A stretch of DNA of 40,412 nt, from assembly GCA_021827145.1 (NCBI GenBank), contig JAKAXK010000010.1, positions 1 to 40,412 of the forward strand, given 5' to 3'. This stretch comes from Pseudomonadota bacterium. Its GTDB lineage: Bacteria > Pseudomonadota > Gammaproteobacteria > Acidiferrobacterales > Acidiferrobacteraceae. The notes under the pieces are model-generated. The model made no database searches and was not told where the DNA came from. It worked only from the letters and a program-made list of their open reading frames with translations. How positions within the stretch are numbered: the stretch's first letter is position 1; every line of letters starts with the position of its first letter. Positions 1-40,412 of the stretch are shown here, piece after piece. A program made the position numbers and the translations under genes.

Positions 1-1
1 A

Positions 2-823
2 GGGGTCAAGCCCATCCCTGGGGTCAAGAACATCATCGCCATCGCCTCCGGCAAGGGTGGCGTCGGCAAATCCACTACTGCCGTGAATCTGGCCCTGGCG
101 CTATCGGCGGAGGGCGCGAAGGTCGGCATTCTCGACGCGGACATCTACGGCCCGAGCCAGCCGCGGATGCTCGGTTCGCGCGCCAAGCCCGAGTCCAAGG
201 ACGGGCGGCGCATGGAGCCGGTGCCGAGCTACCATCTGCAGTCGATGTCCATAGGCTATCTGATCGACGAAGAGACCCCCATGATCTGGCGCGGCCCCAT
301 GGTCACTCAGGCCCTGGAGCAGCTCTTGCGCGATACCAACTGGCAGGATCTGGATTACCTCGTGGTCGATCTGCCTCCGGGCACGGGCGACATCCAGTTG
401 ACGCTCGCACAGAAGGTGCCGGTGACCGGCGCCGTGATCGTCACGACCCCTCAGGACATTGCCCTGCTCGATGCCCGCAAGGGCTTGAAGATGTTCGAGA
501 AGGTCGAGATCCCCGTGATTGGGATCGTGGAGAACATGAGCACCCATATCTGCAGCCAGTGCGGTCACGAGGAGCATATCTTCGGGGCGGGCGGCGGGCT
601 CAAAATGGCGGAGCAATATGATGTCGATTTTCTCGGCGCCTTGCCCCTCGATCTGCGCATCTGCGCCGACGCCGACGGCGGCCGCCCCACGGTGGTGGCC
701 GATCCCGAGGGCCGCATTGCGGAGATCTATCGGGAGATCGCGCGGCGTATCGGCGGGCGGCTCGCGCTCATGAAGAAGGATTTCTCGGGGAGCTTCCCGA
801 ATATCGTCATTCAAAACACCTGA
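2..823 (+). CDS. apbC: Mrp/ApbC family Fe-S cluster carrier ATPase (5' truncated)
   Basis: The reading frame is open from base 2, so the true start lies outside the window. The first visible residues lead into the deviant Walker A motif GKGGVGKST of MinD/Mrp-type P-loop NTPases. Further in are the switch segment DLPPGTGD and, near the C-terminal third, a CSQC motif. In Mrp/NBP35 proteins this CxxC pair binds a bridging 4Fe-4S cluster between two subunits, which is then passed to apo-proteins in the cytoplasm. About 273 residues are visible; E. coli Mrp has about 370, so roughly the N-terminal DUF59-like part is missing. dcd follows 46 bases downstream on the same strand, a pairing familiar from other gammaproteobacteria. 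The family is certain; which clients it serves cannot be told from sequence. Confidence 0.95.
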   Translation, partial: GVKPIPGVKNIIAIASGKGGVGKSTTAVNLALALSAEGAKVGILDADIYGPSQPRMLGSRAKPESKDGRRMEPVPSYHLQSMSIGYLIDEETPMIWRGPMVTQALEQLLRDTNWQDLDYLVVDLPPGTGDIQLTLAQKVPVTGAVIVTTPQDIALLDARKGLKMFEKVEIPVIGIVENMSTHICSQCGHEEHIFGAGGGLKMAEQYDVDFLGALPLDLRICADADGGRPTVVADPEGRIAEIYREIARRIGGRLALMKKDFSGSFPNIVIQNT

Positions 824-869
824 CGGCGTCAGGGCCTCTGGGAGGAGACCGGCGCGGTCCGGGCGAGGG

Positions 870-2168
870 ATGAGTATAAAATCCGACAAATGGATCCGGC
901 GCATGGCGCAGGATCATGGGATGATCGAGCCCTTCGAGCCCGGTCAGGTGAAGTCTCGAGGGGACGAGCGCCTCGTATCCTTCGGCACGTCGAGCTACGG
1001 TTACGATATCCGCTGTTCCAACGAGTTCAAGATCTTTACCAACATCAATTCTGTGATCGTCGATCCAAAGAACTTCGACGCCAATAGTTTTGTGGATTTT
1101 CATGGCGACGTATGCATCATACCGCCCAATTCCTTCGCCCTTGCGCGAACGGTCGAATATTTTCGTATCCCACGGAACGTCCTTACGATCTGCCTTGGTA
1201 AGTGCGTGACCGGCGATACGCGCGTCCTCGACGTCGACACAGGCGAGTATCTGCGCATCAGGGATTGGGACCGTGCGCGGCGCACCGCGGCGCTGGCTGC
1301 GGGCGGGATGCGTCAGGCGCGGGTCGCGGCACTGGCCTCCCATGGGGTCAAGCCCGTATGGCGGCTCGTCACGGAAAGCGGCCTGTCGCTCACGGCGACT
1401 GCCAACCATCCCCTGCTCACACCCACAGGCTGGGTGCCGCTTTCGGATCTCGCCGTAGGCGACCGGCTCGCGGCGGCCGTGTCGGCCCCGTTCTTTGGGA
1501 CCAAGCCCTTGATCGCGCCCGAGCGGCTTGGGCGCCTCGTGCGGGCGCAGGCGCGGGCGGGCACACTCGATGTCCTTCCGGACGCGGTCTTTCGCGCCCC
1601 GCGTGCCGATATCGCCCGTTTCGTGGCAGCCGTCATGGGGGATTGCGCGAGCGAGGGCTTGTGTGCCGCGCGCTCCCTGGTCGATGAGGTGCGCCACCTC
1701 GCGACCCGTCTTGGTATGTCCTGCCGGACGGTCGAGGAAGGCCTCGGCGCGCGCCTGCTCGCGCGGGACTCAGCCCTCGCGTATCGCGGTAACGGCACCG
1801 ATGGCGCTTACGCTTGTGGCGCCACCGAGTGGGATCGGGTGGCGAGCCTTCAGGCCGCCGGCCAAGAGCCGGTCTACGACATCGAGGTCCCCGGGTTGCA
1901 CAATTTCCTCGCAAACGGACTGATCGTGCACAACTCCACCTATGCGCGCTGCGGCATCATCGTCAACGTGACGCCCTTCGAGCCGGAGTGGGAGGGTCAT
2001 GTCACGCTCGAGTTCTCAAACACCTCGCCCCTGCCGGCGAAGATCTACGCCAACGAAGGTGTGGCGCAGGTGATCTTTTTCGAGGCCGACGAACCCTGTG
2101 AGACCTCCTATAAGGATCGCGGCGGCAAGTACCAGGGCCAGAAGGGCGTCACCCTGCCCAAGACCTGA
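870..2168 (+). CDS. dcd: dCTP deaminase interrupted in-frame by an intein
   Basis: The precursor has 432 codons. Residues 1-111 and 356-432 join into a 188-residue dCTP deaminase, the usual size of the trimeric dCTP to dUTP enzyme that supplies dUMP for thymidylate. The N-terminal part begins MSIKSDKWIRRMA and ends ICLGK; the C-terminal part starts STYARCGIIVNVTP. This rebuilds the family active site G-K-S-T-x-x-R, with Ser112 and Arg116 of the joined protein matching E. coli Ser111 and Arg115. The glutamate of VTLEF (joined residue 137) is the expected general base. Residues 112-355 are an intein, annotated separately. The unspliced protein should be inactive because the catalytic serine is cut off from GK. 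The start is chosen by homology; GAGGG sits directly against the ATG and a better GGAGGAG lies about 25 bases upstream, so initiation may be weak. Dut, the next enzyme of the route, is encoded at 7.4-7.9 kb. Confidence 0.96.
   Translation: MSIKSDKWIRRMAQDHGMIEPFEPGQVKSRGDERLVSFGTSSYGYDIRCSNEFKIFTNINSVIVDPKNFDANSFVDFHGDVCIIPPNSFALARTVEYFRIPRNVLTICLGKCVTGDTRVLDVDTGEYLRIRDWDRARRTAALAAGGMRQARVAALASHGVKPVWRLVTESGLSLTATANHPLLTPTGWVPLSDLAVGDRLAAAVSAPFFGTKPLIAPERLGRLVRAQARAGTLDVLPDAVFRAPRADIARFVAAVMGDCASEGLCAARSLVDEVRHLATRLGMSCRTVEEGLGARLLARDSALAYRGNGTDGAYACGATEWDRVASLQAAGQEPVYDIEVPGLHNFLANGLIVHNSTYARCGIIVNVTPFEPEWEGHVTLEFSNTSPLPAKIYANEGVAQVIFFEADEPCETSYKDRGGKYQGQKGVTLPKT
1203..1934 (+). other. Intein (244 aa) in Dcd with an eroded homing-endonuclease region
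   Basis: The element is exactly 732 bases and keeps frame. It starts with Cys1 in CVTGDTRV (block A). Block B is LTATANHPLLT, with Thr66 and His69 forming the T-x-x-H motif. Block F is VYDIEVPGLHNFLANG, with Asp226 and His233. Block G ends in His243-Asn244, followed by Ser as the +1 extein residue. These are all the residues needed for class 1 protein splicing. Between blocks B and F lie about 120 residues instead of a full two-motif LAGLIDADG domain. One stretch, ADIARFVAAVMGDCASEG, followed by a helix containing EVRHLATRLGM, resembles a single worn LAGLIDADG half, so the nuclease is probably dead. Base composition does not stand out from the host gene. Boundaries are precise because the flanking extein sequence is so conserved. 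Confidence 0.94.
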
Positions 2169-2549
2169 GCCCTTCAGTCCGGCCCCGGTGGTGCGCGTAG
2201 CGTGAGGCGCGTTGGTCCGACGCCCATGTCGGCGTGAGGGCGCGGGGCGAGCCGCCTACGAAGCCTATCCCGCCGCCCCACCGGGCATGAGTAACCCCAA
2301 ATCGGTGACGCTCGCCGACGGGCCCGTGCGCGCCGACGCAGGTGATACTCTCCGCGGCTGTGATGCGCTGCCATAAAGGCGTGATGAACGGCGAGATCGA
2401 GAGAGGGCAAGGCCATGGCCGTCGTGATGCCCAAGAAGGGCCTGCAAAGCCGGGGACTGAAGGAAGGCATGGACCCGCTAGGCCGTGATCAAGGTCTGGC
2501 GCGTCATTCTTGCGGCCCCGTGCCCTCAGTTGAGATTTTGGAGAGAGTC
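2169..2549. other. Intergenic stretch with no gene recognised
   Basis: This 381-base gap separates dcd from the Tat-exported binding protein. Open frames exist on both strands, but their translations are arginine- and serine-rich without recognisable motifs, and the in-frame upward extension of the binding protein looks non-coding. A small inverted repeat (CCGAC/GTCGG) lies near 2216-2232. No U-tract terminator, riboswitch core or clear sigma-70 promoter was identified. Confidence 0.5.
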
Positions 2550-3467
2550 ATGGGTCTTACGAGACGACAGTTTTTGTGGGGAACGGTGGCCGGACTGTCG
2601 GCGCCTGGGTGGGCCATGGCCCGCGCGCAGGGTGTCTTACAAGTCGCGTACGCCGGTTCCATGGGTGCGCTCATGCATGGCGGAGTGGCGCCTGCAATGG
2701 CGCGTGACTTCGGGCTTCGTATCGAAGGGCGGGCCCAGGGGGCCTTGGGATTGGCCCGCATGATCACGAGCGGCAGCCTACGTCCCGACGTGTTCATTTC
2801 GATCACGCGTGGGCCCATGGATCTCGTGCTGCGCGCGGGCCATGCGCGGGAGGCCTTCGCCGTGGCCAGCACCGAACTCGTCCTTGCCTATAGTCCGCAC
2901 ACGCCGGCGGCGGCCGCGCTGGCCGAGGCTGGCCCCGGCGACCATAAGCCCTGGTGGCGCGTCTTGGAGGAGCGAGGTGTGCGGTTTGGCCGCACGGATC
3001 CCCTGACCGATCCACAGGGCCTCAATGTCCTTTTCATGATGGATTTGGCGGAGCGCTATTACGGCGTGCCCGGGTTCGCCCGGCGTGTCCTGGGCCCGGT
3101 CATCAACGATCGTCAAATCTTCCCGGAGCCCGAGGTCATGGCGCGCCTCCAGGGCGGCCAACTCGACGCCACTTCGGCCTACAAGCCGCAACCGGCAGCC
3201 CTGCGCCTGCCTTATCTGACCCTGCCACCCGCCATCAATCTGGGCGATGCGGCCTATGAGAAGACCTACGAGACCGTGTCCTTGCGCCTAAAGGGTCGCG
3301 TCTATAGACCATCCCCGCTCGTGTTCTACGCGACGGTCTTGAAGGGCAGCACCAACGCGGTGGCAGCCCGCCACTTCATCGCCTGGCTGCGCGCGCCCGC
3401 AGGTCAGGCGGTTCTGCGCCGTTATCACTATGACGGCCCCAAGGGTGCGCCCGCGCTCCACGCTTAG
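2550..3467 (+). CDS. Tat-exported molybdate/tungstate-type ABC solute-binding protein
   Basis: This is a 305-residue periplasmic binding protein of the ModA/WtpA type (PBP type II fold), which would bind an oxyanion such as molybdate or tungstate. The chosen ATG gives an N-terminus with a twin-arginine motif, TRRQFLWG, a hydrophobic stretch and a cleavage-like ARAQG around residues 24-28. GGAGAG lies about 6 bases upstream; the frame is open further upstream, but that part looks non-coding. The mature protein opens with VAYAGSMGAL, the first anion-binding loop of the family, followed by a segment around ITSGSLRPDVFIS matching the 'ADV' region of WtpA/ModA. No permease or ATPase gene is adjacent, so it is an orphan here. 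A Mo/W formate dehydrogenase is encoded 7 kb away, which makes a molybdate or tungstate role plausible. Sulfate or another anion cannot be excluded. Confidence 0.8.
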   Translation: MGLTRRQFLWGTVAGLSAPGWAMARAQGVLQVAYAGSMGALMHGGVAPAMARDFGLRIEGRAQGALGLARMITSGSLRPDVFISITRGPMDLVLRAGHAREAFAVASTELVLAYSPHTPAAAALAEAGPGDHKPWWRVLEERGVRFGRTDPLTDPQGLNVLFMMDLAERYYGVPGFARRVLGPVINDRQIFPEPEVMARLQGGQLDATSAYKPQPAALRLPYLTLPPAINLGDAAYEKTYETVSLRLKGRVYRPSPLVFYATVLKGSTNAVAARHFIAWLRAPAGQAVLRRYHYDGPKGAPALHA

Positions 3468-3492
3468 AGCCGCCTCTGCGGTGGCCTCAGTG

Positions 3493-3510
3493 CGCCCCAT
3501 CGATGGGGCG
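3493..3510. promoter_or_regulatory. Perfect 18-bp palindrome after the binding-protein gene
   Basis: CGCCCCATCGATGGGGCG reads identically on both strands, 25 bases after the stop of the solute-binding gene. As RNA it would give a 7-bp stem with a 4-base loop. No U-run follows, so it is either an imperfect terminator or a protein-binding site. Confidence 0.4.
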
Positions 3511-3574
3511 GCGGGGTGCACAGGCTCGCTCCATGTACATCGCTGTCGGGCGAGGACCAAGGCCGGATAGCCGC

Positions 3575-3588
3575 GAACTCGCGAGTTC
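3575..3588. promoter_or_regulatory. Perfect 14-bp palindrome upstream of formaldehyde dehydrogenase
   Basis: GAACTCGCGAGTTC is a perfect dyad centred about 103 bases before the start codon of the formaldehyde dehydrogenase gene. Its length and position suit a dimeric repressor or activator site. No regulator gene is next to it, so the binding protein is unknown. Confidence 0.4.
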
Positions 3589-3683
3589 CTCGTGGGTCTC
3601 TGAAAGTGGATATCCGGGATGCGCCGCGCAGGTCGCTGGCGCCCCGGGTGTGACGCAAACCAGCCCCGCCAGGAGGATTGCCT

Positions 3684-4889
3684 ATGAAAGCTGTGGTGTA
3701 CGAAGGGGAAAATCGCATGCGTGTGGTCGACGAGAAGGAGCCGGGGTCCACGGGTGCCAGGGACGCGGTGCTCAGGGTCACGACGTCGGCGATCTGCGGA
3801 AGCGATCTCCACATGTACGAGGGGCGCACGGCGCTTCCCGAGGGGCATGTCGTGGGTCATGAGATCATGGGCGTCATCGAGCGCACGGGTGACGCGGTCA
3901 CGAGCATCAAACCGGGCGACCGGGTGGTGCTGCCATTCAATATCGCCTGCGGTTATTGCTACAACTGCCACCGCGGCTTGACGAATATGTGTCTCACCAT
4001 GAATGCCCAGAAGCCGCATGCCGCCTATGGTTATGCGGGCATGGGGCCCTATGGCGGCGGGCAGGCCGAGTACGTTCTGGTGCCGAACGCGGATTTCAAT
4101 TGCCTGAAGCTACCCGGCCGACCGTTCGATTCCTGGGAAGAGGACTTCATCCTGTTGGCCGACGTGTTCCCGACCGGCTTCTACGGGGCGGAGCTTGCCC
4201 AGGTGGCACCCGGCAAAAGCGTAGCGATCTTCGGGGCGGGACCCGTGGGTCTCATGGCGGCGTTGAGTTCCTTGATCAAGGGCGCGGCGGAGGTATATGT
4301 CATCGACTTCGTGCCTGAGCGCCTGGAGAAGGTCAAGGAGCTGGGCGCGACCCCCATCAATGCCCGCGCTGGCGATCCGGTGGAGCAGATCTTCGCCTTG
4401 CGCGCCAAGCTTCCCGGTCTGCGGGGGCGCCTGCGTCCGGGCGAAGACAAGCTCCAGGGTGTCGAGTGCGTGATCGATGCCGTGGGCTACCAGGCGCGGG
4501 ATGATCAGGACTATGCCCGCGAAAAACCGACACAGGTCCTGGACAATATGGTCAAACTGGTCAATCCGGCCGGTCATATCGGCATCGTCGGGGTCTACAT
4601 GGCGCCGGACCCGGGCGGGAAGACGGCTCAGGCCAAGCAAGGAGTCTTCGCCTTGCCCATGGCGGAGTTGTTCGACAAGGCCGTCACAGTCGGCATGGGG
4701 CAGTGCCCTGTGAAACTGTATAACGAGTCCCTGCGCGATCTCATCATCGCCGGACGCGCCAAGCCCAGCAAGATCGTGAGTCACCGGATCGCCATCGACC
4801 AGGCGCCCGAGGCCTACCAGAAATTCGATCAGCGCGTGGAGGGGTACACTAAGGTCTTGATCCAATTTCCGTGGGCGCGCGCGGCCTGA
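3684..4889 (+). CDS. fdhA: Glutathione-independent formaldehyde dehydrogenase (zinc, NAD+)
   Basis: This 401-residue medium-chain zinc dehydrogenase is of the Pseudomonas putida formaldehyde dehydrogenase (dismutase) type, which oxidises formaldehyde to formate with tightly held NAD and no glutathione. The start ATG has AGGAGG 7 bases upstream. Catalytic zinc ligands are visible in ICGSD and VVGHE. The four structural-zinc cysteines sit in CGYCYNC and the cysteine of NMC a few residues on. The Rossmann motif GAGPVGL is followed by an acidic residue in VIDFVPERL. The long insertion around the KLPGLRGRLRPGEDKLQG stretch and the C-terminal IDQAPEAYQKFDQR segment are typical of this subfamily and separate it from ordinary alcohol dehydrogenases. 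It appears monocistronic, with two palindromes upstream. Its product formate is the substrate of the enzyme encoded at 10.4-13.3 kb. Substrate range could include other small aldehydes. Confidence 0.92.
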   Translation: MKAVVYEGENRMRVVDEKEPGSTGARDAVLRVTTSAICGSDLHMYEGRTALPEGHVVGHEIMGVIERTGDAVTSIKPGDRVVLPFNIACGYCYNCHRGLTNMCLTMNAQKPHAAYGYAGMGPYGGGQAEYVLVPNADFNCLKLPGRPFDSWEEDFILLADVFPTGFYGAELAQVAPGKSVAIFGAGPVGLMAALSSLIKGAAEVYVIDFVPERLEKVKELGATPINARAGDPVEQIFALRAKLPGLRGRLRPGEDKLQGVECVIDAVGYQARDDQDYAREKPTQVLDNMVKLVNPAGHIGIVGVYMAPDPGGKTAQAKQGVFALPMAELFDKAVTVGMGQCPVKLYNESLRDLIIAGRAKPSKIVSHRIAIDQAPEAYQKFDQRVEGYTKVLIQFPWARAA

Positions 4890-4900
4890 CGGTGGGGTCC

Positions 4901-5311
4901 CTAGGGCCGTACATAGGCCCAGCCCTGGCGCTCGCGGCGCACAATCTCGGCTACGCCTGACGCGACGTAGTGCACGAAAGGGAGGATCTTCGAGGGCTCG
5001 ACACCGGCCTTGCGGAGGCCGGCCTCGCAGGTCTCGATCGCAACCCCCGATGCATGGAGGACATCCAGATTGGGGGCCACGGGCGAGCCTTTCAGCAGCA
5101 TACGCGATGCGCGGGAGAAGACCACGATCTCAATGTGATTGCCGGCTATGCCGGTCGCCCGCTCGAGGTTGCGGACGTTATGGACGGCCACCTTCCAGGA
5201 AGCGGGGGATCTCGTGCTGATCTGGAAGATCACCCCCGTGTCCGCCGCCCGCGCCGACTGGGAGCTCACCAGGAGGACGGTGATTGCCAACGCCGCTCCC
5301 GCCTTGCGCAT
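4901..5311 (-). CDS. Periplasmic DsrE/DsrF-like protein
   Basis: A 136-residue protein with a signal peptide (positively charged start, hydrophobic stretch, cleavage near SARAAD, residues 20-24) and one DsrE-like alpha/beta domain. HNVRNLE and EIVVFSR match the first helix and second strand of the family. Cys95, in VAIETCEAGL, stands where DsrE-family proteins carry their sulfur-binding or structural cysteine. The C-terminus GVAEIVRRERQGWAYVRP is nearly repeated at the end of the anti-sigma protein at 17915-18634. The gene starts 5 bases after the DUF302 gene and is clearly co-transcribed with it. Known DsrE homologues move sulfane sulfur in the cytoplasm; exported single-domain members are common in sulfur oxidisers, but their substrate is unknown. 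A role in periplasmic sulfur handling is inference. Confidence 0.8.
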   Translation of the reverse strand: MRKAGAALAITVLLVSSQSARAADTGVIFQISTRSPASWKVAVHNVRNLERATGIAGNHIEIVVFSRASRMLLKGSPVAPNLDVLHASGVAIETCEAGLRKAGVEPSKILPFVHYVASGVAEIVRRERQGWAYVRP

Positions 5312-5316
5312 CGCCT

Positions 5317-5823
5317 TTACCAGTTACCCTGGGCGCCGGCCCAAAGGATGGAGTCGAGGTCGTTACGCACCCGCACGGCCTGCGCGCGCATTTTGCCCTT
5401 CATGTGCGCCCCATTGATGATCATGTTGAGGTTCATCATTTCGAGCCAGACGCGGCCGCGCGAGGCCACCATGGTGATACGGCAGGGCAGGTAGGCGGCG
5501 AAGGCGGGATCAGCTTCCACCATCACGTGCGCTATGGGCGGGCTGCAGAACTCATACACGGTCAGGACGCCCGATTTGATGCCCATTAATTTCAGTTGTT
5601 TCGAGAGCGGCAGCTCGCCGACGTATTTCATGTTGACGGTGTTCGCCTCGATCTTCATGGCCTCCACCGCGTCTTTCGGGGAGACCCCTTTCGCGAGCGG
5701 CACTTTGATCACTGTCTTGTCGAGGTCGATGTGGGGCCCCTGGATTGCGTTCAAGGGGTTATGCGCATAGCAGACGCCAGCGGTTCCGAGCGCTAATGCG
5801 GCTCCAGCGAGAAATCGACGCAT
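5317..5823 (-). CDS. Exported DUF302 domain protein
   Basis: The protein has 168 residues from an ATG followed by RRFLAGAALALG and a signal cleavage near VCYAHN (about residue 19). An AGGAG lies about 11 bases before this ATG; longer in-frame starts upstream would bury the signal peptide, so they are not used. The mature part has the DUF302 pattern: an N-terminal KGVSPKDAVEAMK helix, the KLMGIKSGVLTVYEFCSPP core and a later AAYLPCRI strand. The two cysteines could pair or bind a ligand. DUF302 proteins have no settled biochemical role; several occur beside DsrE-type genes, as here. It is first in a two-gene operon with the DsrE protein. Confidence 0.82.
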   Translation of the reverse strand: MRRFLAGAALALGTAGVCYAHNPLNAIQGPHIDLDKTVIKVPLAKGVSPKDAVEAMKIEANTVNMKYVGELPLSKQLKLMGIKSGVLTVYEFCSPPIAHVMVEADPAFAAYLPCRITMVASRGRVWLEMMNLNMIINGAHMKGKMRAQAVRVRNDLDSILWAGAQGNW

Positions 5824-5923
5824 GATGACTGTTCTCCTCATTCTTTGGTTATCGGATCGTGCCACAGCCGTACAGGATGGCGCCAAATCCCCCTGCTGAC
5901 AAGCCCGGACCCTGTCGGATTCA

Positions 5924-5935
5924 CGGAAATTTCCG
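5924..5935. promoter_or_regulatory. 12-bp palindrome upstream of the DUF302-DsrE operon
   Basis: CGGAAATTTCCG is a perfect dyad about 100 bases before the DUF302 start codon, inside a locally AT-rich patch between two convergent-free gene ends. It could be an operator or part of a promoter. The evidence is only symmetry and position. Confidence 0.3.
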
Positions 5936-5961
5936 GGGAATAATTACGTTGGGCCGTGCGT

Positions 5962-7371
5962 CTACCACGTCGCGAGCGCCGGCCGCACACCCCTCATGAG
6001 GTCGCGGAAGCGCGCTTGAATGCGTGCGAGCGCCTCGTGCGTCGTGCCCTCGAATCGGAGCACGAGTATGGGGGTGGTGTTGGAGGCGCGTATGAGCCCG
6101 AAGCCATCTGGAAAATCGACCCGCAGGCCGTCTATCGTTGTGACTCGTGCGTCCGGGAAATGCGCGGCCTGCACCAGGAGATCCACCAGGGCGTGCGGAC
6201 TCTCCGTCGTGACCGGGATCTGGATTTCCGGGGTATTGACGGTGTTGGGAAGCGCGGCGAAGACCGCCGCGGGAGGCACCGGGCTCTTGGCCAGGAGTTC
6301 CAAAAGTCGGGCTCCGGCATACAGCCCGTCATCGAAACCGGTCCAGCGCTCCTTGAAGAATATGTGTCCACTCATCTCACCGGCGAGCAACACATCACCC
6401 TCGCGGATGCGGGCCTTGATGAAAGAGTGCCCGGTCTTCCACATGAGGGGGCGCCCGCCGGCCTCCCGTATCGCCTCGTCCAGGGCGCGTGAGCACTTCA
6501 CGTCGTAGAGGATCTGGCCCTTGGGGTGTCGGGACAGGACGTCGCGAGCAAACAGAATGAGTTGCCGGTCCGGCCAGATGATAGTGCCATCCGGCGCCAC
6601 CACAGCCAGACGGTCCCCGTCTCCGTCGAAGGCAAGCCCGACATCGGCCTCTTCCGCGATGACGCGCTTCTGGAGGTCGCGCAGATTTTCCGGTTGGCTC
6701 GGGTCGGGATGGTGGTTGGGGAAGTGTCCGTCGATGTCGCCGAACAGGGTCGTGATGGAGCAGCCAAGCGCGCCAAAGAGGACCGGGGCCAGCTCTCCGG
6801 TCGCGCCATTGCCGCAGTCGAGCACGACCTTCAAGGGGCGCTTGAGCCGCACGTCGCCTGTGACGCGGTCGAGATAGCTCTGGCGAATGTCGGCGTGGCG
6901 GCTTGTGCCGGCGCCGCTGGCGAGGCGGCCTTCGACCAGACGTTCATAGAGGGCTGTGATCTGTGCGCCGGACAAGGTCTCACCGTCGAGCAGGATCTTC
7001 AAGCCGTTGTACTGGGGTGGGTTGTGACTCCCGGTCAGCATGACGCCCGATCCGGTCTCGAAGGCCAGGGTGGCGAAGTAGAGCAGCGGCGTGGGGACCA
7101 GGCCTATGTCGATGACATCGCAGCCACTTGCGGTGAGTCCCGCGCTTAAGGCCTGAAGCAGCACGGGGCCTGACAGCCTCCCGTCGCGGGCGATGACGAC
7201 CGTGGAGCGTCCGCGGTCACGCGCCTCACTGCCGATGGCCTGGCCGATGGCGCGCACATGCTCGGGCTTCAACTCGACGTCGACGATGCCGCGGATGTCA
7301 TAGGACTTGAAAATGCCGGCTTGTGGCAGATCGGTGCGCTGGAGGCCTGGTGCGGTGGGCGTCGGGGTCAT
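5962..7371 (-). CDS. algC: Phosphomannomutase/phosphoglucomutase
   Basis: A 469-residue alpha-D-phosphohexomutase of the AlgC/ManB type, close to the 463 residues of Pseudomonas AlgC. It interconverts mannose or glucose 6-phosphate and 1-phosphate for GDP-mannose, LPS and exopolysaccharide precursors. The phosphoserine loop TGSHNPPQYNG (Ser115) and the magnesium loop DGDGDR (residues 249-254) are intact. The sugar-specificity loop is GEMSGH, and the C-terminal phosphate-binding RASNTTP is present. The N-terminal FKSYDIRG is typical of the family. It lies last in the order coaBC-dut-algC on the minus strand, the order known from Pseudomonas. An AT-rich patch in the 68 bases before it (7419-7436) may hold its own promoter. 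Confidence 0.95.
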   Translation of the reverse strand: MTPTPTAPGLQRTDLPQAGIFKSYDIRGIVDVELKPEHVRAIGQAIGSEARDRGRSTVVIARDGRLSGPVLLQALSAGLTASGCDVIDIGLVPTPLLYFATLAFETGSGVMLTGSHNPPQYNGLKILLDGETLSGAQITALYERLVEGRLASGAGTSRHADIRQSYLDRVTGDVRLKRPLKVVLDCGNGATGELAPVLFGALGCSITTLFGDIDGHFPNHHPDPSQPENLRDLQKRVIAEEADVGLAFDGDGDRLAVVAPDGTIIWPDRQLILFARDVLSRHPKGQILYDVKCSRALDEAIREAGGRPLMWKTGHSFIKARIREGDVLLAGEMSGHIFFKERWTGFDDGLYAGARLLELLAKSPVPPAAVFAALPNTVNTPEIQIPVTTESPHALVDLLVQAAHFPDARVTTIDGLRVDFPDGFGLIRASNTTPILVLRFEGTTHEALARIQARFRDLMRGVRPALATW

Positions 7372-7439
7372 CGGTCAAGTGTCTCCTGGTGGGCCCGTGG
7401 CCGGGCGCGGTTTATGTATTGTGCTTTATATGTTGCGGT

Positions 7440-7901
7440 TCAGCGAATACCCGAGTGACCGAACCCGGACTCGCCACGCTCGGTCGCCTGCGCGAATTGG
7501 TCGACGATACGGAAATGCGCCGCGACCACCGGGACGATCAAAAGCTGGGCCACGCGGTCGCCCGGGGTAATGGTGAAGGGTGTGTCGCCGCGGTTCCAGC
7601 AGGACAAGCTGATCTCGCCCTGGTAGTCGGAGTCGATGAGGCCCACGGTATTGCCGAGAATGAGCCCTTTGTGTCCAAGCCCTGAGCGCGGCAGGATGAG
7701 TGCGGCATAGGCGCGGTCGGCGATATGGAGGGCGAGACCCGTCGGCACGAGCCGACAGTCCGATGGCGCCAGAGTGAGCGGTCCCTGGACACAGGCGCGC
7801 AGATCCACGGCGGCGGACCCCGCGGTCGCATAGGTGGGAAGCGGGAATTCCTTCCCGTAGCGCGTATCCAGGATCTTGAGGTCTACGATGGGTCCGGTCA
7901 C
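7440..7901 (-). CDS. dut: dUTP diphosphatase
   Basis: A 153-residue homotrimeric dUTPase that hydrolyses dUTP to dUMP and pyrophosphate. All five motifs are present in order: [22 protein letters not shown], the TPGDRVAQL segment and [10 protein letters not shown]. The start is taken as the GTG beginning [12 protein letters not shown], 5 bases after the coaBC stop. Longer forms would overlap coaBC heavily and exceed the usual length of about 150. It is co-transcribed with coaBC. Functionally it follows the intein-bearing Dcd at the other side of the window. Confidence 0.96.
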
Positions 7902-7906
7902 GCCTG

Positions 7907-9100
7907 TCAGTTCCTTGGTAAGCGTTTGATGATTTCCCGCACGAGTTGGCGCGCGATCTCGGTCTTGGCTGCGGCAGCCCATGCGACGGTTCGGTCTTTA
8001 TTGATCACGGTCACGCGGTTTTGATCCGTCCCAAAGCCGGCGCCCGGCTCCCCCACGGGGTTTGCGACTATGAGATCGAGCCCCTTTTTTTCAAGCTTGG
8101 CGCGCGCATGGTCCTCGAGTGCCTCGGTCTCGGCGGCAAATCCCACGGTAAACGGCCGCGGCTGCCATTGCGCAACCTCGGCCAGGATGTCGGGATTCCG
8201 GACAAAGGTGACGGTCAGGGTATCCGCCTGTTTCTTCAGTTTCTGCGGTGCCATCGTTTCCGGTCGATAGTCCGCAACGGCGGCGGCGCCCACGAATAGC
8301 CGCAGCCCCTCGCGATGGGCACGGACCGCCTCGCGCATCTCGATCGCGCTGGTGACGAGGATCCGGTGCACCCCCGGCGGGGCGGCGAGGGCCGTGGGCC
8401 CGGATACCAGGACCACCTGCGCCCCCTGCTCGGCGAGTGCCGCCGCGACGGCATAACCCATCTTCCCGGAGCTTCGGTTCGTGAAGCCGCGGGCCGGGTC
8501 CAAGGCCTCGTAGGTGGGGCCGGCGGTCACGAGCGCCGGGATGTCGCGCAAGGCACCGGTTTCGCCCCAGAATCGCTCAAGAAAGGCTGCGATCTCAAGG
8601 GGTTCACTCATGCGCCCCGGACCGTTCTCGCCACAAGCCTGGGGGCCGGCTCCGGGTCCTACGAACAGCACGCCGCGCTCCAGGAGCTGTGCGTGATTGG
8701 CGCGCGTCGCCGGATGCTCCCACATGACGCGATTCATGGCGGGCGCGACACAGAGGGGGGCCTCAGTGGCCAGACACAGGGTCGTGAGCAGGTCGTCCGC
8801 GGCGCCCATGGCAAGGCGCGCCAGGAGGTGTGCTGTTGCAGGTGCGATCAGCACGATGTCGGCCCAGCGGGCGAGGTCGATGTGCGGCATCCCCCGGTCC
8901 TCGTCATCGACCAGTTCCGCTCCCACGGCGGCAAGCGCCCCTGGGGCGACGAAACGGGTGGCGCTCTGCGACAGCACGGCACGCACCACGGCGCCGGCGG
9001 TACGCAGGCGGCGCACCAGTTCCGGCGTCTTGTAGGCGGCTATGCCGCCGGTGATGCCAAGCACCACCCGACGACCTTGAGCTCGGGCCTTATCCCGCAT
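7907..9100 (-). CDS. coaBC: Bifunctional phosphopantothenoylcysteine decarboxylase/synthetase
   Basis: A 397-residue enzyme catalysing two steps of coenzyme A synthesis: joining cysteine to 4'-phosphopantothenate and decarboxylating the product. The N-terminal FMN-binding CoaC half starts with [15 protein letters not shown] and contains the [11 protein letters not shown] active-site segment. The CoaB half starts near the [12 protein letters not shown] motif, followed by [10 protein letters not shown], the AAAVADYRP loop and the KLKK lysines. The ATG before RDKARAQG gives the usual length (E. coli 406); the frame is open further upstream into the radC promoter but without family similarity. 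It is divergent from radC with 88 bases between start codons and leads the coaBC-dut transcript. Confidence 0.96.
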
Positions 9101-9188
9101 GTTCCGTTCCCATCCTTCTTGGTCAGCCGGTGATTTTCCGGACGGCGCGTGACGCGTCCTCTTGCTATCGTAGCGGCAAGGAGTCGCC

Positions 9189-9863
9189 ATGACCATTTCT
9201 GCTTGGCCTGTAGATGAACGCCCGCGCGAGCGCCTGTTGCAACACGGCCCTGAGGCCCTGTCCGACGCCGAGCTCTTGGCCATTGTCCTGAGAACCGGGG
9301 TGAGCGGCAAGACCGCCGTGGACCTCGCGCGCACGCTGCTTGCGCGATTCGGAGGATTACGCGGCCTGCTGACCGTCGACCAGGGCGCGTTTTGCGAGGC
9401 CCCTGGTCTTGGGCCCGCCAAGTATGCCCTAGTGCGTGCCGTGTTGGAGATGGGGCGGCGCCATTTGGGTGAGAGCCTGCGCCGCGAGACCGTTCTGTCG
9501 TCGTCTTTGGTGACGCGCCGCTATCTTACGGCCGCCTTCCGGGATCGCCCCCGCGAGGTCTTCGCCTGCCTGTTTCTCGACGTCCGTCATCGTCTGCTCG
9601 TGGAGGAGGTCCTGTTCGAGGGCACAATAGACGCGGCGGCCGTGTATCCGCGCGAGGTCGTCAAGCGCGCCCTGCTCCATAACGCCGCCGCCATCATCTT
9701 TGTCCACAACCACCCCTCGGGACACGCGGAGCCGAGCCTGGCCGATCGGGACCTCACCGCGCGGCTCGCCGCGGCCCTGGGTCTGATCGGCGTACGCGTG
9801 GTCGACCATCTCGTGGTCGGCGATGGTCATATCGTCTCCTTCAAGGAGCGCGGCTGGCTGTAG
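9189..9863 (+). CDS. radC: RadC family JAB/MPN domain protein
   Basis: A 224-residue member of the RadC (UPF0758) family. An N-terminal helix-hairpin-helix part ([20 protein letters not shown]) precedes a JAMM metalloprotease-like domain. Its zinc motif VHNHPSG and, downstream, [10 protein letters not shown] give the H-x-H...D ligands. AAGGAG stands 5 bases before the ATG. The old link to DNA repair has been questioned and the biochemical role is unsettled. The divergent arrangement with coaBC is the same as in E. coli and relatives. Confidence 0.95.
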
Positions 9864-9879
9864 CACAAGCCCAGGGGCC

Positions 9880-10359
9880 TCAGAGCAGGGGTTCGCGCGG
9901 CGGCGGCTTGGGGGCGGCCTCGTCTTTGGCCAGGGTCTCGCCGAAGGCCTTGAGGCCATCCAGTAAGGGGCCCAAGGCGCGCCAGAGGGCGTCGTCCCGG
10001 AGAAAACGGTAGGCGCCCGTGATCCCTGGTGGATCACCGACCCCGTCACGCGGTGTCTCGGTCTCGCGTTCCACGCTTTGTGTGGCGACCGACGCGGCCT
10101 CCATGAAGCGAGAGAAGTCCTGTGGGGGCACGCGCCCCAAGGCCTGCAGGAGGGCGACGATGTTTTGAACCGTATGGCGCGATGCCGTGGTGTTCAGGCC
10201 GCGAGCCACGATGAGGCTGGCGTTCGGCAAGGCACCTACAAATGCCGTCAGGGAGCGCAGAATGCCCTGTCGGGAGAGGGCCTCCAGGAGTTCGAGGAGT
10301 TCCTGTTCGGCGGTCGCCTCCCGCGGGGGTTTATGGCGGTAATCGATGAAGGCGCTCAT
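9880..10359 (-). CDS. DUF1641 protein, formate dehydrogenase partner
   Basis: A 159-residue protein. Its ATG overlaps the stop of the formate dehydrogenase gene by four bases (ATGA), so translation is coupled. The central region, with LSRQGILRSLTAFVGALP and a later GLNTTASRHTVQNIVALLQALG helix, matches the DUF1641 pattern of Bacillus YrhD/YjgD, which pair with the formate dehydrogenases YrhE/YjgC. The C-terminal 30 residues are proline- and charge-rich and probably flexible. No signal peptide or membrane segment is visible. Its exact job is not known; a subunit or assembly factor is the usual guess. Confidence 0.8.
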   Translation of the reverse strand: MSAFIDYRHKPPREATAEQELLELLEALSRQGILRSLTAFVGALPNASLIVARGLNTTASRHTVQNIVALLQALGRVPPQDFSRFMEAASVATQSVERETETPRDGVGDPPGITGAYRFLRDDALWRALGPLLDGLKAFGETLAKDEAAPKPPPREPLL

Positions 10360-13331
10360 GACGGATCCCCCGCGCGGGAAGCCAATGTGCCCGGAATGGG
10401 CCGATACTCGTCACGTTTCCATTTGCGTTCGACCTCGACGCCGGATTGGGGGGTGCGCGTACCAAAGCGGGGATTGGAGCGGGGTACCGGCGAGGGGCCT
10501 TCGCGCGTGAGCACCTTGAGCTTCACGGCCAATTCCTTGAAGGCGGGTGTCTGGGTCGCCGCGTCGACGTGGTTGCCGGTGAGGCGGTTGATGGGCTCCT
10601 TCAAGGAGAATTCGACCGTATAGAGTTCGCGCCCGATGACGCGGGGACTCACCAATACCCGGGCGTCCACGCTGCCGCGGCGCGACGTGAGTGTCACGCA
10701 AGCCCCGGTCTTGATATTCAATTCCTCGGCGAGAGCGCGCGATACCTCCACGTAAAACTGATCGACCTTGGAAATGATACCGGGCACGCGGGAGGTGAGA
10801 TTGCCCTCCTGGAAGTGCTCGAGTACGCGGCCGTTGTTCAAAGTGAGATCATATTCGGCGCCGGCCTGCTCCACCGGGGCGTGCCAATGGACAGGATAGA
10901 GCTTGGCCTTGCCGTCTTCGGTGTGGAAGCTCTTGGTGTAGAGCAGCGTTTCGGAATGGCCTTGGGTGTTGACCGGCCAGACGAGCGATTCATAGCCTGC
11001 GAGTCGATCGTAAGTGACCCCAGCCAGGATCGGCGCCACCTTGCTGGCCTCCGACATGATCTCCCGAGGTCCGGTGTAATCCCAATGGTGACCGAATCGC
11101 TGGGCGAGTTCGCAGAGTATCAGCCAGTCGGGTTTCGATTCCCCGAGGGGGTCGAGGGCGCGCTCAAAGCGCTGGATGCGTCGTTCCGTGTTCACGAAGG
11201 TGCCTTCCTTTTCGAGGCTGGGGCACGCTGGCAGCACGACATCGGCAAATTGGGCAGTGGTGCTCATGAAGATGTCCTGGACGACCAGGAACTCGAGCTT
11301 CGCCAGCGCATTTTGGGTGTGGTGGGTATCGGCATCGACGACTGCCGTGTCTTCGCCGATGATGTACATGGCCTTGAGGTCGCCGGCGTGCGCCGCCTCT
11401 ATCATGCTGTGGTTGTTGAGCCCGGGCTTGGCGGGGATCTCGACCCCCCAGGCACGACCGACGTGTTCACGCGCCTTGGGGTCCGAGACCTTCAGGTAGC
11501 CAGGCAACTTTTCGGATAAGGCGCCGAAGTCGCCCGCTCCCTGGACGTTGTTGTGGCCGCGCAAGGGGTAGGCCCCGGAGCCCTTTTTTCCATAGTTGCC
11601 GGTGACCAAGAGCAGGTTCGATATGGCGGTGCTCGTGTCGCTGCCGGTCGTGCGTTGTGTCACGCCCATGGCCCAGAGGGCGCAGACACCCGAGGCGGCG
11701 ACGATCATGTCGGCGATGCGCACGATCTCGGCCTCGGCGAGGCCGGTCTCGGCGTGGGCATAGGCGAGCGTGAACGGGGCGAGCGAGGCGCGCAGGGCAT
11801 CCAGATTGTTCACGCGTTTTTCAAGGAACGCGCGGTCCTCGAGTCCGTGGTCGAGGATATAGCGGGTCACGGCACAGAGCCATACCAAGTCGGTCCCCGG
11901 CCTTGGGCGCAGGAACAGGGTGGCGCGCTCGGCCATTTCGTGGCGCAGAAGGTCTACGACGATCACCTTTACCGCGCCGCGCTTGAGGCGGCGCTTGATT
12001 CGGCTTGCCAGCACCGGGTGGCTGTCAGCGGTGTTCGTGGCGATCAGAAGCAAAAGCTCGGCGTCGTCGATGTCATCCATGGTGCCCGAGTCCCCCGCAT
12101 AACCCACGGTCCGTGTGAGCCCCTTGGTGGCTGGACTCTGGCAGTAGCGCGAGGTGCAATCGATATTGTTCGTGCCGATGACGCCGCGCGCGAACTTTTG
12201 CGTGAGATAGGCCTCTTCGTTCGAGCCCTTGCTCGTGGCCACGAAGCCCAGGGCGTCGGGTCCGTGACTGGCGCGAATGGCGCTGAATCGTTCATGGATG
12301 CGCGTCAAGGCCTCGTCCCAGCTGGCCTCGCGGAACGTGGACCCTTCCCGGATCAGGGGTTTGACGAGGCGGTCCTGGTTGTTTACGAAGTCCCATCCGA
12401 ATTTGCCCTTGACGCAGGTCGAGATCCCATTGGCCGGTCCCTGCTCCGGTTGGATTTTCAGGATATTCCGGCCGCGGGTTGTGATATCGAAGGAGCAGCC
12501 CACACCACAGAAGGTGCACACGGTTTTCGTGATCCTCTGCTCCGCATGGCGCAGACATTCGTCGATCTTTGACAGGGCGGTGATAGGGATGTAGGTCGTG
12601 GTCTGCTCCACGCCTTTCACGAAATCGATCATTTCGCGCTTCAGCGGCGCGGGCCAGCCAGTAAAGGGGCCGGCCTTACCGAGTAGGGTGTTTTCCATGA
12701 GGGCATTGCACGGGCACACCGTCACGCAGTGGCCGCAGGACACACAGCTCGACGCATTGATCGGCTGACCACCGTCCCAGAGGACGCGTGGATGCTCGAG
12801 TTCCCAGCCTATGGTCAGGGTTTCATTGACTTGTACGTTCTGGCAGGCCTCCACGCAGCGTCCGCAGAGGATGCATTGGGATGGATCGTATGTGTAAAAG
12901 GGGTTCGAGGCGTCGATGCTATAGGGCTTAGTCCTGTAGGGGTAGCGTTGATGGCGCAGGGAAAGCTTGTCGACCGCGTTGTGGATCTCGCAGTCGCCGT
13001 TATTGTTGTCGCACACGGAACAGTAAAGTTCGTGCTTTTCGAGGACCCGATCCAAGCCTTCGTGGCGGGCCGCTTCCGACACGGCATCCTGGGTGCTGAC
13101 CTCCAGGCCCTCGTGGGCGACCAGGGTGCAGGCGCGCACGAGCGCCCCGTCGACCGTGACAAAGCAGGTGTCGCAGGTCTTCAGGGGGCCTAAGGCCGGG
13201 TTGTAGCAGAGGTGGGGGATAAATCGCTGGGCGCGGGCGAGGGCATCGAGCAGGTTTTCGCCCACATGACCGGCAATATCGATCTCATCGACACGTATGA
13301 CGCAGGGGTGCAGGTGCGGGTCGGCGGACAC
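10356..13331 (-). CDS. fdhF: Formate dehydrogenase catalytic subunit, Mo/W-bis-MGD, Cys form
   Basis: A 991-residue enzyme oxidising formate to CO2 in the cytoplasm. The N-terminal 2Fe-2S ferredoxin domain has Cys42, 53, 56 and 68. A His-Cys3 4Fe-4S site follows (His100, Cys104, 107, 114). Two ferredoxin clusters come next (CILCGRCVEAC, 153-163, and CVSCGHCVTVC, 196-206), then the catalytic-domain 4Fe-4S site (CTFCGVGC, 272-279, plus Cys306). The metal ligand is Cys397 in SRYCQSP, not selenocysteine. The C-terminal 120 residues form the dinucleotide-binding domain. Translation starts at GTG with AAGGAGG just upstream. No NADH-binding FdsB-type subunit, membrane subunit or fdhD accompanies it; only the DUF1641 gene does, as in Bacillus YrhE-YrhD. 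The electron acceptor is therefore unknown. Confidence 0.95.
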   Translation of the reverse strand: MSADPHLHPCVIRVDEIDIAGHVGENLLDALARAQRFIPHLCYNPALGPLKTCDTCFVTVDGALVRACTLVAHEGLEVSTQDAVSEAARHEGLDRVLEKHELYCSVCDNNNGDCEIHNAVDKLSLRHQRYPYRTKPYSIDASNPFYTYDPSQCILCGRCVEACQNVQVNETLTIGWELEHPRVLWDGGQPINASSCVSCGHCVTVCPCNALMENTLLGKAGPFTGWPAPLKREMIDFVKGVEQTTTYIPITALSKIDECLRHAEQRITKTVCTFCGVGCSFDITTRGRNILKIQPEQGPANGISTCVKGKFGWDFVNNQDRLVKPLIREGSTFREASWDEALTRIHERFSAIRASHGPDALGFVATSKGSNEEAYLTQKFARGVIGTNNIDCTSRYCQSPATKGLTRTVGYAGDSGTMDDIDDAELLLLIATNTADSHPVLASRIKRRLKRGAVKVIVVDLLRHEMAERATLFLRPRPGTDLVWLCAVTRYILDHGLEDRAFLEKRVNNLDALRASLAPFTLAYAHAETGLAEAEIVRIADMIVAASGVCALWAMGVTQRTTGSDTSTAISNLLLVTGNYGKKGSGAYPLRGHNNVQGAGDFGALSEKLPGYLKVSDPKAREHVGRAWGVEIPAKPGLNNHSMIEAAHAGDLKAMYIIGEDTAVVDADTHHTQNALAKLEFLVVQDIFMSTTAQFADVVLPACPSLEKEGTFVNTERRIQRFERALDPLGESKPDWLILCELAQRFGHHWDYTGPREIMSEASKVAPILAGVTYDRLAGYESLVWPVNTQGHSETLLYTKSFHTEDGKAKLYPVHWHAPVEQAGAEYDLTLNNGRVLEHFQEGNLTSRVPGIISKVDQFYVEVSRALAEELNIKTGACVTLTSRRGSVDARVLVSPRVIGRELYTVEFSLKEPINRLTGNHVDAATQTPAFKELAVKLKVLTREGPSPVPRSNPRFGTRTPQSGVEVERKWKRDEYRPIPGTLASRAGDPS

Positions 13332-13513
13332 AAGGCCTCCTTGACGATGCGTGGGCGGGCCGGCGGCGACCCAGGCGCCGCTCGGAATGGTGCCGCTACT
13401 CTAAAACGTGGACGCCCGCGGTTGTTATCGGTAAAAGGTGCGAGACGGGGCAGGGCCGGGGCCTACTGATGCCTTGAAAGCCCGGCATAGGGGGTTCGCG
13501 CTGAGGCGGGGGA

Positions 13514-13542
13514 TTGGCAGCCGCCGTTCACTGTGGCAAAAT
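13514..13542 (+). promoter_or_regulatory. Sigma-70 promoter for rpmB-rpmG
   Basis: TTGGCA at 13514-13519 and CAAAAT at 13537-13542 are separated by 17 bases. They are placed so that transcription would begin near 13549, leaving a short leader containing AGGGGG before the rpmB ATG. Confidence 0.6.
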
Positions 13543-13566
13543 CGCGGGATTCATCAGGGGGTCACC

Positions 13567-13803
13567 ATGTCCAAGGTATGCCAGGTCAGCGGCAAGCGGC
13601 CTATGAGCGGCAACAATGTGTCGCACGCGAACAACAAGACGCGTCGGCGGTTTTTGCCTAATCTGCATTACCGGCGCTTGTGGGTCGAAAGCGAAAAGCG
13701 GTGGGTACGGTTGCGCCTGTCGCACCACGCGCTGCGCACCATCGACAAAAAGGGCGTCGATGTCGTGCTGGCCGAGATGCGTGCCCGCGGCGAATCGGTT
13801 TAG
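13567..13803 (+). CDS. rpmB: 50S ribosomal protein L28
   Basis: A 78-residue protein starting [21 protein letters not shown] and containing the typical [11 protein letters not shown] segment. Length and sequence are standard for the proteobacterial L28 without the extra zinc cysteines. The ATG follows a CAGGGGGTCACC leader, and longer in-frame forms have no similarity to L28. It is directly followed by rpmG, the usual two-gene ribosomal operon. Confidence 0.98.
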
Positions 13804-13812
13804 GAGACGGAT

Positions 13813-13968
13813 ATGCGCGACAAGATCAAGCTCGTGTCGACGGCTGATACCGGCCATTTTTACACGACCACCAAGAACAAGCGGACCATGACCGAGAAGT
13901 TCGAGATCAAGAAGTTCGATCCGGTCGCTCGCAAACACGTCGCCTATCGCGAGGCGAAGATCAAGTAG
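13813..13968 (+). CDS. rpmG: 50S ribosomal protein L33
   Basis: A 51-residue protein reading [20 protein letters not shown] and ending YREAKIK. This is the cysteine-free, zinc-independent type of L33, as in E. coli. It begins 9 bases after the rpmB stop with GGAG overlapping that gap. A GC-rich imperfect hairpin at 13990-14017 follows the operon and may help terminate it, although no U-tract is present. Confidence 0.97.
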
Positions 13969-14179
13969 CCATCACCCTATCCCCCTGCTCCCGTGGCGGC
14001 CGTCAAGCTGCCGCGGGGTGCGGTCAAAACCCCTTCCAGTCCTGAGGCGCGCCCATCTTCCCATTGCGGGAGGCCGGGATAGGCGCCCTTGTCGCTGCGT
14101 CTAGTGATCGGTATATTAGCGGGAGCCCTCTGTTGAGGTCCATTGCTGCAGATGGCGGCCGGGGCCGCCCGAGGTTGCT

Positions 14180-14776
14180 ATGTACCCGCTCAGTCAACAA
14201 GTGTTGCGCACCGATGTCGCTGGCATGCCGCTCGAGTGGATCGATTTCCGCGAGGCGGTGCGCATATGTCATCTCGGGCAGGTGGCCTATACCTGCGGCA
14301 TTCTCTTGTACCGGGTCCACGGCGGTTTTAATGCCGCCACCGGACGGCGCAGCATCGTCGAGGTCAATTCGATCCTTGCCACTTATGGGGAAAACGGTCA
14401 GTTGGTCCGACAGCGGGACCGCTATGTGCCGCCGCTCAGTAACCCGGCCTTATTCGCGCGTGATGCGCGGCTCTGCCTCTACTGCGGGTCGCGGTTCGCG
14501 GTGCGGGATTTGTCGCGCGACCATGTGACCCCCTTGAGCCGTGGCGGAAAGGACGTCTGGAGTAACGTCGTGACGGCCTGCAAGCGGTGTAACAATCACA
14601 AGGCCGGCCGCACCCCGGAAGAGGCCGACATGGCCTTGCTCGCGGTGCCCTTCATCCCGACCCACGCGGAATACATCTATCTGCAGGGGCGGCGCGTGCT
14701 CGCCGATCAGATGGCCTTCCTGAAGGCCCATTTCCCGCGTACGAGTCCTTTGCACGAGCGCCTGGCGCACGTCTAG
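14180..14776 (+). CDS. HNH endonuclease family protein
   Basis: A 198-residue protein with a canonical zinc-ribbon HNH domain near residues 92-150. A first Cys pair in CLYCGSRF is followed by the HNH core DHVTPLSRGGKDVWSN and a second pair, CKRCNN, ahead of HKAGRTP. All catalytic and zinc residues appear intact. The N-terminal 85 residues resemble the leader of the common stand-alone bacterial HNH proteins that begin with a short strand-rich region. GAGG lies shortly before the ATG. There is no restriction methylase, toxin partner or phage gene nearby, so a housekeeping or orphan nuclease is more likely than a defence system. Confidence 0.88.
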   Translation: MYPLSQQVLRTDVAGMPLEWIDFREAVRICHLGQVAYTCGILLYRVHGGFNAATGRRSIVEVNSILATYGENGQLVRQRDRYVPPLSNPALFARDARLCLYCGSRFAVRDLSRDHVTPLSRGGKDVWSNVVTACKRCNNHKAGRTPEEADMALLAVPFIPTHAEYIYLQGRRVLADQMAFLKAHFPRTSPLHERLAHV

Positions 14777-14866
14777 CCTGGCCTTGAACCGCCCGCCCCA
14801 ATCCGCGGCGGCAGGACTTCATGTCACCGTGCGTTACGCGTTTCCACGCGGTTGGAGACCCCGGGA

Positions 14867-14906
14867 AAGACCACAGCGCCAGCTCGGAGGCGTGCGCCGT
14901 GGTCTT
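14867..14906. terminator. Hairpin between convergent HNH and desaturase genes
   Basis: AAGACCAC (14867-14874) pairs with GTGGTCTT (14899-14906), and a further four GC pairs follow after one mismatch. It sits between two convergent stop codons, so it probably terminates both transcripts. Only a short T-run follows in the minus direction. Confidence 0.6.
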
Positions 14907-14929
14907 CAAAAAGGCGTGTCGGGGCGTGG

Positions 14930-16120
14930 CTAGGCGGTGATCGAGTGGGCCGCGTAGGTGCGAATGGCGGCGGCGAAGTCGTGCAGCGCCTCTATCCCCG
15001 TCGACTCGGCCTGTCGGCACCACTCCTGCAGGGCCTCGAGCAGCTGTTCTTGTGTGGTGGCGGATCGCCGCCACACATCCTGCAGGCGCTCCTTCATCGT
15101 ATAGACCGTCTGGAGGGTGCTGTTCGTGGCCAGGATCTCTTGAAGCTGACGATGGCCCGCATCGCCTATGAGTGCCTTTTCACGCACCAGCAAACGTTTG
15201 GCGCTCTTCAGCATCTTGGCGGCCTGGCGGTTGGCGGCCGCGGCCTTCTGGACCTCTTCGTCGTGGACCTTATGCAGGACTTCGCGCGCAAAGCGCGCCA
15301 TGACCTGGAAGCGGTGATGGATCACCGCCTTCACGGTCTCGAGGTCGCAGGATTCCTTGGGCGGCGCATAAGTGGGGACGGGCGCAACCTTCTTGACGAC
15401 CGCCAGCCTCAAGGTTTCGAGAATCCGGATATAGCCCCAGCCAATGTCAAATTCCCAAGGCTTGCAGGAAAACTTCGCCGAGCTCGCGTAGGTGTGGTGG
15501 TTATTGTGGAGCTCTTCGCCGCCGATCAGGATGCCGATCGGCGAGATGTTCGTGGCGGCGTCCGCGCACTCGAAGTTGCGGTATCCGTAATAGTGGCCCA
15601 CGCCATTGACCACGCCCGCGGCGAAAAAGGGGATCCACAGCATCTGCACGGCCCAGATCGTAAGCCCGATCGGCCCAAAGCAGATCAAGTTGGCGATCAG
15701 GGTGATGACGATGCCGTAGGCGCTGAAGCGTGAGTAGATGTGGCGCTCCAGCCAGTCGTCCGGGGTGTTGTGCCCGAACTTGGCCAGTGTTTCGGTATTC
15801 TTGGCCTCGGCGCGGTAAAGCTCGGCGCCTTGCCAGAGAACCTTTTTCAGACCCAGCACTTGCGGGCTGTGCGGATCGTCCTCGGTCTCGCAACGCGCAT
15901 GATGTTTCCTGTGGATGGCAACCCAATCCTTGGTAACCATGCCGGTCGTGAGCCATAGCCACAGCCGGAAGAAATGCGCGACCGCCGGGTGCAGGTCGAG
16001 GGCGCGATGTGTCTGGTGGCGATGCAGATAGATTGTGACCGAGACTATGGTGACGTGCGTCAAGGCAAGCGCCACCAGCACATAGCCCCACCACGGCAAG
16101 ACGATAAGACCTTGAAACAT
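14930..16120 (-). CDS. Membrane fatty acid desaturase (delta-9 type) with C-terminal extension
   Basis: A 396-residue protein with hydrophobic spans and the three histidine boxes of acyl-lipid/acyl-CoA desaturases: HRHQTH, HRKHH and HNNHH. These hold the di-iron centre that inserts a double bond into acyl chains. The start is the ATG of MFQGL, which has AGAGGA 7 bases upstream; another ATG 15 bases earlier lacks a binding site. Beyond about residue 270 there is a charged helical extension with no role in catalysis. Its end, RLQDVWRRSATTQEQLLEAL followed by STGIEALHDFAAAIRTYA, looks like the C-terminal helices of ISL3-family transposases. I believe the same tail occurs on other proteobacterial DesA-like proteins, so it is probably not a recent insertion. 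Confidence 0.9.
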   Translation of the reverse strand: MFQGLIVLPWWGYVLVALALTHVTIVSVTIYLHRHQTHRALDLHPAVAHFFRLWLWLTTGMVTKDWVAIHRKHHARCETEDDPHSPQVLGLKKVLWQGAELYRAEAKNTETLAKFGHNTPDDWLERHIYSRFSAYGIVITLIANLICFGPIGLTIWAVQMLWIPFFAAGVVNGVGHYYGYRNFECADAATNISPIGILIGGEELHNNHHTYASSAKFSCKPWEFDIGWGYIRILETLRLAVVKKVAPVPTYAPPKESCDLETVKAVIHHRFQVMARFAREVLHKVHDEEVQKAAAANRQAAKMLKSAKRLLVREKALIGDAGHRQLQEILATNSTLQTVYTMKERLQDVWRRSATTQEQLLEALQEWCRQAESTGIEALHDFAAAIRTYAAHSITA

Positions 16121-16180
16121 GCTAGTTCCTCTCATAATGTAAGACGATCACGCGGGCGCATTCAACCCCTTCGAGTCTGC

Positions 16181-16375
16181 TCACGCATCCTTGGCGCTCT
16201 CGCCAGCCCAGTCCCGCATTTGTGTTCCCCAGTCGAAGGCGGTCGCGGCATCGAGTTCGATGGTCGAATATTTTACGCCGTCGCGTATGATGACGCGCAA
16301 GAGCCGCACGCCGGTCTCATGGAAGATCTGGCGCAGTTCTATCACTTGCCCGGAGGGCGCGTTAATCTGTTCCAT
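16181..16375 (-). CDS. Small conserved hypothetical protein
   Basis: A 64-residue protein starting MEQINAPSGQVIELRQIF. It has two predicted beta strands (VRLLRVIIRDG and KYSTIELD) and an acidic helix at the end (AFDWGTQMRDWA). No catalytic motif, cysteine or membrane segment is seen. An ATG 75 bases earlier in frame would add an unlikely cysteine-rich leader and overlap the divergent Nudix gene. No Shine-Dalgarno is visible; instead TACAAT (16390-16385 on the minus strand) lies so close that the mRNA leader would be about three bases. Function unknown. Confidence 0.65.
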   Translation of the reverse strand: MEQINAPSGQVIELRQIFHETGVRLLRVIIRDGVKYSTIELDAATAFDWGTQMRDWAGESAKDA

Positions 16376-16384
16376 ACGGAGATC

Positions 16385-16390
16385 ATTGTA
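16385..16390 (-). promoter_or_regulatory. -10 box giving a near-leaderless transcript
   Basis: TACAAT on the minus strand ends 9 bases before the ATG of the small conserved gene at 16375. The spacing puts the transcription start about 3 bases before the start codon. No convincing -35 element was found. Confidence 0.35.
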
Positions 16391-16406
16391 GCATGGACAT
16401 CGGCAA

Positions 16407-16841
16407 ATGACGGCCCCCCGGACCCCCCTTCTGACGGTCGACATTATCATACGCCTGGAGGCTCATCCGGAGGGCCTGATCCTGATCGAGCGCCGCCACC
16501 CCCCGCTTGGTTGGGCCTTGCCTGGGGGCTTTGTCGACATCGGCGAGCGGGTGGAGGACGCCGCCCGGCGCGAGGCCCTGGAGGAGACGGGCCTGGCCGT
16601 CACCCTGGAAACCCTGCTCGGCTGTTATTCGGATCCGGCCCGTGACCCGCGCGGCCACACGGTCTCCCTGGTTTATGTGGCGCGTGCCACGGGAACGCCG
16701 CGTGCCGGAGATGATGCGCGAGCCTGTCGGGTCATCGACATACATGATGTCACATGGCCGGTAGTTTTTGATCACCCGCAGATACTGAAGGATTACCGGA
16801 GGTTTTGGGAGTCGGGGGAGCGGCCGCTACCCGGATCGTGA
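16407..16841 (+). CDS. Nudix hydrolase
   Basis: A 144-residue single-domain Nudix protein with the full box GGFVDIGERVEDAARREALEETG spread over residues 40-62, where the glutamates bind magnesium. The leading VDIIIRLE strand and ILIERRHPPLGWALPGGF segment match the ADP-ribose pyrophosphatase/NADH pyrophosphatase-like branch. It would hydrolyse a nucleoside diphosphate derivative; the substrate is not predictable. Its 3' end overlaps the convergent lactonase-like gene by about 90 bases, so the final 30 residues lie on antisense coding DNA. Confidence 0.9.
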   Translation: MTAPRTPLLTVDIIIRLEAHPEGLILIERRHPPLGWALPGGFVDIGERVEDAARREALEETGLAVTLETLLGCYSDPARDPRGHTVSLVYVARATGTPRAGDDARACRVIDIHDVTWPVVFDHPQILKDYRRFWESGERPLPGS

Positions 16842-17868
16842 GGGCGGCGATCCCGTAGGGGTCGGCGTAAGACGCCTCTCGCGTGGTCCCGATGGCGTGC
16901 AGCGTGCCGCGATGGCGATCGAGGCGATAGCGGCTGATCGTGCTGCTCCCGAAATTGACCGCGAACACGAAGCGCGCGGCGCGATCGAGCGTTAGGGAGA
17001 AGGGATAACTGCCCGTCGGCACACGCCCGACGTGATTGATACGACCGCTCGCCTGGTTGATATGAAAGATGGAGATGTCGTTGGCGCTGGTATTCGCCAC
17101 GAATAGGTAGCGGCCGCTCGGGTCGATGACGAGCGAGTCCGGGTGGTGATCATAGGGTTCGGTCACCCGGTCCTTCAAGGTCAAGCGGCCGTGTGGCCCG
17201 ATGGCGAGCACGAGCAGGACGTTGGCCCGAAAATCCGCGACATAGAGGAAGCGCCCGTCGGGTCCGACGGACAGGCCATAGGGCCCGTCGCCTGGTGGCT
17301 CATGAAAAACCCCGAGGGGCGTGAGGGCCGCATGGCCGGGCTGGCGTTGGAACATGCCGATCGTGGCGTTGCCATAGTTGGCGACATAGGCGTAGTGCCC
17401 GTTCGGCGTCAAGGCCACGGCATAGGGTTTGGCGCCCGGCCTCTCATGGACGCGCCCGGCGCGGGCCAGCGTGCCGGGCCCGGCATGGAGGTGATAAATG
17501 CCGACCGTGCTGTCACCACTGTTGGCCACATAAAGGAAGCGGCCGCTGGGGCTGGCCGTTAGGCTGAAGGGGTTGGTGCGGGGCCCTTCAAGGCGCACGG
17601 CTGTCCGCGTGAGCCGGCCGTTTGCGGGGTTTACGCGATAGGCGCTGACGCCGTGCGCGAGACTGTCGGCGGTCACGATGAAGCCCAATTTGTCGGCCAC
17701 GACCGATTCCGGGCCGCCCGGTGTGCGTATGTTCTGCAGGGGCGTTAAGCGGCCATGGTCGCGCTCGGCATAGACCCCAATCGTGCTGTTGTTGTAATTC
17801 GCCACGTAGACGAAGGTATGGGCCTGCGTGAGCCCGCTGAGGAGACAAAGTCCCAGGCTCGCAAGCAT
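16750..17868 (-). CDS. Secreted seven-bladed beta-propeller, lactonase family
   Basis: A 372-residue exported protein. The start ATG leads a signal peptide, LASLGLCLLSGLTQA, cleaved before HTFVYVAN. The mature part has regular repeats of 40-45 residues, each with a strand of the form YVANxxxxTIGVY (YVANYNNSTIGVY, YVANSGDSTVGIY, YVANYGNATIGMF, YVADFRANVLLV, FVANTSANDISIF, FAVNFGSSTISRY). This is the YncE/6-phosphogluconolactonase-like propeller. No enzyme activity is assured, and exported members often act as binding scaffolds. A GTG at 17922, overlapping the stop of the anti-sigma gene, is an alternative coupled start. It is the last gene of the sigma/anti-sigma operon and may be the target or co-sensor of that system. 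Confidence 0.82.
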   Translation of the reverse strand: MLASLGLCLLSGLTQAHTFVYVANYNNSTIGVYAERDHGRLTPLQNIRTPGGPESVVADKLGFIVTADSLAHGVSAYRVNPANGRLTRTAVRLEGPRTNPFSLTASPSGRFLYVANSGDSTVGIYHLHAGPGTLARAGRVHERPGAKPYAVALTPNGHYAYVANYGNATIGMFQRQPGHAALTPLGVFHEPPGDGPYGLSVGPDGRFLYVADFRANVLLVLAIGPHGRLTLKDRVTEPYDHHPDSLVIDPSGRYLFVANTSANDISIFHINQASGRINHVGRVPTGSYPFSLTLDRAARFVFAVNFGSSTISRYRLDRHRGTLHAIGTTREASYADPYGIAALTIRVAAAPPTPKTSGNPSVSAGDQKLPAM

Positions 17869-17914
17869 GCGTTCGCGCCCCGCGCCGCCCGCACGGTGGC
17901 GCACTGGCCCTCGT

Positions 17915-18634
17915 TCAAACACGGATATAGGTCCAGCCGCGGTGTTGGAGGCGGACGATCTCGGCGATCGCCGAGGGGACCACGACCGCTTGTGGCAAGA
18001 GGTGGGGGTCCACGCCCTTGTGTCGCTCAAGGCGGTTGATGGTGTCTTGGCAGGCGGCGAATATCAGATTCGGGTAGCGCGCCTGGAGTCGCGCGATACG
18101 CGCGGAGAAGGGGGACAAGCGGCGGCGCAAGAGGGCCAGGCCCGGCCCATCGGCCAGGATCTCGACCTTGGCGCGCTTGTGGTCTGCTCGATAACGCGCG
18201 AGCAGGTGCTTGGCCTCCTCGAGCACTTGGCGCATGTGGGCGCGATCGCCATTGTCCAAGTGGAACAGGACCTTGGTGGTGGTCCCCGCGGCGGCCGCGA
18301 TGGTCGTGGTCGCCTGGGGCGCGGCGGGCGCCCAGAAGCTGCGCAGCCACCATCCGAGCGTGACCCCAAGGAGCAGGACGATGGGCGCAAGCAGTGGCGC
18401 CAAACGTTTCGCCAGGGGCCGACGTGGCCGTTCGCGCTGCCCAGCGGGCGGCGGCGTATCGTAGGCGAGCCGCACGAGGTCCGAGACCTTGCGCAGTTCG
18501 CAGACCTTGCGGTTCAAGTCCGGGTCGGCGTTTATGAGCGGGTAGACGCGGCCCTTTTCATCACGGTCGATCTGGTTGTCGACGAAGGCATTGAGAAATT
18601 CATCCGAGAGCTCGGGTTCTTCCCTTTCCCTCAT
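17915..18634 (-). CDS. Anti-sigma factor with periplasmic DsrE-like domain
   Basis: A 239-residue membrane protein. Residues 8-58 (SDEFLNAFVDNQI...NRKVCELRKVSDLVRLAY) form the cytoplasmic sigma-binding helices of the ECF anti-sigma fold, though the usual HxxxCxxC zinc motif is absent. A single membrane segment spans about residues 79-100. Residues 120-239 resemble DsrE: KVLFHLDNGD, KVEILADGPGLALL, then IFAACQDTI with Cys195 and a final EIVRLQHRGWTYIRV that closely matches the exported DsrE protein at 4901-5311. The ATG overlaps the sigma stop (ATGA) and has GGAGG upstream. The topology puts the DsrE-like domain in the periplasm, where it could sense a sulfur or redox signal; that is inference. 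Confidence 0.82.
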   Translation of the reverse strand: MREREEPELSDEFLNAFVDNQIDRDEKGRVYPLINADPDLNRKVCELRKVSDLVRLAYDTPPPAGQRERPRRPLAKRLAPLLAPIVLLLGVTLGWWLRSFWAPAAPQATTTIAAAAGTTTKVLFHLDNGDRAHMRQVLEEAKHLLARYRADHKRAKVEILADGPGLALLRRRLSPFSARIARLQARYPNLIFAACQDTINRLERHKGVDPHLLPQAVVVPSAIAEIVRLQHRGWTYIRV

Positions 18635-19179
18635 TTTATCCTCCGTATTCGCGGCACATGGTCGGACACCGCGACGTCGGGCAACAACATACCCCTCAAG
18701 GCCGCCCGTGCTCGGCACAGGCGACTCATGACCGTTCCGCTCGGTATCCCCAGAATCAAGGACACCTCATTATAAGAGAAACCTTCTAGATCAACCAGGG
18801 TCACGACCTGCCGCTGGCCCTGTGGGAGCTTGGCGATCGCCGCCCGCACCCGCACCGCCAGTTCCGACCGCATGTGTTCGGTCTCCAGGCAGTGCTCGCA
18901 GGGGATGTCCATGTCATCGATGTCGTCCGTTTCGCGCTCGCGGCGATGATAATCACGGAAACAGTTGGTCATTATGCTAAAGAGCCAGGCCTCCTCGGCC
19001 TCCGGGTCGCGGAGCTGGTCGTGCTTCTGCCAAGCCTTGGTGAGCGTCTCCTGGACCAGGTCGTCGGCGAGGGCCGCATTGTGCGTCCACGCGTAGGCGA
19101 TACGGTAGAGGCGCGATCGGCTCGCATCCAAGGTCTTTTTGAGCTCCCGTGAGCGACAGAACAGCTGGCTGATGCGCAT
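18631..19179 (-). CDS. ECF sigma factor with CxxC linker
   Basis: A 182-residue RpoE-like sigma factor. Region 2 contains LADDLVQETLTKAWQK and EEAWLFSIMTNCFRDYHRR. Region 4 has LPQGQRQVVTLVDLEGFSY and the helix-turn-helix EVSLILGIPSGTVMSRL. Between them the linker carries Cys94 and Cys97 in DIPCEHCLETEH, an unusual CxxC with a neighbouring histidine. GAGGAGA precedes the ATG. The gene leads an operon with the anti-sigma factor (four-base overlap) and the propeller protein. A GGAAT-N17-CGTC motif just upstream suggests autoregulation. Confidence 0.93.
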   Translation of the reverse strand: MRISQLFCRSRELKKTLDASRSRLYRIAYAWTHNAALADDLVQETLTKAWQKHDQLRDPEAEEAWLFSIMTNCFRDYHRRERETDDIDDMDIPCEHCLETEHMRSELAVRVRAAIAKLPQGQRQVVTLVDLEGFSYNEVSLILGIPSGTVMSRLCRARAALRGMLLPDVAVSDHVPRIRRIK

Positions 19180-19197
19180 AATGGTCTCCTCGGGTGG

Positions 19198-19223
19198 GAC
19201 GATACCCTATTGTTATTTATTCC
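19198..19223 (-). promoter_or_regulatory. Candidate ECF-type autoregulatory promoter
   Basis: On the minus strand GGAAT (19223-19219) and CGTC (19201-19198) are 17 bases apart, about 20 bases before the sigma factor's start codon. This resembles the GGAA(C/T)...CGTC pattern of several ECF groups. The spacer is very AT-rich compared with the surroundings. Confidence 0.5.
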
Positions 19224-19241
19224 GGACTGATGTCGACGGCT

Positions 19242-19883
19242 TCAGTTTATGCCGCTCGTGCGGGCAGGGGAAGCGTTGTGCGGGCGGTGGGTGAGGGGCC
19301 TTACCACTTCGCCGCGTGCCCATCGCTGGAGCACATAGGGGTAGAGATCATGTTCCAGGGCGAGCACGCGCGCCGCTAGGGTCGCGACATCTTCGGTGGG
19401 GGTAATGTGCAAGCCGGCCTGAGCGATGATCGGGCCGCCGTCGAGGGCCTCGGTTACGAGATGCACGGTGGCGCCGTGTTCGCGCACGCCGGCCTCCAGG
19501 GCGCGACGATGGGTGTCGAGCCCGGGGAACGAGGGTAAGAGGGAGGGGTGAATGTTCAAAAGCCTCCCCGGGTAGCGCCGGACGAAATCCGCGCCCAGGA
19601 CCCTCAGGAACCCGGCGAGGGCGATGACGTCGGGGTTCATGTGGTCTATGGCCTGCGCCAGGGCATCCTCGAAGAGCGCGCGGGTGGCGTAGGCATGATG
19701 GTCGACCAGCTGGGTCGGCAGGCCGCAAGAAACGGCATAGTCGAGGGCGGGCGCCATCGGCTTGTTGCTGACGACCCCGACTATGAGGTAATCATGTTCC
19801 GAGGCCTTTTCATGGAGTGATCGCAGATTGCTGCCGCGGCCGGAGACGACCACGGCGACCCTGAGCGGGGGACTTAGGCCCAC
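19242..19883 (-). CDS. purN: Phosphoribosylglycinamide formyltransferase
   Basis: A 213-residue 10-formyl-THF-dependent GAR transformylase, third step of purine synthesis. VVSGRGSNL is the phosphate-binding loop. The catalytic Asn-His-Asp set lies in [11 protein letters not shown] and the later DGGPII. The start is the GTG of [13 protein letters not shown] inside the last ten bases of purM, giving translational coupling. Longer frames upstream run antisense-like through purM. The length agrees with E. coli PurN (212). Confidence 0.95.
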
Positions 19884-20911
19884 GCGAAATCGCCGGGCCC
19901 CGCGTCGATGTGGCCGATAACGAAGGGCTCTTCGCCCTGATCGCGGAGGAGGGTCTGGGCCGCCGGGGCGTCTTGCGCGCCGATGATCACGACCATGCCG
20001 ACGCCGCAATTGAAGGTGCGGTACATCTCCTCGTCGGCGATCCCCCCGCCCTCCTGTAACCAACGGAAGATCGCCGGCCATTGCCACGAGGAGCGGTCGA
20101 TCACGGCACGCAAGCCGTTGGGAATGACGCGCGGCACGTTTCCGGGGAGTCCGCCGCCTGTAATGTGGGCCATGGCGTGCACGTCCATGGCCGCATGGAG
20201 GGCAAGCAGGTTTTTCACATAGATGCGCGTCGGCGTAAGCAGGATATCGGCGAGCGTTCGCCCTTCGAGGGAGGTGGTAAGGTCGCTCTGGTGGCGGGCG
20301 ATGACCGATCGCGCCAGGGAGTAGCCGTTGGAGTGCAGTCCTGATGAGGGTAGGGCGATGATGGCGTCGCCCGCCTGGACGCGCGAGCCGTCGATCAGGC
20401 GTTCGCGCTCCACCGCCCCTACGCAAAAACCGGCAAGGTCATAGTCCTGGTCACGATAGACGCCCGGCATCTCGGCCGTCTCGCCTCCGATCAAGGCCGC
20501 GCCCGCCAATTCGCAGCCGCGCCCGATTCCGGCGATAATGCGTTCGGCCTTCCTGGTATCGAGTCGGCCGGAGGCGAAGTAGTCGAGAAAGAACAACGGC
20601 TCGGCCCCCTGCACGACGATGTCGTTGGCGCACATGGCGACCAGATCAATGCCGATGTCATCGTGGCGGTCGAGGGCGATTGCGAGCAGGAGCTTGGTGC
20701 CCACGCCGTCGGTGCCCGAGACCAGGATGGGATCACGGTAGCGCCCGGAGAGCGAGAAAAGCGCGCCGAAGCCGCCGAGGCCTGCGAGCACGCCGGGGCG
20801 CATGGTCTTCGCGGCAATCGGCTTGAGGGCCTCGACCAGTGCATCGCCGGCCTCGATGTCGACGCCGGCGGCGCGATAAGTCAGGGGGGGCGGATTTTTG
20901 ACTATCGTCAC
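19874..20911 (-). CDS. purM: Phosphoribosylformylglycinamidine cyclo-ligase
   Basis: A 345-residue AIR synthetase, fifth step of purine synthesis, the same length as E. coli PurM. Visible motifs are [22 protein letters not shown], the glycine-rich [11 protein letters not shown] and [10 protein letters not shown]. Translation begins at GTG with TTGGAG about 9 bases upstream. It forms a two-gene operon with purN and is divergent from the phosphatidyltransferase gene. Confidence 0.97.
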
Positions 20912-21054
20912 GAGCAGACTCCAAGATGCGCGTCATGTTAGAGCTTGGGGTCTCGCAAGTAAACCTTGACTTTGGCCGGTTAGGGGCGGTAAACGGGGCA
21001 GTGGCGTACCGCCTGCCCTCAAGGGCGGCTGCGCCGGGAACCCGAGGAGCGTAC

Positions 21055-21621
21055 GTGAAGCGATTGCAGCATCTTCCCAACATGATCACCGTGCTGCGCA
21101 TGGCGTTCGCGCCACTTTTGATTCTTGTATTAAAGGATCACCGTTACCTTGACGCCCTGTGGATCTTTTTGATAGCGGGGGTGTCGGACGGTCTCGACGG
21201 CTATATCGCCAAGCGCTTCGGCTTCGTGAGCAGGCTCGGTGCGATCCTCGACCCCTTGGCCGATAAGATACTGCTGGTAAGCGCCTATGTCATGCTGGCC
21301 TTGCTGACCCTCGTGCCCTTTTGGCTTGTGCTCGTGGTGACATTCCGCGACGTGCTTATAGTTGGCGGCTATCTGGTCTATACGTCCCTCTACGGTCCTG
21401 TGACCATGCGGCCGAGCCGGGTCAGCAAGCTCAACACCTTTGCGCAGATCCTGCTGGTGGTGGTGCTGCTTGCCGAGCGCGCCTTCGGGTTTCATATCGC
21501 CCATATTCAGGCGACGCTCATCTTTGCGGTGCTGGTCACCACGATCGCAAGCGGTGGACACTATCTCTGGACCTGGGGCGTCGTGCGAGAGATCGAGGTG
21601 GGGCGTGCCGGGCGGGACTGA
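21055..21621 (+). CDS. CDP-alcohol phosphatidyltransferase (PgsA-like)
   Basis: A 188-residue integral membrane enzyme. The family signature reads DGYIAK, eight residues, then GAILDPLAD, with all metal-binding aspartates in place; lysine replaces the usual arginine after alanine. The opening LPNMITVLRMAFAP is typical of phosphatidylglycerophosphate synthases and bacterial cardiolipin synthases of this fold. Hydrophobic helices fill the rest. The GTG start has GAGGAG 5 bases upstream; earlier in-frame codons do not look like protein. It most likely makes phosphatidylglycerophosphate, but another CDP-diacylglycerol acceptor is possible. The next, frameshifted gene starts inside its 3' end. Confidence 0.88.
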   Translation: MKRLQHLPNMITVLRMAFAPLLILVLKDHRYLDALWIFLIAGVSDGLDGYIAKRFGFVSRLGAILDPLADKILLVSAYVMLALLTLVPFWLVLVVTFRDVLIVGGYLVYTSLYGPVTMRPSRVSKLNTFAQILLVVVLLAERAFGFHIAHIQATLIFAVLVTTIASGGHYLWTWGVVREIEVGRAGRD

Positions 21622-22017
21622 ATGCCGGGTCCCGTCTAGGGGAGCGGGCCTGCCGGCCGCGGGTGCGGCGACCTGCGTCCTGGTGCTGGCCGCCACTCTG
21701 TTTCCGTTCGCCGCGCTCATCAGCTCCGTCGCTCATCTCTTGGCCTCCCACGGCGAGCGGATCAGCGCGCCGCACGCCGTTGCCATCCCCTTCTGGCTGC
21801 GGCTCGTGGCAGTCGCGGTCGCCTTCATGCCCAGGGTGCAACACCCTTGGTCTGAGCCGCGCCGGCCTCGATTGGGTCTTGCCGATCGGTGTCATGGCCG
21901 GCGACGCGTTTCTTGGCTATTGCCCGGATTTTTCTGGCCTTACGGGCTGCGGCCGTGTTGAGGGTGTGGATCGAGCGCGCGTGGGTGCGCTACCGACAGG
22001 GCGCGTGGTTCCAATGA
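21605..22017 (+). pseudogene. Membrane-protein gene with two apparent +1 frameshifts
   Basis: Three successive reading frames each show the high third-position GC of the neighbouring genes and hydrophobic coding. Frame one runs from a GTG at 21605 (GAGGTG upstream, overlapping the previous gene by 17 bases) through GAATCVLVLAATLFPFAALI and WLRLVAVAVAFMP. Near 21830-21838 coding moves to the next frame (SRAGLDWVLPIGVMAGDAFL). Near 21908-21913 it moves again (IARIFLALRAAAVLRVWIE) and ends in TGA. That stop overlaps the hda ATG as ATGA, the usual coupling seen in this genome. Removing one base at each point gives about 136 residues with three or four membrane helices. I do not recognise the family. 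Sequencing error, a real pseudogene or recoding are all possible. Confidence 0.6.
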
Positions 22018-22721
22018 CGCGTCAGTTGCCGCTCGACCTGTCGGTGCGCGATCACCCCTCGTTCGAAAACTTCTGGGCGGGCGACAACGGGACCGCCCTC
22101 GAGGCCGCGCGTGGCCTTGCGACCGGACGCGCAGCAGGCCCTTTGTATCTGTTTGGGCCGAAGGCCTGCGGCAAGACCCACCTGCTCGCGGCGATCGCGC
22201 GCGAGGCCCAGGGAAGCGGACCCTGTGCCTTTCTGTCGCTGGCGCACGCCCATCCCGAGGCCTGGGAGGGGCTCGTCGATCTGCCGCACGACAGTGTGGT
22301 GTGCGTGGATGACATGGATGCCCTGACGGACCACGCCGATGGCGAGCGCCGTCTCTTCGTCCTTTTTGAATCGCTTGCGCCCCATAGGCGCATCGTGCTT
22401 GCCGGACGCAGCAATCCGGCGGGTCTTGCGGTGTCCCGCGACGACTTGCGGACCCGGCTTGCGAGCGGCCCGATCGTGGCCATGCAGCGCCTATCGGACG
22501 AGGCCAAGGCGCAGGCCCTCTGTCACCGGGCGGCCTTGCGGGGTCTGAGTCTGACTGATGCGGCGAGCGCCTATCTGCTGGCCCACGGACCGCGCGATCC
22601 CCGGGCGCTTTTCGAGTTACTGGAGGATTTGGATCGCGAGACGATGGCCGACGGGCGTAAGCTCACCATTCCTTATCTGCGCACTGTGCTTGTTCGCGAC
22701 CCGGGGAGTGGTGGGCCTTAA
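22014..22721 (+). CDS. hda: DnaA regulatory inactivator Hda
   Basis: A 235-residue AAA+ protein related to DnaA domain III. The N-terminal QLPLDL is the clamp-binding motif that tethers Hda to the beta clamp, where it triggers ATP hydrolysis by DnaA after initiation. Walker A is GPKACGKTHL and Walker B is VVCVDDMDAL. Sensor 1 is near VLAGRSNP and the arginine finger lies in LRTRLASG. Length equals E. coli Hda (233). The start overlaps the stop of the broken upstream gene. Its stop overlaps that of the convergent wrbA by four bases. Confidence 0.94.
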   Translation: MTRQLPLDLSVRDHPSFENFWAGDNGTALEAARGLATGRAAGPLYLFGPKACGKTHLLAAIAREAQGSGPCAFLSLAHAHPEAWEGLVDLPHDSVVCVDDMDALTDHADGERRLFVLFESLAPHRRIVLAGRSNPAGLAVSRDDLRTRLASGPIVAMQRLSDEAKAQALCHRAALRGLSLTDAASAYLLAHGPRDPRALFELLEDLDRETMADGRKLTIPYLRTVLVRDPGSGGP

Positions 22722-23320
22722 GGCGATCCCGCGATGAGCCGCTGCGCGATGTGTGCCACGCGCTCGCCGAGCCCGAGACAGAGGGCCTTTTCTTCGGCGG
22801 TCACGGGGCGATCATTGCGCACACCGGCCAAGTGGCTTGCCCCATAGGGCGTGCCGCCGGAGCCGGTGGTCGAGAGTTCGGGTTGTGTATAGGGGAGGCC
22901 TACGAGCAGCATGCCGTGATGCCAAAGCGGCAGACTCATCGACAAGAGCGTGGCCTCCTGGCCACCGTGCAAGCTACCCGTGGAAGTAAAGACCCCGGCG
23001 GGCTTGCCGGCGAGTGCCCCCGCGAGCCACAGCGGTGTCGTGGTCTCCAGAAAGTGCTTCAAGGGGGCGGCCATATGACCGAAGCGCGTGGGGCTCCCGA
23101 GCAGGAGCCCGTCGCAGGCGCGCAGGTCGTCGAGATCGGCATAGGGCGGACCGTCGGTGGGGACCCCCGGGGCCGTTGCTTCCGACACCGGGGAGATCTC
23201 GGGCACGGTACGCACGACCGCCTCGCAGCCACTGACCGCGGCGACGCCGCGCGCGACGAGATCCGCCATGCGCCGCACGCTGCCATGGCGGCTGTAATAG
23301 AGAATCAGGATGCGCGCCAT
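22718..23320 (-). CDS. wrbA: NAD(P)H:quinone oxidoreductase, WrbA type
   Basis: A 200-residue flavodoxin-like FMN protein. The phosphate-binding loop is YYSRHGSVRRMA, the isoalloxazine region contains GSPTRFGHMAAPLK, and STGSLHGGQE is the typical third loop. WrbA proteins reduce quinones by two electrons and limit oxidative stress. The ATG overlaps the TGA of the upstream aspartase gene by one base, so the two are co-translated. Length is standard (E. coli 198). Confidence 0.95.
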   Translation of the reverse strand: MARILILYYSRHGSVRRMADLVARGVAAVSGCEAVVRTVPEISPVSEATAPGVPTDGPPYADLDDLRACDGLLLGSPTRFGHMAAPLKHFLETTTPLWLAGALAGKPAGVFTSTGSLHGGQEATLLSMSLPLWHHGMLLVGLPYTQPELSTTGSGGTPYGASHLAGVRNDRPVTAEEKALCLGLGERVAHIAQRLIAGSP

Positions 23321-24705
23321 CACCCTTCCCCGTTGCCGGCCGCGTCGGCCACGAGTTTGGCGAAGGCCTCCGCATCCATGAGGCCGTGTGTGGCGACCAA
23401 TTCGGCGATAGGCCGACCGCTGGCCTCGGATTCCTGCGCGACACGTGCCGCGGCACTATAGCCGATGGCACGGTTCAGGAGGGTCGCGAGACCAACACTC
23501 GTGTGGGCATAGTCAAGGCACCGCTCGCGGGCAGCAACGATACCCACGAGGGCCTTGTCGGTCACGGCCCTTATGGCCTGTGTGAGCCAGTCCATCATGT
23601 CGAAAAGCGCGGATCCGAGCGCCGGCATCATTACGTTCAGTTCGAGTTGGCCGGCCTGGGTCATGGCCGCCACCGCCGCGTCTTGTCCTATCACTTGATA
23701 ACAAACCTGGTTCAGCATCTCGAGCATGACGGGGTTCACCTTGCCCGGCATGATGCTTGACCCCGGCTGGACGGCCGGCAGGACGATCTCGGCGAGCCCC
23801 GTGCGCGGGCCCGAGGCCATGAGGCGCAAATCATTGGCAATACGCGTGAGCTCCAGCGCAAGCCCTCTGACGGCCGCCGACAATTGCATGAGGTCGGCCA
23901 TCGATTGCATCTGCGCCGCGAGATCGCGCGCCGCCCGCACGGATTCGCCGGTGAGCGCGGCAAGTTCTTGGGCGACCTGCTTTGGGTAGTGGGGCGCTGT
24001 GTTCAGACCGGTGCCGACGGCGCTTCCGCCGAGCCCCAGGTCGCCCAGATCGACGGCCGTGTCCTGGATGCGCCGCGCGCAGCGTTTGAGGGTCCAGGCA
24101 TAGGCGGCCAGTTCGCGGCCCAGGGTGGTCGGCACGGCATCTTGCAGGTGCGTGCGTCCGCTCTTTACCGTGTCGCGCTCGCGCAGGGCGAGTGTATCGA
24201 AGGCGCGCGCCATGTCGTGGGTGGTAGCGACGAGGCGTGCAAGCTTCGCGAGCGCCGCCAAGCGTATCGCGGTCGGGATCGTGTCGTTCGTGCTCTGCCC
24301 CATGTTGACGTGGTCGTTTGGGTGCACCGGGTGATAGACGCCGCGTGTGCCCCCGAGGGCGGCGTTGGCAAGGTTTGCGATCACCTCGTTGGTGTTCATG
24401 TTATGACTGGTCCCGGCGCCGGCCTGGAAACGGTCGACTACGAACTCGCCATGGTGCTCGCCCTTGACGATGGCGGCCGCGGCGCGCTCGATTTCACGGG
24501 CCAGCGAGGCCTCCAGCCAACCGGCGCGGGCGTTGACGCGCGCCGCGGCGATCTTGATGCGGGCGTGCGCTACGATGAAGTCACGGTCGGGCCCACGCCC
24601 CGAGATGGGAAAATTCGCCACGGCGCGGGCCGTCTGGATACCATACCAGGCGTCGGCTGGCACCAGGAACTCACCGAGACTGTCCTTTTCTATGCGTGTC
24701 GTCAT
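23320..24705 (-). CDS. aspA: Aspartate ammonia-lyase (aspartase/fumarase superfamily)
   Basis: A 461-residue lyase predicted to convert aspartate to fumarate and ammonia. The superfamily signature GSSIMPGKVNP holds the catalytic serine (Ser317). Substrate residues read GAGTSHNMNTNE, QSTND (139-141), GRTHLQD, and Lys/Asn of PGKVN. Three points favour aspartase over class II fumarase: S-T-N instead of S-S-N, PNDHVN instead of PNDDVN, and NDLRLMASGPRTGL followed by NQVCYQVIGQD. The start RIEKDSLGEF aligns with aspartases; an ATG 66 bases earlier (24771, with AAGGGA close by) would add 22 basic residues. TATACT on the minus strand at 24895-24890 may be its -10 box. Fumarase remains the main alternative. 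Confidence 0.85.
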   Translation of the reverse strand: MTTRIEKDSLGEFLVPADAWYGIQTARAVANFPISGRGPDRDFIVAHARIKIAAARVNARAGWLEASLAREIERAAAAIVKGEHHGEFVVDRFQAGAGTSHNMNTNEVIANLANAALGGTRGVYHPVHPNDHVNMGQSTNDTIPTAIRLAALAKLARLVATTHDMARAFDTLALRERDTVKSGRTHLQDAVPTTLGRELAAYAWTLKRCARRIQDTAVDLGDLGLGGSAVGTGLNTAPHYPKQVAQELAALTGESVRAARDLAAQMQSMADLMQLSAAVRGLALELTRIANDLRLMASGPRTGLAEIVLPAVQPGSSIMPGKVNPVMLEMLNQVCYQVIGQDAAVAAMTQAGQLELNVMMPALGSALFDMMDWLTQAIRAVTDKALVGIVAARERCLDYAHTSVGLATLLNRAIGYSAAARVAQESEASGRPIAELVATHGLMDAEAFAKLVADAAGNGEG

Positions 24706-24957
24706 GTCGTGCGGGATGCGGCGCTTGCGGGTCGCGGGCAGTCCACGGTGCAGGCCGTGCGCCACCGCCATCGTCCCTTGCTTTACGCCGGTCTCCTCGT
24801 CCTCCTCGAAATCTCACGTTGGGGCGGCCTCCAGGCTCCGCGCCGGCCCCCTTCAGGTTGCGCGCGCCCGCCGGTTCGCGTGGGGCGCTAGTATAACCGA
24901 CTCGATCATGGGCCCGAACCTTGTCTGTGATCCGGCGAGGCGGTATCGTCCGGGCCT

Positions 24958-25764
24958 ATGGAAAACCCGCCCGCTCCGCGCATAAGCGCCGCCGATAGTC
25001 GGCGCTTCCTCCAGTTCGCCTGGTCGCTTGCCGATCTGGCCCGCACGCTCGTGGCCGAGACGCCTTTGGGCGAGGACGATATCGCCATCAAGGCCGACGG
25101 CTCTTATGTGAGTGTCGCCGACCAACGCATAGAGGCGGCGTGGCGCGAGGCGATCGCGGCGCATTTCGGTGACCACGACCTCATAGGCGAGGAGTATCCG
25201 CCCGAGGGGCGCGGCAGCGCCTGGGAGTGGGTGCTGGATCCGATTGACGGGACCGATAACTTTGTCCACGGCGTGCCGACCTTCGGGACCTTGATCGCCT
25301 TGCGCCATGAGGGTCATCCGGTCCTCGGGGTCATAGATCACCCGCGGCTTGATGTGCGTGTGAGCGCGGCCTGCGGTTTGGGGGCTGTATGCAATGGGCA
25401 GGCGCTACGGGTCGCGGACCGCAAGGAGCCAGGCATACCCATGGTCATGGCCACGGCCCCCGAGAATTTCGTAAAGGGTGGACGCGGCGCGCTTTTTGGC
25501 CGATTGGCGGACGCCCACCCCAATCTACGGGTCTATCGCGACTGTTATGCCCATAGCGCGGTCTTGCGAGGCCAGGGCGCGGTCGCCATCGATTGGCACG
25601 CCCAGCTTTGGGACGTGTGCGCGGCTTGGGCCGTGGCGCTCGAGGCGGGGGCGGCCTTCGAGTCCCTGGATGGGCCGCCCGGGCGATACCAGGTTGTTTT
25701 CGGGCGACCCGCGGCGGTCGCCGCCGTCAAGGCCTTACTCACAGAACCGGAGAGGGGATCATGA
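24958..25764 (+). CDS. Inositol monophosphatase-family phosphatase
   Basis: A 268-residue Mg2+-dependent, Li+-sensitive-fold sugar phosphatase. The metal sites are GEEYP, DPIDGTDNFVHG and WDVCAAWAVAL. The family includes inositol monophosphatase, CysQ and the alternative histidinol-phosphatase HisN; the pattern TFGTLIALRHEGHPVLGVID with ADGSYVSVAD is more like HisN-type enzymes, but that is not decisive. Its stop overlaps the tpm start by four bases, so the two genes are coupled. Confidence 0.87.
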   Translation: MENPPAPRISAADSRRFLQFAWSLADLARTLVAETPLGEDDIAIKADGSYVSVADQRIEAAWREAIAAHFGDHDLIGEEYPPEGRGSAWEWVLDPIDGTDNFVHGVPTFGTLIALRHEGHPVLGVIDHPRLDVRVSAACGLGAVCNGQALRVADRKEPGIPMVMATAPENFVKGGRGALFGRLADAHPNLRVYRDCYAHSAVLRGQGAVAIDWHAQLWDVCAAWAVALEAGAAFESLDGPPGRYQVVFGRPAAVAAVKALLTEPERGS

Positions 25765-26414
25765 AGCCGGGATTCTGGCATAACCGTTGGCATGAAAACC
25801 GGATCGGTTTTCATCAGGCCGAGGTCAACCGCTTCTTGCGTCGTCATGTCGATGCGCTGGGCCCCCAAGGGACCGTGTTTGTGCCGCTGTGCGGCAAGAG
25901 TCGGGACATGACTTGGTTGCGCGACCAGGGACGCGCGGTGCTGGGCATTGAGCTCAGTCCGCTTGCGGTGGAGGCGTTTTTCCGCGAGCAGGAGATCCCG
26001 GTCGACCGGGTCGGCCGCGGCGAGTTCCTCGAATACCAGGCCGAGGGCATCACGGTTCTACTGGGCAATTACTTCCACCTCACCCGCGCCTTGCTGGGGC
26101 CCGTGGCGGCGGTCTATGACCGCGCTGCCCTGATCGCAATGCCCCCCGCCATGCGACGTGACTATGCGGTCCGGATGGCGGAATTGACCGATCCCGGGAC
26201 ACCGGTCCTGTTGGTGGCCCCGTTCTCGTTGAAGGACCCCGACAGCGGACCGCCTTTTGCTGTGGCGGAGACCGAGGTGCGGGACATCTTCGCGACGCAT
26301 TTCGCCATAGACATTCTTGAAAGTGAGCGCGTGACGGTGGATCAGGACCCAGGGCTCGCGGAGCAGGGGCTCGCCTGGCGTGAGGAGACGGTCTATCGGC
26401 TGCGCAGGCTGTAG
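25761..26414 (+). CDS. tpm: Thiopurine/chalcogen S-methyltransferase
   Basis: A 217-residue SAM-dependent methyltransferase. It opens with FWHNRWHENRIGFHQAEVN, the characteristic start of bacterial TPMT, followed by the SAM-binding loop VFVPLCGKSRDMTWL and GIELSPLAVEAFF. Bacterial Tpm methylates thiopurines and can form volatile methylated selenium or tellurium species; the natural substrate here is unknown. Its ATG overlaps the preceding stop (ATGA). Confidence 0.94.
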   Translation: MKPGFWHNRWHENRIGFHQAEVNRFLRRHVDALGPQGTVFVPLCGKSRDMTWLRDQGRAVLGIELSPLAVEAFFREQEIPVDRVGRGEFLEYQAEGITVLLGNYFHLTRALLGPVAAVYDRAALIAMPPAMRRDYAVRMAELTDPGTPVLLVAPFSLKDPDSGPPFAVAETEVRDIFATHFAIDILESERVTVDQDPGLAEQGLAWREETVYRLRRL

Positions 26415-26501
26415 ATTGCGGTCTCACCGGTAGGCAAAAGCCGCCGAACGGGCTCGGGTATTGGCCTGGGCTTGTGCCAATATGGTGGCTAGGAGGCGCA
26501 C

Positions 26502-27428
26502 ATGGATCCGCTGGAGAACATTGATGGGGACCGATTCGATACCGTCTTTCCGGTGCCGGTCATGGATCGGGCGGTACGCGCGTTGGAGGGGGGAAAGGTC
26601 TTATTCTTTCCGCGGCTTGCATTCGCCTTGCGGGCCGATGAGCGCGCGTTTCTGGACCCCCGTTGTTCGGACGGGCGCGCCAAGAACGTAAGCTACGACC
26701 CCTCGTCGGGGGCCCTGAAAGGGACCGGCCTTGTCGGTGGCGAGCGCGATCGCTTGCAGGCCATGGTGGCGCGGTTCGCGCAGAGCGCGCGAGCGCTCGT
26801 CGCGACCCTTCTTCCGACCTATGAACGGCAGTTGCGCATGGGGCGGACGAGTTATCGGCCGGTCGAGGTCCAGGCGCGCCCTTCGTCTTATCGGAAAGAC
26901 GACAGTCGCCTGCATGTGGATGCCTTCCCCTCGCGCCCCAATCAAGGCGAGCGCATCCTGCGCGTTTTCAGTAACGTGAATCCCGACGGCCGGGGCCGCA
27001 TCTGGCGGCTGGGCGAGCCCTTCGAGGTCTGTGCCCAACGCTTCTTACCGACGCTGCGGCGCCCATTTCCAGGACAGCGCTGGTTATTACGCGCCACCGG
27101 TCTCACCGCGGGCTACCGTAGCGACTACGATCATTACATGTTGGCCTTGCACGACGCCATGAAAGGCGATGACTACTATCAGCGCCATTGTCGCCAGTGC
27201 GAGGTGTCCTTTCCGGCCGCCACGACCTGGATGGTCTTCACAGACCAGGTTTCGCACGCGGCCATGGCCGGGCAGTATCTGTTCGAGCAAACCTTTCATG
27301 TGCCGGTGCAGTGCCTACAGAGCGTCCCGAGCGCACCGCTCGCGGTTCTGGAGCGCCTGCTTGGGCGGGCACTCGCGGCGCGGTCGTCGCAAGAGGCCCT
27401 TCAGAAGCGTTCGATACGGGCCTCGTAA
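26502..27428 (+). CDS. kdoO: 3-deoxy-D-manno-oct-2-ulosonate (Kdo) 3-hydroxylase
   Basis: A 308-residue Fe(II)/2-oxoglutarate dioxygenase of the KdoO family, which converts the outer Kdo of lipid A to Ko. The iron ligands are His138 and Asp140 in RLHVDAFPSRP and probably His252 in DQVSHAAMAGQ. The RILRVFSNVNP strand is also diagnostic. AGGAGG precedes the ATG by 6 bases. It is transcribed alone and its 3' end overlaps a convergent small gene by 28 bases. It implies an LPS-bearing outer membrane with modified inner core. Confidence 0.92.
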   Translation: MDPLENIDGDRFDTVFPVPVMDRAVRALEGGKVLFFPRLAFALRADERAFLDPRCSDGRAKNVSYDPSSGALKGTGLVGGERDRLQAMVARFAQSARALVATLLPTYERQLRMGRTSYRPVEVQARPSSYRKDDSRLHVDAFPSRPNQGERILRVFSNVNPDGRGRIWRLGEPFEVCAQRFLPTLRRPFPGQRWLLRATGLTAGYRSDYDHYMLALHDAMKGDDYYQRHCRQCEVSFPAATTWMVFTDQVSHAAMAGQYLFEQTFHVPVQCLQSVPSAPLAVLERLLGRALAARSSQEALQKRSIRAS

Positions 27429-27718
27429 GGATAGAGCAGGAGGCGATAGAGGGTATCGCCGAATTGGATATGGGTCGCGGCGGGTTGCCCGATGGCTAAG
27501 GTGTGACCGCCGTGGGCTGAGAGCGCCGCAGTCCCGAAGCGGCGGGCCGCGATGAGCCCTTCCAGGACGTCGACGAGATCCTGGTGCGCCACCGAGCAGG
27601 TATTGTCGATGATCCGGCAGCTGCGTCCGCTGTGCGTCCGCCCTTCGATGATGACGGCGTCGGGCCGCAGGGATTCGGGGCCGGGGCAGCGGGCGTTCGG
27701 GTCAATGTAGTTCTCCAT
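27401..27718 (-). CDS. Hypothetical protein
   Basis: A 105-residue soluble-looking protein starting MENYIDPNARCPGPESLRPD. It has two cysteines in the segment CRIIDNTC and a C-terminal strand LYRLLLYPYEARIERF. Base 3 of codons is GC-rich, consistent with a real gene. No Shine-Dalgarno is visible. TAGAAT ends 7 bases before the ATG, so the transcript would be leaderless. I do not recognise the family. Convergent overlap with kdoO is 28 bases. Confidence 0.6.
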   Translation of the reverse strand: MENYIDPNARCPGPESLRPDAVIIEGRTHSGRSCRIIDNTCSVAHQDLVDVLEGLIAARRFGTAALSAHGGHTLAIGQPAATHIQFGDTLYRLLLYPYEARIERF

Positions 27719-27724
27719 GGTCCC

Positions 27725-27748
27725 ATTCTAGCGCCATTGAGAGGTCTC
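27725..27748 (-). promoter_or_regulatory. Promoter predicted to give a leaderless mRNA
   Basis: Minus-strand TAGAAT (27730-27725) is preceded at 18 bases by CTGACC, a weak -35. Transcription would begin at about 27718, which is the A of the start codon of the small hypothetical gene. Confidence 0.4.
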
Positions 27749-27757
27749 GGTCAGGTG

Positions 27758-28162
27758 TCAGAAGCTATTGACGACCGAGGAGACGCCAGGGACCGCACAC
27801 ACGATCTTCTCGACGACGTTGCGCAGATCCAGGACCGAGTTCGGGCAGCCGGCGCAGGCGCCTTTCATGCGGACTCGGACGCGTGCCCCTTCGATGGCCA
27901 CGAGTTCGATGTCGCCGCCGTCGCGCTGCAGAATGCGGCGCACGTCCTCAACCGCCCGCTCGACCGCGCCGCGATCCGGGGGTCCGGCGTCAGCGGCCGG
28001 AATCGGCGCCGAGCGGTCGCGGGCCGCGATCGCTTGGGCACGCGCGATTCGGTAGGCGGTATCCGGGTCGGTTGCCTCGAGCGCGTCGAGCTCTTCTTCC
28101 GTGAAGAACCGGATCGCCTGTTTGCGGTCAGGACTATCGGGCATGGCGTGTTCGTGTCCCAT
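27758..28162 (-). CDS. NifU C-terminal domain (Nfu-type) protein
   Basis: A 134-residue protein. The last 75 residues form the Nfu domain, with VEDVRRILQRDGGDIELV and the cluster-binding KGACAGCPNS (CxxC), ending in a VPGVSSVV strand. This domain assembles or carries a 4Fe-4S cluster. The N-terminal 55 residues are acidic and alanine-rich and show no IscU or HesB-like fold, unlike NfuA. The chosen ATG (MGHEHA) has GAGGA 9 bases upstream; another ATG is 18 bases downstream. It is divergent from the small membrane protein gene. Confidence 0.88.
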   Translation of the reverse strand: MGHEHAMPDSPDRKQAIRFFTEEELDALEATDPDTAYRIARAQAIAARDRSAPIPAADAGPPDRGAVERAVEDVRRILQRDGGDIELVAIEGARVRVRMKGACAGCPNSVLDLRNVVEKIVCAVPGVSSVVNSF

Positions 28163-28257
28163 AAGGCTCGGTCCTCGCATACGACTTTCGAGGAGACTGA
28201 TTGACCCCGCTTGCGACCCGCCCTAATGTGGTTGTGGGCAATGCAGAGGGAGCTGCT

Positions 28258-28404
28258 ATGTTATGGACCATCTTCGTTATTTTACTCGTATTGTGGCTCG
28301 TAGGTATCGTGAGTGCACGTACGCTCGGCGGCTTCATCCATATTTTGCTTGTCATCGCACTGGTCCTTTTGATCGTGAACCTAGTCCAGGGCCATGTCAT
28401 CTGA
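28258..28404 (+). CDS. lmo0937-family small membrane protein
   Basis: A 48-residue protein, almost entirely two hydrophobic helices (TIFVILLVLWLVGIV and FIHILLVIALVLLIVNLV) joined by SARTLGGFIH. This is the pattern of the lmo0937/DUF5670 family, small envelope proteins often linked to stress. GAGGGAGC lies shortly before the ATG. Function is unknown. Confidence 0.85.
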   Translation: MLWTIFVILLVLWLVGIVSARTLGGFIHILLVIALVLLIVNLVQGHVI

Positions 28405-28483
28405 GTTGGATTGACAGGGGTGACACACGCCCCTAGAGTGGCCGCACTCCGCGGGTCAAGGATGGCCATGGGGTAGCCGGGTC

Positions 28484-28500
28484 TCGCGTCGAGGACGCGA
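28484..28500 (+). terminator. Hairpin after the small membrane protein gene
   Basis: TCGCGTC and GACGCGA form a perfect 7-bp stem with a 3-base loop, followed by CTTTG. It lies 80 bases past the small membrane protein gene. It may terminate that transcript, though the T-run is short. Confidence 0.35.
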
Positions 28501-28536
28501 CTTTGAAGGATAGGAACCGTAGTAAGGAGTCGCTTT

Positions 28537-28800
28537 ATGTCAGATACCAGCGATATACGCAAGGATGTGATGTCGATCATAGAGACCTGCGGGAAGCTCG
28601 CAGGTCCCATCCCCCCCGATAAGGATCTCTATAGTGATCTGGGTGTCGAGTCGGTGAATGCGATTAGTATTTTGTTGGCGCTTGAAAGCCGCCTGGGCAT
28701 GACGATAGACGACATGCGGTTCGTGGAGGCGCGCACCCTGAACAGGCTTGTCGATCTCGTTGCGCAGACCAAGCGCGCACCCGATTCCCGGGTCGCCTAG
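28537..28800 (+). CDS. Acyl carrier protein-like protein
   Basis: An 87-residue protein with the four-helix ACP layout. The phosphopantetheine site reads DLGVESVNAISILLALE, with Ser at the expected place; glutamate replaces the usual Asp before it. AAGGAG lies about 9 bases before the ATG. No ketosynthase, ligase or other fatty acid gene is adjacent, so the partner enzymes are elsewhere. It is probably a specialised carrier rather than the main fatty-acid AcpP. Confidence 0.82.
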   Translation: MSDTSDIRKDVMSIIETCGKLAGPIPPDKDLYSDLGVESVNAISILLALESRLGMTIDDMRFVEARTLNRLVDLVAQTKRAPDSRVA

Positions 28801-28820
28801 GGCCCTTGTTTGGCGGTCCC

Positions 28821-28849
28821 CAGCGACGGATCCCCAGGTCGCTGTCATT
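28821..28849 (+). terminator. Terminator after the acyl carrier gene
   Basis: CAGCGAC (28821-28827) and GTCGCTG (28838-28844) form a 7-bp stem with a 10-base loop, followed by TCATTTGACTTT. A second 9-bp imperfect stem (TTTGACTTT with AAGGTCAAA) follows up to about 28881. Confidence 0.5.
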
Positions 28850-28943
28850 TGACTTTGGCGATTTTCCTTCTAAGGTCAAAGGACGGATGTGCGGGGGACA
28901 AGGCCTTGATCCGTGGGCCTTAAATCTTCGCCGCTAATTAGGG

Positions 28944-30218
28944 GTGAGTGTGAGTGCGACTACGGCGGTGGTGACGGCGCGCAATGGTGGCCGGGTTCTC
29001 GTGGTGGACGATTCTGCGGTTATCCGCCAGGCCATTAGCAAGATGCTGAAAGTGGACTTTGACGTCGCCGTTGCCGGAGACGGCGAGGCCGGGTGGGAGG
29101 CTTTGACGCAGGCCCCGGATGTCGGTGTGCTGATCACCGATATCGAGATGCCGCGGCTCGACGGCTACGCCTTCATATGTCGCGTGCGGGCAAGCGACGA
29201 CCCGCATATACGTGACCTTCCCATCATCGTCATCACCGGCGCCGATGATGACGAGACCAAGGCCCGCGCGTTTGCCTGTGGCGCCACCGATTTCATCACC
29301 AAGCCCCTGAATCTCTCCCAGCTCCAGGCGTGCACTCAGGCCTATATGCGCTTCGAGCCGCCGGTATCCGAGGACGCAGCCGTTCATGAGGGCCTTCTTG
29401 GCCGACGCGCGTTTTATGACCAGGGGGAAGCCTTGTGGCGCGAGGTGTCGGCGCGGCGACCGCTCATCCTCTTGCTTGCGACCCTTGATCGGGTCCGCAT
29501 ACTCTACCGGGAATACGGGGACGAGCGGATGGAGGGGGTTGTGCGGCACGTGGGCTCGGTGCTGCGGGATGAGGCTGGCGCGGAGGTGGTGGCCGTCGCC
29601 CGGCTCGGCGGGACCGAATTCGGAATACTGGCGAGCGGCGTGTCGAAGGGGCGCGCACTGGCTTTGGGGCAAAGGTTGGTGGGCGCCTTTGCCCATCACC
29701 CGGTGGCGGATGGCAAGACCTTGACCATCAGTGTGGGCGTGGCATCGTCGGAGGAGGGCGCAAGTGGCTTCGAGGGTCTTCGTCAGATTGCCGAGGAGCG
29801 TCTGAAGCGCGCCGTGGCTTTGGGTGGGAACCGCGCGAGCGGCTCGGCCTTGAGCGATACCTTGGGTGGGGCCGAGGAGTTGGTTCTGGATGGCGTGACG
29901 CTGGCCGAGGAGGCTGAGCCCGAAGCGGATACCGTGGCCGAAGTCCTGTTCGAGCCCGAGTTTTTGCCGGAGCCGACGAGTTCCTCGACGTTTGCGGTTC
30001 CGGAGTCCGGCGCTAGCCAGCATCAGGCCCTGATGGGGCTCGATCGGGCTTTGTGGTACGTGGCCGACGGCCGTGGGGGCGAGCTCGAACCGTTTTGGGA
30101 GTTGCTGGCATCGGATCTCGCGGTGCTGCTTGAGTTCCTGAACACCCGCCGTCATCTGGGCCTCGAGACGGCCATCGCCGCTTTGCGCAAGGCGGCAGGC
30201 GTGGGCCCTGGGGTCTGA
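28944..30218 (+). CDS. Response regulator with degenerate GGDEF domain
   Basis: A 424-residue protein. Residues 17-135 form a receiver domain with the acidic pair VDD (21-23), phospho-acceptor Asp66 in VLITDIEMP and Lys120 in FITKPL. Residues 150-290 have a GGDEF fold, but the active-site loop reads GGTEF (222-226), so the metal-binding third residue is Thr. No RxxD inhibitory site is seen before it. Cyclase activity is therefore doubtful; GTP or c-di-GMP binding could remain. The last 130 residues are acidic, then helical (ELEPFWELLASDLAVLLEFL), without a known domain. Translation starts at GTG with weak GGGG upstream; another GTG is 6 bases on. No histidine kinase is adjacent. Confidence 0.83.
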   Translation: MSVSATTAVVTARNGGRVLVVDDSAVIRQAISKMLKVDFDVAVAGDGEAGWEALTQAPDVGVLITDIEMPRLDGYAFICRVRASDDPHIRDLPIIVITGADDDETKARAFACGATDFITKPLNLSQLQACTQAYMRFEPPVSEDAAVHEGLLGRRAFYDQGEALWREVSARRPLILLLATLDRVRILYREYGDERMEGVVRHVGSVLRDEAGAEVVAVARLGGTEFGILASGVSKGRALALGQRLVGAFAHHPVADGKTLTISVGVASSEEGASGFEGLRQIAEERLKRAVALGGNRASGSALSDTLGGAEELVLDGVTLAEEAEPEADTVAEVLFEPEFLPEPTSSSTFAVPESGASQHQALMGLDRALWYVADGRGGELEPFWELLASDLAVLLEFLNTRRHLGLETAIAALRKAAGVGPGV

Positions 30219-30847
30219 CCCAGGTCCCATGCGAGCGGCGCCTTTGGAGGCCCGAGAGGGGCCTGCAAGGCCCCCAGCCGTCGTGCGGGGGCTGGTCGCG
30301 ATCCCCGCGGCGCGGATCTTCCATAATGAGTCTCTGAGGCCGGCACAGACGCCCCATAGCCTGCTTGGCAGAGCGCGTTGCAAGGGGTAAGGTTGCCCGC
30401 GTGCGGCCGCAAGCCGCGAAACGACTGAGGGGGCGTAGCCTTCTTGGAGGCCGCCGCCGAAACCCTGAGGCGGTCGCCTGTCGGGGGCCGACCGCGGACC
30501 GTCCTTGATTCCCCGAGCCGCGCACGGCATGCGGTCACCGGGTTAGGGATTGGGTCTCGATCCGTGTCGGGGGGTCTTCAGGGAACCTCCGAGATGACAG
30601 GAAGTCAGACAAGAAAAGACGGAAAGCCACCCATTTTGGAAAGCCCACAAGAAGATCATGCGCCTCGGCGCTCTTGCACCGAGGCCCGCGCGCTCGCGTG
30701 GCCTAAGGGCGCGCGCCGCGGGCGGTTTCCCGGTATAGGCAGGCTGCGCCCCCTGGGTTGGGGGAAGTGGGTGAGGGGGCGTGCTGGTCGCGGCGCGGGT
30801 CCGCAGATCATCGATAGGCCCGACTCCGGGCCGCGCCCCGCACGGAC
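30219..30847. other. Long stretch without a recognised gene, several hairpins
   Basis: These 629 bases separate the GGDEF gene from the DUF481 gene. Inverted repeats include AGGCCC-GAGAG-GGGCCT at 30248-30264, CCAGCC/GGCTGG at 30274-30295, GCGGC-CGCAA-GCCGC near 30403-30417 and GCCTCGG/CCGAGGC at 30662-30685. A patch at 30594-30660 is unusually A-rich. An open frame ends exactly on the next start codon, but its translation is rich in Arg, Gly and Ser without motifs. It does not match tmRNA, RNase P RNA, 6S, 4.5S or common riboswitch cores as far as I can judge. The first hairpins may be the GGDEF gene's terminator. Confidence 0.5.
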
Positions 30848-31612
30848 ATGAGGGCTTGTTTAGGCCGCCTGCGGCTCCCTGGGGCCGCCGGGCTCCTCAT
30901 GGTCCTCGCCGTAGCCGGGCATGCGAGCGCCGCGAAACGCCTCCCGCAGCCCGGTTGGCATGGCGCCTTCGGGGCCGGTTTCTCCTCGTCTTCGGGTCTT
31001 GCGCTCACAACGAGTCTCAATTCCACAGACCGGATTCGCGACAACGTTGGCGTATGGAGTTATGGCGCGAACCTTTCCTACAATTACTTTTCCTACAACA
31101 AAGTAGCGGGAGTCGACCGGCTGCTGGCCACGCTCAAGGTGCAACGCTCCTTCCGATCGGCACCTGTCGATTTCGTCGTCGGCGCCGTGCGCTACGACCG
31201 TAATCTCTTCGACGGTTATAACCATTATTTCGTCGAGACCGTGAATGCCGGGCGCAAGGTCATCGACACGCGCAGGGTGCATCTTGATCTCGAGGCCGGC
31301 GGGGGCGCCAGACAGAACTTCTTTCCGGGAAGTGGCGGTTCGCAGGACGAGCCCGTGGTGGATCTGGCGATGCATTATGTGTGGCACATGCGACCGGGCA
31401 CGCGTTTCAGTGAGCGCGTGAGCGTTATGGGCACTCCGAGCGGCACGCTCGTCACATCGACGAGCGGGGTGACGACCACGCTGATCTTCGATCTGGCGCT
31501 CAAGTTCTCCGAGCAAGTCATTCATTACACATGGCTACCGTCGACGGCCCTCGTCCATTACGCGCGCACCACCACCTTCACCACCCTGAATCTCATCTAC
31601 CATCTCGGTTGA
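30848..31612 (+). CDS. DUF481 outer membrane protein
   Basis: A 254-residue protein with a signal peptide (LPGAAGLLMVLAVAGHASA, cleaved near residue 28). It is followed by alternating-residue beta strands typical of a small outer-membrane barrel. WHGAFGAGFSSSSG is the usual opening of DUF481 (YdiY-like) proteins; VWSYGANLSYNYFSYN, FVVGAVRYDRNLF and LIFDLALKF continue the strands, and the end NLIYHLG provides a terminal hydrophobic strand. DUF481 proteins are linked in some species to salt or acid response, but the role is not established. No strong Shine-Dalgarno is seen. Confidence 0.8.
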   Translation: MRACLGRLRLPGAAGLLMVLAVAGHASAAKRLPQPGWHGAFGAGFSSSSGLALTTSLNSTDRIRDNVGVWSYGANLSYNYFSYNKVAGVDRLLATLKVQRSFRSAPVDFVVGAVRYDRNLFDGYNHYFVETVNAGRKVIDTRRVHLDLEAGGGARQNFFPGSGGSQDEPVVDLAMHYVWHMRPGTRFSERVSVMGTPSGTLVTSTSGVTTTLIFDLALKFSEQVIHYTWLPSTALVHYARTTTFTTLNLIYHLG

Positions 31613-31628
31613 GGGCTCGCGTCCGTCG

Positions 31629-32693
31629 TCACGGCCGCGCCCGCTCGTACTGTGCGGGCCATGTGCAGTCGCTCTGTAAAGCGCGTGCCGCATGCAGCGG
31701 CCAGTAGGGGTCCCGCAAGAGTTCGCGTCCCAGAAAGACGCAATCGGCCAGACCTGTGCGGACGATCTGTTCGGCCTGCAGGGGGTCGGTTATGAGTCCG
31801 ACTGCGCCTGTCGGGATGCCGGCCTCCGAGCGTATCCGAGTCGCCAACGGCGTCTGGAACCCGGGCCCCGCGGGGATCTGGGCGTCCGCGACCATGCCCC
31901 CGCTCGAGCAATCGACGAGATCGACCCCGCGCTTCTTCAGTTCGCGCGCAAGGATCACGGATTGCTCGATATCCCAGCCGCCATCCACCCAGTCCGTGGC
32001 CGAGATGCGGACGAATAGGGGTTTGGCCTCCGGCCATACCCCACGCACGGCCTCGGTGACCTCGAGCGGTAATCGCAGGCGGTTCTCAAGGCTGCCCCCG
32101 TAACGGTCCTCGCGTCGATTGGCGAGCGGCGAAAGGAATTCGTGGAGGAGGTAGCCATGGGCCATATGCAATTCAAGGACGTCGAATCCGGCCGCGTGGG
32201 CGCGACGCGCCGCGTGAGCAAAATCGCTGATTACGCGCTTTATGTCTGCGTCGCCGCATGCCTGGGGCTGCGGATATCCGGGCGCGAACGGCACTGGGCT
32301 TGGCGCGAGCGTAAGCCAGCCGCCTTCGGCCGGCGACAGCACGCGTCCCCCGCGCCAGGGCGCATCGGTCGAGGCCTTGCGGCCGGCGTGGGCGATCTGA
32401 ATAGCGGCAGCCGCGCCCTGGGACGTGATGAAGTGGACGATGGGCTTGAGGGCCTCGCCATGGGCATCGCTCCACAACCCTTGGTCGCCGGGGCTGATGC
32501 GACCTTCGGGGCTCACCGCCGTGGCCTCCATCATGACGAGTCCTGCGCCGCCCACCGCCCGGCTGCCGAGATGCACGAGGTGCCAAGCCGTGGGGAAGCC
32601 ATCGATGCTCGAGTATTGGCACATCGGTGACACGAAGATGCGATTACGGAACGTCTGCGAGCGCAGACGGAATGGCGAAAAAAGCGCGCTCAT
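31629..32693 (-). CDS. Old yellow enzyme, NADH:flavin oxidoreductase (YqjM class)
   Basis: A 354-residue FMN-dependent ene-reductase with a TIM-barrel fold. The thermophilic-like/YqjM class is shown by SPMCQYSS, where the cysteine tunes the flavin. IQIAHAGRKAS, the proton-relay region ELHMAHGYLLHEFLSP, RREDRYGGSLENR and the phosphate-binding end VGLITDP and FLGRELLRDPYW are all present. Such enzymes reduce alpha,beta-unsaturated carbonyls and nitro compounds; the natural substrate is unknown. It lies 32 bases downstream of epmA on the same strand. Confidence 0.93.
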   Translation of the reverse strand: MSALFSPFRLRSQTFRNRIFVSPMCQYSSIDGFPTAWHLVHLGSRAVGGAGLVMMEATAVSPEGRISPGDQGLWSDAHGEALKPIVHFITSQGAAAAIQIAHAGRKASTDAPWRGGRVLSPAEGGWLTLAPSPVPFAPGYPQPQACGDADIKRVISDFAHAARRAHAAGFDVLELHMAHGYLLHEFLSPLANRREDRYGGSLENRLRLPLEVTEAVRGVWPEAKPLFVRISATDWVDGGWDIEQSVILARELKKRGVDLVDCSSGGMVADAQIPAGPGFQTPLATRIRSEAGIPTGAVGLITDPLQAEQIVRTGLADCVFLGRELLRDPYWPLHAARALQSDCTWPAQYERARP

Positions 32694-32725
32694 GCGGCCT
32701 CCTTATGGGAATAGTTGAGGGTCGT

Positions 32726-33700
32726 TCAAGTCTGTCCGATCGGAAAGGCCAGGACTTCGTCGATGTGTGTGGCGTCCAGGGCCAGCATCAGGACTCGGTC
32801 GAAACCGAGTGCGCAGCCCGCGCAGTCAGGGAAATCACCCTCAGCGAGCGCCGCCAGCAGCTGCTCGTCTTGCGCGATCGCCGGTAGTCCTCGCGCGCGC
32901 CTCTTGCGGGCCTCCGCGGCGAACCGTGCGGCGTATTCGTCTCGGTTCGCCTCTTCATGGAACCCATTGGCCAGTTCCAGCGCCCCGCAGTAGATCTCGA
33001 AGCGGTCCGCGAGCCCCTCTGGATTGATGCGCGCAAGGGCCGCCTGGCTTGCCGGGTAGTCCATGATCACGGTCAGACTATCAGTCGGGAAGTGCGGGGC
33101 CACGGCATGGCTCATGAGGAGATCCAAGAGGGCATCCCGATCGTTCAGGGTCAATGCGCGCGTCGAGGGGAGGTGTGCGTGCGCGCATTCCCGCAGGCGC
33201 TTGCTGGGATCGTCGATCGGGTCGATACCCAGTCTATCGCGAAAGGCCTGGCGGAAGCTCATGAGGCGCGCCTCGGACGTCAGGGATGGGACGAGTCGCG
33301 CGATCAAGGCGCAGGCCTCTTCTATGAGGCGCCGGTGGTCGTAGCCCACGCCATACCACTCCACGAGCGTGAACTCGGGGTTATGGAAGCGCCCCGCTTC
33401 GCCCTGGCGAAAGGCCTTCGTGACCTGAAAGATCGACCCGCTGCCGCTCGCCAGCAGACGCTTCATGGCGTATTCCGGCGAGGTCTGGAGATAAAGGCAG
33501 CCATAGAGCGGGTCGCGCAGGGCAAACTGGGCGAGTTGGGCATCGGCTGCCCCCGCGCGCCCGAGCACCGGCGTTTCGACCTCCAGATAGCCGCGCCCCG
33601 CGAAGAAGGCGCGCACCTGCGTAAGGAGCGCGGCGCGGCCGCGCAGCGCGCCGAGCCGGTCTTCGTGCCTCGCTTGACCGTTATTCCTTGGCGCGGGCAA
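32726..33700 (-). CDS. epmA: EF-P--(R)-beta-lysine ligase
   Basis: A 324-residue class II lysyl-tRNA synthetase paralogue lacking the anticodon-binding domain. It ligates (R)-beta-lysine to EF-P. Motif 2 lies at [20 protein letters not shown], motif 3 at [10 protein letters not shown], and the amino-acid pocket contains [11 protein letters not shown]. The likely start is a TTG overlapping the last 20 bases of efp, the only start giving the usual length (E. coli 325), so translation is coupled to efp. Its substrate protein is directly upstream and its beta-lysine supplier EpmB is divergent from efp. Confidence 0.95.
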
Positions 33701-34250
33701 TGTATTCGCCGGTTTGGGTGTTGACCTTCAGGCTGTCACCCACGTTGATGAAAAGCGGTACGCGCACCACCGCGCCCGTCTCCAGGGTCGCCGGTTTACC
33801 GCCGCCGCCGCTCGTGTCGCCGCGCACCCCAGGGTCGGTGTCCGCGACCTTGAGAACGACATGGACCGGCGGCTCGACGCTGAGCGGTACGCCATTCCAT
33901 AGTGTCACGAGACACAGGGCTTGTTCCTTCAGCCACTTGGCCGAGTCGCCCACGGCGGTCTTGTCGGCCCCGAGCTGCTCATAGGTCTCGGGCGACATGA
34001 AATACCAGAACTCGCCGTCACTGTAGAGGTATTGCATCTCCACATCGACGACATCGGCGCCCTCCACGGTATCGCCAGATTTGAACGTGCGCTCGACGAC
34101 CCGTCCGGTCTTCAGGTTACGGATTCTGACGCGATTGAAGGCTTGGCCCTTGCCGGGTTTCACGAACTCGTTCTCGATGATAGAGCAGGGGTCGGAGTCC
34201 AGCATGATCTTGAGGCCGTTTTTGAATTCGTTGGTGCTATAGGTGCTCAT
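33681..34250 (-). CDS. efp: Translation elongation factor P
   Basis: A 189-residue three-domain elongation factor that relieves ribosome stalling at polyproline. It begins [18 protein letters not shown]. The modified lysine is in the loop [10 protein letters not shown] at position 34. The C-terminal signature region runs through [16 protein letters not shown] and [10 protein letters not shown]. Another ATG lies 6 bases upstream, but the chosen one aligns with known EF-P starts. The 75 bases separating it from epmB must hold divergent promoters. Confidence 0.97.
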
Positions 34251-34325
34251 CGTCATCTCGGGTTTGAATGGAGTCTGGCCGGCATCCCTTGCCTTTTGTG
34301 GGCCGAACACGGACAGTGCGCGCCT

Positions 34326-35357
34326 ATGATACATGGAACTCCTCAAGCGGGGCAGGCGCCCTGGCGGGCTGAGCTTGCCGCGGCTGTTTGCGATCCGGAA
34401 GAGCTGTTGCGGGCCCTGGGATTGCCTGCAGAGCTTCTTCCGGCGGCGCGCAGGGCCCATCGCCTGTTCCCGCTGCGCGTGCCGCGCGCCTATCTCGCGC
34501 GCATCATCCCAGGTGATCCGCAGGACCCCTTGCTGCGCCAAGTCTTGCCGCTCGACCTCGAGGAGCGGGTCGTGCCCGGTGACGCCCGCGATCCGGTCGG
34601 CGATCTCGCCGCCCAGCTTGTGCCCGGCGTGCTCCACAAATATGAAGGCCGGGTGTTGTTGACCGCTACCGGCGCCTGCGCGATCCATTGCCGGTACTGC
34701 TTCCGTCGCCACTTTCCCTACGCGCAGGCCAATGCCGCGCGGGATCGGTGGCGGCCGGCTGTTGCCCATCTTGCCGCCGACCCGTCGATCCGGGAGGTGA
34801 TCTTGAGCGGTGGTGACCCTCTGACTTTGGGTGACGACAAGCTCGCCGATCTGACACGGGCCTTGGAGGAAGTGCCCCACATAAAGAGGTTGCGGCTCCA
34901 TACTCGCGTACCGGTCGTGATCCCCAGTCGCGTCGATGAGGCGCTCCTCGACTGGTTTGGCCGGATATCGCTTCCGGTTGTTATGGTGTTGCATGTCAAT
35001 CATGCCCGCGAAATCGATGAGGCGGTCGTAGGGGCGTGTACGCGCTTACGCAAGGCGGGGGTGACACTCTTGAACCAGGCGGTCTTGCTGGCCGGCGTGA
35101 ATGATGATGCCGATACCCTGACGCAGTTAAGCGAGCGCCTGTTCGAGGCCGGCGTCCTTCCGTATTACCTGCACATGCTCGATCGTGTTGCGGGGGCCGC
35201 ACATTTCGCGGTCGAGGAGACCTCGGCTACGGGGTTCCTGGACGTTCTGCGCGCGCGCCTTCCGGGCTATCTCGTTCCGCGTTTGGTGCGCGAGGAGGCG
35301 GGCGCCGCCGCCAAGCTCCCCGTGTTTGCGGTTGGCGTGGACGGCGGTTGTCGCTAA
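34326..35357 (+). CDS. epmB: Lysine 2,3-aminomutase for EF-P modification
   Basis: A 343-residue radical SAM enzyme converting (S)-alpha-lysine to (R)-beta-lysine, the same length as E. coli EpmB (342). The 4Fe-4S motif is [11 protein letters not shown]. Other family marks are [26 protein letters not shown] and [12 protein letters not shown]. It lacks the long termini of catabolic KamA, which supports the EF-P role together with the neighbouring efp and epmA. The frame is open further upstream but runs antisense through efp, so the ATG 75 bases beyond the efp start is used. Confidence 0.95.
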
Positions 35358-35393
35358 AGTAGCCCATTGCGCGAATGGACGAGGCACGGCAGA

Positions 35394-36278
35394 GTGGCGA
35401 TCGGCGATTTGAATCTTTGGGATCCGGGGCTTGCGGGTCTTAGCATAGGGCTTGCGCTCGCCACCGCCTTTTTTCTTGGCATGGTGCACGGGGTGACGCC
35501 CGATGAGCACACCTGGCCCATCACCTTCAATTACGCCATCGGATCCTACTCGATCCGTGGCGGGCTCAGGGCGGGACTGCTGTTTTCACTCACCTTTACG
35601 GCTCAGCGGGCCATCGCCTCCGAACTCGCCTACTTCGCCATGACGAGCTTTCTTGTAGGTGCGCGTTGGAGTTTCGCGGTCTACCTCCTTGTGGGCATCG
35701 TCATGGCGGGCTCGGGGCTTTTTATATTACGCAAGGGGCGCATCCCGCACATCTTTCACAGTCACGCCCTCGAGCGCGAGGCGGCCGGCCAGGAGCCCGC
35801 GGCGCTACCTACCTATATGCCGCTCGTCCATGGTTTTCTTGCCGGTTGGGGGACCGGGGCGTTCGCGATCATCGTTTATACGGTCTTGGCCCCCGCTATG
35901 CCGAGCGCCTATTTCGGGTTCTTGCCGGGTCTCCTCTTTGGTTTGGGCACGACGCTTACGCAGATGCTGCTGGGCGCCTTGTTCGGCGGTTGGATGGCGC
36001 GACGCAAGCTGGACGAGAGGGCGCGGGTTTATGTGGCGCGCAAGATGGCGGGCCGCACCTTGACCGGTGGCGGCATGGGCTTCGTTTTCGTCGGCATCCT
36101 GGGACTCGCCGATCCGCGGCTTGCCTCGCTATCCATTGCGACCGGTCTGCACGTTCATAACCTCGCGCATGTGGGCATGGGCCTCATCCTGGTTGTGTTC
36201 GTGCTTGTGCCCGTGGCCGGCTATGCCTTCTGGAAGTCGGTCCACGAGGCACGAAGCTTGTTTTCCGCCACCCGCTGA
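35394..36278 (+). CDS. Polytopic membrane protein with HxxxxDxH motif
   Basis: A 294-residue protein with about six to seven hydrophobic helices. The first helix ends in GMVHGVTPDEHTW (His32, Asp37, His39), similar to the HxxxxDH or GxxHAxxPDH motifs of nickel/cobalt and UreH/NicO-type transporters. A cytoplasmic or periplasmic loop contains FHSHALERE, a second LVHGFLAGWGTGAF repeats the H-G pattern, and a final LHVHNLAHVGMGL adds more histidines. A transition-metal role is plausible but unproven. The GTG start has GAGG 9 bases upstream. It follows epmB by 36 bases but need not be linked to it. Confidence 0.72.
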   Translation: MAIGDLNLWDPGLAGLSIGLALATAFFLGMVHGVTPDEHTWPITFNYAIGSYSIRGGLRAGLLFSLTFTAQRAIASELAYFAMTSFLVGARWSFAVYLLVGIVMAGSGLFILRKGRIPHIFHSHALEREAAGQEPAALPTYMPLVHGFLAGWGTGAFAIIVYTVLAPAMPSAYFGFLPGLLFGLGTTLTQMLLGALFGGWMARRKLDERARVYVARKMAGRTLTGGGMGFVFVGILGLADPRLASLSIATGLHVHNLAHVGMGLILVVFVLVPVAGYAFWKSVHEARSLFSATR

Positions 36279-36289
36279 TCGCAGGAGGA

Positions 36290-36928
36290 TCAGTGCGTGG
36301 GCTGCGGCGTCACGCGCAGGTAAGGCTTGATCTCCCGGTACCCTTTTGGGAATTGGGCGGCCAGCGCCGCCTTGTCCTGGAGCGTGGGTGATATCACGAC
36401 GTCGTCGCCGCTACGCCAATTGGCGGGAGTCGCGACCTGGTATTTGTCGGTGAGCTGCAGGGAGTCGATGACCCGGAAGATCTCCCCGAACTCGCGTCCG
36501 GTGCTCGCCGGATAGGTGAGCGTGGCGCGGATTATCTTCTTTGGGTCGATGATAAACACCGATCGCACCGTGAGCGTGTCGTTTTGGTTGGGATGGATCA
36601 TATCGTAGAGCGAGGACACCTTGCGATCCTGATCGCCCAGGATCGGGAAATCGATGTGGGTCTTTTGGGTCTCGTCGATATCCTTGATCCAGTCCTTATG
36701 GGTGTCGACCGGATCGACGCTCACGGCAAGAACCTTTACGTCGCGGCGCTTGAACTCCTCCATGAGTTTTGATGCGCTGCCCAGTTCGGTCGTGCATACC
36801 GGGGTGTAGTCGGCGGGATGCGAAAACAGGACCGCCCAGTGCGGGCCGATCCACTTGTGGAAGGCAATCGGCCCTGTCGTGGAATCTTGAGTAAAGTCTG
36901 GCGCTATGTCACCGAGATGCAAGCTCAT
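36290..36928 (-). CDS. 1-Cys peroxiredoxin (Prx6 type)
   Basis: A 212-residue peroxidase. The active-site motif is [12 protein letters not shown] with peroxidatic Cys45; no other cysteine is present, so it is a 1-Cys enzyme needing an external reductant. The long C-terminal domain ([20 protein letters not shown]) is typical of Prx6. It reduces hydrogen peroxide or organic hydroperoxides in the cytoplasm. It is convergent with the membrane protein gene (11 bases apart) and divergent from the acylphosphatase. Confidence 0.96.
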
Positions 36929-37017
36929 GGGAATTCTCCGTCGGTTGGATCAGGGGAAGGTCGTATGCGAGGATAGGCGCGAGGCGGCGGGGCGCGAAGA
37001 GTCTTAGGGAGGAGGAT

Positions 37018-37314
37018 ATGGTCTGCGTCCGATTGCGGGTCAGGGGTAGGGTCCAGGGGGTTGGCTTTCGCGCCTATGTCCGCGACCAGGCCCGCGGTTT
37101 GGGTGTGATGGGCTGGGTCCGCAATTGCGCGGATGGGTCGGTCGAGGTCCTGGCATGCGGGTCCGAGGCGGCAGTTGAGAGGCTCACGAAGTCGGTCTCC
37201 CAAGGTCCCGTCGGCGCACATGTCGCGCGCGTGGAACAGGGTGAACCCACGGACGCGCACGTCCCCGAGGGCTTCTCCGTGCGTTATGACGAAGAGGGGT
37301 ACGGGGACCCTTGA
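37018..37314 (+). CDS. acyP: Acylphosphatase
   Basis: A 98-residue alpha/beta protein. The catalytic arginine is in [12 protein letters not shown] (Arg18) and the catalytic asparagine in [12 protein letters not shown] (Asn36). It hydrolyses carboxyl-phosphate bonds such as in acetyl phosphate or 1,3-bisphosphoglycerate. GGGAGGAGG directly precedes the ATG. The length and fold are standard; the extra C-terminal acidic tail is short. Confidence 0.95.
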
Positions 37315-37443
37315 GCGACCGCGCTATGAATAACTCCGATGGCGGTGGGCCGGGGGCGAAGAAGGAGGCTCCGGCACGCAGTCCCTCATGACGGCAAGGC
37401 GCGCGGTCTTTGCCGTCGATGGCGCAGACGAGGAGGGAGTTCC

Positions 37444-38013
37444 TTACTGACGAAACCAGCGCGCGTGGAATACGCGGTAGACGCGGTCCGGGTAATAGGG
37501 CAGGCCATTGCTGCCGTTGTAGGCGGCGAGCGCGGCGAAGAGATCGCCCCGGTGGCGATTCAGGTAATGGCGAAGGATATGGCAGCCCATGCGCAGATTG
37601 GTGCGCACCCGAAAGAGGTTGGCGGCGGGCTCCCCCAGCTGCTTTTTCCAAAAGGGCATCACCTGCATGAGGCCGAGTGCCCCCTTGGGGGACACCGCAT
37701 AGGGGTTGAAGCCACTTTCCACTTGGATGACAGCCAGTACGATGCGCGGCCGCAGTCCCTCGCGCAGGGCCGCATAGCGGACGTCTTCGAGCAGCCGTAG
37801 GCGGAAGCGCTGCGCCGGAACGAGCGCCGATAGCCGTTGCGACATGTCGGCGAGCCAGACCTCGGCGGCATAGCGGTCGGGAAAGGCGTCGCGATGGATG
37901 GGGATATGGCCCCAAGGCCCCACCGCGGCCACGCCCGCGCGCGCGGCGAGCAGGGCGACGGCGAGTGCCAGCGTCTTAGCGCGCCAGTTTTTGGGCGATA
38001 AGGGTGCGCGCAT
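37444..38013 (-). CDS. Lytic transglycosylase, SLT domain
   Basis: A 189-residue exported muramidase-like protein. The signal segment is [18 protein letters not shown], cleaved near residue 30. The SLT domain carries the catalytic glutamate Glu99 in [14 protein letters not shown], followed by [12 protein letters not shown] and later LAAYNGS. It cleaves the MurNAc-GlcNAc bond of peptidoglycan forming anhydro-MurNAc. The ATG lies inside proS, a 38-base overlap; no better start exists before the signal peptide, so it is probably co-transcribed with proS. Confidence 0.92.
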
Positions 38014-39676
38014 CGGCGATCGGCCAGTTTTGGGGTTCGGCGTCCGTGCGGCCTTTGTATTCGATGGTGCCCGCCTTCAGTCCGCGGTCACCGATCACCA
38101 GCCTATGCGGTATGCCGATTAGGTCGATGTCCCCGAACAGTACGCCCGGGCGTTCGTCGCGGTCATCCAGGAGAACGTCTATCCCGTCGGCGCGCAGATC
38201 GTCGTAAAGCGTCTGAGCCACCTGCGCCACCTCCGGGGACTTGTGGAGCCCTATGGGCACGATGGCGACGGTGAAGGGCGCGATGGGTGTCGGCCAGATG
38301 ATGCCGCGTTCGTCGTGGTTTTGCTCTATGGCGGCGGCCACGACTCGCGACACACCTATGCCATAGCAGCCCATGACGAAGGCCTGGGCGCGCCCGGCAT
38401 CATCCAGAAAGGTCGCCTTCATGCCGCTGCTGTACTTGGTTCCGAGCTGGAAGATGTGGCCCACCTCGATACCGCGGCCCCGCTCGAGGCTCGTGCCGCA
38501 TTGCAGGCAGGGGTCACCGGCTGCGACTTCGCGGAGATCGAAGGCCTGCGGCTCCGGAAGGTCGCGTCCCCAGTTCGCACCCGTGAGGTGCCGATCCTCA
38601 TGGTTCGCGCCGCATACGAAGTCGGAGAGGGCGAGGGCCTCGGGGTCGGCATAACCCGCAATGACGAGCCCTCGCGGTCCTGCCGCCCCCGGCACGCCGC
38701 CTGCGGCGCGGACCTCCGCGGGGCTTGCAAACGTCAAGGGGCTCAAGGCCTCCGGTACCTTGACGGCTTTGATCGGATTGATATCGCGATCGCCGCGTAC
38801 ATACAGGGCAATGGGGCCGCGCGTGCCACGAATGAAGAGCGTCTTCAGGACGCGGGTGGCGGGGACCGAGAGGACTTGTGCCACCTCCTCGACTGTGTGT
38901 GCGCTCCCCGTGTCCACTTCGGCAAGTGCGGCCGCAGCCGGGGCTCGCGGCGCGCCCGCAGCGCTTCGCGCGAGCTCCACATTGGCGGCGTAGTCGCAGG
39001 CCGGGCAGGTGATGATCGCATCTTCGCCCGTGTCGGCCAGCACATGGAACTCATGGGAGGCGTCGCCCCCTATACTGCCGGTGTCGGCGCGCACTGCCCG
39101 AAAACGCAGGCCGAGGCGTGTGAAGATGCGTTGGTAGGTCGCGTGCATGACCTCGTAGGTGGCCTCGAGGGACGCCTTGTCGGCATGGAAGGAGTAGGCG
39201 TCCTTCATGAGGAACTCGCGGGCGCGCATCACCCCGAAGCGCGGACGCACCTCATCGCGGAACTTGGTCTGGATCTGGTAGAAGGTCATGGGCAGCTGCC
39301 GATAACTTTTGATCTCGCGCCGCGCCAAATCGGTGATCACTTCTTCATGTGTGGGACCGAAGCAAAAAGACCGATCGTGGCGGTCGGTCAGGCGCAGGAG
39401 TTCAGGCCCATAGTGCTGCCAGCGCCCCGACTCCTCCCAGAGTTCGGCGGGCTGGACCGCAGGCATCAGGACTTCTTGGGCGCCGGCGCGGTTCATTTCC
39501 TCGCGCACGACCGCCTCCACCTTGCGCAGCACGCGCAGGCCCATGGGCAGCCATGTGTAGAGCCCCGAGGCCAACTTGCGAATCATGCCGGCGCGCAGCA
39601 TGAGGCGGTGGCTCACGATCTCCGCGTCCGCCGGGGTTTCCTTGAGAGTGGCAAGTAGTAGCGCCTGTGTCCGCAT
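37976..39676 (-). CDS. proS: Prolyl-tRNA synthetase
   Basis: A 566-residue class II enzyme of the bacterial long type. Motif 1 contains [26 protein letters not shown] and [20 protein letters not shown], motif 2 lies at [19 protein letters not shown], and motif 3 at [13 protein letters not shown]. Between motifs 2 and 3, around residues 220-400, is the YbaK-like editing insertion that removes misacylated alanine. AAGGA is about 13 bases before the ATG. Only the 3' end overlaps the lytic transglycosylase gene. Confidence 0.97.
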
Positions 39677-39826
39677 GGCTATACGAGTATCCTTAAGAGA
39701 GTGTTGTTTAAGGGGCGGCGCCTTCGGGCCCGATCCGCGCGCTGCCGCCCAGTGTCCATGATATACGAATCCGGCTGTGGGGACGGGGCTGGCCGTGGTT
39801 TGTGCCGGCGCCAGTCCTTGGGGCGC

Positions 39827-40411
39827 CTAGGCCGCTTGGGTTGGCCACAGATGGGCGGCCCCTCGTACACCGGAGGCGGCACCGTGGCGGGCGGGCACGA
39901 TGGGTGTCGTGAACTCATCGGTGAACGCGGCGCGTGCCAAGGCCTGCGGGACCAGCGCATAGAGTGCCTCCACCGCGCTCAAGCCCCCGCCTAGCACGAT
40001 CACATCGGGATCCAGGATATTGACCACGACGCCGAGCGCCCGCCCAAGCCGCGCGCTGTATTGTTCAAGTGCCGCCTGTGCGAGCGGGTCGTGTCCCGTG
40101 CGCGCCACGATCTCGGGGCCGGCAAACCCGTCTTGCCCGCCCAAGGCCCTGTAGCTTGCCGCGAAGCCGCCGCCCGATAGCAGGGTCTCCACGCATCCCG
40201 ACCGTCCGCAATAGCAAGGCGGGCCGTCGGCCTCGAGGGTGTTGTGCCCCCATTCGCCAGCGATGTGTTGCCGGCCCGGCCAGAGCGCGCCATCGATCAC
40301 GAGTCCTCCGCCGACACCGGTGCCGAGGATGACCGCGAACACGCACCGCAGGCCTTCGCCGGCCCCATCGCGGGCCTCGCTCAAGGCGAGGCAATTGGCA
40401 TCGTTCAGATC
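39827..40411 (-). CDS. ROK family sugar kinase (N-terminus outside window)
   Basis: The visible 194 codons begin DLNDANCLALSE, the catalytic-aspartate region of ROK kinases. VFAVILGTGVGGG is the phosphate loop. The zinc motif is CYCGRSGCVE with AGEWGHN before it, and NILDPDVIVLGGGLS is the C-terminal adenosine region. The similarity of the NDANC and PCYCG segments to E. coli Mak suggests a fructokinase, but N-acetylglucosamine kinase or glucokinase is also possible. About the first 100 residues are missing at the window edge. Confidence 0.9.
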   Translation of the reverse strand, partial: DLNDANCLALSEARDGAGEGLRCVFAVILGTGVGGGLVIDGALWPGRQHIAGEWGHNTLEADGPPCYCGRSGCVETLLSGGGFAASYRALGGQDGFAGPEIVARTGHDPLAQAALEQYSARLGRALGVVVNILDPDVIVLGGGLSAVEALYALVPQALARAAFTDEFTTPIVPARHGAASGVRGAAHLWPTQAA

Positions 40412-40412
40412 G

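Follow-up and report, generated by a model that had tools for sequence, protein, structure and literature searches.

We identified an intein inside the gene for dCTP deaminase (Dcd), an enzyme in the supply of DNA building blocks, in a 40,412-nt stretch of DNA (the window), at a point between Lys111 and the serine of a catalytic motif. The precursor very probably carries an old homing intein, reduced to a mini-intein, that has lost its mobility and is now inherited vertically, and the intein is predicted from its residues to splice. The gene forms a single open frame (870-2168, + strand) with an ATG start and no internal stops, encoding a 432-residue precursor. Frame, profile and alignment evidence reproduced exactly the boundaries (1203-1934, between Lys111 and Ser112) and the splicing blocks proposed in a first-pass annotation of the same DNA.

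Features of the window (coordinates, strand, description)
870..1202, +, N-extein of dCTP deaminase, residues 1-111, ending in LTICLGK (profile matches, 4dhk alignment)
1203..1934, +, mini-intein of 244 residues, Cys1 to Asn244, with class-1-type blocks; precursor residues 112-355 (profiles, conservation, predicted fold)
1398..1409, +, block B, Thr-Ala-Asn-His, intein residues 66-69; T66 and H69 invariant in 17/17 (family alignment)
1518..1763, +, central domain, intein residues ~106-187, putative remnant of a LAGLIDADG homing endonuclease, its second half in degenerate form (alignment, predicted fold, TliVMA match)
1869..1916, +, block F region PVYDIEVPGLHNFLAN, intein residues 223-238 (family alignment)
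1929..1934, +, block G, terminal His243-Asn244 (family alignment)
1935..2165, +, C-extein, spliced-enzyme residues 112-188, starting Ser(+1)-Thr-Tyr-Ala-Arg-Cys (profile matches, 4dhk alignment)
2166-2168, +, stop codon of the dcd precursor
7449..7871, -, dut (dUTPase), the enzyme that follows in the pathway; opposite strand, at 5.3 kb from dcd (TIGR00576 136.7 bits, over cut-off; Pfam dUTPase)

The window also encodes (10356-13331) a 991-residue molybdopterin oxidoreductase with N-terminal 2Fe-2S and 4Fe-4S domains, the layout of which we take to be formate-dehydrogenase-like.

The host enzyme

The dCTP deaminase model TIGR02274 (dCTP_deam) matched the whole frame in two separate stretches, scoring 152.8 bits (cut-off 92.8). 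The joined 188-mer aligned over its full length with the solved Dcd 4dhk, the junction being gap-free and the sole gap a single residue near residue 32. This alignment, together with homologues in which the two Dcd halves are contiguous, indicates that the in-frame insertion leaves the host protein complete. Placement of the intein directly before the serine of the catalytic motif, as originally claimed, is well supported by the profiles and the gap-free junction; Ser112 itself is presumably the catalytic serine, the counterpart of E. coli Ser111, although a literature search on the active site of the E. coli enzyme gave no hit. A second intact dcd, which the first-pass annotation had named as a finding that would undermine its reading, was looked for in the window's genome (93.04 % complete) and none was detected. 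Dcd activity can reasonably be expected to depend on splicing of the intein. A predicted model of the entire precursor (mean pLDDT 60.7) was of no use for the Dcd part.

Splicing residues and predicted fold of the intein

Searched alone, the intein scored above the cut-offs of Pfam Intein_splicing (60.5 bits against 35.8) and of the N-terminal and C-terminal intein models TIGR01445 (26.3 against 24.5) and TIGR01443 (36.7 against 15.6). With an HMM trained on 83 intein rows that come from other host sites it scored 137 bits, compared with 5.3 for the best of 1,000 shuffles; as these rows were gathered by likeness to the window's intein family, with some genomes entered twice, the score is a test against chance and no independent discovery. 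Both by sequence and by fold, the best matches of the intein are solved inteins.

Among the inteins of 17 members of the window's family, one of which (G007) is cut short by the edge of its contig and begins at residue 11, the columns invariant in 17/17 include Cys1, Thr66, His69, Asp226, His233, Asn234, His243 and Asn244, and the +1 Ser is likewise present in all 17. These splicing residues are still invariant where identity to the window intein drops to 39 %. The combination of a Cys1 nucleophile, Thr-x-x-His in block B, terminal His-Asn, a +1 Ser and a predicted HINT fold is that of class 1 inteins, and the complete set of splicing blocks that had been read from the one sequence proved to be shared across the family. 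The predicted model of the intein (mean pLDDT 87.2, pTM 0.84) comprises the HINT splicing domain and a compact centre that spans roughly residues 106-187; the model is uncertain over residues 197-205. Its best fold matches were DnaB and RecA mini-inteins and the endonuclease-bearing TliVMA intein, the last of which extends over a larger share of the model (query-normalised TM 0.74). The window intein appears to be a true class-1-type intein that is probably splicing-competent. To judge from the residues present, Cys1 would take the Lys111 junction as a thioester after translation, the chain would then move to Ser(+1), and Asn244 would cyclise with the assistance of His243, joining the Dcd halves into an enzyme of 188 residues.

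An endonuclease remnant in the centre of the intein

Only about 80 residues of an endonuclease domain remain in the window intein. The insertion point, LGK|STYAR, is referred to here as site a, and inteins at exactly this site were also found in four further loci, with lengths of 317 (L039), 393 (L041), 409 (L044) and 388 (L047) residues. In alignment with these, the first LAGLIDADG motif region of the window intein is missing and the second motif, which we take to be of LAGLIDADG identity, is degenerate, its acidic residue not being kept across the family. A full-length LAGLIDADG intein was ruled out, as two motifs with acidic residues are not present. We infer that the endonuclease is dead. 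Its ancestor would have been a mobile LAGLIDADG intein specific to site a of Dcd, which lost the first-motif region and suffered decay of the second motif, so ending homing, and which thereafter would have passed vertically through the family. The first-pass annotation, sound in its intein call, was silent on the remnant and on the family-wide, apparently vertical inheritance.

The mild constraint on the central remnant (see below) and its confident predicted fold suggest that it may have a use. Constraint and a compact fold would also be expected were the intein still mobile, with homing driven by the degenerate domain or by an endonuclease acting in trans, but the missing first motif region, an acidic residue that is not family-wide and the largely vertical pattern in the trees make this extremely improbable, as does the single intein-domain match in the window's genome, where no second intein was detected.

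Distribution of the insertion

The genome set comprised 194 genomes including the window's own, 176 of which match the precursor. Matches to dcd that span the intein were obtained in the window's genome, in all 13 other genomes of the genus and in three of the four others of the family, so that the same insertion is carried by 17/17 family genomes with a detected dcd, out of 18 family genomes searched. The exception, G015 (97 % complete; loci L024 and L237), has dut and no detected dcd; its lone TIGR02274 hit is weak (19.3 bits, under the cut-off) and falls inside the dut gene. This genome raises the prospect that Dcd may not be essential in the window's family.

Among 39 genomes of the same order outside the family, the N-half of Dcd was listed for 34, three gave no match and two (G038 and G048) gave weak matches only. 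In 33 of the 34 the match stops at residue 111-112 and the frames are of ≤303 residues, too short for Dcd plus a 130-residue intein. The remaining genome, G021 (L218:851-2029), carries a 205-residue Dcd mini-intein; its reading as a site-a mini-intein proved wrong, as alignment places it after STYAR, at what we term site b. In the congeners of G021 (G026, G030, G034 and G040) the frames are 212-217 residues long, too short for an intein, and Dcd is contiguous in G040. Fifteen places in the order and class, chosen for their long frames or multiple matches, were compared; in 14 of these the two halves of Dcd adjoin directly, the fifteenth being G021.

In the class sample, 23 of 369 genomes matched a full-size site-a intein at 1e-10, and two of the 23 loci lie inside Dcd, both in the window's genus. 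The full Dcd-plus-intein query matched 186 of 398 genomes of the phylum sample at 1e-20; among the matches listed only the window's own entered the intein, and Dcd is contiguous in all seven listed places with frames >318 residues. Named genomes were scanned as well, and among the best 80 of 538 confirmed relatives the closest loci carry the names Proteobacteria, Acidiferrobacter sp. (L028) and Acidiferrobacteraceae (L035). A pool of 160 loci, made up of these 80 and of 80 of the 93 relatives on viral contigs, contained 19 whose flanks match Dcd: 14 from the window's family, L039, L041, L044, L047 and, weakly, L179. On the last, a viral contig, the match is to the C-half of Dcd (L179:5909-6055, 33 % over 49 residues) and lies ~2.8 kb after an intein end.

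Phage and plasmid records were searched for a donor. Of 76 phage records matching the intein, 75 did so at <60 % identity and one at 80-90 % over no more than a minor portion of its length, and with no close donor among the matches listed a phage donor was rejected. The proteins matched, where named among the best 60 of the 76, were ThyX, helicase, terminase, reductase and similar. A plasmid donor was rejected as well, all five matching plasmid records falling under 60 % identity. With the whole precursor and L047 as queries, Dcd genes lacking an intein were recovered from phages, and LR745208 showed an intein without an adjoining Dcd match.

Inheritance and selection

Trees of the intein and of the extein for the 17 family members both recover {L017,L018,L019}, {L014,L015} and {L003-L006}; they conflict on L006, which joins L003 and L004 in the extein tree (96/89) and L005 in the intein tree (90/80). 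A larger tree of 126 splicing-domain rows (117 different, several genomes twice, after length and score cuts) held the inteins of site a and of other hosts, the site-b rows being left out; few alignment columns were available and bootstrap values were unsettled. In it the 20 site-a rows (one genome twice), comprising 16 of the window's family and the four longer inteins from other Proteobacteria, form one clade (100/97), so that site a appears to hold a single intein lineage. Alignment, distribution and trees together support largely vertical inheritance of the intein within the family. The four other loci come from unrelated-looking Proteobacteria, so over longer time the site was entered or kept more than once. 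The G+C content is 0.557 in the extein, 0.699 in the intein and 0.644 in the window, with third positions at 0.74 and 0.80, and a recent transfer of the intein was not read from base composition.

Across 16 chosen genome pairs, in the more distant of which synonymous change is high or saturated, dN/dS stayed below 1, ranging from 0 to 0.044 in the extein, from 0.05 to 0.32 in the splicing domain and from 0.15 to 0.56 in the centre of the intein (its residues 101-206). The splicing parts are kept and the centre of the intein is loosely held. The low extein values and the family-wide invariance of the splicing residues argue against a splicing-dead intein, in which the precursor would be a broken dcd and dUMP would be made by another route; such a route would accord with the presence of dut and lack of a detectable dcd in G015, yet we regard this reading as very improbable.

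Retention of an old, immobile intein would be passive, we infer, as precise deletion is rare and failed splicing costs the cell Dcd. The usual argument, as put in the available portion of a review (PMC7765530), is that after insertion selection maintains splicing rather than the endonuclease.

A second explanation for retention is regulation, in which oxidation, pH or metal would slow splicing, gating Dcd and the dUTP/dTTP supply, and selection would fix the intein. Carriage by every family genome with a detected dcd despite a degenerate endonuclease fits this idea, although simple failure to lose the intein would give the same distribution. Four residues upstream of the junction, extein Cys108 is invariant in the 17 (the sole extein position compared), but a cysteine at -4 is also found in the intein-free Dcd 4dhk, and within the intein no cysteine besides Cys1 is invariant, Cys174 being present in 13/17. 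The redox- or temperature-sensitive switch suggested by the first-pass annotation thus finds no support here. The available text on the mycobacterial DnaB intein (PMC6195587) describes conditional splicing via a cysteine toggle in which the partner cysteine is itself non-conserved, so that the argument from cysteines against a switch is weak. Overall a regulatory switch on Dcd splicing has precedents but lacks specific support, and we consider a regulated intein unlikely. A stronger version appears more doubtful still: the dead homing element would have been domesticated as a fixed post-translational gate on Dcd in a family that we take to be acidophilic, the remnant serving as a structural or sensing domain and splicing answering acid or oxidative stress. 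Such a gate, if real, would match dUTP supply to growth.

Comparison with known inteins

Dcd inteins as such are not new, and the window adds another member. The first-pass annotation was unsure whether they had been catalogued; one is already in print, in gp069 of the cyanophage vB_AphaS-CL131, for which the available text reports self-excision in E. coli and a length of 351 residues with an HNH endonuclease (PMC6293099). The same text, citing MacGregor 2013, mentions Dcd proteins termed 'intron-containing' from two bacteria, one Proteobacterium and one Chloroflexi; these are cited as having, like the window, a self-splicing insert in this host enzyme. Site a may already be catalogued. In two publications that deal with inteins of Thiomargarita and Desulfonema (PMC4853749, PMC6390638) the word deaminase is absent from the available text, and our literature search found no publication linking intein and Acidiferrobacter.

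Outside the family, the inteins closest to that of the window are those at the same Dcd site in L039 (Methylococcaceae), L041, L044 and L047 (Proteobacteria), which form the sister group of the family's inteins in the intein tree. Those of L041, L044 and L047 are longer and have a less decayed endonuclease region, with a longer LAGLIDADG-type domain, while that of L039 looks decayed. The dcd of L041 (L041:4001-5179, on to 5984) contains two inteins five residues apart, the second, of 263 residues, following STYAR (STYAR|CGII, the CL131 site b). From their motifs we presume the L041 endonucleases to be LAGLIDADG-like at site a and HNH-like at site b.

The finding leaves the general picture of inteins unchanged. 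Site a is recorded here as a Dcd insertion point other than the one on which the experiments in CL131 were done, and L041 shows that a single small enzyme can be interrupted at both, only five residues from each other. Inteins of site a grade from full-size to mini-intein, and every sampled Dcd-bearing member of the family has one, which makes this a tidy case for asking why endonuclease-less inteins persist.

DnaB mini-inteins (PDB 1mi8, 6frg, 4o1r) are among the best sequence and fold matches to the window's splicing domain, but they occupy another site in another host protein and their chains of 142-169 residues leave no room for a central domain. The CL131 intein, like the window's, interrupts this short motif of Dcd. 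It lies at site b, after STYAR and before Cys, five residues downstream of site a, and (352 residues as cut here) ends in Lys-Asn, whereas the window's ends in His-Asn. The window intein as an allele of the CL131 intein is ruled out by the different insertion sites, and on the differences in site, ending and alignment rests our view that site b would hold a lineage separate from that of site a.
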